Positions 1-64,000 of a DNA stretch of 64,000 nucleotides are shown one piece after another. The stretch comes from Solitalea longa. GTDB lineage: Bacteria; Bacteroidota; Bacteroidia; Sphingobacteriales; Sphingobacteriaceae. Location: contig NZ_PQVF01000016.1 of the NCBI RefSeq assembly GCF_002920915.1, positions 1-64,000 on the forward strand, in the 5' to 3' direction. Position 1 is the stretch's first letter, and every line of letters starts with the position of its first letter. A program made the translations under genes and the position numbers. The notes under the pieces are model-generated. The model saw only the letters and a list, made by a program, of their open reading frames with translations, was not told where the DNA came from and searched no databases.

Positions 1-83
1 ATTTTTGCAATCAGCCGCTTGTCGTAACGACTCTTCTTGTGCAATCTAATTAAATACTGGTCTTGTTCTAACTTTTTTTCCAT
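1..83 (-). CDS. Partial CDS (N-terminus only), unidentified
   Basis: An open frame starts at the ATG complementary to 81-83 and runs off the left edge, giving 27 residues that begin MEKKLEQDQYLIRLHKKSRY. The basic, helix-prone start resembles the N-terminus of small HTH or transposase-type proteins, but too little is visible to assign a family. A 7-bp inverted repeat (ATACATC, seven A, GATGTAT on the minus strand) overlaps the start codon and could mask it. A longer frame overlapping it at 46-228 has no protein-like composition and was not preferred. Confidence is limited because the gene is cut by the window. Confidence 0.4.
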   Translation of the reverse strand, partial: MEKKLEQDQYLIRLHKKSRYDKRLIAK

Positions 84-381
84 ACATCTTTTTTTGATGT
101 ATAGTTATAATAGGACGAGACAGTATACTCGACGCATAGTCGACCCTGCTCTCGCGCGAGCAGACAGAGAGGGCCGAAAGCTCAAAGCACCTGTCACCTG
201 TAACAACCAAATAACCCACAATCAACATTGTAAACTTTTAATTACAAACACACTAGATGCAGTTATTTTATCAACAAGAGCCTTAGACAATTAAATAGTT
301 AATCTTTTTTTCATAGTTTCGTCCGCTGAATTATTTCCAGCGTTCTCTAACTATTTTAAAATCTAATTTGATCAATTTTTG
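84..381 (+). promoter_or_regulatory. Divergent intergenic leader with three consecutive hairpins upstream of the capsule export gene
   Basis: This 298-bp region holds no convincing gene. Three short stem-loops follow each other: TCGAC/GTCGA at 129-143, CTGCTC/GAGCAG at 146-163, and a longer one closed by GACAG (163-167) and CTGTC (191-195). Their close packing and higher GC than the surroundings suggest a structured 5' leader or an element end; no known riboswitch class was recognised. A TAGTTTCG box lies at 314-321. Confidence 0.35.
314..321 (+). promoter_or_regulatory. Possible promoter -7 box (TAGTTTCG) before the Wza-like gene
   Basis: TAGTTTCG differs by one base from the Bacteroidota -7 consensus TAnnTTTG. 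It sits about 60 bp before the start codon at 382, behind a T-run. The same octamer lies before the initiating glycosyltransferase (27554-27561) and before the PHP phosphatase (31388-31395), both polysaccharide genes. No clear -33 TTTG was found 19 bp upstream, so the call is tentative. Confidence 0.3.
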
Positions 382-1179
382 ATGAAAAGATCTTTACTCC
401 CCGTATTGTTGGGTTGGGCAATTTTAGCGGTATTAACGGGCTGTGTAAACCAAAAGCAGGTTACCTATTTCCAGCCAAGTGACGCAAACTCCGACATTAC
501 AAAACTCGCAATTAACAATAAGTACATCACCACTATTCAGGCCGGTGATATTTTAGCGGTAATGGTAAGCAGTTTAAGCCCTGAGGCTAGCGCTATGTTT
601 AACCCCTTCCCGGTACAAACAGTTACAACTTCTCAACAAACCACACAAAGCACTGCTGGTGCTCCAGCCATGGGTTACCTGGTTGACGAAGAAGGCTATA
701 TTTCGTTGCCCCTTGCTGGCAAGATCAAGGTTGACGGCTTAAGTACAAAAGCTGCCGGTGATCTGCTCACCCAGAAACTGAACAAGTTCCTTGTTGATCC
801 AACAGTGAACGTTCGTATCCTTAATTATAAGATCTCGGTAATGGGCGAGGTGAACCGTCCATCGGTGTATACCATCCCTAATGAAAAAATTACCTTACCT
901 GAAGCATTAAGCCTTGCCGGCGACCTGACCATCTATGGTAAACGTAACAACGTATTGGTGATCAGGGAAAACAATGGACAGCGTGAATTTGGAAGAGTTG
1001 ACCTTACGCAACGTGATCTTTTCAACTCTCCTTATTACTACTTACGTTCAAACGATATTGTTTACATAGAACCAACCAGTGGAAGAATAACCTCCTCAGA
1101 CAGAGCAGTTCAGCTGGCTCCTGTTATTATCAGTAGCTTGTCATTAATTACGGTGATCTTCGCAACTTTTATGAAGTAA
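382..1179 (+). CDS. Polysaccharide export lipoprotein (Wza-like, SLBB domain)
   Basis: A 265-residue outer-membrane polysaccharide export protein. The N-terminus is a lipoprotein signal with lipobox LTGC, followed by a polysaccharide export (Poly_export) domain and an SLBB-type domain (residues roughly 150-230, around ISVMGEVNRPSVYTIP). The C-terminus is a hydrophobic helix ending in FATFMK, as in the membrane-spanning segment of Wza. It is shorter than E. coli Wza (about 380 residues), which is usual for Bacteroidota. The ATG at 382 was chosen over an in-frame TTG one codon earlier. It lies directly upstream of the Wzc-like kinase, its expected partner across the periplasm. Confidence 0.9.
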   Translation: MKRSLLPVLLGWAILAVLTGCVNQKQVTYFQPSDANSDITKLAINNKYITTIQAGDILAVMVSSLSPEASAMFNPFPVQTVTTSQQTTQSTAGAPAMGYLVDEEGYISLPLAGKIKVDGLSTKAAGDLLTQKLNKFLVDPTVNVRILNYKISVMGEVNRPSVYTIPNEKITLPEALSLAGDLTIYGKRNNVLVIRENNGQREFGRVDLTQRDLFNSPYYYLRSNDIVYIEPTSGRITSSDRAVQLAPVIISSLSLITVIFATFMK

Positions 1180-1338
1180 TTACGTAAAAACTTTTATTAC
1201 CAACCAAGACCATTTATTTAGGGTAAAGCAGGTAGCTAAAAGTCCGCACCATTAAATCGTGTTATTTAGAAAGAATTTGAAACCTTTGACATTTAGCATT
1301 GAATAAATGCTTCATGAGATAGTAAACCAAAATAAGAA

Positions 1339-3657
1339 ATGAATCAACCAAATATGGATCCTTTCTTCTTTCAGCAGGAAGAGCAACAAGACATCAATCT
1401 AAAAGCCATCTTATTTAAATACCTGGCTTATTGGAAATGGTTTGCCTTGTCTTTTGTGCTATCAATTATTGTCGCCTTTTTTTACCTGAGTTCTAAAAAC
1501 CCCGAATATCACATTCAAGCGAGTATCCTTATTAAAGATGATAAAAAAGGACTTGGACAGGATGATATTTTAAAATCTCTGGACATGTTTTCATCGAACA
1601 AAGTGGTAGAAAATGAGATCGAAATTCTTAAATCGTATACCATAATTGAGAAGGTAGTCCATGACCTCCATCTTAACATAGAATACCGGGTACGCGAGGG
1701 CCTTCGCAAAAAAGACCTATACACAGAAAGTCCGCTAAGACTGGAATTGATCCATCCAAATGAAAACATTTACAAGCAGCCGCTTGAAGTAACGATTAAA
1801 GATGCCCGATCGGCCGTATTAAACGGCCAACAAATAACATTAAATAAAATCGTAAACACCACTTTTGGCACCTTAATACTTAAGACAACCGGTAAAAATA
1901 CCGATATAAAAAGCCTCAGTATTCAGGTGGCGCCAGAAAGTAATGTTGTTGAAGGTATACAATCCAGTCTTTCAGTTGAATCCACCAACAAAATGGCATC
2001 GGTCTTAATAATTGGAATAAATACCACCGTCCCTCAAAAAGGCCGTGACCTGTTAAATGGTCTAATTAAGGAATATAATATAGCGGCCATTGAGGATAAG
2101 AATAAAGTAGCTTCCATTACCTTACAGTTCATTGAAGAACGATTAAAATTGATAGCGGGTGATCTAAGTGATGTGGAACGTAATGTGGAGAATTTTAAAT
2201 CAAGGGAGAAGATCACCGATATCAGCGCCGAATCAAAGATCTTTTTAGAAAGTGTACAAGATAATGATGCCCAGTTGAATGAGGTAAAGATCCAGCAAAG
2301 TGTATTATCCAATATCGAACAATACGTACGCAGTAAATCGAACAAAGCCGGTACTGTACCGGCAACCCTCGGCATTAGTGACCCTACCCTATTGGGCTTA
2401 ATTCAGCAGTTAACCGAATTGGAGCTTAGGCGCGAAAGTTCGATCAAAATGGTTCGTACAGACAACCCTATTATCATTGCCCTGGACGACCAGATCAAAG
2501 GCTTAAAACTGAATATTGCGGAAAATATCGAAAACCTGAAAGGAAATCTTCGATCGGCCCGCAGGAAACTGGAAAGTGAAAATGCCCGCATGGAAAGTAT
2601 GATCCGGTCGGTTCCTCGTAAAGAACGTGAACTGGTCGATATCACCCGTCAACAAGCTATTAAGAACAATCTGTACATCTTCTTATTGCAAAAGCGCGAA
2701 GAAACAGCGCTTTCTTATGCCTCTGCCGTTCCGGATAGCCGTACCATTGATGCTGCCCGTGGAAGCAGCAAACCTGTTAAACCGGTTAAACGAAACATCC
2801 TGTTATTGTTTGGCTTAATGGGTCTTGCCATTCCTTTCGGAATTATCTATATAATTGATCTGCTGAATGACAAGGTTCAAAAACGCAGCGATATCGAAGA
2901 ACGAACCAAAGCACCCATTCTTGCTGAAATTGCATACGACGAGCAAAACGAAGCTTTAGTAGTAAGTAAAAAAGGGCGTTCCGCCCTAGCAGAGCAAATA
3001 AGGGCGCTAAGAACTAACCTGCAGTTCCTGACTCCGGGGCGTAAATTAAAAACGCTGTTATTTACTTCCAGTATTAGCGGGGAGGGTAAATCCTTTATCT
3101 CCCTTAACCTGGGTGCCAGTTTAGCCATGACAGGAAAGAAAACCATCATCCTGGAGCTGGACCTTCGCAAACCTAAATTACAGAAATACCTCGAACTAAC
3201 TAATATGAACGGTTTATCTAACTATTTAGTTGGACAGTTTGAGGTGAATGAGCTTGTCTCTAAAGTACCGGGGCAAGACAACTATTATATTATGACCACC
3301 GGCCCATTACCTCCGAACCCGGCTGAGTTAATTATTAGTGATCGTTTTGAGGAATTAATGAATACGCTAAAAGAGCAGTTCGACTACATCATTATCGATG
3401 CCCCTCCGGTAGGCCTGGTAACCGATGCACAAATTATGGAGCATTTTGCAGATGCCACATTATATGTAACCCGTCACCAGTACACACCAAAAGAACATTT
3501 GAAGATGATTGAAGCCTTGTATAAAGAAAAACGCTTCAAAAACCTTCATTTAATTTTCAATGGTATTAAAGATGGCGGCCAGTATGGTTATGGATACGGT
3601 TACGGCTATGGATATGGCTATGGCTATTATGAAGAAAAAAGTAATGTAGCCAACTAA
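1339..3657 (+). CDS. Polysaccharide co-polymerase and BY-kinase (Wzc-like)
   Basis: A 772-residue inner-membrane protein controlling capsule polymer length and export. It has an N-terminal Wzz domain with a first membrane helix near residues 37-55, a long periplasmic coiled-coil region, and a second helix at about 487-507. The cytoplasmic bacterial tyrosine kinase domain has Walker A SGEGKS (580-585), a Walker A' segment (IILELDLRKPK) and Walker B IIIDAPP (D687). The tail holds seven YG repeats followed by YY, the autophosphorylation tyrosine cluster. A PHP-type phosphatase at 30636-31382 is the likely opposing enzyme. The 159 bp before it show no clear promoter. Confidence 0.94.
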   Translation: MNQPNMDPFFFQQEEQQDINLKAILFKYLAYWKWFALSFVLSIIVAFFYLSSKNPEYHIQASILIKDDKKGLGQDDILKSLDMFSSNKVVENEIEILKSYTIIEKVVHDLHLNIEYRVREGLRKKDLYTESPLRLELIHPNENIYKQPLEVTIKDARSAVLNGQQITLNKIVNTTFGTLILKTTGKNTDIKSLSIQVAPESNVVEGIQSSLSVESTNKMASVLIIGINTTVPQKGRDLLNGLIKEYNIAAIEDKNKVASITLQFIEERLKLIAGDLSDVERNVENFKSREKITDISAESKIFLESVQDNDAQLNEVKIQQSVLSNIEQYVRSKSNKAGTVPATLGISDPTLLGLIQQLTELELRRESSIKMVRTDNPIIIALDDQIKGLKLNIAENIENLKGNLRSARRKLESENARMESMIRSVPRKERELVDITRQQAIKNNLYIFLLQKREETALSYASAVPDSRTIDAARGSSKPVKPVKRNILLLFGLMGLAIPFGIIYIIDLLNDKVQKRSDIEERTKAPILAEIAYDEQNEALVVSKKGRSALAEQIRALRTNLQFLTPGRKLKTLLFTSSISGEGKSFISLNLGASLAMTGKKTIILELDLRKPKLQKYLELTNMNGLSNYLVGQFEVNELVSKVPGQDNYYIMTTGPLPPNPAELIISDRFEELMNTLKEQFDYIIIDAPPVGLVTDAQIMEHFADATLYVTRHQYTPKEHLKMIEALYKEKRFKNLHLIFNGIKDGGQYGYGYGYGYGYGYGYYEEKSNVAN
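3583..3630 (+). repeat. Tandem Tyr-Gly codon repeat in the kinase tail
   Basis: Sixteen codons alternate TAT/TAC with GGT/GGA/GGC, encoding seven YG units and then YY. The 6-bp period makes the stretch prone to slippage in steps of one YG unit, which would change the number of phosphorylatable tyrosines without shifting the frame. Confidence 0.75.
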
Positions 3658-3664
3658 TGCTTCG

Positions 3665-3776
3665 CCCTTCGACAGGGCTCAGGGTGACACGCTCAGCATG
3701 ACGTCCGAAGGTGACCCTGAGGCTTCGACTTCGCTCAGCCTGACTTTCTTAGGTCACCATGTGGGAAGTCGAAGGG
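3665..3776. repeat. REP-like element cluster between the kinase and dehydrogenase genes
   Basis: The spacer begins with CCCTTCGAC and ends with its inverse GTCGAAGGG (3768-3776). Between them lie further degenerate copies of the window's REP family, such as ACTTCGCTCAGCCTGAC near 3728. This is the same family as the dense arrays at 21.4-26.5 kb. The cluster almost fills the 154-bp gap. Confidence 0.8.
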
Positions 3777-3811
3777 AATAAATGAATTAAAAAAACTCAA
3801 CCATACCTAAA

Positions 3812-5197
3812 ATGAATCAACCAAAACTTGCTATAATTGGGCTGGGTTATGTCGGCTTACCATTAGCAATTGAATTTGCAAAAAAATATCCTGTTGTAGG
3901 TTTTGATATAAACCAGCAACGTATTGAAGAACTCAATAACGGTTACGACCGTACCCAGGAGGTGGAAACAGTCACTTTGCAAGCTGTTCTTAATTCTACT
4001 GTAAGTCTAAGCGAAGTCGAAGACCATTGTCACCCTGAGCGTAGTCGAAGGGTAAAGGTAGTCGAGGACTGCGATGACGAAGAGTTACTTCCAAAAGTAA
4101 CCTTATCGAGCAATGGACTTTCTTTTTCCTCCAAGCTCGACGATATTCGAAACTGTAACATCTTCATCGTTACCGTCCCTACTCCTATTGATCAGTTTAA
4201 AAAACCTGATCTAACGCCATTGTTAAAGGCCAGTGAAACTATAGGCAAGGTGTTGAAACAAGGAGATATTGTTATTTACGAAAGCACCGTTTATCCTGGC
4301 TGTACAGAAGAAGATTGCGTACCTGTACTGGAAAAAGTTAGCGGTATGAAATTCAACAAGGATTTTTTCTGCGGTTATTCCCCGGAGCGCATTAATCCTG
4401 GAGATAAAGTAAATACCCTTACCAAAATAAAGAAAGTAACTTCCGGCTCCACTCCTGAAATTGCTGAAGAGGTTGATCAACTATATGCATCGATCATTAC
4501 AGCAGGTACACATAAAGCACCTTCCTTAAAAGTAGCGGAAGCATCAAAAGCAATTGAAAATGCTCAACGGGATGTGAATATTTCATTTGTAAATGAACTG
4601 GCCTTGATCTTCGATCGAATGGGCATTGACACCAACGATGTAATTGAAGCAGCTGGCACCAAATGGAACTTTTTAAAATACAAACCGGGGCTAGTAGGCG
4701 GTCACTGTATCGGCGTTGATCCTTACTATTTGGCCCACAAAGCCGAAAGTTTGGGCTATCACCCTCAAGTGATACTTTCAGGGAGAAGAGTGAACGATAT
4801 GATGGGCATGTTTGTAGCCAACAAGGTAGTAAAACTAATGATCGATCGCGGACAAGTAATTAAAGGATCTAAAGCATTAATTCTGGGTGTAACCTTTAAA
4901 GAAAATTGCCCTGATGTAAGGAATACCCGGGTGGTAGATATTTACCACGAACTAAAGCAATTTGGTTTGGAAGTGGATATTCACGATCCATTGGCCGACA
5001 AGCAAGAGGTAAAACATGAATATGGATTAGACATCCAAAACAAGTTGAATGAAACCGAAGTGTACGACACCATTATTATTGCTGTTTCACACAAAGAATT
5101 TGAAAATTTCAACTTTAAGAAGTTCAAACGTAATAACACAGTTATTTTCGATACCAAAGCCTTTATTGATAGGGAATTGGTAGATGGGAGATTGTAA
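3812..5197 (+). CDS. UDP-sugar 6-dehydrogenase (TviB/WbpO-like) carrying an in-frame REP insertion
   Basis: This nucleotide-sugar dehydrogenase oxidises a UDP-N-acetylhexosamine to the uronic acid for capsule synthesis. Visible are the N-terminal Rossmann motif IGLGYVGLPLA, the substrate-loop segment GYSPERINPGDK and the catalytic cysteine C299 in GGHCIGVDPYYLA. The closest family by eye is VipA/TviB (UDP-GlcNAc or UDP-GalNAc dehydrogenases). Length is 461 residues against roughly 425 usual for the family. The excess lies between EVE and DDEELL (about residues 53-87) and contains HPERSRR, the translation of a REP element. The reading frame and all catalytic motifs are intact, so the enzyme may still work. 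Confidence 0.9.
   Translation: MNQPKLAIIGLGYVGLPLAIEFAKKYPVVGFDINQQRIEELNNGYDRTQEVETVTLQAVLNSTVSLSEVEDHCHPERSRRVKVVEDCDDEELLPKVTLSSNGLSFSSKLDDIRNCNIFIVTVPTPIDQFKKPDLTPLLKASETIGKVLKQGDIVIYESTVYPGCTEEDCVPVLEKVSGMKFNKDFFCGYSPERINPGDKVNTLTKIKKVTSGSTPEIAEEVDQLYASIITAGTHKAPSLKVAEASKAIENAQRDVNISFVNELALIFDRMGIDTNDVIEAAGTKWNFLKYKPGLVGGHCIGVDPYYLAHKAESLGYHPQVILSGRRVNDMMGMFVANKVVKLMIDRGQVIKGSKALILGVTFKENCPDVRNTRVVDIYHELKQFGLEVDIHDPLADKQEVKHEYGLDIQNKLNETEVYDTIIIAVSHKEFENFNFKKFKRNNTVIFDTKAFIDRELVDGRL
3967..4071 (-). repeat. REP doublet inserted in frame in the dehydrogenase gene
   Basis: About 105 bp interrupt the conserved EVE-DEELL segment. The insert holds one full element on the minus strand, with stem ACCCT (4032-4036), core GAGCGTAGTCGA (4037-4048) and stem AGGGT (4049-4053). 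A degenerate copy around AAGCGAAGTCGA precedes it. A short GTCGAGGAC/GTGGAA similarity flanks the insert. The exact borders are inferred from the family's usual length and may be off by a few codons. Confidence 0.75.
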
Positions 5198-5198
5198 A

Positions 5199-5870
5199 AT
5201 GGAATTGGTAAAAATCTTAAAGAAACTTAATAAAGTTACGTTAAAATCAATCTATTTCAATTTTAAATATTTGTCTTTAAAGCAAGCGGTAAAGCTTCCT
5301 TTCTTAATCTCCAATAAGGTTTATTTATTAAAAGCTAAAGGAAAAGTTTTAATAGAAGGCGAAATAAAACCAGGTATGATCGAAATAGGATATGGAAATG
5401 TAGGGATATTTGACAAGAAAAAATCAAGAAGTATTTGGGATGTAGAAGGAATTGTACTTTTTAAAGGCAAAGCAAATATTGGGCATGGATCAAAGATATC
5501 AGTTGGTGAAAACGGAACTTTAATCATGGGAGAAAATTTTAAAATAAGCGCTGAAAGTACTATTATTTCATCTAAAAAAATTGAATTTGGGAATGCTTGT
5601 TTATTGTCTTGGGACGTTTTGATAATGGACACTGACTTTCATAAAATAAAAGATGACAATAATCTAATTTTAAATTCCGATGAAGAAATACGAATTGGAA
5701 ACAATGTTTGGATAGGATGCCGCAGTCTAATTTTAAAAGGCTCTATTATTTCAAATAATTCTGTAATAGCCGCAAACACAATTGTTAAGAAAAAAATCAA
5801 TAGGGAGAATATTGTTATAGGCGGAAACCCTATTAGAATATTAAAGGATAATATAACGTGGGAACATTGA
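5199..5870 (+). CDS. Hexapeptide-repeat acyltransferase
   Basis: A 223-residue left-handed beta-helix acyltransferase, probably an O-acetyltransferase that decorates the polysaccharide. The C-terminal half holds the imperfect hexapeptide coils (IRIGNNVWIGCRSLILKGSI) and ends with the family's GGNPIRIL segment; TDFHKI supplies the usual active-site histidine. The start is taken at ATG 5199, just after the upstream stop at 5197, with GGGAG as ribosome site. An alternative ATG at 5184 would overlap the dehydrogenase gene. Confidence 0.8.
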   Translation: MELVKILKKLNKVTLKSIYFNFKYLSLKQAVKLPFLISNKVYLLKAKGKVLIEGEIKPGMIEIGYGNVGIFDKKKSRSIWDVEGIVLFKGKANIGHGSKISVGENGTLIMGENFKISAESTIISSKKIEFGNACLLSWDVLIMDTDFHKIKDDNNLILNSDEEIRIGNNVWIGCRSLILKGSIISNNSVIAANTIVKKKINRENIVIGGNPIRILKDNITWEH

Positions 5871-5892
5871 TTTAAATTATTAAAAGTATGTC

Positions 5893-6306
5893 ATGAAAGA
5901 AAATCAACTCTCTAATGTAAAATTAATTGATTTGCCAAAAATCCTAGACGACCGAGGCAACCTTTCTTTTTTTGAAAACAATAAACAGATCCCTTTTGAG
6001 ATAAAAAGAACTTATTGGATTTATGACGTACCAGGAGGGGAACTTCGGGGCGGCCATGCCTTTAAAGAACAACAGGAATTCATTGTGGCGCTTTCGGGAA
6101 GTTTTGATGTTGTGATACAAGATGGAAAAGTTGAGAAAAGAATTAGTCTCAACCGTTCTTACTATGGCATTTATCTGCCCAATATGCTATGGAGAAGCTT
6201 AGAAAATTTCTCCACGAATTCTTTAGCATTGATCGTTTCTGATCAGGCTTATGATGAAAATGATTATGTAAGAGATTTTGATACTTTTAAATCATTGGTT
6301 GTATGA
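5893..6306 (+). CDS. dTDP-6-deoxyhexulose 3,4-ketoisomerase-like protein, first copy with altered active site
   Basis: A 137-residue single cupin of the FdtA/QdtA (WxcM C-terminal-like) family, which converts dTDP-4-keto-6-deoxyglucose to the 3-keto isomer. Family marks are DDRGNLSFFE near the start and the cupin strand around IYDVPGGELRGGHA. The usual HAH pair reads HAF here (H55, F57), so one of the two conserved histidines is missing. The next gene, overlapping by four bases, is a paralogue with the intact pair. This copy may be inactive, regulatory or a partner in a mixed dimer. Confidence 0.82.
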   Translation: MKENQLSNVKLIDLPKILDDRGNLSFFENNKQIPFEIKRTYWIYDVPGGELRGGHAFKEQQEFIVALSGSFDVVIQDGKVEKRISLNRSYYGIYLPNMLWRSLENFSTNSLALIVSDQAYDENDYVRDFDTFKSLVV

Positions 6307-6725
6307 TATTAGAAAAAACACCTACTGTATTTGATTGTAGCATGATTACCCTTCCCAAAATAAAAAATAGGTCAGGTAATATAACACCAATTCATAATAA
6401 CATTGAAATACCCTTCGATGTAAAGAGGGTATTTTACTTATACGATATTCCCGGAGGGGAGTCTCGCGGTGCCCATGCTCATAAGGAATGTCATCAATTC
6501 TTGATAGCGGCAAGCGGTAGTTTTGAGGTGCTAGCAAATGATGGGCATACCCAACGTCTTTTTCAGTTAAAACAGCCTTACATGGGCTTACATATTCCAC
6601 CGGGCATTTGGGCATCAGAAATCAATTTTTCATCAGGATCTATTTGTCTTGTGTTTGCATCTCATACTTATGATCCGTCGGATTATGTTAGAGATTACAA
6701 TGAGTACTTGCAGTTAGTAAAATGA
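6303..6725 (+). CDS. dTDP-6-deoxyhexulose 3,4-ketoisomerase (FdtA/QdtA-like), second copy
   Basis: A 140-residue cupin of the same family as its upstream neighbour. It keeps the histidine pair in RGAHAHKE (H58 and H60) and the [10 protein letters not shown] strand, so it is the more likely active ketoisomerase. It overlaps the gene before (ATGA-type junction at 6303-6306) and the acyltransferase after it (6722-6725), which implies translational coupling. FdtA and QdtA differ in the configuration produced at C4, and this cannot be told from the sequence by eye. Confidence 0.85.
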
Positions 6726-7204
6726 CAATACACCCTACATCAGAGGTACAGACCGACCAAATTGGTAACGATACAATGATTTGGCAGTTTTGCGTAATCC
6801 TTAAAGGTGCCAAAATTGGTAGCAATTGCAACATAAACTTCAATGTATTCATTGAAAACGATGTGAATATTGGCGACAATGTAACAATCAAACCTGGAGT
6901 GCAGGTATGGGATGGAGTGACGATTGAAGATGATGTATTTATTGGACCTAATGTGACCTTCACCAACGACATTTATCCAAGATCAAAGCAATATCCCGAG
7001 GTATTTGCAAAAACCACGATTAAAAAGGGAGCTTCGATAGGAGCAAATGCAACTATTCTGGCAGGAATAGAGATAGGTGAATATTCATTAATTGGCGCAG
7101 GAAGCGTAGTTACTAAAAATGTACCACCACATACAATTTGGTATGGCAACCCTGCTGAACAAAAAGGCAATATAACTAATGAAGGTAAAACGCTTAAAAA
7201 GTGA
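6722..7204 (+). CDS. dTDP-3-amino-3,6-dideoxyhexose N-acyltransferase (FdtC/QdtC/WxcM-N-like)
   Basis: A 160-residue acyltransferase built almost entirely of left-handed beta-helix hexapeptide repeats ([23 protein letters not shown] is a typical stretch, split over several coils). The start MTIHPTSEV and the loop [12 protein letters not shown] match N-acetyltransferases that finish dTDP-Fucp3NAc or dTDP-Quip3NAc. It sits between the ketoisomerases and the aminotransferase, exactly the set needed for such a sugar. It overlaps the ketoisomerase before it and ends 10 bp before the aminotransferase start chosen here. Confidence 0.85.
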
Positions 7205-7214
7205 ATTTAAGAAA

Positions 7215-8315
7215 ATGATCAAATTTCTTGACTTATTAAAAGTCAATCAACAATACGAAAAGGAGATTAAGGTAGCCATGAATCAGGTTTTTGATTCAGG
7301 CTGGTATATACAAGGCGAAGCAGTAAAACGCTTTGAACAAAACTATGCTGATTTCTGCGGAACTAAACATTGCATTGGAGTAGCCAATGGATTGGATGCC
7401 TTAATCCTCATAATCAGAGCCTATAAAGAACTGGGTGTATTTAATGAAGGTGATGAAATTATCGTTCCTTCAAATACCTATATAGCAAGTATTCTTGCCA
7501 TTTCTGAGAATAATTTAATTCCTGTTTTAGTAGAACCTGATGAAAAAACGTTCAATCTCAATCCAGCTAGAATTGAAGAACATATAACCCCCAAAACCAA
7601 GGCTATTTTACCAGTCCATCTATACGGACAGCTTTGTGATATGCAAGCCATTAATGCGATTGCCCAAAAACATAACTTAAAAGTTATCGAAGATGCGGCA
7701 CAATCACATGGAGCAGTGTCTAAGGATGGTCGAAAATCCGGCAATCTTGGAGATGCAGCCGGACATTCTTTCTACCCGGGCAAAAACCTGGGAGCTTTAG
7801 GTGATGGTGGAGCTGTAACTACCAATGATGATGAATTGGCAACAGCCATTCGAGCTATTGCAAACTATGGTTCTCATAAAAAATATCATAATATTTATAA
7901 AGGTCCAAATAGTCGTTTGGATGAGTTACAAGCAGCTATTTTGGATGTCAAGTTGAATAATCTTGATAAAGATTCTGAAAGAAGATGTGAAATTGCAACT
8001 CAATACATTTCGGGCATAAACAATCCTAAAATTCAACTTCCTTATTATTCAAACACTAAGGATCATGTATTTCATCTTTTTGTAATTCGAACTTTAGAAA
8101 GGGAAAAATTACAAGAATATCTTTCTAATCATGGAATTCAGACTGTAATTCATTACCCAATTCCACCACATAAACAAGATGCTTATTTAGAATTGAATGC
8201 ATGGAGCTTCCCTATTTCTGAGGCATTGCATAATGAAGTATTGAGTTTACCAATAAGCCCAGTAATGACTGAGAATGAAATTAAAATAGTTATAAAAGTG
8301 ATCAATGGATTTTAG
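7215..8315 (+). CDS. PLP-dependent sugar aminotransferase (FdtB/QdtB-like, DegT/DnrJ/EryC1 family)
   Basis: A 366-residue fold-type I aminotransferase that adds the 3-amino group to dTDP-3-keto-6-deoxyhexose. The PLP lysine is K190 in [14 protein letters not shown], and the usual EDAAQSHGA segment precedes it. The start is set at ATG 7215 because MIKFLDL is the normal family N-terminus; an upstream in-frame ATG at 7179 lies inside the acyltransferase gene. The last ten bases overlap the next gene. Together with rfbA and rfbB (18.5-21.3 kb) it completes a dTDP-3-acetamido-3,6-dideoxyhexose pathway. Confidence 0.9.
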
Positions 8316-8910
8316 TCTTTTTTTAAAAAAGGCAAGGATAAGAATTATAAAGAAATTATTATACCCTTTGCTTAGGTGGATTATTATAAAAAAGTACAGG
8401 TTACTATCAACATGCATAAATTTTAAGGGTAAGCCCGTATTAAATCAAGCATTATTAGCTCAGGGTCTGGGAGAAATAGAAATTTCCGGAACTGTAACTA
8501 TAGGTGTAACATCATCTCCTTCCCTTTTTAGTACTTATGCCTATTTTGAAGTACGTAAAAAGCAATCCAAAATAAAAATAGAGGATGGTGTGTTTTTAAA
8601 CAATAATTCTTGCCTAATTTCTGAAGGTGAAGGAATTTCAATCGGTAAGAATACTCTGATTGGTCTAAACTTTTGCGCTTATGATAGTGACTTTCATGAT
8701 TTAGCTCCGGACAAAAGAATGGGAGGCTTACCTAAAACCGCCGCAGTTGTAATTGGCTATAATGTTTTCATAGGCTCAAATGTGACTGTACTGAAAGGTG
8801 TAACTATTGGTGATAATACTGTGATAGCCAATGGGTCTTTAGTAGTAAAATCAATACCAGCAAATGTAATAGCTGGAGGTAATCCATGCAAAGTAATCAA
8901 AGAACTGTAA
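8305..8910 (+). CDS. Hexapeptide-repeat acyltransferase
   Basis: A 201-residue acyltransferase with a basic, hydrophobic N-terminus followed by beta-helix coils. DSDFHDL supplies the catalytic-type histidine, and [18 protein letters not shown] plus the ending [12 protein letters not shown] are typical of the CatB/WbbJ-like group. The start overlaps the aminotransferase end by 11 bases, showing the same transcription unit. Probable role: O-acetylation of a capsule sugar; the acceptor is unknown. Confidence 0.78.
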
Positions 8911-8911
8911 A

Positions 8912-10198
8912 ATGGTGATAGCAAAAATCAAGACTGTATTAAATAAAGACATTACCAAGGTTTTTTCTCAAAATGCTATGGCTACTCTCGTGCGTATACT
9001 CACAGGTTTTGTAAGCGTGAAAACAGTAGCTATAATAATAGGCCCAGCTGGTGTTGCCTTACTAGGACAGTTGAATAATTTTTCCACTATTTTTCTGACC
9101 CTTTCTACAGGAGGGATAAATACAGGTGTTACAAAATATGTAGCTGAAAATGCAGGTTCTCAGAAGAAAATAAACGTTTTTCTGAGGACCGCATTATGGA
9201 TCACTCTTGTACTCTCATTATTATGTGCTCTTATACTGGTGGGAGGCTCTGCCTATTTCACTAGAATAATCCTGAAGGACATCAAGTATCAGTCCGTAAT
9301 AATTGTATTCGGTATTACCATTTTCCTTTACGCTTTAAATGCAATTTTGCTCTCTGTACTTAACGGCTATAAGCAGTATAAAAAATATGTATGGGTTAAT
9401 ATCAGCGGGAGCTTGGTAAGCCTATTATTTTCGACCTCCCTGGCTTATTACTATAACATATATGGGGCATTGCTAGCAGCAGTGACATACCAATCCGTTG
9501 TTTTTGTGGTAACAGTATTTTTTGCAATCAGATGTAATTGGTTCTCAAGGAAAAACTTTCTGGGTAGATTCAGCAAAACAGCTGGTAAGAAACTAGCCAG
9601 TTATTCGCTTATGGCAATAATTAGCGCGGCCATAGTCCCTGTCAGCCAATTGATTATCAGGGGATATATGGTTAACCATACTTCCTTGGAGGAAGCAGGT
9701 ATATGGGAGGGGATGAACCGAATATCAAGTATGTATTTAATGGTGATCACTTCATCCTTAGCCATTTATTACTTACCCCGGATGGCTGAAATCAAAACAG
9801 ATTGGGAAATGAGGCGTGAAATATTTTCTGCCTATAAGTTAATTGTCCCCCCTCTGCTCATAGCTACTGTTTGTATTTACCTGTTCCGTCATTTTATTAT
9901 TCATGCTTTGTTTAATAAAGCCTTCACAGCCATGGAGCATCTTTTTGCATTTCAGCTACTGGGCGATTTTTTTAAAATTTGCTCATGGCTTTTAGGCTAC
10001 CAAATTGTCGCGAAGTCTATGACTAAACTATTCATCATCACGGAAGTGTTATTCAGTTTGTCTCTGGTTGGTTTATCAGCGTTATTTATCAATATTTATA
10101 GCAATATGGGGGCTACCATTGGTTATGCATTAAACTATTTAATGCATTTTATAGTTATGCTGATCGTTTTTAGAAAATTAATCTTTAGTAAATCATAA
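8912..10198 (+). CDS. Polysaccharide flippase (Wzx, WzxE-like O-antigen translocase)
   Basis: A 428-residue integral membrane protein with about twelve hydrophobic segments. The N-terminal signature around VRILTGFVSVKTVAIIIGPAG and GGINTGVTKYVAE matches the WzxE group of the PST/MOP flippase superfamily. It would flip the undecaprenyl-linked repeat unit across the inner membrane for the polymerase at 12452-13801. It starts one base after the upstream stop, in the same operon. Confidence 0.88.
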   Translation: MVIAKIKTVLNKDITKVFSQNAMATLVRILTGFVSVKTVAIIIGPAGVALLGQLNNFSTIFLTLSTGGINTGVTKYVAENAGSQKKINVFLRTALWITLVLSLLCALILVGGSAYFTRIILKDIKYQSVIIVFGITIFLYALNAILLSVLNGYKQYKKYVWVNISGSLVSLLFSTSLAYYYNIYGALLAAVTYQSVVFVVTVFFAIRCNWFSRKNFLGRFSKTAGKKLASYSLMAIISAAIVPVSQLIIRGYMVNHTSLEEAGIWEGMNRISSMYLMVITSSLAIYYLPRMAEIKTDWEMRREIFSAYKLIVPPLLIATVCIYLFRHFIIHALFNKAFTAMEHLFAFQLLGDFFKICSWLLGYQIVAKSMTKLFIITEVLFSLSLVGLSALFINIYSNMGATIGYALNYLMHFIVMLIVFRKLIFSKS

Positions 10199-10222
10199 TA
10201 TTTAGAATTTCTACTTAAAATT

Positions 10223-11731
10223 ATGGCACTTACCATACAGAAAATCATAGCTCAGTACAACTTTTTTAAAAACTGCGCAACCCGATATTTTAACTTGGGT
10301 CAGATTGAAAAAGCATCCAACTATTGTGAAGTAGCTGCCCGTATTGGTTATAAATATAATTTCAGATATAGTGATGATGAGCTTGAGTCGATCGTAGAAA
10401 AAATCAGTAAGTCTGTTATTCCTGATAGTATTAATTTTAACCCAGTAGTCAACCGTATTGTATTTTATGATTCATTTGCTCAAGATAATAGAGGTTTAAC
10501 TCAACAATATCTTAGGGCTATAATTGGTTGGAATAGTGAGCTATTGTTTATTACCCCTAAGACTCATATTGGTAAAGATATTTTGGATGAGCTAAAAAGT
10601 TATTCAAAAACGAGAATCCTTCAAATTGACTCTTCGATATCCTTTAGCTCACAAGTAATTAGCACAATAAAAGAAATCGAAAGATTTAGACCACAATACG
10701 TATTCCAGCATTTTTCACCTTGGGACATACTAGGTTTTACGATCTGGAATGGAATTAAATGCGCAGATCGATTCTTAATCAATTTAACTGATCATGCATA
10801 CTGGTTGGGAAAATATTCAACTGATTATTTTTTAGAATTTAGAAAATATGGATGCTATTTATCCATTCATCAAAGAAAAATTGATATAAACAAACTTTTG
10901 TTTCAACCATATTACCCTATTCAAAATGAAAACAATTTTTTAGGATTTCCTATACTTAAAGAAAACAAGATTTTTGCATTTGCAGGCTCTAGCTTCTATA
11001 AAATATATGGCAGAAATGGGCTTTTTTTAAATCTGATACTAGAACTTTTAGATAACAACCCAGATGTTATTTTTTTGTTGGCGGGAAATGGTAATGATAA
11101 ACCCATTCAATCTTTTATTAAAAAACACAAATTAGAAAATCGCTTTATATTATTAGGTAATCGTCCAGATATTAATGAAGTGATTAAAAATATTGATATC
11201 TACATTAATACTTTTCCAATGATTGGTGGATTAATGAGTCAATTTGCCGCAGTGAATAACAAACCGATTATTGGATATACTGATATTGAATTATATAGTT
11301 TTAATGATACAGAAGATTTTCTGCAAATAAATAATGCTAACACATTGGTAAAAACCAATGTAAACGACTTTCTACACTCTTTTAAAGAATTGGTTAATAA
11401 CGAATTGGTTAGAGCACAGAACATCGAGCTAACAAAAAATTCTGTTATAACTCCCTATGAATTTAGCAAGTTGTTGCTTAATACTCTAACAAATAAAAGA
11501 CCTGTTTCAGAGAATTTCACTCATGAATCCATTATTAATCTTGATTCTGTAACTGCCCTTTATTTAGACATGGAAATTCATTTCTTACATGACCACAATC
11601 AAATAATCTGGAATACAATTAATTACAAATTATTTAGAGATGATTTCAAATTAGCCACTCATGTATTTATTGATCGATTAATTAATAAAATTCATCAATC
11701 CTCAAAAAAAATAATTGAATTTTTAAAATGA
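10223..11731 (+). CDS. Glycosyltransferase, GT-B type, with helical N-terminal domain
   Basis: A 502-residue protein. Residues 1-70 are helical and TPR-like (NLGQIEKASNYCEVAARIGY). The rest resembles GT-B glycosyltransferases: a core from about residue 75, and a C-terminal donor domain around residues 250-380 with FAGSSFYKIYGRNG, FLLAGNGND, RFILLGNRPDINEVI and an INTFPMIGG segment like those before the donor-binding glutamate. The sugar transferred cannot be inferred. From here to 17.6 kb the DNA is clearly more AT-rich than the flanks. The stop overlaps the next start by four bases. Confidence 0.72.
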   Translation: MALTIQKIIAQYNFFKNCATRYFNLGQIEKASNYCEVAARIGYKYNFRYSDDELESIVEKISKSVIPDSINFNPVVNRIVFYDSFAQDNRGLTQQYLRAIIGWNSELLFITPKTHIGKDILDELKSYSKTRILQIDSSISFSSQVISTIKEIERFRPQYVFQHFSPWDILGFTIWNGIKCADRFLINLTDHAYWLGKYSTDYFLEFRKYGCYLSIHQRKIDINKLLFQPYYPIQNENNFLGFPILKENKIFAFAGSSFYKIYGRNGLFLNLILELLDNNPDVIFLLAGNGNDKPIQSFIKKHKLENRFILLGNRPDINEVIKNIDIYINTFPMIGGLMSQFAAVNNKPIIGYTDIELYSFNDTEDFLQINNANTLVKTNVNDFLHSFKELVNNELVRAQNIELTKNSVITPYEFSKLLLNTLTNKRPVSENFTHESIINLDSVTALYLDMEIHFLHDHNQIIWNTINYKLFRDDFKLATHVFIDRLINKIHQSSKKIIEFLK

Positions 11732-12351
11732 AAAAAAGAATAATAAAAATAATCGATTGGATCTTTTTGCTACTAAACTTCATTTATAGCAATATAACCC
11801 ACTATAAGTATATTGTATTTAGAAACAAACTCTATTCTTATTGGATAAAATTTAATTTTAAGGAATGTTCAAATCCCTCATTCAGTAAACCGGTTTATTT
11901 GCAAGGAGGAAAATATATAATAATTGGTAAAAACTTCCACTCACATCCAAGATTGAGAATAGAAGCAATAGATTCCTATAGAAATAAAGTATACCAACCC
12001 AAAATTAAAATCGGGAATAATGTAAGTTTTAATTTTAATTGTCATGTAGCCGCAATTAACAAAATTTTAATAAAAGACAATGTTCTAATTGGAAGTAATG
12101 TCTTAATAACAGATCATTCTCATGGGGATACTTCAAAGGAAAACCTTAATACTATTGTTGTTGAAAGACCATTATATTCAAAGGGTCCAGTAATCATAGA
12201 AGAAAATGTTTGGATTGGTGAAAATGTATCTGTTTTACCAGGTGTAACAATTGGAAAAAATTCAATCATTGGAGCAAACACTGTTGTATCAAAAAATGTC
12301 CCACCGGATGTTATTGTGGTTGGCAATCCCATGAGAGTATTGATGAGATAA
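11728..12351 (+). CDS. Hexapeptide-repeat acetyltransferase (WbbJ/maltose O-acetyltransferase-like)
   Basis: A 207-residue acetyltransferase. After a basic hydrophobic N-terminus come beta-helix coils, the ITDHSHGD active-site loop, ENVWIGENVSVLPGVTIG and the ending VVGNPMRVLMR, all typical of the LbH group that O-acetylates polysaccharide sugars. It is translationally coupled to the preceding glycosyltransferase by a four-base overlap. A 100-bp AT-rich gap follows before the polymerase gene. Confidence 0.82.
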   Translation: MKKRIIKIIDWIFLLLNFIYSNITHYKYIVFRNKLYSYWIKFNFKECSNPSFSKPVYLQGGKYIIIGKNFHSHPRLRIEAIDSYRNKVYQPKIKIGNNVSFNFNCHVAAINKILIKDNVLIGSNVLITDHSHGDTSKENLNTIVVERPLYSKGPVIIEENVWIGENVSVLPGVTIGKNSIIGANTVVSKNVPPDVIVVGNPMRVLMR

Positions 12352-12451
12352 TTAGGTTATTTAAAGTCTTATTAAGAGATTAATATTTAGACACTTTTTT
12401 AAATGCTAATTGCATTACTATAATTAAATTTTTCTAACAAATTCTACATTC

Positions 12452-13801
12452 ATGATGTCAATCAAAGAAATAGCAATGCTATTGTTAATCGTTCAAATTA
12501 TCGTTTCAAGGATTAATTTTAGTTATGGTATTTCTTTATACTTAATAAACCTAATTGTATTCCCATCAGTAATATATTTAGGAATTACTTTTTTTAGTAT
12601 CAACGTTTTGGCAACTTTCATTCTTTTAGCTAATTGTCTAATCACAAACAGGCTGAAGATCAGTAAGATTTTATATAATTTTCCATATAAAAAAGAAATA
12701 GTTTTCTTACTCGTATTCATTGCCCCATCATATCTATATTCTGGAGGGATTGAACAAGTTCCACTGTCTATTATTTTAGTTTTTAAATTCTTTATAATCA
12801 ATTTTTTGCCTGGAATACTATTATACAATTGCATAAAGTCCCGATCAGATTTGCAATTTACAATCAAAGGCTTTATAGCAGTATTATTATTTATGACGGC
12901 TTTTGGAGTTTTAGAAATAATAATAGGATCAAATATGTTTTGGATTTCACTAGAAAGAGAATTAGACATAAGAAATTTTACTTATTTAGCAGAGGATAGA
13001 TTGGGGCTAGGTATTTCAGATAGAATAAAATCAACATGTTGGCACTCAATTTCCTATTCAATGTGGTTGATCCTACTTTATTCACTAGTTATATTTTTTA
13101 AAGTAAATAGTATCTGGACAAAAAAAATACTAACTGTGTCCAATGTCTTTTTTGTCTTAGTCTCTCTGCTTGTTTTAATCAATGTATTGTATACTCAGGC
13201 AAGATCAGGTTGGATAAGCTTATTAATCCTTATTGTATTATTAATTTTTCAAAATCAAAATAAAATTTTAGGAAGAAATAAACTATTACGGTACCAACTT
13301 ATAATTAATTTAATCCCCTTTGCATTACTAATAGCATATTCCTTTTGGATTTTGGTTAACTCGGTTAAAGGGGGTAGCACCACTAATATGAGAATTGATC
13401 AATTCAATTTTATATATGAAAAACTCATCTCTAAATCATTTTATTTAGGTTATGGTCCTTATGCAATTGATACTTTTATGGAATCATCTGAATATGCTGA
13501 TGCTCTAGGATTCGAAAGTTTCTTTTTTCAAGTATTCGTATCCAATGGATTAATAGGATTGTTAGGGTATATCTTTTTCTTTTTGGGGATAGTTCAATAC
13601 CCCAATAAATCCAAAAGTTTTTTTCAAATAAAAAATTTTATAATACCAATTACTTTCGCGTATACCCTCTTTATCCTCTTAACTGGAGAAATGCGAACGT
13701 TACATATATATTTTATTGTTATTTCATTTATAACCCAAGTTGACAATGTATTTACAACAAAAATGATAAAACAAGAAAATCCGGTCTTATTAAAATGTTA
13801 A
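12452..13801 (+). CDS. O-antigen/capsule polymerase (Wzy-like, O-antigen ligase family)
   Basis: A 449-residue polytopic membrane protein with ten or more hydrophobic segments. A long periplasmic-type loop (about residues 170-195) is followed by YTQARSGWISLLILIVLL, the family motif region with the conserved Arg-Ser-Gly-Trp. A second motif-like segment, LGYGPYAIDTF, lies near residue 332. This fits Wzy polymerases or WaaL ligases; the location among glycosyltransferases with a Wzx flippase and a Wzc co-polymerase favours Wzy. The second ATG at 12455 is an equally possible start. Confidence 0.8.
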   Translation: MMSIKEIAMLLLIVQIIVSRINFSYGISLYLINLIVFPSVIYLGITFFSINVLATFILLANCLITNRLKISKILYNFPYKKEIVFLLVFIAPSYLYSGGIEQVPLSIILVFKFFIINFLPGILLYNCIKSRSDLQFTIKGFIAVLLFMTAFGVLEIIIGSNMFWISLERELDIRNFTYLAEDRLGLGISDRIKSTCWHSISYSMWLILLYSLVIFFKVNSIWTKKILTVSNVFFVLVSLLVLINVLYTQARSGWISLLILIVLLIFQNQNKILGRNKLLRYQLIINLIPFALLIAYSFWILVNSVKGGSTTNMRIDQFNFIYEKLISKSFYLGYGPYAIDTFMESSEYADALGFESFFFQVFVSNGLIGLLGYIFFFLGIVQYPNKSKSFFQIKNFIIPITFAYTLFILLTGEMRTLHIYFIVISFITQVDNVFTTKMIKQENPVLLKC

Positions 13802-13883
13802 TACAAAGTCCAGCTGTAATATTAAACTTTTAAGGTTGTCAGTTCTAACTTTATTGTTCACATAGCTTATTAGTTTTCTAAAT

Positions 13884-14855
13884 ATGATATTAAAAAATAG
13901 ATTCTCAATTGTACTCCCTGCATACAAAAGCAAATTTTTTAAAGAGTGTATTACAAGCATATTAAATCAAACGTACACGGAATTTGAATTAATCATTATT
14001 AACGATTGTTCTCCAGAGCCGATAGAAGACATTGTGAATGGGTTTAAAGATCAAAGAATAAGTTATTATAAAAACTCAAAAAATGTAGGTGCTGAACTTC
14101 TGGTCAACAATTGGAATTATGGTCTAACTAAAGCAACTGGTAACTTTTTTCTGATTATGGGAGATGATGACCGATTAGATGAGAATTACCTTTCTGAATT
14201 TAATTGTTTAATATCTAAATATCCCAACATGGATGTTTATCATTGTCGTTCCAAAATTATAGATGAACTTGGGAATGTAATTATGCTCACTCCTTCATGG
14301 CCTGAATTAGAGAATGTTTATGACAATATATGGCATCGTATAACGGAGAAACGCTCACAATTTATTTCTGACTTTGTGTATAATACTAATTCATTAAAAA
14401 GCCAGGGAGGCTTTTTTCATTTACCATTAGCATGGGGTTCTGATGATATTACAGCCTATATTGCATCGAAAAATAAAGGTATTGCACATACTAATACTCC
14501 TGTATTTAATTATAGAAGTAATAGTTTATCAATTACTTCTTCAGGCAGCGATCTGTTAAAAATGCAGGCAAATGTATTGTATGAAGATTGGCTAACTAAT
14601 TTCTTAAAAGAAAAACCCAACGCACCAAATGAAATAATTGTTTACAATGATTTGGCTTCTTTATTTAAAAAATATTTACAAAAAAGAAAAATAGCATTGA
14701 TGACTAAATCAATGCATGAAAACTTATTAGTAAAATCCTTTTTATGGTATCGTAATAGAAAAAAATTTCAAATCAGCTTCATTGAAATAGGATTTGCCTT
14801 ACTTAAGGCGGTAAGCAGAAAAAAAGCAAACGAAATGTATAAAATGGAATCATAA
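13884..14855 (+). CDS. Family 2 glycosyltransferase
   Basis: A 323-residue GT-A enzyme. The N-terminus FSIVLPAYKSKFFKECITS, the IINDCSPEP nucleotide-binding segment and the metal-binding MGDDDRLDENYL motif (about residues 92-103) are diagnostic. There is no membrane helix, so it acts at the cytoplasmic face on the growing lipid-linked unit. The donor sugar is unknown. It is in line with the next two glycosyltransferase genes. Confidence 0.88.
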   Translation: MILKNRFSIVLPAYKSKFFKECITSILNQTYTEFELIIINDCSPEPIEDIVNGFKDQRISYYKNSKNVGAELLVNNWNYGLTKATGNFFLIMGDDDRLDENYLSEFNCLISKYPNMDVYHCRSKIIDELGNVIMLTPSWPELENVYDNIWHRITEKRSQFISDFVYNTNSLKSQGGFFHLPLAWGSDDITAYIASKNKGIAHTNTPVFNYRSNSLSITSSGSDLLKMQANVLYEDWLTNFLKEKPNAPNEIIVYNDLASLFKKYLQKRKIALMTKSMHENLLVKSFLWYRNRKKFQISFIEIGFALLKAVSRKKANEMYKMES

Positions 14856-14868
14856 GTAAACGAATCTA

Positions 14869-15930
14869 ATGAAAATTGCCTTTTCACCAACTGATCATAA
14901 TACTAATAAATACTCCAAAATTTTAGTTGAGTTATTAGAAGATCATAAGATATATGCATATCCATTGCATAAAGTTCTTACTCAATTTGAATTATTTCGA
15001 AGTGTTAAAGTTTTTCATTTGAACTGGTATGAAAGCCTGTATTCAAAAAATGTTTTTGAAAAAACTATCGAATTTATAAGAAAAATTATAATACTTTTTA
15101 TTTTAAAAATATGTAGTAAGAAAATTATATGGACAATGCATAATAAAATTCCACATGAGGGGACGCTTTTGATTCTAAGTAAATTTCTTATTAATTTATT
15201 AACAATCTTTTCCTCTAAAATTATTATACATAGTAAAATTTCTAAAGATTTTCTATCAATTTCAAACCAAAAAATTAAGTCAAAAATAGAATATATCCCA
15301 CACCCTAATTATATTAATATATACGGAGGAAGTAAGAGGGAATGTGAAACTCATTCAAGAGATAAACTGAATCTATTATTTATTGGAGCAATAAAGCCAT
15401 ATAAAAACATTGAACTTCTTATTGATGTTGTAAAGATATTTTATGATGATATAAATTTAACCATTGCAGGGAAGCCGTCTGATGATATATATAAGCAACA
15501 TCTTTTATCCTACTCAGCTGATATTAAAAATATAGCTCTTCATTTAGAATTTATATCCGATAATGATATAAGCAGCTATATTAAAAATTTCGACTTATTA
15601 GTTTTGCCATATGACATTCAAAGTAGCTTAAATTCTGGTACAGTTATTCTAGCTTTCTCTTACAATAAATCCGTTATATGCCCCGAGATAGGTACAATAT
15701 CTGATATACAGGAAAAAAATCATTTATTAACGTATAATTATACTAACAATAGGGAGCATACTTTCCAGCTTATGGAAAAAATAAAATATGCTATAAACCT
15801 AAAAAAAGATAATCATACTGTTTTTGAAGATTGGGGAAATCACATGTTTAACTATGTAAACATAAATAATGATAAAAAAGATGTGGTTGCAAAGCTTGTG
15901 AAGGTATACGACCAAGTGACTTCAATATAG
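14869..15930 (+). CDS. Glycosyltransferase, GT4-like
   Basis: A 353-residue GT-B enzyme. A hydrophobic patch (residues 73-85, IILFILKI) and IIWTMHNKIPHE belong to the acceptor domain. The donor domain begins near residue 165 with LNLLFIGAIKPYKNIELL and contains LTIAGKP and DLLVLPYDIQSSLNSGTV, the place of the usual E-x7-E motif. Ser-Leu-Asn-Ser-Gly replaces the commoner E-G-Y/F-G, so the family assignment is probable, not certain. Very AT-rich coding sequence. Confidence 0.78.
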   Translation: MKIAFSPTDHNTNKYSKILVELLEDHKIYAYPLHKVLTQFELFRSVKVFHLNWYESLYSKNVFEKTIEFIRKIIILFILKICSKKIIWTMHNKIPHEGTLLILSKFLINLLTIFSSKIIIHSKISKDFLSISNQKIKSKIEYIPHPNYINIYGGSKRECETHSRDKLNLLFIGAIKPYKNIELLIDVVKIFYDDINLTIAGKPSDDIYKQHLLSYSADIKNIALHLEFISDNDISSYIKNFDLLVLPYDIQSSLNSGTVILAFSYNKSVICPEIGTISDIQEKNHLLTYNYTNNREHTFQLMEKIKYAINLKKDNHTVFEDWGNHMFNYVNINNDKKDVVAKLVKVYDQVTSI

Positions 15931-15961
15931 ATTAACCCTACAAACATTTTACGAATTACAA

Positions 15962-16927
15962 ATGCCAGATAGTAATATAAATAATGAGATTTTTTACTCA
16001 ATAATTATTCCACTCTATAATAGAGAACATTTAATTGCTTCAACAATAGAATCGGTACTCACTCAAACTATAGAGGAAAAAATTGAGGTAATTGTTGTTG
16101 ATGATGGCTCAATAGATAATTCCGCAGTAGTTGTAAACGGGTTTCAAGATCCACGTTTAAAATATATATATCAAAAAAATTCCGGAGCTACTGTTGCTAG
16201 AAATACAGGTATAAAAGCAGCTCAAGGTAAATACATAGCATTTCTTGATTCAGATGACAAATTTCTACCAGACCATCTTTCAAATGCTAAGACAGCTATT
16301 CAATATAATCCTGATTGTGTTATTTACAGCCCAATAATAATTGATAGAGGAAATGGTAATCAGTTTATAAAGCCCCCAAGAGCAATTCAAGCGCACGAAC
16401 CAATGTCAGAATATTTATTATGTTATAGGGGATTTATCCCTACTTGCACGCTGGTTCTTCCTACTTATATGGCAAAAAAGGTTCTATATAGAGAAGGCCT
16501 TCCTTATGGTCAGGATACAGATTTTGCAATTAGATTATTTAACGAAGGTGCAAAATTTCAAATGCTGCCAGCGCCAGGAGCAATTTGTCTTGATATTTAC
16601 GATTTAAACCGTGTTTCATCTAAATACACCTCAGAATCAAGGGAAGCTTGGCTTAGAAGTGTTCGTCATATTATTACGGATCGAGCATATAAAGGTGATC
16701 TTGGTTGGGTTGTAGCAAAAGGATTTGCAAAAAAAGGAAGAATTGACAAGTCCTTATATCTGTACTTACAAGCATTATTTAAAAAATGCTATAATCCTAA
16801 TTTAGCATTTGTAATATTTCTTCAAATATTTCTTCCTGATCGTCTTTTTCGAATATTTGCTGACACCTATATAAATATCAAAAAGACAAGAAAGTCAATT
16901 AATATGTTTTTGGGAATATCCCGCTAA
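15962..16927 (+). CDS. Family 2 glycosyltransferase
   Basis: A 321-residue GT-A enzyme with YSIIIPLYNREHLIASTIES, VVDDGSIDNS and FLDSDDKFLPDHL in the standard order within the first 110 residues. AxNxG-type SGATVARNTGIKAA lies between them, as in typical inverting family 2 enzymes. The C-terminal third carries basic and hydrophobic helices that may hold it to the inner membrane. Donor and linkage are unknown. Confidence 0.9.
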   Translation: MPDSNINNEIFYSIIIPLYNREHLIASTIESVLTQTIEEKIEVIVVDDGSIDNSAVVVNGFQDPRLKYIYQKNSGATVARNTGIKAAQGKYIAFLDSDDKFLPDHLSNAKTAIQYNPDCVIYSPIIIDRGNGNQFIKPPRAIQAHEPMSEYLLCYRGFIPTCTLVLPTYMAKKVLYREGLPYGQDTDFAIRLFNEGAKFQMLPAPGAICLDIYDLNRVSSKYTSESREAWLRSVRHIITDRAYKGDLGWVVAKGFAKKGRIDKSLYLYLQALFKKCYNPNLAFVIFLQIFLPDRLFRIFADTYINIKKTRKSINMFLGISR

Positions 16928-16947
16928 ATAAATTATTGCTTTTTTAT

Positions 16948-17643
16948 ATGAACAAAACTAAGCCTTGGAGTAAAATAATCTCGAAAACTGCCAATTTCAA
17001 ATTAAAAAAAGGAGTTACTTCATTTATTAATCCTTTTTCAATGTTATTATTAATAAATGAACATTTAATTGCAGAAGAAGTAGACCAATGGTGCATTGAT
17101 GGTATTTCCTTAGTTAATAAACTAAATAAAACGTTGAAGTTAAAATATACGCGATACAGTTTCGATGAAACTTCCTTGGCCCCAAAGATTTTCCAATATG
17201 CAAAAGAAAATAATTTAAGAATAGCATTAATTGGCACAAAAGAAGAATATATAGCAAAAGCTGTCAATAATATTGAACAAAAACACAATGTAAAGATATA
17301 TTTCACTAGAAACGGATATTTCAATTCAGATTATGAAAAAGAAAAATGTTATCAAAAAATTCTAGATCTTAAAGTTGACCTTGTTATATGCGGTATGGGT
17401 ACTCCATACCAGGAAAGGTTTTTAATTGAGTTAAAAAATAAAGGGTGGAATGGTTATGGATTAACTTGTGGGGGGTATTTACATCAAATGGCAAAAAGTC
17501 AAAACTATTATCCTGTATTTTTTGATAAATTAAACATAAGATGGATATATAGAATAATAGATGAACCTAAGCTCTTTAAACGATATTTTATTGATTACCC
17601 AAAATTCTTTTTTAGGTTTTATTTTTTTAGAAGATCTTTATAG
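16948..17643 (+). CDS. WecG/TagA/CpsF family glycosyltransferase (GT26)
   Basis: A 231-residue enzyme of the family that adds N-acetylmannosamine-type or related sugars to polyprenyl-linked acceptors. GMGTPYQERFL (about residue 150) is the family motif and LTCGGYLHQMA follows it. The ATG at 16948 is preferred over a TTG four codons upstream. It is the last gene of the long plus-strand run; no strong terminator follows, only an inverted repeat TTCGCC/GGCGAA at 17703-17729. Confidence 0.85.
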   Translation: MNKTKPWSKIISKTANFKLKKGVTSFINPFSMLLLINEHLIAEEVDQWCIDGISLVNKLNKTLKLKYTRYSFDETSLAPKIFQYAKENNLRIALIGTKEEYIAKAVNNIEQKHNVKIYFTRNGYFNSDYEKEKCYQKILDLKVDLVICGMGTPYQERFLIELKNKGWNGYGLTCGGYLHQMAKSQNYYPVFFDKLNIRWIYRIIDEPKLFKRYFIDYPKFFFRFYFFRRSL

Positions 17644-18399
17644 CATTAGTTTTCCATAAGCTAGATATTTTAGCACTATATATTAGATTATAGAATTTAG
17701 ATTTCGCCACTTTAATTTTAAAAGGCGAATCCCTTTTAAAATATATACTTGTTCTCAATGGTTTTAACTAACTAACAATTATGTAGAATATATCCTAAAT
17801 GAGGTTAAAAACAATAATGCTTACACCAAACTATTTAAAATACTCATGATCCAGATGAAGCTTTTTTCAAACCATAATTGGTAATTCAAAATTCAATAGT
17901 TGCACAAAAATTAATATTACTTATACTGAATGCGGTACAAGTTCCTCTTCTAGTAATACAGAAAAGTACTTTAATTATTTAGAAAATAATTTTAATGTTC
18001 AAAGGTTGTCATGGTGAGTCTATGCCAGTTTTTGCCAGAAATTTGCTTGTAGCAAGCTTTGGTTCTTCGAAGCGTTCGTTTAGCTTCACTTCGAAGCTCT
18101 AATAAAACAGAAAACTTTATCTGGCCGAGAACACTGTTGTTGTTTGCGTTGGTAAAAGAAATGACGGAAGTCGATGTTCAACTATTCCTCAAAGTAAAAC
18201 TATTGTAGCAGCATGGTTTTGAAGTGATGAATAAATATGAATAAAAAAGCGGGCACCCCTGCTTTTTTGATAAAAGTCTATAAAGGGACAAAAAGACGTG
18301 TTGAATGTCCAAAGCAGAGGGACACTCAAATTTATTAACTTCTTGTAGATCACTTCGATTCTATTCAAAAAAAAATATAAGCTTGCCACTCAAAGTGTT
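17644..18399. other. Gene-free interval with probable decayed coding DNA
   Basis: No intact gene is seen in this 756-bp gap. Short open stretches with protein-like composition occur on the plus strand in different frames. One reads ECGTSSSSSNTEKYFNYLEN near 17930-17990, and another contains LYLAENTVVVCVGKRNDG near 18114-18170. A hairpin-rich patch (CTTCGAAGC twice, about 18065-18100) separates them, and a strong intrinsic terminator lies just behind. This would fit a disrupted gene, but no family could be named. Confidence 0.35.
18243..18268 (+). terminator. Intrinsic terminator with A/T-flanked hairpin
   Basis: AAAAAAGCGGG pairs with CCC-(T bulge)-GCTTTTTT around a CAC loop, giving a GC-rich stem followed by a T-run on the plus strand and a T-run on the minus strand as well. 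It would insulate the rfb operon from the upstream polysaccharide genes and could act in both directions. Confidence 0.7.
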
Positions 18400-18430
18400 T
18401 TTGTGAAGTCTTTATCTCATCATACCTTTG
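18400..18430 (+). promoter_or_regulatory. Bacteroidota promoter of the rfbADB operon
   Basis: TTTG at 18400-18403 and TACCTTTG at 18423-18430 are separated by exactly 19 bp, matching the TTTG-N19-TAnnTTTG primary promoter of this phylum. The start codon of rfbA lies 36 bp downstream. Confidence 0.8.
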
Positions 18431-18466
18431 AACATTAAACTTCAACCATTTAAACTACTTTAATTA

Positions 18467-19363
18467 ATGAAAGGTATAATACTCGCCGGAGGGTCTGGCA
18501 CACGTCTCCATCCGTTAACATTGTCAATGAGCAAACAGATGATGCCTGTTTATGATAAACCAATGATCTATTACCCATTATCAACTTTGATGATGGCGGG
18601 TATCCAAGAGATCTTAATTATTTCAACACCTCATGATCTACCTAATTTCGAACGTTTACTTGGTGATGGTTCGCAACTAGGTTGTAAATTTTCCTATGCA
18701 ATTCAGGAACAACCAAATGGTTTAGCTCAGGCATTTGTTATTGGGGAAGAATTTATTGGTCCTGATCCGGTTGCGCTGGTCTTAGGTGATAATATTTTTT
18801 ATGCAAACGGTTTAACTGAATTATTGCAAAGTTGTAAAGAACCTGACGGAGGAATTGTGTTTGCTTATCATGTATCAGATCCGGAGCGCTATGGAGTAGT
18901 TGAATTTGATAAGGAGCAAAATGCAATTTCTATCGAAGAAAAACCTCTGCAACCGAAATCAAATTTCGCAGTGCCAGGACTGTATTTCTATGATAATGAT
19001 GTTGTCGAAATTGCCAAATCATTGGCACCTTCAGCTCGTGGAGAATACGAGATAACCGATATCAATAAAGAATACTTGCGACGCAAAAAATTGAAAGTTG
19101 GTATCATGAATCGTGGTACTGCTTGGTTAGATACAGGTACTTTCGCTTCACTTATGCAGGCCGGACAATTTGTTCAGGTAATTGAAGAACGCCAGGGTTT
19201 AAAAATTGGCTGTATTGAAGAGGTTGCTTATCTAATGAATTTCATTACAAAAGAACAACTTAAAAATATTGCTGAACCATTGAAAAAAAGTGGTTATGGG
19301 CAATATTTACTTAATGTTATAAAAGAACGCGAATTATTTCAGTCAGAAATTATACTAGGATAG
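18467..19363 (+). CDS. rfbA: Glucose-1-phosphate thymidylyltransferase (RmlA)
   Basis: A 298-residue nucleotidyltransferase that makes dTDP-glucose from dTTP and glucose 1-phosphate. The N-terminal [11 protein letters not shown] signature, the VLGDNIF segment near residue 107 and the [20 protein letters not shown] stretch (in two blocks) are those of RmlA, and length is normal. It is first in an rfbA-rfbD-rfbB operon and supplies dTDP-glucose both for the 3-amino sugar module at 5.9-8.3 kb and for a possible rhamnose branch. Confidence 0.96.
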
Positions 19364-19366
19364 GCA

Positions 19367-20212
19367 ATGAACATATTAGTAACAGGAGCAAACGGCCAAT
19401 TAGGTAACGAATTAAGGTTATTGGCAAAAAAAAGCCAACATACATTTTTATTTACTGATGTATCTGAATTGAATATCTGCGTGCCAGAAGCAGTAAATCT
19501 GTTTTTTAAAATTAATAATATTAATGCATGCATCAACTGCGCAGCCTATACGGCTGTTGATAAGGCTGAAACAGAGCAAGAGCTTGCTTATGCTATCAAT
19601 GTAACTGGTCCAGAGAACTTAGCAAAAGCTTGTGCTGCGAATAATGCAGTGATGGTTCAAGTTTCGACAGATTTTGTTTTCAATGGAACATCTTCAATTC
19701 CTTATACTGAAGATGTTCAAATTGATCCATTAAGCATTTATGGCAAAACCAAGGCAGAAGCAGAACAATTGGTATTGACCTTAAATTCCAAAACCTTTGT
19801 TATTAGAACAGCTTGGTTGTATTCCACGTTTGGAGGCAATTTTGTAAAAACCATGCTCCGCCTTGGTAATGAACGACCTGAGTTAGGCGTTATATTTGAC
19901 CAAGTTGGAACACCCACCTACGCAGCTGACTTAGCAAACGCAATTTTATTTATGTTGAATAAGGACAACCCTCAATATGGAATATATCATTACAGCAATG
20001 AAGGAGTAGCTTCTTGGTTTGATTTTGCAAAGGCCATTTTTGAATATGGGAATCTTACCCCAAAGGTTAAATCTATTCTTACATCGGATTATCCGACTCC
20101 AGCCAAGCGTCCTCATTTCAGTGTAATGGACAAGAAAAAAATAAAAAAAGAATTTGGAATAGAAATTCCTTACTGGAAAGATAGTTTAAAGACCTGTTTA
20201 GAATTGATTTAG
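19367..20212 (+). CDS. rfbD: dTDP-4-dehydrorhamnose reductase (RmlD)
   Basis: A 281-residue extended short-chain dehydrogenase. The Rossmann motif is VTGANGQLGNEL, and the catalytic YGKTKAEAE (YxxxK) lies near residue 125; VSTDFVFNG and AWLYSTFGGNFV are RmlD-type. It starts three bases after rfbA. Its substrate requires the 3,5-epimerase RmlC, whose gene is not in this operon or elsewhere in the window. Confidence 0.94.
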   Translation: MNILVTGANGQLGNELRLLAKKSQHTFLFTDVSELNICVPEAVNLFFKINNINACINCAAYTAVDKAETEQELAYAINVTGPENLAKACAANNAVMVQVSTDFVFNGTSSIPYTEDVQIDPLSIYGKTKAEAEQLVLTLNSKTFVIRTAWLYSTFGGNFVKTMLRLGNERPELGVIFDQVGTPTYAADLANAILFMLNKDNPQYGIYHYSNEGVASWFDFAKAIFEYGNLTPKVKSILTSDYPTPAKRPHFSVMDKKKIKKEFGIEIPYWKDSLKTCLELI

Positions 20213-20215
20213 TCA

Positions 20216-21271
20216 ATGAAAAAGATATTAATTACGGGCGGAGCCGGATTCATAGGTTCGCATGTGGTTCGCTTATTTGTCAATAAGTACCCGAACTCAA
20301 CTATTGTAAATCTTGATAAACTGACCTATGCCGGAAATCTGGAAAATTTAAAAGACATCGAACAAAAACCCAATTATCGCTTTGTAAAAGGCGATATAGT
20401 TGACGCTACGTTTATAAATGCACTCTTTCAAATAGAACAATTTGATGCAGTAATCCATCTGGCTGCCGAATCGCACGTAGATCGTTCAATTACAAATCCT
20501 CTGGATTTTGTAATGACTAATGTAATAGGAACGGTTAATTTGCTAAATGCTGCAAAGCATCTCTGGAAACCTGTTATAGGAAATGAGATGACCGATAAAC
20601 GCTTTTACCATGTTTCGACAGATGAAGTGTATGGTACATTGGGGGAAACAGGAATGTTTACGGAGAAAACAGCTTATGACCCACATAGTCCGTATTCGGC
20701 CTCAAAAGCAAGCTCCGACCATTTTGTAAGAGCATATGGCGATACTTATGGTTTACCGGTAGTAATTTCAAATTGCTCCAACAATTATGGTCCATTCCAT
20801 TTTCCGGAAAAACTGATTCCTCTTTGTATCAACAACATTAAGAACAATAAGCCACTTCCAATATATGGCAAAGGTGAAAATATACGTGATTGGTTATTTG
20901 TTGAAGACCATGCAAGAGCAATCGACGTTATTTTCCATGATGCTAAAAACTATAGCACCTATAATGTGGGTGGGCATAACGAATGGACAAACATTGATGT
21001 GATCCGATTACTTTGCAAGATTATGGATCATAAGCTAGGTCGTTCAGAAGGTGAGTCAGCAAAACTAATAACTTTTGTTAAGGACCGTGCCGGTCACGAT
21101 CTTCGTTATGCCATTGATTCAACTAAACTTCAAAATGAATTAGGTTGGAAACCATCCCTTCAATTTGAAGAAGGTTTGGAGAAAACTGTTGATTGGTTTT
21201 TGGAAAATATAGAATGGTTGAATAATATAACAACTGGAGAATATAAAGAATATTACGAAAAACAGTATTAG
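20216..21271 (+). CDS. rfbB: dTDP-glucose 4,6-dehydratase (RmlB)
   Basis: A 351-residue dehydratase giving dTDP-4-keto-6-deoxyglucose, the branch point to rhamnose and to the 3-acetamido sugars. It shows GGAGFIGSHVVR for NAD binding, HVSTDEVYG, and YSASKASSDHFVRAY with the YxxxK pair; NNYGPFHFPEKLIP follows, as in all RmlB proteins. It is separated by three bases from rfbD and followed by a strong terminator. Confidence 0.96.
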   Translation: MKKILITGGAGFIGSHVVRLFVNKYPNSTIVNLDKLTYAGNLENLKDIEQKPNYRFVKGDIVDATFINALFQIEQFDAVIHLAAESHVDRSITNPLDFVMTNVIGTVNLLNAAKHLWKPVIGNEMTDKRFYHVSTDEVYGTLGETGMFTEKTAYDPHSPYSASKASSDHFVRAYGDTYGLPVVISNCSNNYGPFHFPEKLIPLCINNIKNNKPLPIYGKGENIRDWLFVEDHARAIDVIFHDAKNYSTYNVGGHNEWTNIDVIRLLCKIMDHKLGRSEGESAKLITFVKDRAGHDLRYAIDSTKLQNELGWKPSLQFEEGLEKTVDWFLENIEWLNNITTGEYKEYYEKQY

Positions 21272-21351
21272 CCCTGTAGTAAAGATTGATTTTAGTCTTG
21301 CTATAAAGGCTTTTCTGAAAATTACATTTTTTATTGGTGTCTCACTAATTC

Positions 21352-21390
21352 AACAAAACGCGTAAAGTGTTCAACTTTACGCGTTTTGTT
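21352..21390 (+). terminator. Intrinsic terminator of the rfbADB operon
   Basis: A 17-bp perfect stem (21352-21368 with 21374-21390) encloses a GTTCA loop and contains AACGCGTAAAGT. A T-rich tract continues after it. It lies 80 bp behind rfbB and is symmetrical enough to work in both directions. Confidence 0.88.
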
Positions 21391-21430
21391 TTAATTCCCC
21401 GCTCCTACTAATTAATCCTAAGTTATTGGT

Positions 21431-21735
21431 TTGCCCCTTCGATCCTCGGCTACGCTTGGATTGACAGCTTATGCCACACGCTCATGCTTCGACTACGCTC
21501 AGCATGACAGGGACGCTCAGCATGACAGCCAGGCTCAGCATGACAGCCCCGCTCCATGACAGCCAGGCTCATGCTTCGACTACGCTCATGCTTCGACTTC
21601 GCTCATGCTTCGACTACGCTCAGCATGACAGCCGGGCTCAGCATGACAGGCACGCTCATGCTTCGACTACGCTCATGCTTCGACTTCGCTCAGCATGACA
21701 GCTAGGACGCTCAGCATGACAGCCCGCTCCCTCAA
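21431..21735. repeat. REP-like array, CATGC-stem variant
   Basis: About ten full or partial copies of CATGCTTCGACTACGCTCAG with GCATGACAG endings are packed into 300 bp. In this variant the stem is CATGCT/AGCATG around the core TCGACTACGCTC. Frames through the array translate to ASTTLS- and LSMT-type peptides that are repeat artefacts. The array fills the space between the rfb terminator and fic. Confidence 0.85.
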
Positions 21736-21798
21736 CAGCTAATGGCTAACTGCCCACTAATCCACCAACAGCAGGAGGCATGAGCGCAGTCAAATGGG

Positions 21799-22911
21799 TC
21801 AACCTTCCAAAATACTTATCAAATCATTATTAATATAATAGAGCTCTTTACCATCTTTAACAGAACTAAGGATTTTCAGCTCAACCAATTCACTGAAATA
21901 TTTGGTTAACGTAGTTCTTGAACTGATGCTTAATGTATCCCCTATCAATTTGGGCTTAATATAAGGTTGGCTAAAAATTAATTCATTCACCTCTTTATTG
22001 TACCATTTAATTGAGGGTTTAGCATAGCTGAACGTTGCATCCATCTGGGCTAATATTTTATTAATCAGTTGGCTGGTCAATTGGGAGGTTTTTTCCACGG
22101 CTTCCAGCATGTACAATATCCAGGGTTTCCATGAACCTCTTTGAGTAACAATCCCTAAGTTATAGTAATAGTCCTCCTTGTTTAGAATAATGTATTTCGA
22201 CAGGTATAACACCGGTTGTCCTAAAAGACCTTTATTAACCAGGTAAAGGAGATTTAAGATTCGTCCGGTTCGGCCGTTTCCATCCTGAAAGGGGTGAATG
22301 GCTTCAAACTGATAATGAGCAATGCACATTTTCAGTAAGGGATCTGCCGGGAATTTTTCGTCATCATTCAGATACTCCAATAAGTTTTCCATCAGACCTT
22401 CCAGTATACCTGCACCTCTGGGGGGAGTATAAATGATCTCACCCGCCCTAAACTCACTTTGCCCCCTATTGATCACCGTTAACGATGCGGGAGACCTTAA
22501 ACCGGCCGTTGAATTTTTTATTTGCCTGAAAATGCCGGTGATGCTATCCAAATCGATCCGGCCTTTATGCTTCATTAAATTATACCCTGCCCACATTGCT
22601 TCCCGGTAACGTAACACCTCTTTCGTTCCAATATTGATTTTCGTTTCTTGCAAAGAGTTGGATACAGCTTTATAAAGTTCGTCTTCGGTGGTAAATATGT
22701 TTTCAATGGCTGTTGACGCCTTCGCTTCCTGAAGAGCAATGGTATTAACCAACATATAGGGATTAGGTAAGCGTAAAACACTGGCGTTGATCGTAGCCAG
22801 GGCCCTTGATGCGGTAACCAACTTTTTTAAAATGTCCACATCATTTTCAATACCGGCATCAGGAGGTAATAAGGGTAAATTATTGAAGGGAAGTAATCGG
22901 TCGTAAGCCAT
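21799..22911 (-). CDS. Fic family protein (predicted AMP transferase) with inhibitory motif and C-terminal winged helix
   Basis: A 370-residue Fic protein. The active-site loop HPFQDGNGRTGR begins at H206 and has every canonical residue. The N-terminal helix carries S66-x3-E70-N71, matching the [S/T]xxxE[G/N] inhibitory motif of class II (intramolecular) Fic proteins, so it is probably autoinhibited. The last 80 residues resemble a winged helix (LIGDTLSISSRTTLTKYFSEL). Fic enzymes usually transfer AMP to protein hydroxyls; the target is unknown. It stands alone on the minus strand. Its upstream region holds AT-rich palindromes, and a 51-bp fragment of a second copy lies at 23544-23594. Confidence 0.9.
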   Translation of the reverse strand: MAYDRLLPFNNLPLLPPDAGIENDVDILKKLVTASRALATINASVLRLPNPYMLVNTIALQEAKASTAIENIFTTEDELYKAVSNSLQETKINIGTKEVLRYREAMWAGYNLMKHKGRIDLDSITGIFRQIKNSTAGLRSPASLTVINRGQSEFRAGEIIYTPPRGAGILEGLMENLLEYLNDDEKFPADPLLKMCIAHYQFEAIHPFQDGNGRTGRILNLLYLVNKGLLGQPVLYLSKYIILNKEDYYYNLGIVTQRGSWKPWILYMLEAVEKTSQLTSQLINKILAQMDATFSYAKPSIKWYNKEVNELIFSQPYIKPKLIGDTLSISSRTTLTKYFSELVELKILSSVKDGKELYYINNDLISILEG

Positions 22912-22978
22912 ATATTGTGTTCATATTTTTTAATAAACTGAACATGTTGCAAGATAAGTGTTTTTTGGGAGTGAGAAA

Positions 22979-23021
22979 AGAGTACATGTTCATTTTTTAC
23001 CCCAAAATGAACATGTACTCT
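22979..23021. repeat. Perfect 18-bp AT-rich palindrome upstream of fic
   Basis: AGAGTACATGTTCATTTT (22979-22996) is repeated exactly inverted at 23004-23021 around a 7-base loop. It is the best copy of a family with core ACATGTTCATTTT found four times within 560 bp. It lies 68 bp before the fic start codon, so it could be a regulatory site, a terminator-like hairpin or a miniature element. Confidence 0.8.
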
Positions 23022-23050
23022 GAAAAGTGCCAATAAATGGACACAAAAGC

Positions 23051-23088
23051 AAACATGTCCACTTTTTGTTATAAAATGAACATGTTTT
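23051..23088. repeat. Imperfect copy of the ACATGTTCA palindrome
   Basis: Left arm AAACATGTCCACTTTT and right arm AAAATGAACATGTTTT pair with a few mismatches. It is the second member of the family near fic. Confidence 0.65.
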
Positions 23089-23091
23089 GTT

Positions 23092-23245
23092 AAAGTTAGA
23101 AGTACAAAGTAAGAAGTACAAAATACAATGTGGCTTGTGCCAACTTATACTTGAAAACAATAAAGCTAGTACACTAACCAGTATTTAGCACGCGTTGCAA
23201 ATACGCCAGAGCAGGAGAAAAGTAAGAAGTACAAAGTACACCACA
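23092..23245. repeat. GAAGTACAAAGT direct-repeat copies
   Basis: Two stretches (about 23094-23134 and 23221-23242) carry the GAAGTACAAAGT motif, the first ending in AATGTGGC. This second repeat type recurs a dozen times up to 26.35 kb, normally joined to REP-like hairpins. The DNA between them shows nothing else. Confidence 0.7.
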
Positions 23246-23277
23246 GGCTCTTTCGGATTTGTAAATGCTATTTGTCA

Positions 23278-23415
23278 GACCCTTCGACTACACTCAGGGT
23301 GACACATACCAATGTCATGCTGAGCGATGTCACCCTGAGTGTAGTCGAAGCATGAGCGTAGTCAAGAGCGAAGCACGAATCACGGAAGCACCTCACTCTG
23401 AGCGCAGTCGAAGAG
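23278..23415. repeat. REP-like element cluster
   Basis: One plus-strand element (stem ACCCT/AGGGT, core TCGACTACACTC) is followed by inverted copies with CATGC and CACCCTGAG stems and by degenerate copies ending near GAGCGCAGTCGAAGAGC. The open frame at 23265-23486 is only the translation of these repeats. Confidence 0.8.
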
Positions 23416-23425
23416 CTGAAACACG

Positions 23426-23466
23426 ACAAACATGTTCATTTTTTAATAAAAAATGGACATGTTTGT
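23426..23466. repeat. Near-perfect 19-bp copy of the ACATGTTCA palindrome
   Basis: ACAAACATGTTCATTTTTT (23426-23444) pairs with 23448-23466 with a single mismatch and a 3-base loop. It directly follows a REP-like cluster. Confidence 0.75.
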
Positions 23467-23499
23467 TTCTTTTGTTCATTTCATAACGCTTTCTATAGT

Positions 23500-23532
23500 A
23501 CGTGTTCATTTTTGCAATAAAAATGAACATAT
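23500..23532. repeat. Copy of the ACATGTTCA palindrome beside the fic remnant
   Basis: ACGTGTTCATTTTT (23500-23513) pairs with AAAAATGAACATAT (23519-23532) with two mismatches. Eleven bases later the duplicated fic 3' fragment begins, so the palindrome may mark the breakpoint that removed the rest of that copy. Confidence 0.65.
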
Positions 23533-23543
23533 CCACTTTTTAC

Positions 23544-23594
23544 TTCTGTTAAAGACGGTAAAGAACTGTATTATATTAATAATGATTTGATAAG
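23544..23594 (+). pseudogene. Remnant of a second fic gene (3' end only)
   Basis: These 51 bases match the 3' end of the intact fic gene (complement of about 21815-21865) at all but three positions. All three differences are synonymous (Asp GAC/GAT, Glu GAA/GAG, Leu CTG/CTC), so the peptide SVKDGKELYYINNDLI is unchanged. That pattern suggests a once-functional paralogue, now reduced to its end. It lies in inverted orientation to fic and is cut on the right by a REP element (CCCTTCGACTCC) and on the left by an AT-rich palindrome. Confidence 0.8.
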
Positions 23595-23665
23595 CCCTTC
23601 GACTCCGCTCAGGGTGATAGAAAAATAAGAAGTACAAAGTTAGAAGGACAAAATACAATATGGTT
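23595..23665. repeat. REP-like hairpin joined to a GAAGTACAAAGT repeat
   Basis: CCCTTCGACTCCGCTCAGGG starts right after the fic fragment and is followed by a GAAGTACAAAGT-type stretch ending AATATGG. This hairpin plus direct-repeat order is the unit amplified at 25.6-26.3 kb. Confidence 0.75.
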
Positions 23666-23709
23666 TGTGCTCCGCTAATAACCAACTGCTATTAGCTAAC
23701 CGCCAACAG

Positions 23710-24528
23710 CTACTTTTTAACCGTATCCTGTGCGGAAGACCATTCAGGTAAAAACATATGCACAACTCTAATAGTATCGCGTTTTTCTGTTGAACCGTTA
23801 GGCCATACATATTGCACCTGCTGAGGAGCAGCTTTACCCTCTTTATTTTTAGCAACGAAAGCGCGTTGCAAGAAATTATACCTGAATCCAATAGTGATCA
23901 CTCCAAAGGCATCTTTGTATTTATTATCAAAGGCAGGATTGTAGCCATCCAGGTTATCATTAAAACTTAAATTATGCTGATAATTTAAATTGATCGAATA
24001 GGGAGTGTCATAATTTAAGCCAAGGAGATTAAAATCTATTCCCAGGTTAATTGGAAGCAAGACAGCCTGTTGTTTTAATAGTACCCCTCCTATTGACTGA
24101 CTAGCGTCGGGTGCTACTAAATTAGCATTGTTCGTTTGCGTAACAATTGCCCCTGCTCCTATACCTAAGTAAATATGGTACCAGGGCAAGTAAGCGGAAC
24201 GAAAATCAGGTTTAAAGAAAATACCGCTTTTTATATTCACGCTGGCATTGAATTGGTTAAACAGGGTGTTAAATCCGCGTCCATATTTATCAGGATTTAA
24301 CTGCGACAATTTACCATGATTGAAATTTCCGGAAACGAAGATGTATGGAGAAATATACATTTCAGCGCTGCCGCCAAAGGCTAAATTAACATCGCTTTGT
24401 TGAGTATCCATAAACGCTTTTGAATAACCAATGTTTACTCCCAATGAAAGTTTGTGTTCAGTCATTTGTGCTTTGCCATTTTTAACCAACAAGGCAAGCA
24501 TGAATACGATAAGAAGAGCTTTTTTCAT
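23710..24528 (-). CDS. Outer-membrane beta-barrel protein of unknown function
   Basis: A 272-residue secreted protein with signal peptide (MKKALLIVFMLALLVKNGKAQ). Alternating strands such as LSLGVNIGYSKAF, PYIFVSGNFNHGKLS and FGVITIGFRYNF indicate a small outer-membrane barrel. It shares GYNPAFDNKYKDAFG and the DKYGRGF segment with the protein at 26609-27301, so the two are diverged paralogues on either side of the repeat array. It has about 40 extra C-terminal residues ending AQDTVKK. Function unknown; no terminator is apparent. Confidence 0.75.
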   Translation of the reverse strand: MKKALLIVFMLALLVKNGKAQMTEHKLSLGVNIGYSKAFMDTQQSDVNLAFGGSAEMYISPYIFVSGNFNHGKLSQLNPDKYGRGFNTLFNQFNASVNIKSGIFFKPDFRSAYLPWYHIYLGIGAGAIVTQTNNANLVAPDASQSIGGVLLKQQAVLLPINLGIDFNLLGLNYDTPYSINLNYQHNLSFNDNLDGYNPAFDNKYKDAFGVITIGFRYNFLQRAFVAKNKEGKAAPQQVQYVWPNGSTEKRDTIRVVHMFLPEWSSAQDTVKK

Positions 24529-24659
24529 AATTAAATTGATCAGTTAGAAATAACTAATAGGTATATGAAATAATTAATAGTACAATATCCTATAGTGCTG
24601 ATATACAAATACTGGGCCTTCTAATCATATTCAGTACTTTATAGGTAAACGATGTCAGG
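24529..24659. other. Intergenic upstream of the barrel gene
   Basis: About 130 bp of AT-rich DNA hold the upstream region of the minus-strand barrel gene. No consensus TAnnTTTG promoter was recognised. Confidence 0.4.
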
Positions 24660-25240
24660 GAGATAGAAAAGTAAGAAGTACAAAGTTAGAAGTACAAAGT
24701 ACAATGTGGCGAAGTTGAAGCACTGTTCAGAGCAGGGGGCCCTTCGACTCCGCTCAGGGCGCCCTTCGACTCCGCTCAGGGTGACAACAATTGCTGTCAT
24801 GCTATGCGGTCCAGCCCGTCGGTCATGCTGAGCGCAGTCGAAGCATGAAGCACGAACAGCAGATCCCTTCGACTGCGCTTAGGGTGTTAGAAAAGTAAGA
24901 AGTACAAAGTATAATGTGGCCCTTCGACTATGCTCAGGGTGACAACAACTGTTGTTGTCATGCTGAGCGCAGTCGAAGCATGAAGCACGAAGCACTAACA
25001 GCAGGTCCCTTCGACTCCGCTCAGGGTGACAAAAAGGAGTGCTGTCATGTTGAGCGGAGTCGAAGCACGAAAAAGCACGAAGCATGAGCGAAGTCGATAT
25101 TGAATACTAAATTGGATTACACCCTTCGACTCCGCTCAGAGTGACAACAACTGTTGTTGTCATGCTGAGCGCAGTCGAAGCACGAAAAAGCACGAAGCAT
25201 GAGCGAAGTCGCAGCCTTGGGGCTTTAAAAGCCTTTTGTT
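24660..25240. repeat. REP/BIME-like array, left of the GIY-YIG gene
   Basis: Head-to-head pairs of hairpins dominate: a CCCT/AGGG-stem copy, a short symmetrical spacer such as GACAACAAC-T-GTTGTTGTC, then a TCATGCT/AGCATGA-stem copy in the opposite direction. Pairs lie near 24741-24850, 24920-24983, 25008-25070 and 25122-25185, with GAAGTACAAAGT direct repeats between them. Frames here translate to HPERSRR-type peptides and are not genes. The last pair ends about 80 bp before the GIY-YIG start codon. Confidence 0.88.
24920..24983. repeat. Representative REP doublet (BIME-like unit)
   Basis: Hairpin one has stem CCCT (24920-24923) and AGGG (24936-24939) around a 12-nt core. A 20-bp self-complementary spacer follows, then hairpin two with stem TCATGCT (24958-24964) and AGCATGA (24977-24983) around GAGCGCAGTCGA. 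The two cores are inverted relative to each other, and the stems differ in sequence but are each perfectly paired. Confidence 0.85.
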
Positions 25241-25266
25241 ATATTGATTGGTACAAAATTCTACCG

Positions 25267-25578
25267 ATGAAGTTAATGTATGTTTATATTCTGCTATGTG
25301 CGGATGGATCTTATTATACGGGCGTTACCAATGATGTTGAAAATCGTTTATTGGAACATAATGAAGGAAAGGACGAAAAAAGCTATACGTTTTCACGAAG
25401 GCCTGTGCAATTAGTCTTTTGGGAGGTATTTTACACTCCAATGGCTGCAATTGAGTTTGAGAAACAGGTTAAAGGTTGGTCGCGAAAGAAGAAAGAGTCG
25501 ATTATTATGGATAAGTGGGACGAGTTGAAGGGTTTGTCGGAATGTAAGAATAAGAGTCATTATAAGAATAAAAGGTAG
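25267..25578 (+). CDS. GIY-YIG nuclease family protein (single domain)
   Basis: A 103-residue GIY-YIG endonuclease-fold protein. MYVYILLCADGSYYTGVTND holds the paired Tyr motifs, ENRLLEHNEG the conserved Arg and His, and FEKQVKGWSRKKKESI the glutamate and the usual lysine-rich tail. The ATG at 25267 is chosen because the family starts there; the frame is open further upstream only through repeats. The gene is surrounded on both sides by REP-like arrays. Small GIY-YIG proteins of this type have no settled function, and a link to the repeats is a hypothesis. Confidence 0.88.
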   Translation: MKLMYVYILLCADGSYYTGVTNDVENRLLEHNEGKDEKSYTFSRRPVQLVFWEVFYTPMAAIEFEKQVKGWSRKKKESIIMDKWDELKGLSECKNKSHYKNKR

Positions 25579-25584
25579 CCCTTC

Positions 25585-26545
25585 AAGCGCACAAAAGGTG
25601 ATAGAAAAGTTAGAAGTACAAAGTTAAAAGTACAAAGTACAATGTGGCCATTCGACTATGCTTAGGGTGCCCTTCGACTCCGCTCAGGGTGATAGAAAAG
25701 TTAGAAGTACAAAGTTAAAAGTACAAAGTACAATGTGGCCTTAGGACTATGCTCAGGGTGCCCTTCGACTCCGCTCAGGGTGACAATAACAGTTGTTGTC
25801 ATGCTGAGCGCAGTCGAAACATGAAGCAAAAGCACGAACAGCAGGTCCCTTCGACTCCGCTCAGGGAGATAGAAAAGTAAGAAGTACAAAGCTAAAAGTA
25901 CAAAATATAATGTGGCCCTTCGACTATGCTTAGGGGGCCATTCGACTGCGCTCAGGGTGACAGAAAAGTAAGAAGTACAAAGTTAGAAGTACAAAGTACA
26001 ATATGGCCATTCGACTGCGCTCAGGGTGTTAGAAAAGTAAGAAGTACAAAGTTAGAAGTACAAAGTACAATATGGCCATTCGACTGCGCTTAGGGCGCTA
26101 GAAAAGTAAGAAGTACAAAGTTAGAAGTACAAAGTACAATGTGGCCTTAGGATTATGCTCAGGGTGCCCTTCGACTCCGCTCAGGGTGACAATAACAGTT
26201 GTTGTCATCATGAGCGCAGTTATGCTGAGCGTTGTCATGCTGAGCGCAGTCGAAGCATGAAGCACGAACAGCAATACCTTTCGACTGTGCTTAGGGAGAT
26301 AGAAAAGTAAGAAGTACAAAGTTAGAAGTACAAAATATAATGTGGTCCTTCGACTATGCTTAGGGAGCCCTTCGACTCCGCTCAGGGTGACGACCATTGC
26401 TGTCATGCTAAGCGGTCCAGCCCATCGGTTATGCTGAGCGTTGTCGAAGCAGGGGGCACGAAGCACAAACAGAAATACCCTTGGACTGCGCTTAGGGCGC
26501 CCTTCGACTCCGCTCGGGGTGCCCTTCGACTCCGCTCAGGATGAC
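25585..26545. repeat. REP plus direct-repeat array with 91-bp and 69-bp periods, right of the GIY-YIG gene
   Basis: Units consist of GAAAAGT(A/T)AG, two GAAGTACAAAGT-type motifs, AATGTGG or AATATGG and one or two CCATTCGACT/CCCTTCGACT hairpins. Units repeat with a 91-bp period at 25600 and 25691, and again at 25868 and 25959. They repeat with a 69-bp period at 25959, 26028 and 26097. REP doublets lie near 25763-25823, 26168-26270 and 26370-26455. Open frames here are repeat translations only. Confidence 0.88.
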
Positions 26546-26548
26546 ACA

Positions 26549-26580
26549 AAAAAAGGATTGCCAAAAAATGACAATCCTTG
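26549..26580 (-). terminator. Intrinsic terminator of the barrel gene at 26609
   Basis: On the minus strand AAGGATTG and CAATCCTT form an 8-bp stem (26553-26560 with 26572-26579), followed by a run of seven T. It is 29 bp beyond the stop codon and marks the right border of the repeat array. Confidence 0.85.
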
Positions 26581-26608
26581 TATGATAGGGTCTTATAACC
26601 AGAAAAGA

Positions 26609-27301
26609 TTATCTCCAGCTATAATATACTTTTTCCGGTCCAAATGTATAGCGTAAACCGATAGTAAGGATATCAAAAGCATCACTATACTTATTGTCAA
26701 AACTAGGATTATAGCCGTCGATATTATCGGTTAATCCAATGCAATGCTGCATATTCATATTGATCTCAATAGGGGTCTCTAATCCAAACTCATTAAACTT
26801 GAAGTTTATACCTGCGTTGATCGGTATAAAAGCATTGGTTCCTGAGTATTTAGCGGCACCAATAGGTGAAAAACCACCATCAACAGTAATATTATTATAC
26901 TCATTCATTTTACTTGAAACCATACCTATACCGGCACCGAAATAGATATTATTCCAAAAACCATGGGTTTCTTTCCACCATGGATGAATGATCTCACCAA
27001 TACTCATATTTACTGAGCCTGAAATTGTAGAATAATCACTTACAAATGCTCTGCCGTATAGATCGGGAGTCATTTTAGAGAATTTACCGTCGTTATAATT
27101 AAGACTGAAATTGGTGAATGGAGTAAAATGGTACTCTGCAGATAGCCCTAAGTTAAAATTCACATCTCCGTTGGCAGCATCCATATTGGCACGTGAAGCT
27201 CCGGCACTTATGGTAGCTGAAAAGCGGTTATATCTGAACTGTGCCGAGGCCGAAAAACAAGTTATAGTAAACAATACTAGCAAAAGAAGGTACTTCTTCA
27301 T
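26609..27301 (-). CDS. Outer-membrane beta-barrel protein of unknown function (paralogue of 23710-24528)
   Basis: A 230-residue protein with signal peptide (MKKYLLLLVLFTITCFSASAQ) and barrel-type strands (RFSATISAGASR, FTNFSLNYNDGKFSKM, FDILTIGLRYTF). GYNPSFDNKYSDAFD and DLYGRAF align with the paralogue across the array. Function unknown; the strand pattern fits the small OmpA/OmpW-like barrels common in this phylum. It has its own terminator. Confidence 0.78.
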   Translation of the reverse strand: MKKYLLLLVLFTITCFSASAQFRYNRFSATISAGASRANMDAANGDVNFNLGLSAEYHFTPFTNFSLNYNDGKFSKMTPDLYGRAFVSDYSTISGSVNMSIGEIIHPWWKETHGFWNNIYFGAGIGMVSSKMNEYNNITVDGGFSPIGAAKYSGTNAFIPINAGINFKFNEFGLETPIEINMNMQHCIGLTDNIDGYNPSFDNKYSDAFDILTIGLRYTFGPEKVYYSWR

Positions 27302-27608
27302 GATCTTAACTTTGGTTTAATTATTATGGGGTTGAAAATATAGCTTATTTATATGCTTTACAAGCTTTTTAATTATTCTTAATGAAATTTGCTAAAATAA
27401 CTCTCTATAAACAACAAGTATTTAACTATTAATTAATAAACGCATCAACAAACACGTAACTCGTTAACAAACAATGGGTTACAATAAATTACTTGCATAA
27501 AATTAATTTTCAAAATACTCACTAATTAGTATTTATACTTAAATTCTTTTTTATAGTTTCGAAAATCTAAAAATACAGGAAAAAGCTCCCAGACCAATCG
27601 AATTTTAA
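27302..27608 (+). promoter_or_regulatory. Divergent promoter region with TAGTTTCG box before the initiating glycosyltransferase
   Basis: This 307-bp AT-rich gap separates the minus-strand barrel gene from the plus-strand transferase and must hold both promoters. TAGTTTCG at 27554-27561, preceded by a T-run and located 48 bp before the start codon, repeats the arrangement found before the Wza-like gene (314-321). No repeat elements of the array type extend into this gap. Confidence 0.35.
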
Positions 27609-29009
27609 ATGACAAATAGGTACTCTTCTTATTTAAAAGGGCTCAATATTATTATTGATTTTATACTGCTAAACCTATCTTTTTATGTAGGTTATGTGAT
27701 CACTAATGATAGCTGGTATTGGGAAATAACACCCGGCCATAACCTTACCCACATCATTTTGATGAACCTGGTATGGTACCTTTCTTCTCACAGCTGTCAT
27801 TTATACACAGATGTTTTCACAAGGGAAGCTGTACCCATTTTTAAATCCGTATTGAGGTCATTATTTGTCTATGGTTTAATAATGGCATTCCTGCAAAACA
27901 ACGTTTTATTTTTACCCTATAATTACAAGACCCTCGTATTAAGCTTTGCATTCTTTGACTTTTCCCTTATTGGTTGGAAATTGATATTTCTTTTACAACG
28001 CAGGCCTCACAAGAACTCATTAACTCAATTTAGACCGGTTGTAATCGTAGGAACAGGCAGAAATGGCTTAGATCTATACCATTACCTGAACAACAATACT
28101 TACTTAGGCTATAAAGTGTTGGGCTTTTTCAATCACGAAGGAGATGGTTCCAGAATAAAAAACAATATAAATGTTATAGGCAAAGTCGATGAATGTATTG
28201 AATTTGTACGGAGACAAAATATTGATGAGATCTTCTGCGCTTTACCCGATGAAGATTTTCATCATATCAATAAACTCATGCGCGATGCCGATCGTTATTT
28301 GATCCGGTTTAAACTCGTTCCTGATTTTAAAGACCATTTTAAGAAAAATGTGATGGTTCAGCTCTATGGGCATCTGCCTGTACTGAGCCCTCGTATGGAG
28401 CCCCTGGAAAGCAAAGGTCATCAGATCTTAAAAAGAGGCTTCGATATTATCTTCTCTTTATTTGTAATTGTCTTTATCCTGAGTTGGATAATTCCCATTC
28501 TTGGCCTGTTTATTAAATTGGAATCTCAAGGGCCGGTATTCTTTCGCCAGATCAGGTCGGGAAAAAATAACAAACCTTTTTATTGTCTCAAATTCAGAAG
28601 TATGACTGTAAATAAGAGAGCTAACTCATTACAGGCTACAAAGAATGACAGGCGCATCACCAAAATTGGCAAATACCTCCGAAAAACAAGCCTGGATGAA
28701 CTGCCCCAGTTTATTAATGTATTGATGGGAAATATGTCGGTTGTTGGCCCGCGACCCCATATGATAAAACATACCAAAGAGTACTCAGCGATCATCGACA
28801 GATTCATGATACGCCATTTCCTTACACCAGGCATTACCGGCTGGGCCCAGGTTACAGGTTTAAGAGGGGAAACCAAAACACATAAAGACATGGAGAAACG
28901 AGTGGAAGCCGATATCTGGTACCTCGAAAACTGGTCTCTCCTGCTTGATTGTAAGATTATTTTCATGACCGTTTACAATGTCTTTAGAGGCGACAAGAAG
29001 GCCTTTTGA
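27609..29009 (+). CDS. Undecaprenyl-phosphate sugar phosphotransferase (WcaJ-like initiating enzyme)
   Basis: A 466-residue polyprenyl glycosylphosphotransferase that starts repeat-unit synthesis by placing a sugar phosphate on undecaprenyl phosphate. The N-terminal half has four to five membrane helices and a CoA-binding-like fold (VVIVGTGRNG). The catalytic half starts with KRGFDIIFSLFVIVFIL and holds KFRSM, RKTSLDELPQFINVL and MSVVGPRPHM, all diagnostic. The glycosyltransferases at 10-17.6 kb would act after it. It overlaps the spurious upstream extension of the next gene only. Confidence 0.92.
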   Translation: MTNRYSSYLKGLNIIIDFILLNLSFYVGYVITNDSWYWEITPGHNLTHIILMNLVWYLSSHSCHLYTDVFTREAVPIFKSVLRSLFVYGLIMAFLQNNVLFLPYNYKTLVLSFAFFDFSLIGWKLIFLLQRRPHKNSLTQFRPVVIVGTGRNGLDLYHYLNNNTYLGYKVLGFFNHEGDGSRIKNNINVIGKVDECIEFVRRQNIDEIFCALPDEDFHHINKLMRDADRYLIRFKLVPDFKDHFKKNVMVQLYGHLPVLSPRMEPLESKGHQILKRGFDIIFSLFVIVFILSWIIPILGLFIKLESQGPVFFRQIRSGKNNKPFYCLKFRSMTVNKRANSLQATKNDRRITKIGKYLRKTSLDELPQFINVLMGNMSVVGPRPHMIKHTKEYSAIIDRFMIRHFLTPGITGWAQVTGLRGETKTHKDMEKRVEADIWYLENWSLLLDCKIIFMTVYNVFRGDKKAF

Positions 29010-29022
29010 TTTCAACCATACC

Positions 29023-30639
29023 ATGCATAAAAAATTACTTTTACTATTTGCTTTTATACTTCTAAGCTTTACCTCGCTATACGCCCAACAACAAACGATA
29101 TATCTTAACAGGGATTATAATAGAACTATTGAAAGAGAATTGCTTTTAAAGCAAAAGACCTATCATAGCAATATGCGCCCGTTTTTATATAGCAATCTTG
29201 ATAGTTTAATCGCTATTGATTCGGCGGTAAATGCCTATTTCAATACCGATACGGCAAAAAAAAGGAACTGGTTCTTAAGAAAACTATCACAAGAGCATTT
29301 AGCCCAAGTAAACCAATCGAACGTAAGGATCTATGCCGATCTGCTGTTTGATTTTAACATGGGGAAAGAGTTAAACCAGGGAACTATTTTTACGAACACC
29401 CGCGGGGCCCAATTAGGTGGAGACATTGGTAATAAATTTTCATTCTACACGGCTATAACGGAGAACCTTTCTAAATTTCCGGAGTATCTAAATAAATATG
29501 TTAGAGAACGAAAAGTAGTTCCGGGCCAAAGTGTGGCCAGAATTAGTCCCGATGGCAGCGTAGACTATGCTGTTCCTTACGGTTACATTAGCTATACGCC
29601 TAATACTAATTTCAACTTCCAGTTGGGTCAGGGTAAAAACTTTATAGGTGATGGCTATCGTTCCCTTTTCCTTTCAGATGGCAGTTATACCTATCCGTAT
29701 TTTAAGATCACGACTACTTTTTGGAAAATTAAATACACCAACCTTTGGACCCAATATATTGATGGCAGTGAAGGGTTAAAGGTTACCAGCAAAACAACCT
29801 TCCCTAAAAAATATGCTTCGTACCAGTTCCTATCCTACCAGGTTAACCGCCGGCTGAATCTGAACTTCTTCCAGGCCTTAGTTTGGCCACAAGATAGCAC
29901 CGGTGGTAGCAGTGTTGAATGGGCCTATATCAACCCGATCATCTATTTTAATGCACTTAACTTTAATATGGGCTCGCCGGCAAACTCTTTAATGGGTTTA
30001 GGATTTAGCTATCAGTTAATGAAAAGTCATAAACTATACGGTCAATTGCTGATAGATGACTTTAACTTAGGAAATCTGTCAAAACAGGGTGGCACCTACT
30101 TTCAGGAAAAATATGCCTACCAATTGGGCTGGAAATACTTTGATGTGTTGAATGTTCCCAATTTATACTTTCAGGCGGAGTTCAATCGTTCCCGACCTTA
30201 CGTATACACGCATAGAACACTAAAGATAAACTATACCCATTTCAATGAACCTTTAGCACATCCATTAGGAGCTAACTTTAATGAGTTGATACTTATTGGG
30301 GCGTATAAGTTCAGAAAACTGGAACTGAACGGCAAAATGAACTATGCTACGTATGGTGCCGATAACAATGGAACTCATTATGGAAAAAACATTTTCCTGT
30401 CTGATATCGATTCCCAGTATGGCCAAGATTCATTTGGTAACAATACAGGCCAAGGCATTAAGACAAAGCTTAGCAACTTACAAGCTGATCTGAGCTACCT
30501 CGTAAATCCTAAAACAAACATGAAATTGTGCTTAGGTTTATCGAAAAGAATCGAATCAAGTTCCATCGTTTCTACTAACTCAACTATGGTTTATTTCGGC
30601 ATTAAAACGGCCTTAAATAACTTCTATTACGATTTTTAA
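29023..30639 (+). CDS. Outer-membrane capsule-associated barrel (Wzi/RemB-like)
   Basis: A 538-residue protein with signal peptide (MHKKLLLLFAFILLSFTSLYA). The rest is rich in aromatic beta strands such as GYISYTPNTNFNFQLGQGKNFIGDGYRSLFL, here quoted in part, matching the capsule-assembly Wzi / gliding RemB group. Wzi proteins help attach or organise capsule at the surface. The start at 29023 is chosen for its signal peptide; an upstream ATG at 28978 lies inside the preceding gene. It ends overlapping the convergent phosphatase gene by four bases. Confidence 0.75.
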   Translation: MHKKLLLLFAFILLSFTSLYAQQQTIYLNRDYNRTIERELLLKQKTYHSNMRPFLYSNLDSLIAIDSAVNAYFNTDTAKKRNWFLRKLSQEHLAQVNQSNVRIYADLLFDFNMGKELNQGTIFTNTRGAQLGGDIGNKFSFYTAITENLSKFPEYLNKYVRERKVVPGQSVARISPDGSVDYAVPYGYISYTPNTNFNFQLGQGKNFIGDGYRSLFLSDGSYTYPYFKITTTFWKIKYTNLWTQYIDGSEGLKVTSKTTFPKKYASYQFLSYQVNRRLNLNFFQALVWPQDSTGGSSVEWAYINPIIYFNALNFNMGSPANSLMGLGFSYQLMKSHKLYGQLLIDDFNLGNLSKQGGTYFQEKYAYQLGWKYFDVLNVPNLYFQAEFNRSRPYVYTHRTLKINYTHFNEPLAHPLGANFNELILIGAYKFRKLELNGKMNYATYGADNNGTHYGKNIFLSDIDSQYGQDSFGNNTGQGIKTKLSNLQADLSYLVNPKTNMKLCLGLSKRIESSSIVSTNSTMVYFGIKTALNNFYYDF

Positions 30640-31382
30640 ACCAAGGTATTATTCTGTTCAATAGCTTTTAGCAACATTGGTTCAACAGCGCTATCAATAA
30701 GGCCTTTTAAGGCTTTTAAGTGCTTTTCATGGTGCATATCAGTGCCAACAAAGTCGATAAGCTCTTCGGTTAGTAATCTTAACCCGAGAGCTTTTTGTTT
30801 TAAACCATAATAGCCCGTTACAGAGTTGAGATTCAGTTGAAGTTTACAACCAAGCTCTTTAAAGCGGATCAGGCGTTCATGGCTTTGTAAGTAATAATTA
30901 TACCGCTCGGGGTGAGCCAGCAAAGGAGTATAGCCTTTGGTCTTCAATTCGAAAATTACCCGCTCAATAAGCAATGATTCCTGCATAAACGACATTTCAA
31001 ATAAAACATATCGTTCCTTTCCAAAGCATAACAATTCATCATTCTTGAGCAATTCGAGAAACTGCTCATCAATAAAATATTCTGCTGCGGCATCAAATGT
31101 TATATCAATATCCATGTTTTCAATGGCAGCACGAACCTCATCACGTCCTTTAAGTATGGTATCCCTGGTATTCGGATACATATCCATCATCACGTGAGGT
31201 GTTGTTATAATATGCTTATAACCTAAAGCATGTAACTCCGTTAAATAATTAACAGTGGTAGGCAAATCCGGAGAACCATCGTCAATCCCGGGGATGAGAT
31301 GTGAATGAATATCAACCTTCGGGAATGTAAAAGGTAATCCAGTTGTAAGCGTTTTATTTTTCTTATTAAAAAGACCGAACAT
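30636..31382 (-). CDS. PHP-type protein-tyrosine phosphatase (CpsB/YwqE-like)
   Basis: A 248-residue metal-dependent phosphatase. The N-terminal DIHSHLIPGIDDGSPDL motif, ITTPHVM, the LAHPERYNYY segment and FVGTDMHH near the C-terminus are the metal ligands of the PHP domain in CpsB/Wzb-type enzymes. Its expected role is to dephosphorylate the tyrosine tail of the Wzc-like kinase at 1.3-3.7 kb. It lies between the ribosomal operon and the Wzi-like gene and has a TAGTTTCG box just upstream. Confidence 0.88.
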   Translation of the reverse strand: MFGLFNKKNKTLTTGLPFTFPKVDIHSHLIPGIDDGSPDLPTTVNYLTELHALGYKHIITTPHVMMDMYPNTRDTILKGRDEVRAAIENMDIDITFDAAAEYFIDEQFLELLKNDELLCFGKERYVLFEMSFMQESLLIERVIFELKTKGYTPLLAHPERYNYYLQSHERLIRFKELGCKLQLNLNSVTGYYGLKQKALGLRLLTEELIDFVGTDMHHEKHLKALKGLIDSAVEPMLLKAIEQNNTLV

Positions 31383-31387
31383 ACGGG

Positions 31388-31395
31388 CGAAACTA
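31388..31395 (-). promoter_or_regulatory. Possible -7 box (TAGTTTCG) of the phosphatase gene
   Basis: The same octamer as upstream of the Wza-like and WcaJ-like genes lies six bases before this start codon. A transcript starting here would be nearly leaderless. TTTT occupies the -33 position at the right distance. Tentative. Confidence 0.25.
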
Positions 31396-31415
31396 CGAAA
31401 TGTATATAAAACAGA

Positions 31416-31443
31416 AAAGGGAACGCCCGAAGGTATTCCCTTT
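31416..31443 (-). terminator. Terminator of the ribosomal superoperon
   Basis: AAAGGGAAYRCC arms pair across a CGAA/TTCG loop (31416-31427 with 31432-31443, G-T pairs allowed), followed by T-rich DNA on the minus strand. It lies 28 bp after the rplQ stop. Confidence 0.8.
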
Positions 31444-31471
31444 AATATTTAAAGATTGAATCTTTGAGAAA

Positions 31472-31969
31472 TTATTCTGCTGATTCGGCAGCTGGAGCTT
31501 CTGTAGCAGGTGCTTCAGTGGCAGTTTCAGCTTTTTTAGCTTTACCGCTACCTGCACGACGACGAGTAGCTTTTGCTTTCTTAACTTCTACTTTACCTGC
31601 AGAATAAACAGTGTTATAATCTACAAGCTCGATGAAGCACATTTCAGCGTTATCACCCATACGATTACCAGTTTTGATAATACGAGTGTAACCACCGTTA
31701 CGTTCAGCAATTTTAGTAGCTATTTCACGGAATAACTCAGTAACTGAGTCTTTATTCTGAAGATAGCTAAATACTGTACGACGATTGTGAGTCGTATCAG
31801 ATTTTGCCTTTGTCATTAAAGGCTCTACATAGGTGCGTAAAGCTTTAGCTTTCGCCAATGTAGTAGTGATTCGTTTATTTAGAATCAAAGAAGAAGCCAT
31901 ATTCGACAACATCGCTTTGCGGTGCGCGTCGGTTCTTCCTAAGTGATTAACTTTTTTACCGTGTCTCAT
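31472..31969 (-). CDS. rplQ: 50S ribosomal protein L17
   Basis: A 165-residue L17 beginning [21 protein letters not shown], with LKTYVEPL-type and GGYTRI segments in the normal places. Beyond the usual 120-130 residues it carries a basic then Ala/Glu/Thr-rich tail ([14 protein letters not shown]), common in this phylum. It is the last gene of the superoperon, after rpoA. Confidence 0.96.
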
Positions 31970-32077
31970 TTCTGTATGCTATTGAAGCCTGACGTCTGAA
32001 GTGTTCGAAGTCTTCCTTTAATTTGAAGTCAGCACTTCTGTGACTTCGGACCTCCTACTTCGTACATCGGATAAATT

Positions 32078-33073
32078 TTATAAATCCTCGTCTAATTTGT
32101 ATTTAGAAAGGTTCATGCCGAAGGTTAAACCTTTCGACTTAACTAATTCCTGAATCTCAGTAAGTGATTTCTTACCGAAGTTTCTGAATTTTAACATATC
32201 AGCAACATCGTAAGTAACCAACTCGGCAAGAGTTCTGATATCAGCTGCCTTCAAGCAGTTCAATGCACGTACAGAAAGATCAAGATCCTGAAGTTCGGTT
32301 TTCAAAATCTTACGCATGTGTAAAATTTCTTCATCCACTTCTTTTGATTCTTCTTTAGCTTGAGTTTCAAGCATAATACGTTCGTCAGAGAACAACATGA
32401 AATGCTGAATCAGGATTTTAGCAGCCTCTTTAAGAGCTTCTTCAGGGTGAATTGAACCGTCGGTAACAATATCCAATACTAATTTTTCATAGTCGGTTTT
32501 TTGTTCAACACGATAGTTTTCAATCGAATACTTCACATTTTTAATAGGAGTATAAATTGAATCGATCGCGATAACACCTACGTTCGCATCAGCCGATTTA
32601 TTTTCTTCAGCCGGAACATATCCTCTGCCTTTGTTTACTGTTAACTCTAATTCAAGAGTTACCTCAGTATTCATATTGCAAACGATGAAATCAGGGTTTA
32701 ATACCGTAAAGTTGCTTGAGAACTTAGTGATATCACCTGCTGTAAAAGATTCTTGTCCGTTGATTACTACGAAAATCTTTTCTGAGTCGCCACTTTCGCC
32801 GGTTTTTTTGAAACGTACCTGTTTCAAATTGAGGATGATTTCGGTAACGTCTTCCACTACCCCTTTAATGGTAGAGAATTCGTGCGAAACGCCTGCAATT
32901 TTAACACTGGTAATTGCGTAACCTTCTAAAGATGATAATAAAATCCTGCGCAAAGCATTTCCGATTGTTACGCCAAAGCCAGGCTCTAACGGACGGAATT
33001 CAAAGAGACCTTGAAAATCGGTCGCTTTTTGCATGATTACTTTGTCAGGTCTTTGAAACGCTAAAATTGCCAT
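32078..33073 (-). CDS. rpoA: DNA-directed RNA polymerase subunit alpha
   Basis: A 331-residue alpha subunit of normal length. The N-terminal dimerisation domain has [21 protein letters not shown], and the C-terminal domain has [22 protein letters not shown] and FGKKSLTEI, the helices that bind UP elements and activators. It lies between rpsD and rplQ as in other bacteria. Confidence 0.98.
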
Positions 33074-33179
33074 TTGAGATTTTTAAACTTATATAATTAG
33101 TTAAGCGTTAATTTACAATATTGATGGTTATTTGCTAATATAGAATATTTCTTGACAAATAACCATCAACTATTAACTA

Positions 33180-33788
33180 CTATTTAGAGTATAACTCGAC
33201 GATCAAGTGTTCCTTAATGTTTTCAGGAATTTGATCTCTTTCAGGTAAGGCAAGAAGAGTTCCTTGCATTTCTGATTTGTTCCACTCTAACCAGTTGTAT
33301 TTAGATACTCTGTTTGCTGATAATGAAGTAGTGATCGCTTCAAGAGATTTTGATTTCTCACGAACACCAATAACATCACCTGCTTTAAGAGAGTATGAAG
33401 GAATATTTACAAGTTTACCATTTACAGTAATGTGTTTATGGCCGATCAACTGACGTGCAGCAGCACGAGTTGAAGCGATACCTAAACGATAAACAGTATT
33501 ATCTAAACGAGCTTCCAAAAACTTCAATAACATCTCACCGGTAACACCTTGTTTACGAGAAGCTTTGTCGAAAGTTAAAGCAAATTGTTTTTCTAAAACG
33601 CCATAAGTGTACTTAGCTTTTTGTTTTTCAGCTAATTGTACTGCGTATTCAGATTTTTTAGCACGTCTTTTTGACGAGCCATGTTGACCTGGAGGATAGT
33701 TTTTCTTTTCTAAAACTTTGTCAGGTCCAAAGATAGGCTCATTAAACTTACGAGCAATCTTTGATTTTGGTCCAATATATCTAGCCAT
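33180..33788 (-). CDS. rpsD: 30S ribosomal protein S4
   Basis: A 202-residue S4 with the S4 RNA-binding domain ([20 protein letters not shown] and [14 protein letters not shown]). The N-terminus has no zinc cysteines ([13 protein letters not shown]), the C-minus form. S4 binds the 16S rRNA 5' domain early in assembly and represses the alpha operon in many bacteria. Confidence 0.97.
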
Positions 33789-33863
33789 GTTCTTGTTTTT
33801 AAAGTATTAGTACCCTTTAGGCACTAAATCTTAGCTTTAAAACCTATAATAAATAATAATTAA

Positions 33864-34256
33864 TTAAACTCTTCTGCGTTTTGGAGGACGGCAACCGTTG
33901 TGAGGAAGCGGGGTAATATCCTTAATAGAACTGATCTCCAAACCTACAATTTGTAAAGTACGCATTGCCGACTCACGTCCAGCACCTGGGCCTTTAACAA
34001 ATACTTCAATTTTACGTAAACCAAGGTCGTGCGCAACTTTACCGCAATCAGTAGCAGCTTGTGCAGCAGCGTAAGGGGTATTTTTCTTAGAACCTTTGAA
34101 ACCCATTTTACCAGCTGAGGACCAAGAAATTGCTTGTCCTTGGCTGTTGGTAAGGGTGATTATAATGTTATTAAAAGTAGCGTTAATGTGTGCCTGGCCT
34201 TGAGCCTCAACCACTACAATACGCTTTTTAGTAACTTTTTTTGTTGACTTAGCCAT
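33864..34256 (-). CDS. rpsK: 30S ribosomal protein S11
   Basis: A 130-residue S11 with the family core [32 protein letters not shown] and the C-terminal [17 protein letters not shown]. Standard position between rpsM and rpsD in the alpha part of the superoperon. Confidence 0.97.
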
Positions 34257-34360
34257 TCTTATAGTTAAACTTAAAAGTATACCCTTAGCAATTCTCTCTA
34301 AGGGAGGTGATCAGTTATCAAAATCACTTCGACAACCCCAAATGCATTTTTACCTACTTA

Positions 34361-34738
34361 TTATCTAGTAGCTTTTTTCTTACCAGCAACAGTCTTACGT
34401 TTACCTTTACGGGTACGTGAGTTGTTCTTAGTACGTTGACCACGAAGAGGAAGACCTTTACGGTGACGAACACCACGGTAACAACCAATATCCATCAAAC
34501 GTTTAATGTTCAATTGAACTTCTGAACGAAGTGCACCTTCAACTTTAAATTTCTGATCGATGATGGTACGAATTGCACCTAGCTGATCATCATTCCACTC
34601 TTGCACTTTTGTATTCCAATCAATACCCGCTTCAGTTAAAATTTCCTGAGCTGATTTACGACCGATACCAAAAATGTAAGTTAGGCCGATTTCTCCTCGT
34701 TTGTTTCTTGGTAAATCAATACCTGCTATCCTTGCCAT
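34361..34738 (-). CDS. rpsM: 30S ribosomal protein S13
   Basis: A 125-residue S13. [25 protein letters not shown] at the start and [22 protein letters not shown] at the end (both given in part) are invariant family blocks that contact the ribosome head and P-site tRNA. It follows rpmJ. Confidence 0.97.
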
Positions 34739-34766
34739 ATTTTAATTCAATCTATTAAGTTCTAAA

Positions 34767-34883
34767 TTACCCTTGACGCTGTTTGTACTTAGGATTCTTT
34801 TTGTTAATAACATAAAGTTTCCCGTTTCTGCGGATGATCTTGCAATCAACGCTACGCTTCTTAATTGATGCTTTAACTTTCAT
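34767..34883 (-). CDS. rpmJ: 50S ribosomal protein L36
   Basis: A 38-residue gene between infA and rpsM, starting [19 protein letters not shown] and ending [10 protein letters not shown]. Only one cysteine (C14) remains of the three cysteines and one histidine that bind zinc in many L36 proteins, so this is the zinc-independent form. It starts 2 bp after the infA stop. Confidence 0.95.
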
Positions 34884-34884
34884 T

Positions 34885-35103
34885 TTATTTATACCTATAA
34901 GTGATACGCCCCTTGGTTAAATCGTAAGGCGACATTTCTAATTTAACTTTATCGCCAGGTAAAATTTTGATGTAATTCATTCTCATTTTACCCGAAATAT
35001 GCGCAATAATTTCGTGGCCATTTTCAAGTTCTACACGAAACATTGCATTTGATAATGCTTCTCTAATGATTCCGTCCTGCTCAATTGAGGATTGTTTTGC
35101 CAT
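34885..35103 (-). CDS. infA: Translation initiation factor IF-1
   Basis: A 72-residue S1/OB-fold factor: [41 protein letters not shown] and the ending [13 protein letters not shown] are the normal IF-1 blocks. It binds the 30S A site during initiation. It lies between map and rpmJ, spaced by 8 and 1 bp. Confidence 0.97.
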
Positions 35104-35111
35104 TTAGTATG

Positions 35112-35885
35112 TTATTTTTTTAATACTTCTTCAATGTAGGAGAAAGTAGACAATACATCCGCATTCCCTTGTGAAACAGCTATTGTATGTTCAAAGTGTG
35201 CTGATGGTTTTTTATCTTGTGTAAAGATCGTCCATCCATCATTTGCTTGTTTCACACGATGAGTTCCCATATTGATCATGGGTTCAATTGCAATTACCAA
35301 ACCCTCCTGAAGTTTCATTCCCGAACCACGTTTACCATAATTGGGAACCTGAGGATCCTCATGCAAATGTTTTCCAACACCGTGTCCTACCAGCTCTCTA
35401 ACCACACCATAACCATGCTTCTCAGCATGTTCCTGAACGGCGTAACTAATATCACCCAAACGCATTCCAACTACAGCTTTTTCAACTGCCAGAGCTAAAC
35501 ATTCTTTGGTAACGTTTAACAGTTGTTGTACTTCCGGGGCAATTTCGCCAACCGCAAAAGTGTAAGCAGAATCTCCGTAAAACTTGTTTTTTAGAACACC
35601 ACAATCAACAGAAATGATATCGCCTTCTTTCAATTCGTTTTTTGTAGGGAACCCATGCACCACTACTTCATTAACTGAAATACATAGTGATGCAGGGAAT
35701 CCTTCATATCCTTTAAAAGCAGGTATTGCCTGATTGTCTCGGATAAACTCCTCGGCAATCTGATCAAGCTTTAGGGAAGTAACTCCCGGCTTAATATATT
35801 TAGCAACTTCTGCTAATGTTTTTGAAACTAATAAAGAACTTTCACGAATAAGTTCAATCTCTTCAGCTGATTTATAATGTACCAT
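35112..35885 (-). CDS. map: Type I methionine aminopeptidase
   Basis: A 257-residue metalloprotease removing the initiator methionine from new proteins. The metal ligands lie in DIISVDCGV, YGDSAYTFAVG, RELVGHGVGKHLHEDP, GLVIAIEPM and HFEHTIAV. Located between secY and infA, as is usual in this phylum. Confidence 0.96.
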   Translation of the reverse strand: MVHYKSAEEIELIRESSLLVSKTLAEVAKYIKPGVTSLKLDQIAEEFIRDNQAIPAFKGYEGFPASLCISVNEVVVHGFPTKNELKEGDIISVDCGVLKNKFYGDSAYTFAVGEIAPEVQQLLNVTKECLALAVEKAVVGMRLGDISYAVQEHAEKHGYGVVRELVGHGVGKHLHEDPQVPNYGKRGSGMKLQEGLVIAIEPMINMGTHRVKQANDGWTIFTQDKKPSAHFEHTIAVSQGNADVLSTFSYIEEVLKK

Positions 35886-35908
35886 CCCGGCTTTCCCTCA
35901 ATACGAAA

Positions 35909-37222
35909 TTATGCAGAAACAGGTGTGCGACCTTGAATTCTACCAGTCTTCATTAAACCATCATAATGACGCATTAACAAATGACTTTCAATTTGTTGTA
36001 ATGTATCAAGAACTACACCTACGGTAATCAATAAAGAGGTGCCACCAAAGAAGTGAGCAAATCCAGCTGTTACACCAGCTTTCATGGCTATTGAAGGCAT
36101 GATTGCAATAATTGCTAAGAATACCGAACCAGGGAACGTAATACGTGAAATGATCTGATCGATAAAATCAGCAGTTGGTCTTCCTGGTTTAACTCCTGGT
36201 ACAAAACCACCGTTACGTTTCATATCATCAGCCATTTGAACCGGATTAACCGAAATAGCAGTATATAAGAAAGTAAACAGGATGATCAAGATTGCAAACG
36301 AAGCGTTATAGGTTACCGAAGTAAAGTCACGGAATTGACCTAAAACACCGCTAGAAGCCGCTTCAGGGAAGAATTGGCCAATAGTTGAAGGAATAAACAT
36401 AATTGCTTGCGCAAAAATGATAGGCATTACCCCTGCAGCATTCACTTTTAAAGGAATGTACTGGCGAACACCACCATATTGTTTATCACCAACAATGCGT
36501 TTAGCATATTGTACAGGAATTTTGCGGGTTCCCTGAACGATCAGGATCGCAAACATTACAATACCCAATAAAATTACGTTTTCAATGATGAAGGTGATAA
36601 CACCACCTGCTCCATTTAAACGAGTTGATAGTTCTTGTACTAACGACAATGGCAAGCGGGCAATGATACCTACCATGATAATGATAGAGATACCGTTACC
36701 AATACCTTTGTCAGTAATTTTCTCACCTAACCACATTACAAACATGGTTCCTGCGGTAAGAATGACAACTGATGACAATGTGAACAAAGCAGGGTTCACT
36801 ATTACGGCCTCACCAGGAACCATGGTTTTTAAATAACCAATTGCCTGCGCTGCAGTAATAACAACTGTCAGAATACGAGTAATTTTGTTAATTTGACGAC
36901 GTCCACTTTCGCCTTCTTTCTGCATCTTCTGGAAAGATGGAACCGCTATAGTTAATAACTGGATAACGATTGAAGCCGAGATATAAGGCATTACCCCCAG
37001 TGCAAACACTGAAGCGCGGGAAAATGAACCACCTGCAAACATATTAAGCAACCCAAGAATACCTTCTTGGGCGCTTTGTTTTAAATGCGTTGGGTCAACT
37101 CCCGGTAATACTATATAAGAACCAATACGGTAAATCAACAAGAACAAGAGAGTATTTAGAATACGAGTTCTAAGATCCTCGATATGCCAGATGTTTTTAA
37201 GAGTGCTTACCAGTCGTTTCAT
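35909..37222 (-). CDS. secY: Preprotein translocase subunit SecY
   Basis: A 437-residue channel protein of the Sec translocon with ten membrane helices. Recognisable segments are YRIGSYIVLPGVDP, GVMPYISASIVIQLL (helix 2), YPPYxxR-equivalent GFVPGVKPGRPTADFI before the sixth-seventh helices, and FFGGTSLLITVGVVLDTLQQIES at the end (in part). It follows rplO. Confidence 0.97.
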   Translation of the reverse strand: MKRLVSTLKNIWHIEDLRTRILNTLLFLLIYRIGSYIVLPGVDPTHLKQSAQEGILGLLNMFAGGSFSRASVFALGVMPYISASIVIQLLTIAVPSFQKMQKEGESGRRQINKITRILTVVITAAQAIGYLKTMVPGEAVIVNPALFTLSSVVILTAGTMFVMWLGEKITDKGIGNGISIIIMVGIIARLPLSLVQELSTRLNGAGGVITFIIENVILLGIVMFAILIVQGTRKIPVQYAKRIVGDKQYGGVRQYIPLKVNAAGVMPIIFAQAIMFIPSTIGQFFPEAASSGVLGQFRDFTSVTYNASFAILIILFTFLYTAISVNPVQMADDMKRNGGFVPGVKPGRPTADFIDQIISRITFPGSVFLAIIAIMPSIAMKAGVTAGFAHFFGGTSLLITVGVVLDTLQQIESHLLMRHYDGLMKTGRIQGRTPVSA

Positions 37223-37232
37223 GTATTTACAA

Positions 37233-37679
37233 TTACAGCTTTACAACAACACCACCTTGAGCTTCAATTGCCTGAACCGCTTTATCAGAGAAAGCATGTG
37301 CTTTAACTTCCAATTTAGCTTTCAATTCACCGCGGCCCAAGATCTTCACTAAATCAGATTTTGAAACTAAACCATGAGTTCTCATCGCTTCGTTATCAAT
37401 AACTGATAAGTTAAATTTCTCTGCTAACCCTTGTAAAACATCTAAGTTGATACCTACATATTCTACACGGTTAATATTTTTAAAGCCAACTTTTGGCAAA
37501 CGACGCTGTAAAGGCATCTGGCCACCTTCAAAACCAATTTTGGTTGAGTTACCAGAGCGAGATCCAGCACCTTTATGACCACGTGTAGAGGTTCCACCTT
37601 TACCAGATCCAGTACCGCGACCGATACGCTTGCCATTCTTTACAGAACCTTCTGCAGGTTTTAAACTACTTAAGTTCAT
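37233..37679 (-). CDS. rplO: 50S ribosomal protein L15
   Basis: A 148-residue L15 with the glycine-rich, basic N-terminus (RIGRGTGSGKGGTSTRGHKG) and GFEGGQMPLQRRLPK-type family block. Located between rpmD and secY with gaps of 4 and 10 bp. Confidence 0.97.
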   Translation of the reverse strand: MNLSSLKPAEGSVKNGKRIGRGTGSGKGGTSTRGHKGAGSRSGNSTKIGFEGGQMPLQRRLPKVGFKNINRVEYVGINLDVLQGLAEKFNLSVIDNEAMRTHGLVSKSDLVKILGRGELKAKLEVKAHAFSDKAVQAIEAQGGVVVKL

Positions 37680-37683
37680 ATCT

Positions 37684-37863
37684 TTAAATATTTTCTATTG
37701 CTACCAAATGTGATACTTGTTTCACCATTCCGATAATTGCCGGAGTAGCTTCAACCTCTACACTTTTATTAATCTTGGTCAACCCTAAAGCTACCATCGT
37801 TTTCTTTTGGCGCTCTGAACGGTCGATAACGCTCTTAATTTGGGTAATTTTAATCTTAGCCAT
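37684..37863 (-). CDS. rpmD: 50S ribosomal protein L30
   Basis: A 59-residue L30: MAKIKITQIKSVIDRSERQ and LGLTKINKSVEV are typical. The start was moved to 37863, because the 13 residues upstream in the open frame come from the rpsE end and are not L30-like. It lies 4 bp after rpsE. Confidence 0.95.
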   Translation of the reverse strand: MAKIKITQIKSVIDRSERQKKTMVALGLTKINKSVEVEATPAIIGMVKQVSHLVAIENI

Positions 37864-37867
37864 TTTC

Positions 37868-38386
37868 TTAACCGTTAAATACTTTGTCCAAAGATACTCC
37901 ACGTTGTTGAGCTACAGATACTGCATCGCGCATTTTGGTTAATGCATCAATAGTAGCTTTAACTACGTTATGAGGGTTTGATGATCCTTTTGATTTTGCT
38001 AATACGTCAGTAATACCAGCTGATTCAAGTACTGCACGCATCGCACCACCGGCAATAACACCAGTACCGTGAGCAGCAGGTTTAATGAATACATAACCAC
38101 CTGAGAATTTACCGTGTGCTGCGTGTGGCACAGTTCCTTTTAATACGGGAACTTTAACCAACGATTTTTTAGCATCGTCAACACCTTTTGAAATTGCTTC
38201 GGTAACCTCTTTCGCTTTACCTAAACCATATCCTACTACGCCGTGCTCATCACCTACCACTACGATAGCTGAGAAACTGAAGGTACGACCACCTTTAGTT
38301 ACTTTGGCAACACGTTGAATAGACACCAAACGGTCTTTCAACTCGATTTCGCTAGATTTAACTCTTTTAATATTTGCAGTTGACAT
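37868..38386 (-). CDS. rpsE: 30S ribosomal protein S5
   Basis: A 172-residue S5 with the N-terminal dsRNA-binding-like domain ([22 protein letters not shown] in part), [10 protein letters not shown] and [16 protein letters not shown]. It contributes to decoding accuracy. Normal position after rplR. Confidence 0.97.
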
Positions 38387-38396
38387 TGTTCTTCAA

Positions 38397-38747
38397 TTAA
38401 AAGTTTAAACCGCCTTCTCTCGCGCCTTCAGCCAATGATTTCACACGACCGTGGTACAGGTAACCATTACGGTCAAATACTACAGTTGTAATACCTGCCG
38501 CTACAGCTTTTTCAGCGATTAATTTACCTACTAATTTTGATTGCTCTGATTTGTTAACATTGGTAACCAATTTATCAGCTAATGTAGAAGCTGATACTAA
38601 GGTTTTACCTGCCACATCATCAATGATTTGAGCATAGATACCTTTGTTGCTACGGAATACAGTTAAACGTGGACGCTCAGTACTTCCGGCAATATTTTTT
38701 CTGATACCTTTTTTAATTCTGTCTCTACGACTTAATTTACTTGCCAT
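38397..38747 (-). CDS. rplR: 50S ribosomal protein L18
   Basis: A 116-residue L18, 5S rRNA binding, with [20 protein letters not shown] and [23 protein letters not shown] (in part) as family blocks. Lies between rplF and rpsE. Confidence 0.97.
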
Positions 38748-38754
38748 GGCTCAA

Positions 38755-39312
38755 TTATTTCTTACCAGCTGATTTACCAGCTTTTCTACGTAAAACTTCA
38801 CCTTCAAACTTAACACCTTTACCTTTATATGGCTCAGGAGCACGCAACGAACGGATCTTCGCAGCAACCTGTCCAATTAACTGCTTATCAATCCCTTCAA
38901 GGATGATAGTAGGGTTTTTACCCTTTTCAGCAGTGGTAGAAACCTTGATTTCTGCCGGTAACTGGAATACATAGTGGTGAGAGAATCCTAACACAAGATC
39001 AAGTGTATTACCCTGGTTTGAAGCACGGTAACCCACACCTACCAATTCTTGTGTAATTTTATATCCTTCGGTAACGCCTTTAACCATGTTGTTTAACAAA
39101 GCGCGGTATAAACCGTGTAATGCTTTGTGACGTTTTTGGTCAGTTGGACGTTGAACGAGTAATTTTCCGTCTTCAACTGTAACTGTGATATCGGTATCAA
39201 TGGCTTGAGTTAACTCGCCTTTAGGACCTTTAACAGTTACTACGTTCTCAGGAGATACAGATACCTGAACGTTCGAAGCTAGTGCGATTGGTAATTTACC
39301 TATACGTGACAT
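38755..39312 (-). CDS. rplF: 50S ribosomal protein L6
   Basis: A 185-residue L6 made of two similar domains; MSRIGKLPIALASNV at the start and PEPYKGKGVKFEGEVLRRKAGK at the end (in part) are diagnostic. Seven bases separate it from rplR. Confidence 0.97.
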   Translation of the reverse strand: MSRIGKLPIALASNVQVSVSPENVVTVKGPKGELTQAIDTDITVTVEDGKLLVQRPTDQKRHKALHGLYRALLNNMVKGVTEGYKITQELVGVGYRASNQGNTLDLVLGFSHHYVFQLPAEIKVSTTAEKGKNPTIILEGIDKQLIGQVAAKIRSLRAPEPYKGKGVKFEGEVLRRKAGKSAGKK

Positions 39313-39330
39313 TTCTTCTACTTCCTCCTA

Positions 39331-39729
39331 TTAATAAACGTAACATAATACTTCACCGCCAAGTTTTTGCGTACGCGCTTCCTTGTCGGTCATAACACCT
39401 TTTGAAGTAGAAAGAATGGCAACACCTAAACCGTTTAATACACGAGGTAAAGTATCTACCCCTACGTACTGACGGTGGCCAGGTTTACTGATTCTTTCAA
39501 TTTTTGTAATTGCAGAAAGATTATTGATCGGGTTGTACTTCAACGCGATTTTAATAACTCCCTGAGGTCCAGTCTCTTCAAACTTAAAGTTTGCGATGTA
39601 TCCTTTATCAAAAAGTACTTTTGTAATTTCCTTTTTGATATTAGATGCAGGAATTTCGACAACCCGGTGGTTGGCCTTAATGGCATTCCTTACTCTGGTT
39701 AAATAGTCTGCTATTGGATCACCTAACAT
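39331..39729 (-). CDS. rpsH: 30S ribosomal protein S8
   Basis: A 132-residue S8 starting MLGDPIADYLTRVRNA and ending with GVMTDKEARTQKLGGEVLCYVY (in part), the rRNA-binding block. S8 is the usual repressor of the spc operon. An 88-bp gap upstream holds a promoter-like site. Confidence 0.97.
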   Translation of the reverse strand: MLGDPIADYLTRVRNAIKANHRVVEIPASNIKKEITKVLFDKGYIANFKFEETGPQGVIKIALKYNPINNLSAITKIERISKPGHRQYVGVDTLPRVLNGLGVAILSTSKGVMTDKEARTQKLGGEVLCYVY

Positions 39730-39762
39730 TTTTATTTATATTAATTCATAAAAAACGAGGCG

Positions 39763-39793
39763 CAAAGATACAAAGTATCCTTGTGCCTTGAAA
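39763..39793 (-). promoter_or_regulatory. Possible internal promoter before rpsH
   Basis: On the minus strand TATCTTTG (complement of 39763-39770) fits TAnnTTTG, with TTTC 19 bp upstream in place of TTTG. The same 88-bp gap can fold into a hairpin between AGGCGCAAAGATAC and GTATCCTTGTGCCT (about 39759-39789). It could restart transcription inside the long operon or be an S8-type leader. Confidence 0.45.
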
Positions 39794-39817
39794 ATATTTT
39801 TATATTTTTTTTATTGA

Positions 39818-40087
39818 TTACCAGCTAGATTTGGTTACACCTGGAATTTTACCGTGTGAAGCCATCTCGCGGAACAACACCCTTGAAATACCGAACTGAC
39901 GCATATAACCGCGTGGACGGCCGGTGATTTTGCAACGGTTGTGTAAACGAACCGGAGAAGCATTTTTAGGTAATTTATCCAAGGCTACGTAATCACCTGC
40001 CGCTTTTAAAGCAGCACGTTTCTCGGCGTATTTATCAACCAATTTTTGGCGTTTAACCTCGCGGGCTTTTACTGATTCTTTAGCCAT
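39818..40087 (-). CDS. rpsN: 30S ribosomal protein S14
   Basis: An 89-residue S14 of the long, zinc-free class: [20 protein letters not shown] has no CxxC pairs. The ending [11 protein letters not shown] is normal. It lies 5 bp after rplE. Confidence 0.97.
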
Positions 40088-40092
40088 TATCC

Positions 40093-40641
40093 TTATTTTT
40101 TAAATGGAATTCCGAATGATTTTAACAATTCAAACGCTTCAGCATCAGTGTCAGCTGAAGTAACAAAGGTAATATCCATACCCATGATCTTATTGATTCT
40201 ATCAATGTTGATCTCTGGGAAGATGATTTGCTCGGTAACACCTAAAGTGTAGTTACCTCTGCCATCAAAACCTTTATCGTTCACACCTTTGAAATCGCGG
40301 ATACGTGGTAATGCAACTGCGATCAAACGATCTAAGAACTCGTACATGTTATTGTCACGTAAAGTAACACGAACACCTACAGGTACGTTTTTACGCAATT
40401 TAAAGTTCGAAATATCTTTTTTCGACTTTGAAGCAACTGACTTCTGACCAGAAATGATTGTCATTTCTTCAATAGCATTGTCGATAAGTTTTTTGTCAGA
40501 AACTGCAGCACCAACACCTTGGCTTAAACAGATCTTAACTAACTTAGGAACTTGCATACTGCTTTTATAAGCAAACTTTTCTTTCAAAGCAGGCACTACA
40601 TCAGTAGCGTATTTTGCTTTTAATCTTGGTACGTATGACAT
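40093..40641 (-). CDS. rplE: 50S ribosomal protein L5
   Basis: A 182-residue L5 that binds 5S rRNA, with [37 protein letters not shown] (in part) and [18 protein letters not shown]. The start overlaps the rplX stop by one base. Confidence 0.97.
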
Positions 40642-40976
40642 TACTTAATTACCTCCCCTGAAATTTTAGCGAAACGCACTAATTTACCGTCAACCAATTT
40701 ACGTCCAACGCGAGTAGTTTTACCTGATTTAGGATCAACTAACTTTAAGTTAGAAATGTTGATTGGAGCCTCCATCTTAACGATACCACCGTTAGGATTT
40801 TTAGCATTAGGTTTAGTATGTTTAGAAACCATGTTGGCACCTTCAACAGTTGCGCGGTTTCTTGCGATATCTACAGCTAGTACTTTACCTTGAGTACCTT
40901 TCGCATCACCTGCGATAACTTTCACTAAGTCACCAGTGCGGATCTTTAGCTTAGGCTGTTTAACAGTTTTTTTCAT
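40641..40976 (-). CDS. rplX: 50S ribosomal protein L24
   Basis: A 111-residue L24 with the KOW motif ([25 protein letters not shown] in part) and [15 protein letters not shown]. It starts large-subunit assembly. One base separates it from rplN. Confidence 0.97.
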
Positions 40977-40977
40977 A

Positions 40978-41346
40978 TTATAACACCTCCGGAGCTAATG
41001 ATACAATCTTCATGAATTGTTTCTCTCTCAACTCTCTGGCAACAGGGCCAAAGATACGAGTACCACGTGGCTCGTCCTGGTTGTTTAACAACACAGCAGC
41101 GTTATCATCAAAACGGATATATGAACCGTCTTTACGACGTACTTCTTTTTTGGTACGAACTACTACGGCTTTCGATACAGTTCCTTTTTTAACGTTACCA
41201 GATGGAATAGCGTGCTTTACAGAAACAACGATCTTGTCACCTACAGAAGCGTAACGCTTGCCGGTACCGCCTAGAACTCTAATACATAATACTTCTTTGG
41301 CACCACTGTTATCAGCAACAGTAAGCCTGCTTTCTTGTTGTATCAT
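40978..41346 (-). CDS. rplN: 50S ribosomal protein L14
   Basis: A 122-residue L14 starting [20 protein letters not shown] with [20 protein letters not shown] near the end. Its start overlaps the rpsQ stop by one base, so the two are translationally coupled. Confidence 0.97.
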
Positions 41347-41600
41347 TATTTAGCCCTCTCAATTATTTCGATTAATCTCCAGTTTTTATTTTTACTCAGC
41401 GGACGAGTTTCCATAATTGACACAGTATCACCGATACCGCACTCGTTTTTCTCGTCATGAGCCATAAATTTGGTAGTTTTCTTAATAAACTTACCATAAA
41501 TCGGGTGTTTAACTTTACGTTCAACAGTAACGACAACAGACTTGTCCATTTTGTTACTAATGACTTTCCCGATTCTTACTTTTCTTAAGTTTCTTTCCAT
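41346..41600 (-). CDS. rpsQ: 30S ribosomal protein S17
   Basis: An 84-residue OB-fold S17: [38 protein letters not shown] and [16 protein letters not shown] are the family blocks. It follows rpmC by 14 bp. Confidence 0.97.
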
Positions 41601-41614
41601 TTTACTTAAAAGTA

Positions 41615-41821
41615 TTATTGCTGGTTGGCAGCAGCTTTATTGCGCTGAGTCAACTCAGTGTTTAAACGAGCAATGTCCTTACGAAGAGCCTTGATTTTTA
41701 GAGGATTTTCAAGCGCTGAAACTGCGTGACCAAACTTAGCTTTAGTTAAGTTTGCTTTTTCTTCCGCAATACGAGCTTTTAATTCTTCTACAGTTAACTC
41801 TTTAATTTCTGCGTATTTCAT
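41615..41821 (-). CDS. rpmC: 50S ribosomal protein L29
   Basis: A 68-residue two-helix L29 ([20 protein letters not shown] and [19 protein letters not shown]). It sits at the exit of the peptide tunnel next to L23. Normal position between rplP and rpsQ. Confidence 0.96.
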
Positions 41822-41852
41822 TGTTTTAAATTTTTACCGGTTCAACAATAGA

Positions 41853-42275
41853 TTAAGCTTCTACGTAATCTCTACGTACTACGAACTTAGTTTTTACCGG
41901 AAGTTTCTGAGCTGCTAAACGCAACGCTTCTTTCGCTGTTTCCAGTGATACACCTTCTGCTTCGAACATAATACGACCAGGTTTAACAGGAGCTACCCAA
42001 TATTCTGGAGCACCTTTACCTTTACCCATACGTACCTCTGCAGGTTTTTTGGTGATAGGCTTATCAGGGAAAATACGGATCCACACTTGTCCTTCACGTT
42101 TCATTGAACGGGTAACCGCGATACGGGCCGCCTCAATCTGACGTGCAGTGATCCAGCATTCTTCAAGAGATTTGATTCCGAATGAGCCGAATTCTAGTTC
42201 GAAACCACGCTTGGCATTACCTTTCATCTTGCCTTTTTGCGTTTTTCTAAACTTCGTTCTCTTTGGCTGTAACAT
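41853..42275 (-). CDS. rplP: 50S ribosomal protein L16
   Basis: A 140-residue L16 with [41 protein letters not shown] (in part) and [20 protein letters not shown], near the A-site tRNA elbow. It follows rpsC by 35 bp. Confidence 0.97.
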
Positions 42276-42310
42276 ATTATTATACTTTAATAATGTTGTC
42301 TAAAAATAAA

Positions 42311-43156
42311 TTATCGTTTTCCGCCGCCACGGTTTTGACCGCCTTTGCCGCGATTGTCGCCACCACGGTTTTGACCGCCACGGTTATCACCGCCACGACC
42401 ACCACCACGGTTATCACGACCACGACCGCCTTTGTTATCGCGACCACCTCTTTCGTTAAATGAGGCAGCACCTTCTGGACGGCCTTTACCGGCAGCTTGT
42501 TGTGCACCTACATTTGGAGAAAGATCACGTTTACCAAAAACTTCACCTTTACAGATCCAAACTTTGATACCTAATTTACCATAGGTAGTTTGAGCTTCTG
42601 ACAAAGCATAGTCGATATCAGCACGGAAAGTGTGTAATGGAACACGACCATCACGGTATTGTTCAGTACGAGCCATCTCAGCACCACCTACACGGCCAGA
42701 TACCATAATTTTGATACCTTCAGCACCCATGCGCATAGTTGAAGCGATAGCTGTTTTCATTGCACGACGGAATGAAATACGAGCCTCTAATTGTTTAGCT
42801 ACGCTCTCTCCTACTAAGGTTGCATCTAACTCAGGACGTTTGATCTCGAAAATGTTGATTTGAACATCTTTCTTAGTGATTTTCTTCAACTCTTCTTTGA
42901 TCTTGTCAACTTCCTGACCACCTTTACCGATCACGATTCCCGGACGAGCCGTATGAATAGTAATAGTGATGCGTTTTAAAGTACGCTCGATAACAACTTT
43001 AGCCACACCGCCTTTAGCGATACGTGCTTTTAAATATTTGCGGATTTTATCGTCTTCAACCAGTTTATCAGCGTAGTTATTGCCACCAAACCAATTAGAA
43101 TCCCATCCACGGATGATGCCCAAACGAGCACTAATCGGATTAATTTTTTGTCCCAT
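42311..43156 (-). CDS. rpsC: 30S ribosomal protein S3 with Arg-Gly-Gly-rich tail
   Basis: A 281-residue S3. The KH domain ([20 protein letters not shown] in part) and the C-terminal domain ([25 protein letters not shown] in part) are normal up to about residue 225. The last 50 residues are an unusual low-complexity tail of RGG, DNRGG and QNRGG units. S3 lines the mRNA entry channel, so the tail could contact RNA at the ribosome surface. Antisense frames over the tail are artefacts of its codon pattern. Confidence 0.96.
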
Positions 43157-43175
43157 GTTTGTTTCTAATTAGTTT

Positions 43176-43529
43176 TTAGTTAGCACTATTTTTACTGTCT
43201 ACAACTAACGTTACGTGGTTTGAACGCTTTCTGATACGGTAACCGCGACCCTGAGGAGCAGGACGTAAACGCTTTAACTGACGGCCACCGTCAACAAAAA
43301 CAGTTTTTACGTACAACTCAGCATCTTCAATGCGAGTACCTTCATTTTTTGCCGCCCAGTTTGCAACAGCAGATAATAAGAGTTTCTCAACTCGTACTGA
43401 AGCTTCCTTGGTGTTATATTTCAAAATGTGTAAAGCATGTTCTACCTTTTGACCTCTGATCAGGTCAACTACCAAACGCATCTTACGAGGCGAGGTAGGG
43501 CAATCATTTAATTTTGCTACTGCTTCCAT
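43176..43529 (-). CDS. rplV: 50S ribosomal protein L22
   Basis: A 117-residue L22 whose hairpin lines the exit tunnel; [20 protein letters not shown] and [22 protein letters not shown] (in part) are diagnostic. Located between rpsS and rpsC. Confidence 0.97.
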
Positions 43530-43532
43530 TTT

Positions 43533-43802
43533 TTATTTCTTTTTATCGCTACCATGTCCACGGAATGTACGTGTAGGAGCAAATTCACCTAATTTGTGTC
43601 CAACCATGTTTTCAGTTACATACACCGGAATAAATTTATTACCGTTGTGCACTGCGAATGTATGACCTACGAAATCCGGAGAAATCATTGATCTACGAGA
43701 CCAGGTTTTGATAACTGATTTTTTACTCGCTTCATTTTGAGCAAGTACTTTGCTCTCTAAGTGATGAGCGATATAAGGACCTTTTTTAATTGAACGAGCC
43801 AT
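43533..43802 (-). CDS. rpsS: 30S ribosomal protein S19
   Basis: An 89-residue S19 with [40 protein letters not shown] (in part) and [16 protein letters not shown]. Its start overlaps the rplB stop by one base. Confidence 0.97.
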
Positions 43803-44626
43803 TATTTTTTCCTTCTTTCAATAATGTGACGATTCGATGCTTTTTTCTTTGAGCGGGTTTTGAAACCTTTCGCTAATAAACCTTTGCGTGAGCGAGGGTG
43901 ACCTCCAGAGGCTCTACCTTCACCACCACCCATTGGGTGATCAACAGGGTTCATTGCAACACCACGAACACGTGGACGGATACCGATCCAACGGTTACGA
44001 CCAGCTTTACCTTTACGCTCTAATTGGTGATCTGAGTTAGATACAGCACCGATAGTTGCTAAACATGATAATAAGATCATACGGGTTTCGCCTGAAGGCA
44101 TTTTAACTACCGCATATTTACCATCACGAGCCGCTAACTGTGCGTAAGCACCAGCTGAACGAGCTAAAGTACCGCCTTGGCCTGGGTTTAACTCAATATT
44201 GTGAATTACCGAACCTAAAGGGATATTTTTTAATGGTAATGCATTTCCTACTTCAGGAGCTGCATTCTCGCCTGATTGAACTTTTTGACCAACTTTTAGG
44301 CCAGCAGGAGCAATAATATAGCGTTTTTCACCGTCAGCATAATGCAATAATGCGATAAATGCTGTACGGTTAGGATCGTACTCAATTGTAGCTACAGTAG
44401 CAGGGATTTCAGGTTTATTACGTTTGAAATCAATGATACGATAAGCTTTTTTGTGTCCGCCTCCGATATAACGCATGGTCATTTTACCATCATGGTTACG
44501 ACCACCGCTTTTCTTAATAGAGGTTACCAGCGATTTTTCAGGGATGTTGGTTGTGATTTCAGAGTAATCAGCGCCAATTCTGAAACGGGTACCCGGAGTG
44601 ATTGGTTTATATCTTTTAACTGCCAT
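43802..44626 (-). CDS. rplB: 50S ribosomal protein L2
   Basis: A 274-residue L2, needed for peptidyl transfer. It begins [15 protein letters not shown] and contains [30 protein letters not shown] (in part) with the conserved histidine. The start is set at 44626, because the four residues before it in the open frame precede the family's normal N-terminus. Confidence 0.97.
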
Positions 44627-44638
44627 TTCTAAAATCAA

Positions 44639-44929
44639 TTAAACTGTTCCGTAAAAATCGATGGTTTCGCCCTTGGCTACTGTTACCACCGCTTTCTTAA
44701 ATGAAGGGGTTCTACCCGCTACGAAGCCACGTTTTGTACCGCGCGATTTAACTTTACCGCTATAGCGCATTGTGTTTACTGATTCAACAGTAACACCGTA
44801 CATTTTCTGAATGGCGTCTTTAATCTGTATTTTGTTGGCATTTTTGTCGACAACAAAAACGAAGCGATTTAACTTTTCAGTTAAGCCAGCAACTTTCTCT
44901 GTCAATACCGGTTTTTTTAAGATTTCCAT
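44639..44929 (-). CDS. rplW: 50S ribosomal protein L23
   Basis: A 96-residue L23 with KPVLTEKVAGLTEKLNRFVF, IQKMYGVTVESVNTM and a basic loop (GKVKSRGTKRGFV). It docks trigger factor and SRP at the exit tunnel. Located between rplD and rplB. Confidence 0.96.
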   Translation of the reverse strand: MEILKKPVLTEKVAGLTEKLNRFVFVVDKNANKIQIKDAIQKMYGVTVESVNTMRYSGKVKSRGTKRGFVAGRTPSFKKAVVTVAKGETIDFYGTV

Positions 44930-44937
44930 TGTTACTG

Positions 44938-45567
44938 TTACTTAGCAAATGACTCTTCGATAGTTTTAACTGAACTCGTGGTAAGCAAAAGCTTCGAAGC
45001 GTTCAATAACGCGTAAGTGCTCAATTCAGAAGCTGTGATAACTTTTGCTTTCGGTAAATTACGACTTGATAAGTACACGTTTTTATTGCCTTCTGCTAAA
45101 ACCAATAAAGTTTTAGTATCATTCAATTTTAAACCACTTACCAGGTTGGTGTAATTTTTAGTTTTAGCAGTATCGAAAGAAAAATCTTCTAAAACTACGA
45201 TGTTACTTTCAATAGCTTTGTAAGTCAATGCTGACTGACGAGCTAATGATTTCAATTTTTTATTCAGCTTGAAGCTGTAATCACGAGGCTGTGGACCAAA
45301 AATACGACCTCCACCACGGAACAACGGGTTTTTGATGCTACCTTTACGAGAACCACCAGTACCTTTTTGCTTATGCAGCTTGCGGGTTGAACCAGAGATT
45401 TCGTTACGTTGTTTCGATTTGTGGGTACCTTGACGTTGGTTAGCTAAATATTGCTTAACGTCTAAGTAAATAGCGTGGTCATTCGGTTCAATACCAAATA
45501 TAGCGTCAGCAAGAGTAACGGTCTTGCCTGTTTCTTTTCCTGTAATATCTATTACTTTTACTTCCAT
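44938..45567 (-). CDS. rplD: 50S ribosomal protein L4
   Basis: A 209-residue L4 with the tunnel loop block ([19 protein letters not shown] and [15 protein letters not shown]). In other bacteria L4 represses the S10 operon. It starts 2 bp after rplC. Confidence 0.97.
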
Positions 45568-45569
45568 GG

Positions 45570-46187
45570 CTATTTCTCCAAAATTACATAAGAACCTTTA
45601 GCACCAGGGATTGAACCGCTAACTACTAATAAATTCTGCTCAGTGAACACTTTTAAAACTTGTAAGTTTTGAACTTTCACACGGTTACCACCCATACGGC
45701 CAGCCATGCGCATTCCTTTGAATACACGTGAAGGCCATGAAGATGCACCTAATGAACCAGGAGCTCTCAAACGGTTATGCTGACCGTGAGTTTGGCCACC
45801 TACCCCTGAGAAACCATGACGTTTCACAACGCCTTGGAAACCTTTACCTTTTGAAGTACCTACAACTTCAACATAGTCGCCTTCTACAAAAAGGTCTACG
45901 TTTACAGTCTCACCCAACGCCTTTTCTTCCTCAAAGTGCTTGAATTCCACCAACTTACGTTTTGGAGTGGTTTTCGCTTTTTGGAAGTGTCCTAACAACT
46001 GTTTAGAAGTATTTTTTTCCTTCTTCTCGTCGTAGGCCAACTGGATCGCTGAGTATCCGTCTTTTTCTAAAGTTTTTACTTGCGTAACTACGCAAGGACC
46101 AGCTTCGATAACTGTGCATGGAATATTTTTTCCATCGGCACCGAAGATGCTGGTCATTCCAACTTTCTTACCTATAATACCAGACAT
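45570..46187 (-). CDS. rplC: 50S ribosomal protein L3, first gene of the detached S10 segment
   Basis: A 205-residue L3: [20 protein letters not shown] at the start and [36 protein letters not shown] (in part) near the peptidyl-transferase centre. In most bacteria rpsJ stands immediately before rplC; here rpsJ is 10.4 kb upstream and rplC has its own consensus promoter at 46297-46327. Confidence 0.97.
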
Positions 46188-46296
46188 TCTAAAAATTGAT
46201 TAATTAATTAATTTTTCTCTTCCCTTCTTGATTCCGCTTCGCAATCAGCAAACACTTTGGCGTTGAGATTGTTACACTTTACTCGCTAAGGGACCG

Positions 46297-46327
46297 CAAA
46301 GGTAGAAAACAATTACTTAAAATCAAA
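46297..46327 (-). promoter_or_regulatory. Promoter of the rplC-rplQ superoperon
   Basis: On the minus strand TTTG (complement of 46324-46327) is followed after exactly 19 bp by TACCTTTG (complement of 46297-46304). This matches the Bacteroidota consensus and leaves a leader of roughly 100 nt before rplC. Confidence 0.85.
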
Positions 46328-46403
46328 GAGTTACGTAACTAATTTTCAGCATTTTTTGAGATTGAAAAATAGGACAGCCCAAGGTTTACTTTATTGAAAA
46401 TCG

Positions 46404-46442
46404 AAAACCCGGAAGTTTGAACTAACAAACACTCCGGGTTTT
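46404..46442 (-). terminator. Terminator between the SprF-type gene and rplC
   Basis: AAAACCCGGA with GTTTG forms a stem of about 15 bp against CAAAC with TCCGGGTTTT (one bulge), loop AACTAA. It lies 60 bp after the SprF-type stop and keeps read-through from that locus out of the ribosomal operon. Confidence 0.8.
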
Positions 46443-46500
46443 GACAGCTTAATTTAGCTTAGTCTTTTGAATTTATTGTTTAAAACGCGAGCACCGCTAA

Positions 46501-47466
46501 TTATTTGACAAGATTAAACAGCAAGGAAATATCATGCGATCCGGTATTTACTGCCGCTTCTCTGCCAACACTAAAATTATAAGCGTACCCTACTTTAAAC
46601 AGTTGGGTGCCATTGTTTGAATTAAGCCTGAACCTGATCATCGGTCTAAAAGAGGATTGGCTATTACTGATATTACCGGTAGTTGTTTTTAATTCATTCA
46701 GATAACGAAATCCAAAACCGGCGTCAACACCTTCTGTTAACGTAGCTAAAGCGTTTAAATCGTAGGTGGTCATGCCACTAAACGTTTTCATGATCAAAAA
46801 GCTTGGCTCCAGTTTATTTACTTCATTAATCGGAATCACTCCCCCTCCGGTTAAGTACATACTGATTTTTCTGAACATGGGAGGAATCTGGTTTTCCAGA
46901 TCCTGTTTATTCGTATAGAACGAAAGGATATTATCGAACGAAAGTCCCAGGTAATAGTTGTTCTGATAGTAAACTGCTAATCCGTAACGAGCATTCATTT
47001 TGGAGCTGTATATATTTTTATTCGCTAACGGATCACTAGTATTTACAGTCGCTAAATTGGAAAGATCGATCTGGTATTGTTGCAGTCCAAAACTTAGTCC
47101 TGAGGAAAGATTAATATTCTCAGATACCTGCAGGTGATAAGCGTAATTAATATAAGCAGTAGTGAAATGATCACTTCCGAACACTAAACTATTTACATTT
47201 ACCCCTAAACCCGATTTCGCCTTGGTTAAGTAAAAGTTTGCTGCCGCACATATATTATACGATTTCCCTGGATTCTGACTCACTTCTTTCAACTGCAAGC
47301 TGGTGCTGGCGTCGACCAATCCACTACTTCCCGAAAATGCCGGATTAATGTATGTTTTATCAAATATGAACTGACTACCCTGCATTTCCACTTGCGCCCA
47401 AGCCGCTGAGTGGAATAGAAGTATGAATAATACGATCCTTAACAGGTGATTATATAAAGTTTTCAT
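46501..47466 (-). CDS. PorP/SprF family type IX secretion outer-membrane protein
   Basis: A 321-residue beta-barrel protein with signal peptide (MKTLYNHLLRIVLFILLFHS). The mature start QGSQFIFDKTYINPAFSGSSG and GLGVNVNSLVFGSD are the hallmark of the PorP/SprF family. Such proteins act with single type-B CTD cargo proteins; SprF is needed to export SprB. It lies 56 bp behind the giant cargo gene, which ends in a type-B domain, so the two form a cargo-partner pair. The start at 47466 is chosen for its signal peptide over an open extension of 14 residues. Confidence 0.9.
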   Translation of the reverse strand: MKTLYNHLLRIVLFILLFHSAAWAQVEMQGSQFIFDKTYINPAFSGSSGLVDASTSLQLKEVSQNPGKSYNICAAANFYLTKAKSGLGVNVNSLVFGSDHFTTAYINYAYHLQVSENINLSSGLSFGLQQYQIDLSNLATVNTSDPLANKNIYSSKMNARYGLAVYYQNNYYLGLSFDNILSFYTNKQDLENQIPPMFRKISMYLTGGGVIPINEVNKLEPSFLIMKTFSGMTTYDLNALATLTEGVDAGFGFRYLNELKTTTGNISNSQSSFRPMIRFRLNSNNGTQLFKVGYAYNFSVGREAAVNTGSHDISLLFNLVK

Positions 47467-47522
47467 AATGTTTCTTTTGAGGTGACCGGCTATAAAACTG
47501 CCCGTCACCTTGATTTAACCGC

Positions 47523-50500
47523 TTAATAAACAATTGTTATATATCCCTTAAATGATTGCTCTCTTCCATCCTTATCTTTTACATGAAGGATATAACCGTA
47601 TGAGCCCATCGGTAAGCCATCACCCGTCCAATCGTTCTGATAATTATTCTGCTTATAAACCTGATTATAGGCCATATTGAAAATGGTTAAGGTATTGGAT
47701 GTATAAAACTCATTCAAACCAACTATTTCAAACAGATCATTTATACCGTCGCCATTAGGAGTGAACAATGATGGGATCATTAGTTTAGCAGTATTTGAAC
47801 GCTTATCAACTACGCGAATAACCTGAGCTGACAAGTCGTTATTTTTCAGGCTGATATCATTATTTACAACAGCTTTTCCTTTTCCTAATGGAATATTTCC
47901 AACCTGACTGGCTTTTAACACCAACGTAAACTCTTGCTCTTCTCCTGCTTTCAATTGCGGAATTTGAATTTCTACAACATTATGTTCAGAGTTGAAGCTT
48001 GCATTGCCTGATGTAGAAGAAACATAGGTGATCGATGCATCCAGCGTATCTTTTAATACTGTGTTTACTGCCAGGTCTGCCCCGACGTTTTTAAGTTTAA
48101 TGGTATAGGTAAACTCCTCGTCTTTGTTAACCTCTGCTTTTTCAATAGCATTAGTTACCGCCACATCAGCCCTTCCTTCCAATACTAATACAACCGGTTT
48201 TTCTACCGTACCCGTTATCTCGTCACCTTGCTGAACAATTGGGGTTTCTACCTTAGCTGTATACTCTTTCTTTTCCTCTTTATCATAAACCTTAATCTCT
48301 ACGGTTTTACCCTCATCCGTTTTGTCTCCATTTACCGGAATAAACCCTACTGATTTACCATCTGATAAAACGGTTTGATTAACAATGTTCACCAATTTGT
48401 TTTCGACATAAACATATGTTTCGTAGCGATTAGTGGTATTGTTAACTATGGTTCCTCCCTGATTAATTACCGAGGTAACCGACATATTATTCTCATGATT
48501 AACCGTATTCACCGAGGTGTTTTGGTACACAGTACTATTAATGGTAGTTTGATTATTGTTGATAACAGTTGCTGCTGTTGGACTATTAACCGGTGCCTGT
48601 TGTTCAACCAATGTAGTAGTTGAAGGATCAGGAGTGTAGGCGACAGCCGGAATTGTAAAGGCATCGGTACCGCTGTAGATCTTATAACCTTTACCTGGTC
48701 GTAAATACTTTAAACTTCCCGACCATGTTTTAGTGGTGGCATTGTACTGTGCAAACTCTTCCTGACTAATGATCTGAAGACCATCAGTAGGTGCAAAGTT
48801 CTTAAGATAGGTAGCCAACTCCATATTAACCGGCATTGGGTAACCAATCCAGTTCCAGCCCTTGTTCAATTCTACATTTGCCGATTGGGTGATGAAGTTA
48901 CCCAACACTCTTAACGTATCAGGTTTGGCAACATAGATCATATAACTATTATATAGGTTGACCTTATCGAGCGAACCTACCCAACCAAGTTTTTTAGAAT
49001 ACTGACTAAACGTATTGTTATTACTTAAGGTCTTTATTACATCGCCTTCTGTAGGCTTCAATAAGCTTAACACTTTCTTCAAACTCATATCCGCATTTTC
49101 AACATTTAGCGAGATCCATGTCCAGCCTTTCTTTAATGGTATAGTTTGAAATACGCCTTCCGGATGAACAATCATCGGATTCTTCAAATTACCCGTAGCA
49201 CCGTTTGGAACAAATGAAAGACGCTCCTTGCCTTGGTATTCAATTCCAGGATAGGCATCCCAGAATCGAACAGAAAGTTCTTCGGCCGCTGTATTAGCGT
49301 AAGCTGTTACATAGGCTATGTATTTATTCTCATTACGATCAAACTCTACCTGTGCCACACCCCGACATTCGTTACCAGCAAACACAGCCATCTTATCATT
49401 GATATCTTTGGAAGTAAGCAGATCAGTTTGATCAAGACTGAACTGAGCTGTAAAGCTCATGTTGTACTTAAAGTTGGCTGAATTAACCGTCCAATTTGGT
49501 GGCGTTTTAGAAACATTGGCCGTTACGTACAAGAACTGCCTTTTGCCATCAATTAACGCGATAACTGTATCGGCATAGGTTCCGGTATTCAGGTTTTTAT
49601 TTAAATCGAAATCAATATTCTCCTGTCCCTGGGCTACTATTTTGCCCGACTTAATAGTTGGTGTTAGCCAGCCAGGATATTTAACCAATGAAAAACTTTG
49701 AGCCAAGGCCGATTTATTGATCAATTTAGCCCCAAAACTGGTTTGTTGATTTTCAATTGCGCTAACGGTAATGTTTGCCGGCGACCAATACACCGGACTA
49801 AGGTTTACCACAAAGCTCCAATTGATTTTATCGGCCACTTTGTTACCATTAACGTCAACAAGGTTTTCGACCGAGGCTTCCAACTCCACATTCTCGTAAT
49901 CATTGATAGCACTTGCCGGTACTGTTCGTATTTCAAAGTTCTTTCCATCGCTTAAGAATGTTGCCGGAATAGTGGTTCCATTATCTTTGCGACGTAAGGT
50001 AACTTTAACAGGATTAGAAATATCGGCATAAACTATATCCTTATTAAAGGTTACGCCAACAATATCTGCAACGGTTAATATTCCGTTTTTCGGACTTGGT
50101 ACCCCAAAAGCCACTGCCGAACTACGATCTATGGTTCCCCGATAAACAGGAGAATAGTTAACATCAACACCCTGGCAAATAGCAATAGCCCGAATTTCGT
50201 AGTTTCCATCCGGCAATCCGCTTACGTCAAAAGTATAATCGTAATATTTGTCTTTTAAACTCGCCTTCGGAACTGTTATAACTGTTTGCCATAAGCTGTT
50301 CTCGTAGTCGGTATTGATTTTACGGTACTGCAAACCAACTGATGTTAGCGGCGACGATTCCGAAGCATCAAACTTACTGAAGGCCACATACAGTTTATTC
50401 GCATTTGATTGGTTCACGATCCAATTATTTCCGGGGATAAACAGATCAACATCACTACATCTATTTTGGAAATAAGCGTTAAGGAGTACCCTTGGTTTTG

Positions 50501-53500
50501 CATCTACCGTTTCATCAATATCATCTAAGGTATTATCACAGGTTGAAAACATAACCAGGGTCAGGTTTTCATAGGTACTCGATAAAGGACCTCGGTAAAC
50601 TTCTACCGGAAGCTTAAAGCTTTTACCGGTTGGGATATAAAAAGTTGCCGATTTATTCGTCACATCCTGACCGCCAACTAAAACCTTTGCTCCATCGAGA
50701 TTGGTTAAAGGATCCAGCTTTATTGCATATTCTACGGTTTCATCACTTTCGCTTTGGTTCGAGATCAGCACCTCAAATTTAGCTGGCTGATCCGAAGGCA
50801 CATTCCGCTGTTCACTAACACCCGAAATTTGTATTGAAGGTAAGTGACGATATTGCGTGTTAACTTCATGCGGGCAACTCGACGAACCCGAAACAATTTT
50901 AAATACAGGCGTTCCGGATTTTCTATCCTCTGCTAATGCAACAGACAGAAAATCTCCGATATCGTTATCTTCTAAATGATAACTTACCGTTCTCGAGTGT
51001 TGAAGGGTTGAATCTGAACTCGTAGTATTATTGTACCTGATACCAACCAAGGCTCCAATATCTGTTTCCCTGAATTCGCCATTCGCATTATAAATACCCG
51101 CTCTAACTTCTGCGTTAAAGTAAACATCTACTTCATTAGAGAAACTTTCAAGCGTATCAATGGTAAATGAGTTATCATAAATAGCTCCGGCACTGAACGA
51201 AATATTTCCTCCAACTACCCCTTTCATTCCACTTGGCAGCTTACGTTCAGGAGCTTTAGCACAAGTTATACTGTCATTTTTCAATACATTCTTCCATGAA
51301 TCAATATTAGCTTTGTTCTCTGATTGTTCACGATTCATCTGATCTAAAGCTTCAATACTGATGCTTTTATCTCCATTCTTAACTTTCTGGTAGGCGTCAT
51401 CAAATTTGCTTTTTGATAAACTGTAAAGCGTTCTTAACTGTGGTAACAGTGTATTTTTAATATGCTTTTTAGTGTATAAGAAGGTGGTATTAAATCCGGT
51501 ATAATCAGCAGCCAATGAGGTATCACGCTTCATATCCTGCTTAACCTCGTCATATAATAATACATCCGTTAAGGCATAGGTCATGTTCATTGATGCACCA
51601 ACAAATACATCACCATCAGTACCTACTAAGGTTTCTTCGCTTGAGGTTGAAAAATCTTCAGTAAAAGTGGTGGTGAAATTCGTTGTCTTTCCATGGGTCT
51701 TATCAGAACCTGCTTCCACTTGAGCCTGAATATGAAATGCAGCACCTGTTTGACCAATAAACGGTAAGTCTACCCCGGCACCCAGCTTAGAGTCTAAATA
51801 GAGACCTGCTCCTCCACCAATTCGGTACTGCGTTGTTTGCGAAGTGGAAATGGTTGTTCCTTTACTGATGGTTGCAAATGATTTATCACCTGGAGGATCG
51901 TGCAAAACAAACAAAGGGATTTCCGGAGTCTTTGTCACAAATGTGGCGTTTCTAGTGCGCTCCCCTTCTACCACTGCAGTAACGATAGTACTGGCCTGTC
52001 TTCCTCCTACTTTTCCTACAATTTGTATTGACTTTTCATAAGGCGCTTCAAGAACCGGCTTTCCTACTTTAACAATATATTTAACTCCTCCCGGCTGCAG
52101 GCTTAGCTCTTTACGGTCAACACTGTCTGAAATAACATCGTAAACGTACACTCTTCCTGTATCGAGCGCACAATTGTATTGAACACCGTCATATTCATAA
52201 GCTTCCCTGATCTTAATATTTATAGGATACTTATCATTTTGAGAAACTAAGAATTTCTCTTGTAAGGTCGGTTTAAACTTTTTCTTTTCAGAGAAAATAT
52301 CGTTTCCGTTGTTTAATACCACCTCCAGGTCTTTATGGTAAATAAAGTCAAGTTGACGGACAATTGCCTTATTGTTTACCGTATCGCGATAAGCCAGATT
52401 AGCTCCCTGAACATTATATTCCCTGGTAAAGTATTCGAGTTTATTACTGTTGATACCTGAGAGTTCTTTAATTTCTACAACTTGTACATTAAACTGTGTG
52501 GCAGGAAGAACCACTGAAACAATGCCCGGTTCTTTTTGATTAAGGGTTACACCTCTTGAATGAGCTTTAGCACTGATCCTCATAGGCATTCCATAAGTCA
52601 GTTTACCGCCTAAAGTTGTGACACCAGGAACTGCGGAAGTTAATTTAACCAGGGCAAATTCGCCAATTGGAGCATCGCAACTGGCTGCTACATGGATATT
52701 AAGGGTATCAGTTGTGGTATCTTCAAAATCAACATTGGTAACCAAACTATAAACACCCACATTTTTGCTGCTTGTGTTTTGCCCGAACGCTTTAATAACG
52801 TGATTTTTATATTTTGCTTCGACAGCGTAATTACCACCATTGATGATGGTGGTACTATAACTACCATCTTCTTTAGTTTTCACCTGCGTATTTTTACCAT
52901 CCACCCAAATCTCGGCATCTTTTAAAGGCAGCTGAATACTTACGTTATTGGAATCAGTGATACTCGAAAAGTAAACACGTCCGCTTATTGCAAATGAAGC
53001 AGTATCAGTAAAATTCACCTGGCTTTGAGTCGGATTATCCAGATCAAGTTTACGAACCAAACTATCCGGATTAAAACGCGGCTTATTATATCCTGGCATT
53101 TTTGGTTTAACAACGTACTCGGCCGAATTTGAGAAGAACACATTTGATATTTCATAATAACCGTCGGCACCGGTTGTGGTTGAATAAACATAAGGTTGTG
53201 TAGACTCATTATCCGACAGTGCTCCTTTCGAGCTGATAGTTACAACTACGCCAGGAACTCCTCCATTGGTATTTCCTTTAATATACCCACTTACTTTACC
53301 TTTTGGTAAGCTTTTACCCTTTACATCTAAGTGCCAAGAGGCATTATTGAGGTCGGCAGGATCTTGAATCAACTTTAGGGTATAAGAATAAGCCTTACCA
53401 GGAACAATATCATTATCAGTATACGAGGTAGCATATTTACCCACCAGAGCAATTTCTTCACCTTCTCTACTAATTTGAAGCTGTTGAAGATTTTTAATAG

Positions 53501-54299
53501 TTGAAAGCGAAGGCCAGGTTAATTTTATTCTTCCAGTTTCAGCCTGAGTGGCGTTAAAAGGAATGGATTGTGTAGTAACTTTAACCTCTATCGGGCTAGA
53601 TTCATCTCTAACCCAGCCACCAGGAGCCCCAGGTCCAACAATGGTTTGAACAGTATAGGTATATTCTACTGCGGGTAAAAGACCACTATCAGTAAACTCA
53701 AATGTATTACCAGCAATTCTTCCAATTTCCGTTCCGTTACGCTTAATGAGGTATTGAACATAATTATCAGGTAAAGCAGTACCTTTTTGCCAAGTTATTT
53801 TTGTTTGGTAAGGTGATGGAGAGTTACCCGATACAGTTATCGGCACCTTTATTTTGGGAGTAGTTCCATAAAAGCTAGCGTAACCCCAGCGGTCTTCACA
53901 ACCTACAGCACTATTTCCTGATTCATATCTAAAAGTTAAATTGTAAAAACGATTTGGCCCTATATCAAACACATCTCCTCCTGAGCCACTTTGGGTACTC
54001 CAAGTGTCCCAACCAATATTTGAACTGTTCACTTTTAATGTGAAATCGTTCTCACCTTCTGTATCACACCATGCCCTACCTCCATAGTCTCTTGGTAATC
54101 CCGACCAACTAAAACGAAAATATTGCTCATCAATAGAAGAAGACATTTTTCCCTGAATATATCCGTCGGGATAAAGCTGTGCCTTTACTGAATAGTGACT
54201 GGCAGCCATTAATACAAATAAAAAGCTTAGCCTTAACAGATATTTCCTTGTTTGAAATTGGTTTGGATAATCGATTAATTTAAGTAGATATCGAATCAT
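47523..54299 (-). CDS. Giant type IX secreted adhesin-like protein with gliding-associated C-terminal domain
   Basis: A 2258-residue surface or secreted protein. A signal peptide ends near residue 40 (ASHYSVKAQ). Fibronectin-III-like repeats cover about 165-325, and two carboxypeptidase-regulatory-like domains lie at about 335-520 (GKVSGYIKGNTNGGVPGVVV; SGRVYF). An Ig-like Big_5 domain is at about 1390-1510. Two LNxGWNWI-type repeats follow near 1720-1850, then an Asn/Thr-rich linker at 1895-1970 and a DUF11 repeat at 2045-2150. The C-terminus (from about 2170, SLFTPNGDGINDLFEI) is the CHU_C type-B sorting domain. The cognate PorP/SprF gene follows and a TPR-HTH regulator precedes it. Ligand unknown. 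Confidence 0.9.
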   Translation of the reverse strand: MIRYLLKLIDYPNQFQTRKYLLRLSFLFVLMAASHYSVKAQLYPDGYIQGKMSSSIDEQYFRFSWSGLPRDYGGRAWCDTEGENDFTLKVNSSNIGWDTWSTQSGSGGDVFDIGPNRFYNLTFRYESGNSAVGCEDRWGYASFYGTTPKIKVPITVSGNSPSPYQTKITWQKGTALPDNYVQYLIKRNGTEIGRIAGNTFEFTDSGLLPAVEYTYTVQTIVGPGAPGGWVRDESSPIEVKVTTQSIPFNATQAETGRIKLTWPSLSTIKNLQQLQISREGEEIALVGKYATSYTDNDIVPGKAYSYTLKLIQDPADLNNASWHLDVKGKSLPKGKVSGYIKGNTNGGVPGVVVTISSKGALSDNESTQPYVYSTTTGADGYYEISNVFFSNSAEYVVKPKMPGYNKPRFNPDSLVRKLDLDNPTQSQVNFTDTASFAISGRVYFSSITDSNNVSIQLPLKDAEIWVDGKNTQVKTKEDGSYSTTIINGGNYAVEAKYKNHVIKAFGQNTSSKNVGVYSLVTNVDFEDTTTDTLNIHVAASCDAPIGEFALVKLTSAVPGVTTLGGKLTYGMPMRISAKAHSRGVTLNQKEPGIVSVVLPATQFNVQVVEIKELSGINSNKLEYFTREYNVQGANLAYRDTVNNKAIVRQLDFIYHKDLEVVLNNGNDIFSEKKKFKPTLQEKFLVSQNDKYPINIKIREAYEYDGVQYNCALDTGRVYVYDVISDSVDRKELSLQPGGVKYIVKVGKPVLEAPYEKSIQIVGKVGGRQASTIVTAVVEGERTRNATFVTKTPEIPLFVLHDPPGDKSFATISKGTTISTSQTTQYRIGGGAGLYLDSKLGAGVDLPFIGQTGAAFHIQAQVEAGSDKTHGKTTNFTTTFTEDFSTSSEETLVGTDGDVFVGASMNMTYALTDVLLYDEVKQDMKRDTSLAADYTGFNTTFLYTKKHIKNTLLPQLRTLYSLSKSKFDDAYQKVKNGDKSISIEALDQMNREQSENKANIDSWKNVLKNDSITCAKAPERKLPSGMKGVVGGNISFSAGAIYDNSFTIDTLESFSNEVDVYFNAEVRAGIYNANGEFRETDIGALVGIRYNNTTSSDSTLQHSRTVSYHLEDNDIGDFLSVALAEDRKSGTPVFKIVSGSSSCPHEVNTQYRHLPSIQISGVSEQRNVPSDQPAKFEVLISNQSESDETVEYAIKLDPLTNLDGAKVLVGGQDVTNKSATFYIPTGKSFKLPVEVYRGPLSSTYENLTLVMFSTCDNTLDDIDETVDAKPRVLLNAYFQNRCSDVDLFIPGNNWIVNQSNANKLYVAFSKFDASESSPLTSVGLQYRKINTDYENSLWQTVITVPKASLKDKYYDYTFDVSGLPDGNYEIRAIAICQGVDVNYSPVYRGTIDRSSAVAFGVPSPKNGILTVADIVGVTFNKDIVYADISNPVKVTLRRKDNGTTIPATFLSDGKNFEIRTVPASAINDYENVELEASVENLVDVNGNKVADKINWSFVVNLSPVYWSPANITVSAIENQQTSFGAKLINKSALAQSFSLVKYPGWLTPTIKSGKIVAQGQENIDFDLNKNLNTGTYADTVIALIDGKRQFLYVTANVSKTPPNWTVNSANFKYNMSFTAQFSLDQTDLLTSKDINDKMAVFAGNECRGVAQVEFDRNENKYIAYVTAYANTAAEELSVRFWDAYPGIEYQGKERLSFVPNGATGNLKNPMIVHPEGVFQTIPLKKGWTWISLNVENADMSLKKVLSLLKPTEGDVIKTLSNNNTFSQYSKKLGWVGSLDKVNLYNSYMIYVAKPDTLRVLGNFITQSANVELNKGWNWIGYPMPVNMELATYLKNFAPTDGLQIISQEEFAQYNATTKTWSGSLKYLRPGKGYKIYSGTDAFTIPAVAYTPDPSTTTLVEQQAPVNSPTAATVINNNQTTINSTVYQNTSVNTVNHENNMSVTSVINQGGTIVNNTTNRYETYVYVENKLVNIVNQTVLSDGKSVGFIPVNGDKTDEGKTVEIKVYDKEEKKEYTAKVETPIVQQGDEITGTVEKPVVLVLEGRADVAVTNAIEKAEVNKDEEFTYTIKLKNVGADLAVNTVLKDTLDASITYVSSTSGNASFNSEHNVVEIQIPQLKAGEEQEFTLVLKASQVGNIPLGKGKAVVNNDISLKNNDLSAQVIRVVDKRSNTAKLMIPSLFTPNGDGINDLFEIVGLNEFYTSNTLTIFNMAYNQVYKQNNYQNDWTGDGLPMGSYGYILHVKDKDGREQSFKGYITIVY

Positions 54300-54577
54300 A
54301 TATTATAGGTTGAAATTTCTCTAATAGAAAAATGAGCGATCCATTTAAACTTCTCAGACTTTATAAAAAGTTGTTAACGTTTAAATGGAACAATTAGAGC
54401 GAATAGATTAGATAGAAGTGGGGGCGATTTTCGACGGCCGAAAATAACTACAAGTCCAATAATTAGACTAAAAAATAGGGCGGACAAAAGCGGACAACAA
54501 AGAAAAGCCGTCAATAAAAGCTTAAAACCGATTTTTAGTTTATTGCAAAGTCTTCTTCCACACCTGTTATCCGCTTC

Positions 54578-56395
54578 TTAATCCATGATTATTGACTGAG
54601 TTTGAGTTTGCAGAGCTATTGAAGTCTCGTTTATACCCGATTGTATTGAATTAAGATAGTCTTCAAGAGATGCATCCTGGTTTAAGTTAAGACGCTGCCG
54701 CAATCGTCTCTTACTTCGAGCCACACTGTCTTTGCTAATGCCTAGGGTATTTGCAATTTGAAAATTGTCGAGTTGAAGGAATATCAACGCTGCTAAACGC
54801 ATCTCTGCAGGAGTTATCTGTTCAGCTTTTGATTTTAATTTCAAAAAGAAATCAGGAAACGCTTTAGAAAACTCACCTCTGAATTTCTCCCATTCCGAGT
54901 CTGTTACCAGGGTGTAACTGGAAAGGTTTTCTATTGCATGTTTGGTATCGATCGATTTGTTAACGGCATCGCTCGCTAACTCTTCACGAAGCGTGTTGAT
55001 CAGCTGATTCTTTTCTATTATCTGTTTAGTAAAAATGAATACCTCTTCTTTCGCTTTTCTTGCTTCTTGCTCTGCGGTTTTTCGTTTATATTCAATTTCG
55101 GCCTTTAAATATTGCTCACTAAGTCGCTTTCGCTTATAAATCAAGAATAAAATCACTGCCCCTAATAACAATACTACCAATATGAGATTACGAGTGCTTC
55201 GTTCATTATTGATAGTAATGTTGGCCATTTCCAGCTTCTTTTGCATATTATCAAAAGCCAGTTTGGCGTTCATTGCCGATAAACGACTTTGATTTATAGT
55301 TGCTGTCAGGCTGTCGCTGTAACTATTACATAAATTATAATAGTGAAAAGCGCTGTCGGTTTGCCCCACTTGCCTATACACATCGCTTATCCCTTTTAAC
55401 GATTCAATGGTATTTTCGACAGAACCAGCCATTAATGAGGCATGATATGCCGCCCGCCATGAACCAAGTGCTTGATGATAGTTTTTTTGTAAGTAAAACA
55501 CATACGCTAATGCATTCTGAGAAAGGGAAATATTTAATTGATCATTATAGGCAATACTGCTTTTAAGATATTCTTGAATCAATGTCTTGCCTTCCTTAAC
55601 CTTCTTTTGTTTTACCAGCACCTGACCGATGTTCCCTTTGGCAATTCCAAACCATAAATTAACCCACAATTTATTATCATGTTTATTCCTTTCCAGGGTA
55701 TCAATGATCTTTTGATAATAATAGGTGACACTATCATCCATACCTAGCTTTTTATAAGAAGCTCCTAATAGGTCCATCTGAAAAATATACAAAGCGGGGT
55801 CCCAGTGCTTTGCATCACCAGTTTTAAGCTGTAAACAAGCCTTACCATAGGCTATTGATTGGCGGTAATCTTCCGTTCGATAAAGTGCATTACTTACCGA
55901 AAAGTATCGATTTCGGACATATGGAAAATAGGCATGCCCTACCCGACCTTGTATTTCTAATGCTTTTAAATTATACAGTAAATAATCAGAACTGCTGCTG
56001 TACTCGGCGTACAAACTATAAAGCTCGGCCTTTAATTGATCATCATGCAGGTCCTGGGCAATTTTCAGTGCTTTAGCCATTTTTAACTGATATGGCTTTT
56101 TCGGCAATTTGAACTCCATCACTCCAAGAACCTCGTACATGATCAACCGCAATTCGAACCGAGGATCAGAGTTTTCTTTCAAATGATTATAAAGGGCCTG
56201 AACGGTACGTTTATAAGTCAACGTATCTTTTCCTTCCCTCATCTGGTCATATAATTCTTGCGCACGAAAGCATTGGCTAAGGTCAGTTACTTTCCATGCA
56301 TCAATAAACCGAGCAATGTTTATAGTTTGGGCATTGCAGTACCCATTAAGAAAGAATAAAAAAGGAATTAGGAAGATAAAGCGGACAACCTTCAT
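54578..56395 (-). CDS. Membrane TPR protein with C-terminal LuxR-like HTH (regulator)
   Basis: A 605-residue protein with signal peptide (MKVVRFIFLIPFLFFLNGYC). TPR-type helices cover about residues 100-370. One membrane helix follows (LILVVLLLGAVILFLIYK), then a coiled coil, then a cytoplasmic helix-turn-helix (ITPAEMRLAALIFLQLDNFQIANTLGISKDSVARSKRRLRQRL in part). This architecture is common in Bacteroidota and is thought to pass periplasmic signals to promoters. Lying directly upstream of the adhesin gene on the same strand, it is a candidate regulator of it. The start at 56395 is preferred over an 18-residue upstream extension. Confidence 0.82.
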   Translation of the reverse strand: MKVVRFIFLIPFLFFLNGYCNAQTINIARFIDAWKVTDLSQCFRAQELYDQMREGKDTLTYKRTVQALYNHLKENSDPRFELRLIMYEVLGVMEFKLPKKPYQLKMAKALKIAQDLHDDQLKAELYSLYAEYSSSSDYLLYNLKALEIQGRVGHAYFPYVRNRYFSVSNALYRTEDYRQSIAYGKACLQLKTGDAKHWDPALYIFQMDLLGASYKKLGMDDSVTYYYQKIIDTLERNKHDNKLWVNLWFGIAKGNIGQVLVKQKKVKEGKTLIQEYLKSSIAYNDQLNISLSQNALAYVFYLQKNYHQALGSWRAAYHASLMAGSVENTIESLKGISDVYRQVGQTDSAFHYYNLCNSYSDSLTATINQSRLSAMNAKLAFDNMQKKLEMANITINNERSTRNLILVVLLLGAVILFLIYKRKRLSEQYLKAEIEYKRKTAEQEARKAKEEVFIFTKQIIEKNQLINTLREELASDAVNKSIDTKHAIENLSSYTLVTDSEWEKFRGEFSKAFPDFFLKLKSKAEQITPAEMRLAALIFLQLDNFQIANTLGISKDSVARSKRRLRQRLNLNQDASLEDYLNSIQSGINETSIALQTQTQSIIMD

Positions 56396-56522
56396 TAACT
56401 TGCAAAAACATAAATAGCTTAGACCTACAATTTTAACAAAAACAATCAAGCAATTAAAAAAAGTATGAAGTAATTTTAAAAACTATCTGCTTAAAATATT
56501 AATCAATAGTAAAATACTAACA

Positions 56523-56556
56523 AAAAAGGAGATGATCTTTCGACCATCTCCTTTTT
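56523..56556 (-). terminator. Terminator directly after rpsJ
   Basis: A 12-bp perfect stem, AAAAAGGAGATG with CATCTCCTTTTT, lies 21 bp behind the rpsJ stop and is followed by a T-run on the minus strand. It ends the rpsL-rpsG-fusA-rpsJ transcript and shows that rpsJ is no longer joined to rplC. Confidence 0.9.
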
Positions 56557-56576
56557 AATTTTCTATTGTGAATCTA

Positions 56577-56882
56577 TCACACTTTGATTTCTACTTCAAC
56601 ACCTGAAGGTAATTCAAGTTTCATCAACGCGTCAACAGTTTTAGCGTTTGAGCTATAGATATCCAATAAACGTTTGTAAGAACATAATTGGAACTGCTCA
56701 CGTGCTTTTTTGTTAACGTGTGGAGAACGAAGTACAGTGAATACTTTTTTCTCGGTTGGTAACGGAAGTGGTCCGCTAACTACTGCGCCAGTAGGCTTAA
56801 CAGTTTTTACGATTTTATCAGCTGACTTGTCAACTAAGTTGTAATCGTAAGATTTTAATTTAATACGAATTCTTTGGCTCAT
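56577..56882 (-). CDS. rpsJ: 30S ribosomal protein S10
   Basis: A 101-residue S10 with [38 protein letters not shown] (in part) and [14 protein letters not shown]. It is normally the first gene before rplC but here ends the str-type operon. The 125-bp gap to fusA holds an inverted repeat GAGATTTGT/ACAAATCTC (56955-56992). Confidence 0.97.
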
Positions 56883-57007
56883 TTTGTTTTTGTTTGTTTC
56901 GCACCGTAAGAGCTATTTGCTACGGATTGAAGATTATCTTTTGATTTGAGAAGAGATTTGTAATTGAGAAGATCTCGAATCACAAATCTCAATACTCATA
57001 TCTGAAT

Positions 57008-59116
57008 TTATGCGTTTGCTTTTTTGCCTTTTACTTTAGCAATTACTTCTTCAGCAATATTTTTAGGAGCCTCAGCATAGTGAGAGAACTCCATTGTTGA
57101 AGTTGCACGACCAGAAGTAATAGTACGTAAGATAGTTACGTAACCAAACATTTCGCTCAATGGAACTTTAGCTTTGATTACTTGTGCACCGGCACGAGTA
57201 TCCATACCTTCCAATTGACCACGACGTTTGTTCAAGTCACCCATAACATCACCCATGTTCTCTTCTGGAGTAAGAACTTCTACCTTCATGATAGGTTCCA
57301 TTAACACCGGACGAGCTTTAGGTAACGCTTCACGGAACGCTGAACGAGCACAGATCTCAAATGAAAGAGCATCCGAGTCAACCGCGTGGAATGAACCGTC
57401 AAATAAACGAACTTTCATGTCGGTAACTTCGTAACCAGCTAACACACCGTTAACCATCGCTGATTTGAAACCTTTCTCAACTGAAGGAATGAACTCACGA
57501 GGAATTGAACCACCCACAATTTCGTTAACGAATTGTAGACCTGATTTACCTTCTTCAGTGATAGGAGAAATTTCAATTTGGATATCAGCGAATTTACCAC
57601 GACCACCTGATTGTTTTTTGTAAACCTCACGGTGAGTAACTGAACCAGTGATAGCCTCTTTGTATGATACTTGAGGAGCACCTTGGTTACACTCTACTTT
57701 AAACTCACGTTTCAAACGGTCAACGATGATCTCTAAGTGAAGCTCACCCATACCTGAGATAATAGTTTGACCAGTATCCTCGTCAGTTTTAACGCGGAAG
57801 GTAGGATCTTCTTCAGCAAGTTTTGCTAAAGCCATACCTAATTTATCAACATCGGCCTGAGTTTTAGGCTCAATTGCCAAACCAATAACTGGCTCAGGGA
57901 AATCCATCGCTTCAAGAATGATTGGATTTTTCTCCTCACAAAGAGTATCTCCGGTTTTGATATCTTTAAATCCAACGATAGCAGCAATATCACCAGCACC
58001 TACGTTAGGAATTGGGTTTTGCTTGTTGGCGTGCATTTGGAAGATACGAGAGATACGTTCTTTGTTTTCTGAACGAGCGTTATATACGTATGAACCAGCG
58101 TCTAAGTTACCCGAGTAAACACGGATAAAGCACAAACGACCTACGAATGGATCGGTTGCAATTTTAAATGCTAAAGCAGCAAATGGCTCTTTAACATCCG
58201 GTTTACGAACGATTTCTTCACCAGTATCAGGGTTAGTACCTTTAACGGCTTCCTGATCCATTGGCGAAGGCAATAACTCCATTACCAGGTCAAGCATAGT
58301 TTGTACACCTTTGTTTTTGAAAGATGAACCACAAACCATAGGAACGATAGAACCTGCTAATACAGCTTGACGTAATGCGTCTAATACTTCACGCTCAGTG
58401 ATTGAGTTAGGATCTTCGAAGAATTTCTCCATCAAAGACTCATCATACTCAGCTACTGATTCTAATAATTTCTCTCTCCACTCAGCAACTTCGTCTAACA
58501 TATCGTCAGGAATAGGAACTTCAGTAAAGGTCATCCCTTTATCGTGCTCATTCCAAACGATACCACGGTTGTTGATCAAGTCAACTACACCTTTGAATTG
58601 GTCTTCAGAACCGATAGGTAATTGCAAAGGAACTGCATTAGAACCTAACATATCTTTAACCTGCTTAACAACTTTTAAGAAGTCAGCACCTGAACGGTCC
58701 ATTTTGTTAACGAAACCGATACGAGATACGTTGTAGTTGTTAGCTAGGCGCCAGTTAGTCTCAGATTGAGGCTCAACACCATCAACTGCCGAGAATAAGA
58801 ACACCAATCCGTCCAATACACGTAATGAACGATTTACCTCAACGGTAAAGTCAACGTGACCTGGAGTATCGATAATGTTCACTTGGAACTTATTACCTCT
58901 ATAAGGCCAGAAAACGGTAGTAGCCGCTGAAGTAATGGTGATACCACGCTCAGCCTCTTGTACCATCCAGTCCATTGTTGAAGCACCTTCGTGAACCTCA
59001 CCAATTTTGTGGTTTACACCGGCATAATAAAGGATACGCTCAGTAGTAGTGGTCTTACCCGCATCAATGTGAGCAGCAATACCAATATTTCTCGTGAATT
59101 TTAAGTCTCTTGACAT
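57008..59116 (-). CDS. fusA: Elongation factor G
   Basis: A 702-residue translational GTPase that drives translocation. G motifs are [13 protein letters not shown] (G1), DTPGHVDF (G3) and NKMDRSGAD (G4). The later domains are intact, including [21 protein letters not shown] (in part) in domain V. Normal length. Located between rpsG and rpsJ. Confidence 0.98.
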
Positions 59117-59156
59117 CTTTTTATCAATTATAGATTGAGAGAATGCGAGAATGAGA

Positions 59157-59215
59157 GAATGATAGAAGAAAATCTATTCAATCCTTCTATCATTCATTCA
59201 TTCATTCATTCAATT
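59157..59215. repeat. Hairpin and ATTC microsatellite between rpsG and fusA
   Basis: GAATGATAGAAG (59157-59168) is exactly inverted at 59184-59195. The right arm runs into five to six ATTC/CATT units up to 59215. This lies in the 100-bp leader of fusA; it may be a weak attenuator or simply repeat DNA. Confidence 0.6.
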
Positions 59216-59216
59216 C

Positions 59217-59684
59217 TTAGAAACGGAAGTGAGAGAACGCTTTGTTAGCCTCAGCCATTTTATGCGTATCCTCTTTTTTCTTAACCGCAGCACCTTCTCC
59301 TTTAGCAGCAGCGATGATCTCGCCAGCTAAACGCTCATTCATGGTTTTTTCACCACGACGACGTGCATAAAGAATCATCCATTTCATACCTAACGCTAAT
59401 TTACGGTCAGGACGAACTTCAGTAGGAACCTGGAAGTTAGCACCACCTACACGGCGGCTTTTAACCTCTACAGCAGGCATAATGTTAGCTAATGCTTTTT
59501 TCCAAGCATCTAAACCATTTTCGCTGGTTTTTTTCTCAACTAGTTCTACAGCTTTGTAGAAAATATCGTACGCAATACTTTTTTTACCATCCCACATCAT
59601 GTGATTAACGAAACGGGTTACCATTACGTCATTGAATTTAGGATCTGGCAAAATGATGCGCTTCTTAGGGGTTGCCTTTCTCAT
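59217..59684 (-). CDS. rpsG: 30S ribosomal protein S7
   Basis: A 155-residue S7 starting [19 protein letters not shown], with [19 protein letters not shown] and [18 protein letters not shown]. It nucleates assembly of the 30S head and is the usual repressor of the str operon. It follows rpsL by 32 bp. Confidence 0.97.
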
Positions 59685-59716
59685 TTTGTTTTAATGTCTT
59701 TGTTGCCTTGAATTAA

Positions 59717-60136
59717 TTACTTCTTCTTGCCACCTTTTCCTTTGGCAGCAGCTGGTGCTTGTCCTGGTTTAGGACGTTTAGTACCGTACTTAGAACGACG
59801 CTGGTTACGGCCTTCAACACCTGAAGTATCCAATGCGCCACGGATGATGTGGTAACGTACACCTGGTAAGTCTTTCACACGACCACCACGGATCAATACG
59901 ATCGAGTGCTCTTGTAAGTTGTGACCTTCACCTGGGATGTACGCATTCACCTCTTTACCATTGGTTAAACGCACACGGGCAACTTTACGCATTGCAGAGT
60001 TAGGTTTTTTTGGGGTAGTAGTGTATACACGGGTACACACGCCTCTTCGCTGTGGACATGAATCCAACGCTGGTGACTTACTCTTTTCCACCAGAGCTAC
60101 TCTACCTTTTCTTACTAATTGCTGAATAGTAGGCAT
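59717..60136 (-). CDS. rpsL: 30S ribosomal protein S12
   Basis: A 139-residue S12 with [19 protein letters not shown] (wild-type lysine at the streptomycin site) and [21 protein letters not shown] (in part). It has a basic extension of about 15 residues ([13 protein letters not shown]) beyond the usual 124. First gene of the operon, with a promoter at 60183-60214. Confidence 0.97.
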
Positions 60137-60163
60137 TTTTGCTTTATAAAATTTAAATACTAC

Positions 60164-60214
60164 ACCCCTAATTTGGGGTCTGCAAAAGTAGAAACTTATT
60201 TCCTATTTCACAAC
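60164..60214 (-). promoter_or_regulatory. Promoter and leader hairpin of the rpsL operon
   Basis: On the minus strand TACTTTTG (complement of 60183-60190) fits TAnnTTTG; GTTG lies 20 bp upstream (complement of 60211-60214) as -33. Just inside the transcript ACCCC/GGGGT (60164-60168 with 60175-60179) forms a short hairpin that could belong to an autoregulatory leader. Confidence 0.7.
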
Positions 60215-60258
60215 AGCTGATAGTAATTTAATATTCAGTTAATTAGATTAGTTCATAG

Positions 60259-60360
60259 ATGATGGCCCATGGCCTATAGAATTAGATAACGCGATGGAAA
60301 ACATTAGAACTATACTGAATACCCACATTCTATTTACTATGGACTATGGACCATGGACTA
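60259..60360. repeat. Short repeats of the CCATGGACTATGG type
   Basis: Between the rpsL leader and the next minus-strand gene, overlapping copies of CTATGGACTATGGACC and GGCCCATGGCC occur. They look like a third simple repeat type, self-complementary through CCATGG. No function can be assigned. Confidence 0.5.
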
Positions 60361-60996
60361 TTTCTTAACCACATGCCAGGGCTTTTGCCATTCGGGAAGT
60401 TTTACCGGATGTTCAAACTGAATCATTCGCTCGTTATCTATAAACGAAATTCCATAAGTTTTTAAATCAGCAGAAGAGTTTCGGTTTAAATCGATCACCT
60501 TATAACTTGCTGAGCGATTAAAAATGCAAATGGCTTCAGGAAGCATCGGCTTATTGTTTAATACAGGCACTTTCATCATTACTTTAAATCGTCCGGTAGA
60601 TAACACCCGGGAGGTACCATCATCAACAAAGAACTTGGTTTGCTCAACACCATTGGCTTCTATCCTACCTTCCATTGTCCATAACTGGTTGGATGTTTCC
60701 ATTAAAGCAAGCTTTTGCTTCAATTCTACATTTTCTGTTTTAAGCGTTTTAATTGTTTCATCATTACTCAAGGAAACTGTTTCTTTATTAAAATCATGTT
60801 GGGTAATAAAATAAATGAAGCCCATCAGCAGCAGAAATAATAAAAAATAAGCGGCAAATGCACCGGACAGGTTTAAGGTCAAACCTTTAAAAGGCCCTTT
60901 TACTGACGTTTTGGAAGGCAGTGTTTTATATAATATATAGGCCGGAATTATAGGCAATAATGTAATTACCACCAGATAGACTAATTGATTGTTCAT
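60358..60996 (-). CDS. Membrane protein of unknown function
   Basis: A 212-residue protein with two membrane helices near the N-terminus (VYLVVITLLPIIPAYILY and LSGAFAAYFLLFLLLMGFIYFI, in part). A short coiled coil (TLKTENVELKQKLALMET) and a beta-rich C-terminal domain (about residues 105-212) follow. No family was recognised. Its stop overlaps the repeat tract before the rpsL promoter and no terminator is seen. Confidence 0.7.
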   Translation of the reverse strand: MNNQLVYLVVITLLPIIPAYILYKTLPSKTSVKGPFKGLTLNLSGAFAAYFLLFLLLMGFIYFITQHDFNKETVSLSNDETIKTLKTENVELKQKLALMETSNQLWTMEGRIEANGVEQTKFFVDDGTSRVLSTGRFKVMMKVPVLNNKPMLPEAICIFNRSASYKVIDLNRNSSADLKTYGISFIDNERMIQFEHPVKLPEWQKPWHVVKK

Positions 60997-61131
60997 AAGC
61001 GCGTAAATTAGAGATGATTAAATTTACAAATTAGCTCAAGCAGATCTAAAGAATTCATTAACTATTGATTAATCTTGAATGATTTTAATTAACTATATAT
61101 CTATTTACTTTTATAGGTATAATCTAACTAT

Positions 61132-62133
61132 ATGAAAAAAGTGCTAAAGATTGTTTTATTTCTAATTATTGCAGTGGTTATTGCTTACCTGCTCGGTCCT
61201 ACTCCTGAAAAACCTGTTTATAATGCTCAACTTCCATCGGTACCCTCCTCCCCCTCCGATCTTGAAAATTATGTTCACGGAATTGATGTTTACCACAAGG
61301 TAAAACCCGGAAATGGTTCGGAAATAGTTTGGAATGACTCTGTTAAATCAAAAACCGAATATGTGATCCTCTACCTGCATGGTTTTTCTGCGAGTCATGA
61401 AGAGGGCAATCCTCTTCACCGTAATTTTGCCAAGCGCTATGGATGCAACTTATATTTAACCCGACTGGCCGAACATGGAATTGACACAACCGATGCCATG
61501 GCTAATTTAACTGCTGAAAATTATTGGAGAAGTGCGGTTCAAGCTTATGCGATAGCCAAGCAGCTGGGTAATAAAGTTATTATTCTGAGCACCTCTACAG
61601 GTGGAACTCTGGCATTAAAATTAGCAGCTCAATTTCCAGAAATCTTTGCCCTTATCAACCTTTCGCCAAATATTGCCATAAACGACCCTGCAGCTTTTAT
61701 AGCCAACAACCATTGGGGATTACAGTTAGCGGAACTCGTTACAGGCGGCAAATACAGAAGTATTGATGTAGACACGGATGAAGGACCAAAATATTGGTAT
61801 TATAAATACAGGATCGAATCAGTTACCGCCCTGGAAGAGCTGTTGGAAACTTCAATGACCAAAGAAACCTTTGAAAAGGTAAAGTGCCCCGTTTTAACGG
61901 TTTGTTATTATAAAGATGAACAACACCAGGATCCGGTGGTAAAAGTATCAGCCATGAGAAATATGATGGAACAGATCGGAACACCATCAGCATTAAAGAA
62001 GTTCGTACCTTTATCTACTCCCGAAAACCATGTGCTGGCAAACCCTTTGAAAAGCAAAGACATTAAAAGTGTTGAAAACGTATGTTATAGCTTTGCTGAG
62101 AAGGTATTAAAACTTAAACCTATGGGAATTTAG
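61132..62133 (+). CDS. Membrane-anchored alpha/beta hydrolase
   Basis: A 333-residue serine hydrolase. Residues 5-21 form a membrane anchor. [12 protein letters not shown] supplies the oxyanion-hole region, and S155 in LSTSTGG (the G-x-S-x-G position, with Ser for the first Gly) is the likely nucleophile. PENHVLANP near the end carries the catalytic histidine. It resembles carboxylesterase/lysophospholipase-type enzymes; the substrate is unknown. It is 47 bp upstream of pgi on the same strand. Confidence 0.82.
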
Positions 62134-62142
62134 TTAATTGTG

Positions 62143-62150
62143 TATTTTTG
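62143..62150 (+). promoter_or_regulatory. Possible -7 box of pgi
   Basis: TATTTTTG fits TAnnTTTG and lies 30 bp before the pgi start, but no TTTG occurs 19 bp upstream. Read-through from the hydrolase gene is equally possible. Confidence 0.35.
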
Positions 62151-62180
62151 ACACTTTGCTTAACACAACAGTATAATAAT

Positions 62181-63830
62181 ATGGCCCTTAAAAGCATAAA
62201 CCCAACTGCAACCAATGCCTGGAAAAAGCTTGAACAGCATTACCAGGAAATCAAAGACGCTCATTTACGTGATTTTTTTGCCAATGATTTAAATCGTTTT
62301 CAAACACATCACCTAAAGTTCAACGATATTTTAGTTGACTATTCGAAGAATCGAATCAACAATACCACGTTTAAGCTTTTAATTGAATTGGCTGAAGAGT
62401 GCGGTTTAAAAGATGCCATCGAAAAGCAATTTTCAGGTGATATTATTAACGCTACCGAGAAACGTGCTGTTTTACATAGTGCCTTACGCAATCGCAAAAA
62501 CACACCAGTTTTGGTTGATGGGAATGATGTAATGCCTGATGTAAATGCGGTTTTAGCACAAATGAAATCATTTTCTGCTAAAGTAATTTCGGGCGATTGG
62601 AAAGGTTATTCAGGAAAACAAATTACCGATGTGGTAAACATTGGAATTGGGGGATCGGATCTAGGTCCTTATATGGTTTGCGAAGCATTGAAGCATTATA
62701 AAACCCGTTTGAACATGCACTTTGTTTCAAACGTTGACGGGGCTCATATTGCAGAAACATTAAAAAATCTAAATGCCGAAAGCACTTTATTTATCATCGC
62801 TTCCAAAACCTTTACCACGCAAGAAACCATGACCAATGCGCTTTCTGCAAGAGACTGGTTCTTGAAATCGGCAAAAGATAACGCGGCTGTTGCTAAGCAC
62901 TTTGTGGCGCTTTCTACCAATAAAACCAAAGTAACTGAATTTGGTATCGATGAAGATAATATGTTCGGTTTCTGGGATTGGGTTGGTGGTCGTTATTCAT
63001 TATGGAGTGCCATTGGACTTTCAATATGTTTAAGTGTTGGTTTTGATAAGTTCGAAGAACTTTTAGATGGTGCTCATGCCATGGATGAGCATTTCCAATC
63101 GGAAGATTTTGATAAAAACATACCGGTAATTTTGGCTTTATTGGGCATTTGGTATAATAATTTCTTCGGAGCAGAAAGTCATGCCTTATTACCTTACGAT
63201 CAGTACTTACACCGTTTTGCTGCTTATTTCCAACAAGGAGATATGGAAAGCAATGGTAAATATATCGACCGTTCGGGCAATGAAGTTAGCTACCAAACCG
63301 GACCAATTATTTGGGGTGAACCTGGAACAAATGGTCAGCATGCGTTCTATCAGTTGATCCACCAGGGAACTAAATTAATTCCTGCTGATTTTCTTGCTGC
63401 TGCTCAACCGTTAAATGACATGGGCGATCATCAGGAAAAATTGCTTTCTAATTTCTTTGCTCAAACCGAAGCATTGGCTTTCGGAAAAACTGAAGCCGTT
63501 GTAAGAGAAGAGTTTTTAGGTTCAGGAAAATCAAAAGAAGAAATTGATTTCATTACACCTTATAAGGTATTTGAAGGCAATCGTCCAACCAACTCCATTA
63601 TTTATAAACGATTAACTCCTTTTAACCTGGGAGCATTATTAGCTATGTATGAGCAAAAAATATATGTTCAGGGAGTAATTTGGAATATTTTCAGTTTCGA
63701 TCAATGGGGAGTTGAGTTGGGTAAACAACTGGCCAATGTTATTCTGCCCGAATTAATGTCAAGCGATAAAATCACTTCTCATGATTCTTCAACCAACGGG
63801 TTGATCAATGCGTGGAAGGAAATGAAATAA
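62181..63830 (+). CDS. pgi: Glucose-6-phosphate isomerase
   Basis: A 549-residue isomerase interconverting glucose 6-phosphate and fructose 6-phosphate. [18 protein letters not shown] and [13 protein letters not shown] bind phosphate, [18 protein letters not shown] is the family signature, and [14 protein letters not shown] lies in the C-terminal part. It feeds both glycolysis and the sugar-nucleotide pathways used in the left half of the window. The start at 62181 gives the usual N-terminus; an open extension of 11 residues upstream is not family-like. Confidence 0.97.
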
Positions 63831-63845
63831 AACTTAGATACTTAT

Positions 63846-63883
63846 AAAAACTCCCTAACTGTTATAGAAAGGGAGTTTTTTAT
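63846..63883 (+). terminator. Bidirectional terminator after pgi
   Basis: AAAAACTCCCT pairs with AGGGAGTTTTT around a 10-12 base loop, with T-runs on both strands. It lies 15 bp behind pgi and 18 bp behind the stop of the convergent partial gene. Confidence 0.88.
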
Positions 63884-63900
63884 TTTAAAGATTGTTCCTT

Positions 63901-64000
63901 TTAGAAAAAAAGCACCTTTTCCAATGTATTTTGGTACTTTTTATTATCTAACGACACTTCGTTTAGTAATGTATTTGTAGATAATTTAGATACTTTAAAG
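63901..64000 (-). CDS. Partial CDS (C-terminus only), unidentified
   Basis: On the minus strand an open frame enters from the right edge and ends at the stop complementary to 63901-63903, reading ...LSTNTLLNEVSLDNKKYQ and ending LEKVLFF. The terminator directly behind it supports a real gene end. The 32 residues seen do not identify a family. Confidence 0.5.
   Translation of the reverse strand, partial: FKVSKLSTNTLLNEVSLDNKKYQNTLEKVLFF

Follow-up and report, generated by a model that had tools for sequence, protein, structure and literature searches.

The locus described here raises the question of why an intact gene for a small nuclease should lie in the middle of a dense hub of short repeats. 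The DNA analysed, referred to below as the window, is a stretch of 64,000 nucleotides from Solitalea longa (C8:1-64000 of a draft assembly that comprises 4.5 Mb and 36 contigs). Its GIY-YIG nuclease gene (25267..25578, plus strand) starts with an ATG at 25267, ends with a stop codon at 25576-25578 and encodes an intact protein of 103 amino acids, a member of a subfamily located among repeats.

A nuclease gene within a repeat hub

Allowing at most two mismatches, the core TTCGACTNCGCTCAGG is found 45 times in the window, with 30 matches between 24743 and 26540, as against a mean of 0.02 in 100 dinucleotide shuffles of the whole window. The array upstream of the gene (24743..25213) holds 12 of these cores, some of them in doublets, and the downstream array (25579..26546) holds 18, interleaved with AT-rich spacers. 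A group of four cores lies upstream of the hub (23283..23613), and others are found at 21488..21794 (seven cores) and 3668..4049 (four cores). The whole genome contains 68 exact cores and 153 with at most one mismatch, while a reversed control pattern gave no match genome-wide at either stringency. A larger hub, with 45 cores at up to one mismatch, is located at C7:76164-78476; this largest hub of the genome contains no GIY-YIG gene. At gathering thresholds, Rfam returned no matches in the window.

A preliminary description of this DNA had placed the gene within 1.9 kb of dense REP doublets, with arrays ending tens of bases from it on both sides. The second statement holds, since a core with two mismatches lies at 25198-25213, tens of bases before the gene, and a degenerate repeat copy at 25579-25601 abuts the stop codon (15 of its 23 bases equal those of the copy at 25007, which was chosen by eye). 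The first is right as to the intact 103-residue gene and the density of REP-like repeats, but the hub consists of doublets only in part. Two REPIN-like doublets with 28-nt arms are found upstream of the gene, one at 24922..24978 (24920-24980 folds at -23.5 kcal/mol, z -7.4) and one at 25124..25180, 86 bp from the nuclease gene (25122-25182 folds at -24.6 kcal/mol, z -7.8). A 56-nt unit, made of the repeat end and an AT-rich spacer, is present in nine copies, the first at 24655..24710 on the plus strand and the others starting at 24879, 25593, 25684, 25861, 25952, 26021, 26090 and 26291. Some of these copies follow one another in tandem, at intervals of 69 and 91, and part of the hub is a tandem amplification of the repeat with its spacer.

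The encoded protein

The 103-residue protein matches PF01541 (E 8.5e-20); it has no NCBIfam match and is not a Y1 (HUH) tyrosine transposase (PF01797/NF047646). Six residues are invariant in both alignments of its relatives (Y7, Y17, G19, R27, H31 and E65; alignment A1 omitted two of 30 loci, L033 and L036). The PF01541 match and the conserved Tyr, Tyr, Arg and Glu, which we take to be the catalytic residues, identify a GIY-YIG protein of the UPF0213 type. An AlphaFold2 model (pLDDT 82, with residues 91-103 unsure) finds its best structural matches in UPF0213 proteins, followed by Slx1-Slx4 at higher E-values, and the only sequence matches in the PDB up to E 1 are 1zg2 and 1ywl. The protein therefore resembles UPF0213/YazA-type proteins in sequence and fold (1zg2, 1ywl), but differs in its setting from B. 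subtilis yazA (L176), which sits tightly between trmNF and rsmI without repeats.

The closest nuclease elsewhere, among the matches listed, is that of Solitalea agri (87% identity, dN/dS 0.16 against the window protein), and a genome of the same genus group (G029) carries a copy with 86% identity. Nine of ten nuclease pairs gave dN/dS values of 0.04-0.23, the tenth pair being saturated. The nuclease gene is under purifying selection.

The nuclease recurs beside repeats

A scan of genome contigs returned at least 583 relatives, the best 80 of which were used as subfamily loci. An exact core lies within 500 bp of the gene in 72 of the 80 loci, and on both sides in 55. The density of exact cores is 7.8/kb at 0-100 bp from the gene and 0.014-0.031/kb at 2-10 kb, a roughly 300-fold difference, with the reversed control at 0-0.25/kb. 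By eye, the eight loci without an exact core show sequence variants in an equal layout. With a more permissive tailed pattern (core plus TGAC end, at most two substitutions), a repeat is found within 500 bp in all 80 loci and on both sides in 72, over a background beyond 2.5 kb of 66 matches in 1.03 Mb (0.064/kb). A gene flanked by a dispersed repeat on one side or more, a trait of RAYT/REP systems, is therefore the rule in this subfamily. In 39 of the 55 two-sided loci the nearest repeats have the arrangement (-)gene(+), equivalent to the terminal inverted repeats of IS and MITE elements. The 80 loci are not all independent: they represent 43 genomic contexts, namely nine syntenic clusters (46 loci) and 34 singletons, and many contexts are conserved by descent.

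Shared flanking sequence gives the same picture. Flank-sharing of 12-mers was seen in 64 of the 80 loci against 3.0% of 1140 control windows; a repeated-12-mer score, which is insensitive to short repeats, put 33 of the 80 above the 99th percentile of controls. The RAYT genes of the window's own genome also share flanks by the 12-mer test (two of two). Chance co-location was rejected as the main explanation on the core density gradient around the gene and on this flank-sharing relative to control windows.

In a 201-genome sample of the taxonomic family, the subfamily (matches of at least 70 bits) is present in 39 genomes, and a tailed repeat lies beside the gene in 37 of them, on both sides in 32. 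In the two other genomes, G095 and G180, the subfamily gene lacks a tailed repeat beside it. The association with repeats in other genomes, set as a test by the preliminary description, is therefore borne out in both samples, and so is its suggestion that repeat number tracks nuclease presence: 36 of the 39 subfamily genomes, and 39 of the 162 others, contain at least three cores (raw counts, ignoring kinship). Taken globally, the co-location of nuclease and repeat is real, general and specific.

Anatomy of the repeat

Monomers of the repeat were collected by exact core within 1.5 kb of the nuclease, giving 288 monomers, to which 73 of the 80 loci contribute. In 232 of the 288, TGACA follows CTCA at offset 3. 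The bases flanking the core are complementary and covary: positions 1-3 outside it are paired at frequencies of 0.95, 0.92 and 0.80, compared with 0.90, 0.55 and 0.55 after shuffling partners within loci. The unit therefore looks like a small hairpin next to TGACA, which in the window's repeat family has a stem of 3-4 pairs and a 12-nt loop. A lone monomer folds no better than shuffles; the window doublets are very stable hairpins. Because of the hairpin covariation, the TGACA end and the folding of the doublets, we call the repeat REP-like. It is a small, imperfectly paired hairpin adjoining the conserved end TGACA (read as TGTCA from the opposite strand), and two units often face each other in a REPIN-like inverted doublet.

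Each nuclease is matched with a repeat type

Two main cores, type 1 (TTCGACTNCGCTCAGG) and type 2 (TTCGACARGCTCAG), were counted in the 201 genomes. Wherever the nuclease is flanked by type 1, the genome holds type 1 cores (15 of 15); wherever it is flanked by type 2, the genome holds type 2 cores (13 of 13), and nine of these 13 lack type 1. In two genomes, G115 and G158, neither main core type occurs genome-wide, and the nuclease flanks carry other repeats. A second nuclease copy scoring at least 70 bits occurs in three genomes, G183, G149 and G001, and in each of them the two copies lie beside different repeat variants.

Four repeat classes were also placed on the nuclease tree, where they require 11 changes, compared with a mean of 34.1 for shuffled classes and with none of 200 shuffles as low. 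The tree of 109 proteins has little resolution (9 of its 102 inner branches are starred), genetic linkage alone would explain part of the clustering, and the smallest class, with four rows, is unclustered. Together, these comparisons show that the repeat type is matched with the nuclease.

A proposed dedicated partner enzyme

The partnership of nuclease and repeat is strongly supported, and action of the nuclease on the repeats is the likeliest reason for their co-location. We infer that the enzyme recognises, cuts and mobilises the repeats; that it spreads them is plausible. The hypothesis of the preliminary description, drawn from co-location, that this protein nicks the core or hairpin and drives dispersal of the repeats is partly supported. 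In RAYT/REP pairs as described in two papers (PMC8266576, PMC3733652), the gene is flanked by its own hairpin, a tag stands by the hairpin, doublets are formed, and enzyme and repeat covary. The present system is alike in each of these respects to RAYT/TnpA-REP systems (REPtrons, REPINs): the gene is flanked by the paired repeat, a tag lies by the hairpin, and doublets and co-variation are present. It is unlike the RAYT/GTAG REPs in having a GIY-YIG enzyme in place of an HUH tyrosine transposase and TGTCA/CGTCA in place of a GTAG tag. Our reading, to which we give rather better than even chances, is that the repeat family has its dedicated partner in the single-domain GIY-YIG protein, an enzyme analogous to a RAYT but unrelated in fold and chemistry. 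Counting against this reading are the repeat-rich genomes that lack the subfamily (G016 above all), the correlation of Y1_Tnp with cores, the largest hub of the genome with its RAYT neighbour and no GIY-YIG gene, the tandem amplification in part of the window's hub, the loci at which no such repeat was seen, the weak folding of a lone monomer and the fact that target-site duplications were looked for by eye and not seen.

The gene sits between repeats, which are usually inverted relative to each other, and selection maintains it. In the mechanism that we propose, the nuclease would recognise the tag and hairpin, extruded or single-stranded at replication, and would cut there. GIY-YIG enzymes hydrolyse DNA and are not known to rejoin it, so that spread would proceed by host repair, which would copy a repeat unit into a break. 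Repeats would then be inserted without a target-site duplication, become nested in one another and build up local arrays.

Homing as an unlikely alternative, and an orthologous site

The reverse relation, in which a small homing-type endonuclease targets and inserts into REPs that are dispersed by something else, is the foremost alternative, and we consider it unlikely. GIY-YIG is a known fold of homing endonucleases, and the free-standing ones are likewise small GIY-YIG genes at recurrent sites; in contrast to them, the target here would be a dispersed hairpin repeat and not a split gene. One orthologous gap, in which the site is found empty, with repeats only, and with nuclease plus repeats, would suit such an insertion. 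It was surveyed with a query made of the end of a histidine kinase and the start of a response regulator, which matched 133 of 145 genomes of one genus in the window's family. Among 30 fetched loci, the gap is empty (21-47 bp) in 14, contains nuclease and repeats (507-719 bp) in seven (L199 recognised by eye), and contains other repeats without nuclease in nine. Presence and absence at one orthologous site are therefore shown. Identity of the kinase to the query is at most 83.1% in 13 of the 14 empty loci and at least 86.7% in all 16 filled loci, yet one near genome (G250, 89%) has an empty gap. Since the empty gaps are mostly beside distant kinases, gain of nuclease and repeats is the simpler reading. 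No target-site duplication was seen by eye at the repeats or at the gap, none of the empty sites being an exact counterpart at strain level.

Homing would also agree with the abundance of repeats in genomes that lack the gene. The preliminary description had regarded equal abundance without the subfamily as evidence against the nuclease, and this situation exists in a minority only: ten or more cores are present in 23 of the 162 genomes that lack the subfamily (kinship ignored). One of these 23 (G081) retains a broken nuclease copy among type 2 repeats. The clearest case, the complete genome G016, has 168 cores with at most one mismatch, and in 30 fetched loci 25 different clean REPINs could be read, each 73-76 bp long and bounded by TGTCA...TGACA, many of them adjoining another repeat, AAGATTGCTTCGTTCC. 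G016 gave no match to the subfamily profile, no Y1_Tnp and no single-domain GIY-YIG; its two GIY-YIG domains lie in long frames of 609 and 460 amino acids, whose sizes suggest UvrC and an exonuclease fusion. Here either the repeats spread before their enzyme was lost, a fate that PMC3733652 reports for RAYT genes in many E. coli strains, or a different enzyme moves them.

A further point for homing is that related small GIY-YIG genes are neighbours of tRNA genes and that pieces of the tRNA are duplicated there, an arrangement that resembles homing. Against it, the nuclease tracks both the number (36/39 versus 39/162) and the variant of the repeats, which a pure passenger need not do. Moreover, only three of the 39 subfamily genomes have a second copy at 70 bits or more, and the nuclease gene has therefore not spread over the repeats.

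Maintenance of repeats as an improbable role

A host function in repeat upkeep, in which the nuclease resolves or trims repeat hairpins and cruciforms and is selected where repeats are dense, with no spreading, appears improbable to us. It would accommodate the purifying selection on the nuclease, the great stability of the window doublets and the structural resemblance to Slx1-Slx4, structure-specific nucleases that are the nearest solved folds after UPF0213. However, a host upkeep gene need not sit inside the repeats nor match their variant.

RAYT transposases as improbable movers

That the RAYTs of the genome move the repeats, with the GIY-YIG gene incidental, we regard as very improbable. 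Outside the window, the genome encodes two RAYTs (NF047646), on C7 and C1. The TTCGA core nearest to the C7 gene is 2.8 kb away, at the margin of the largest hub of the genome, and a dnaK-like gene separates the two. Across the 201 genomes, Y1_Tnp correlates with cores (63 of 109 genomes with Y1_Tnp versus 12 of 92 without), also among genomes lacking the subfamily (31 of 74 versus 8 of 88). Yet the C7 RAYT is directly flanked by an unrelated palindromic family (GCGGATTATAAATCCGC, CGGATTTGCAATCCG), on which ground RAYT was rejected as the main mover, and the C1 RAYT has a pair of 27-nt inverted repeats and no core in the surrounding 8 kb. Thus, despite the C7 RAYT near the big hub, the genome seems to hold separate enzyme-repeat pairs. 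Elsewhere, none of the ten top-scoring Y1_Tnp loci, which may be of IS200 type and not RAYT, has a core. The distribution among genomes points the same way: in G029, 48 cores were counted and no Y1_Tnp was found, while G004 and G046, of that genus, show the reverse, Y1_Tnp without any core, and all four genomes with the subfamily and without Y1_Tnp contain at least three cores.

Finally, a passive gathering of nuclease genes and repeats in tolerant intergenic sites is hardly credible: both are intergenic and many contexts are conserved by descent, but neither the core density near the gene nor the sharing of 12-mers (64/80 versus 3.0%) fits it, and the sequence matching of nuclease and repeat disfavours it as sole cause.

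Other small GIY-YIG genes and CGTC-tagged REPs

The enzyme-plus-REP architecture is known, and the GIY-YIG enzyme class appears new to it. Among the matches listed from the open-access literature other than bioRxiv preprints, we found no paper tying GIY-YIG to REPs: the one that contains both terms, PMC9465073, mentions GIY-YIG and repetitive extragenic elements separately in the passages concerned, and RepRanger 2025 (PMC12306157) contains no words beginning with 'transposase' or 'nuclease'. If the partner-enzyme reading is true, two unrelated enzymes, HUH and GIY-YIG, have each become partners of short palindromic repeats, which is a striking case of convergence, and a function is gained for many small GIY-YIG genes whose role had been obscure.

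The tag of the repeat leads to a known class. According to Di Nocera et al. 2013 (PMC3733652), CGTC-tagged REPs occur in five phyla and seem to have no dedicated transposase; they have a CGTC, TGTC or CCTC tag, an 8-9 bp stem beginning with AT, a CCA tail, and form dimers. Since such REPs span several phyla and are reported there without a dedicated enzyme, a small conserved nuclease located among them in several phyla makes the question testable. The window family shares tag (TGTCA), hairpin and dimers with this class, but its stem is shorter (3-4 pairs, 12-nt loop), does not follow the AT-started 8-9 bp form and is not followed by a CCA tail; it also has a GIY-YIG companion, a putative enzyme for it, where the 2013 paper reports no transposase.

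Other single-domain GIY-YIG genes of the same genomes share at least three 12-mers between their flanks in 23 of 27 cases, against 3.0% of the 1140 control windows (one overlapping locus was dropped from this set, and some of the 23 share tRNA duplications and not REPs). In a count that assumed no motif, the most enriched 5-mers beside 40 such genes are ATGAC (0.47 versus 0.09), AGCGA and, third, CGTCA (0.33 versus 0.05), a pattern that corresponds to the CGTC tag followed by AT. Beside these other genes the tag thus reads CGTCAT or TGTCAT. Some of these 40 genes are instead neighbours of tRNA genes. At least four [CT]GTCA in 800 bp of flank were found at 62 of 80 subfamily loci, 18 of 40 other loci and 11 of 16 loci from plasmid records, the corresponding figures being 132 of 912 for background windows and 3 of 10 for Y1_Tnp loci.

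Plasmid and chromid records supplied 25 loci (16 from 41 matching records, then 9 from 42). CGTC-type hairpins, defined as tag plus A plus a stem of at least six, occur there at 2.00/kb within 500 bp of the gene versus 0.188/kb beyond 1 kb; loci recognised by eye are outside the former figure, and 10 of the 14 far matches come from one Photobacterium array. No such repeat was seen at seven of the 25 loci (three Cupriavidus, B. subtilis yazA, Photobacterium DA100, Salinivibrio and S. paeninsulae). Two have one-sided hairpins (R. tumorigenes and Photobacterium GJ3), and six were recognised by eye only (Methylobacterium L165 and L169, Spirosoma L177, Planktothrix L178, N. aromaticivorans L289 and Sphingomonas parapaucimobilis L168, the last with an upstream pair). 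Clear CGTC hairpins are present at ten: Neorhizobium, Rhizobium CIAT894, Sinorhizobium C101, two S. meliloti copies (one with its downstream repeat identified by eye), two Shinella, Sphingobium, Azospirillum lipoferum and Neisseria gonorrhoeae. Other small GIY-YIG genes, proteobacterial ones included, are thus often located among CGTC/TGTC-tagged REPs.

These observations lead to a wider proposal, which we put forward tentatively as somewhat short of even chances: single-domain GIY-YIG nucleases may be the mobilising enzymes of a CGTC/TGTC REP superfamily in Bacteroidota, Proteobacteria and Cyanobacteria, the dRS3-type repeats of Neisseria included, with cut-and-repair spread by a nuclease and not a transposase, and with a hairpin family of its own for each nuclease clade. 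Such repeats would form a class of mobile DNA in bacteria. Several proteobacterial GIY loci, dRS3-type included, agree with the published class: the hairpins of Rhizobium, Shinella, Azospirillum and Neisseria have the AT-started stem of 8-9 bp and the CCA-type tail. In Azospirillum lipoferum, the nuclease and four REPs lie between sufB and sufC, and the Neisseria gonorrhoeae locus contains 11 copies of the dRS3 type.

Genes and open frames around the repeats

The hub of REP-like repeats around the GIY-YIG gene is bordered on each side by one minus-strand gene (23710-24528 and 26609-27301), both with matches to the outer-membrane beta-barrel family PF13505 that fall slightly under the cut-off. 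These two beta-barrel-like genes are possibly the product of an old duplication. Also in the window, the gene of a Fic-family protein (21799-22911; PF13784, PF02661) is flanked by a repeat group on each side. Open frames cross the repeats themselves at 26098-26466, 21471-21698 and 24879-25085 (one example is 122 aa long); such frames could end up in annotations as spurious proteins.

Repeats elsewhere

In an array of 23 repeat cores (L009, 3863-4415) on contig C14 of the window's genome, most neighbouring cores lie 21 or 27 bp apart, and all but one (22 of 23) point the same way. Contig C7 carries a RAYT gene (L002, 605-2097) flanked by a palindromic repeat family of its own, of the GGATTTGCAATCC type, which differs from the repeats of the window.

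In the complete genome G016, the REPINs (inverted doublets of REPs; L229-L258) are 73-76 bp long, many of them adjoined or bracketed by a second repeat, GGAACGAAGCAATCTT, and no target-site duplication is visible at these loci. In Azospirillum lipoferum, a GIY-YIG gene lies with four CGTC REPs between sufB and sufC (L288, 2354-2972).

Small GIY-YIG genes also come in a second class that adjoins tRNA genes, with duplicated tRNA pieces present (L004, 1-415, on contig C3 of the Solitalea longa genome; L227, L228, L157, L153, L154 and L163). These genes look like homing-type cassettes. At L227, nearly identical units follow a 358-bp period next to tRNA-Val, a layout that L228 resembles.
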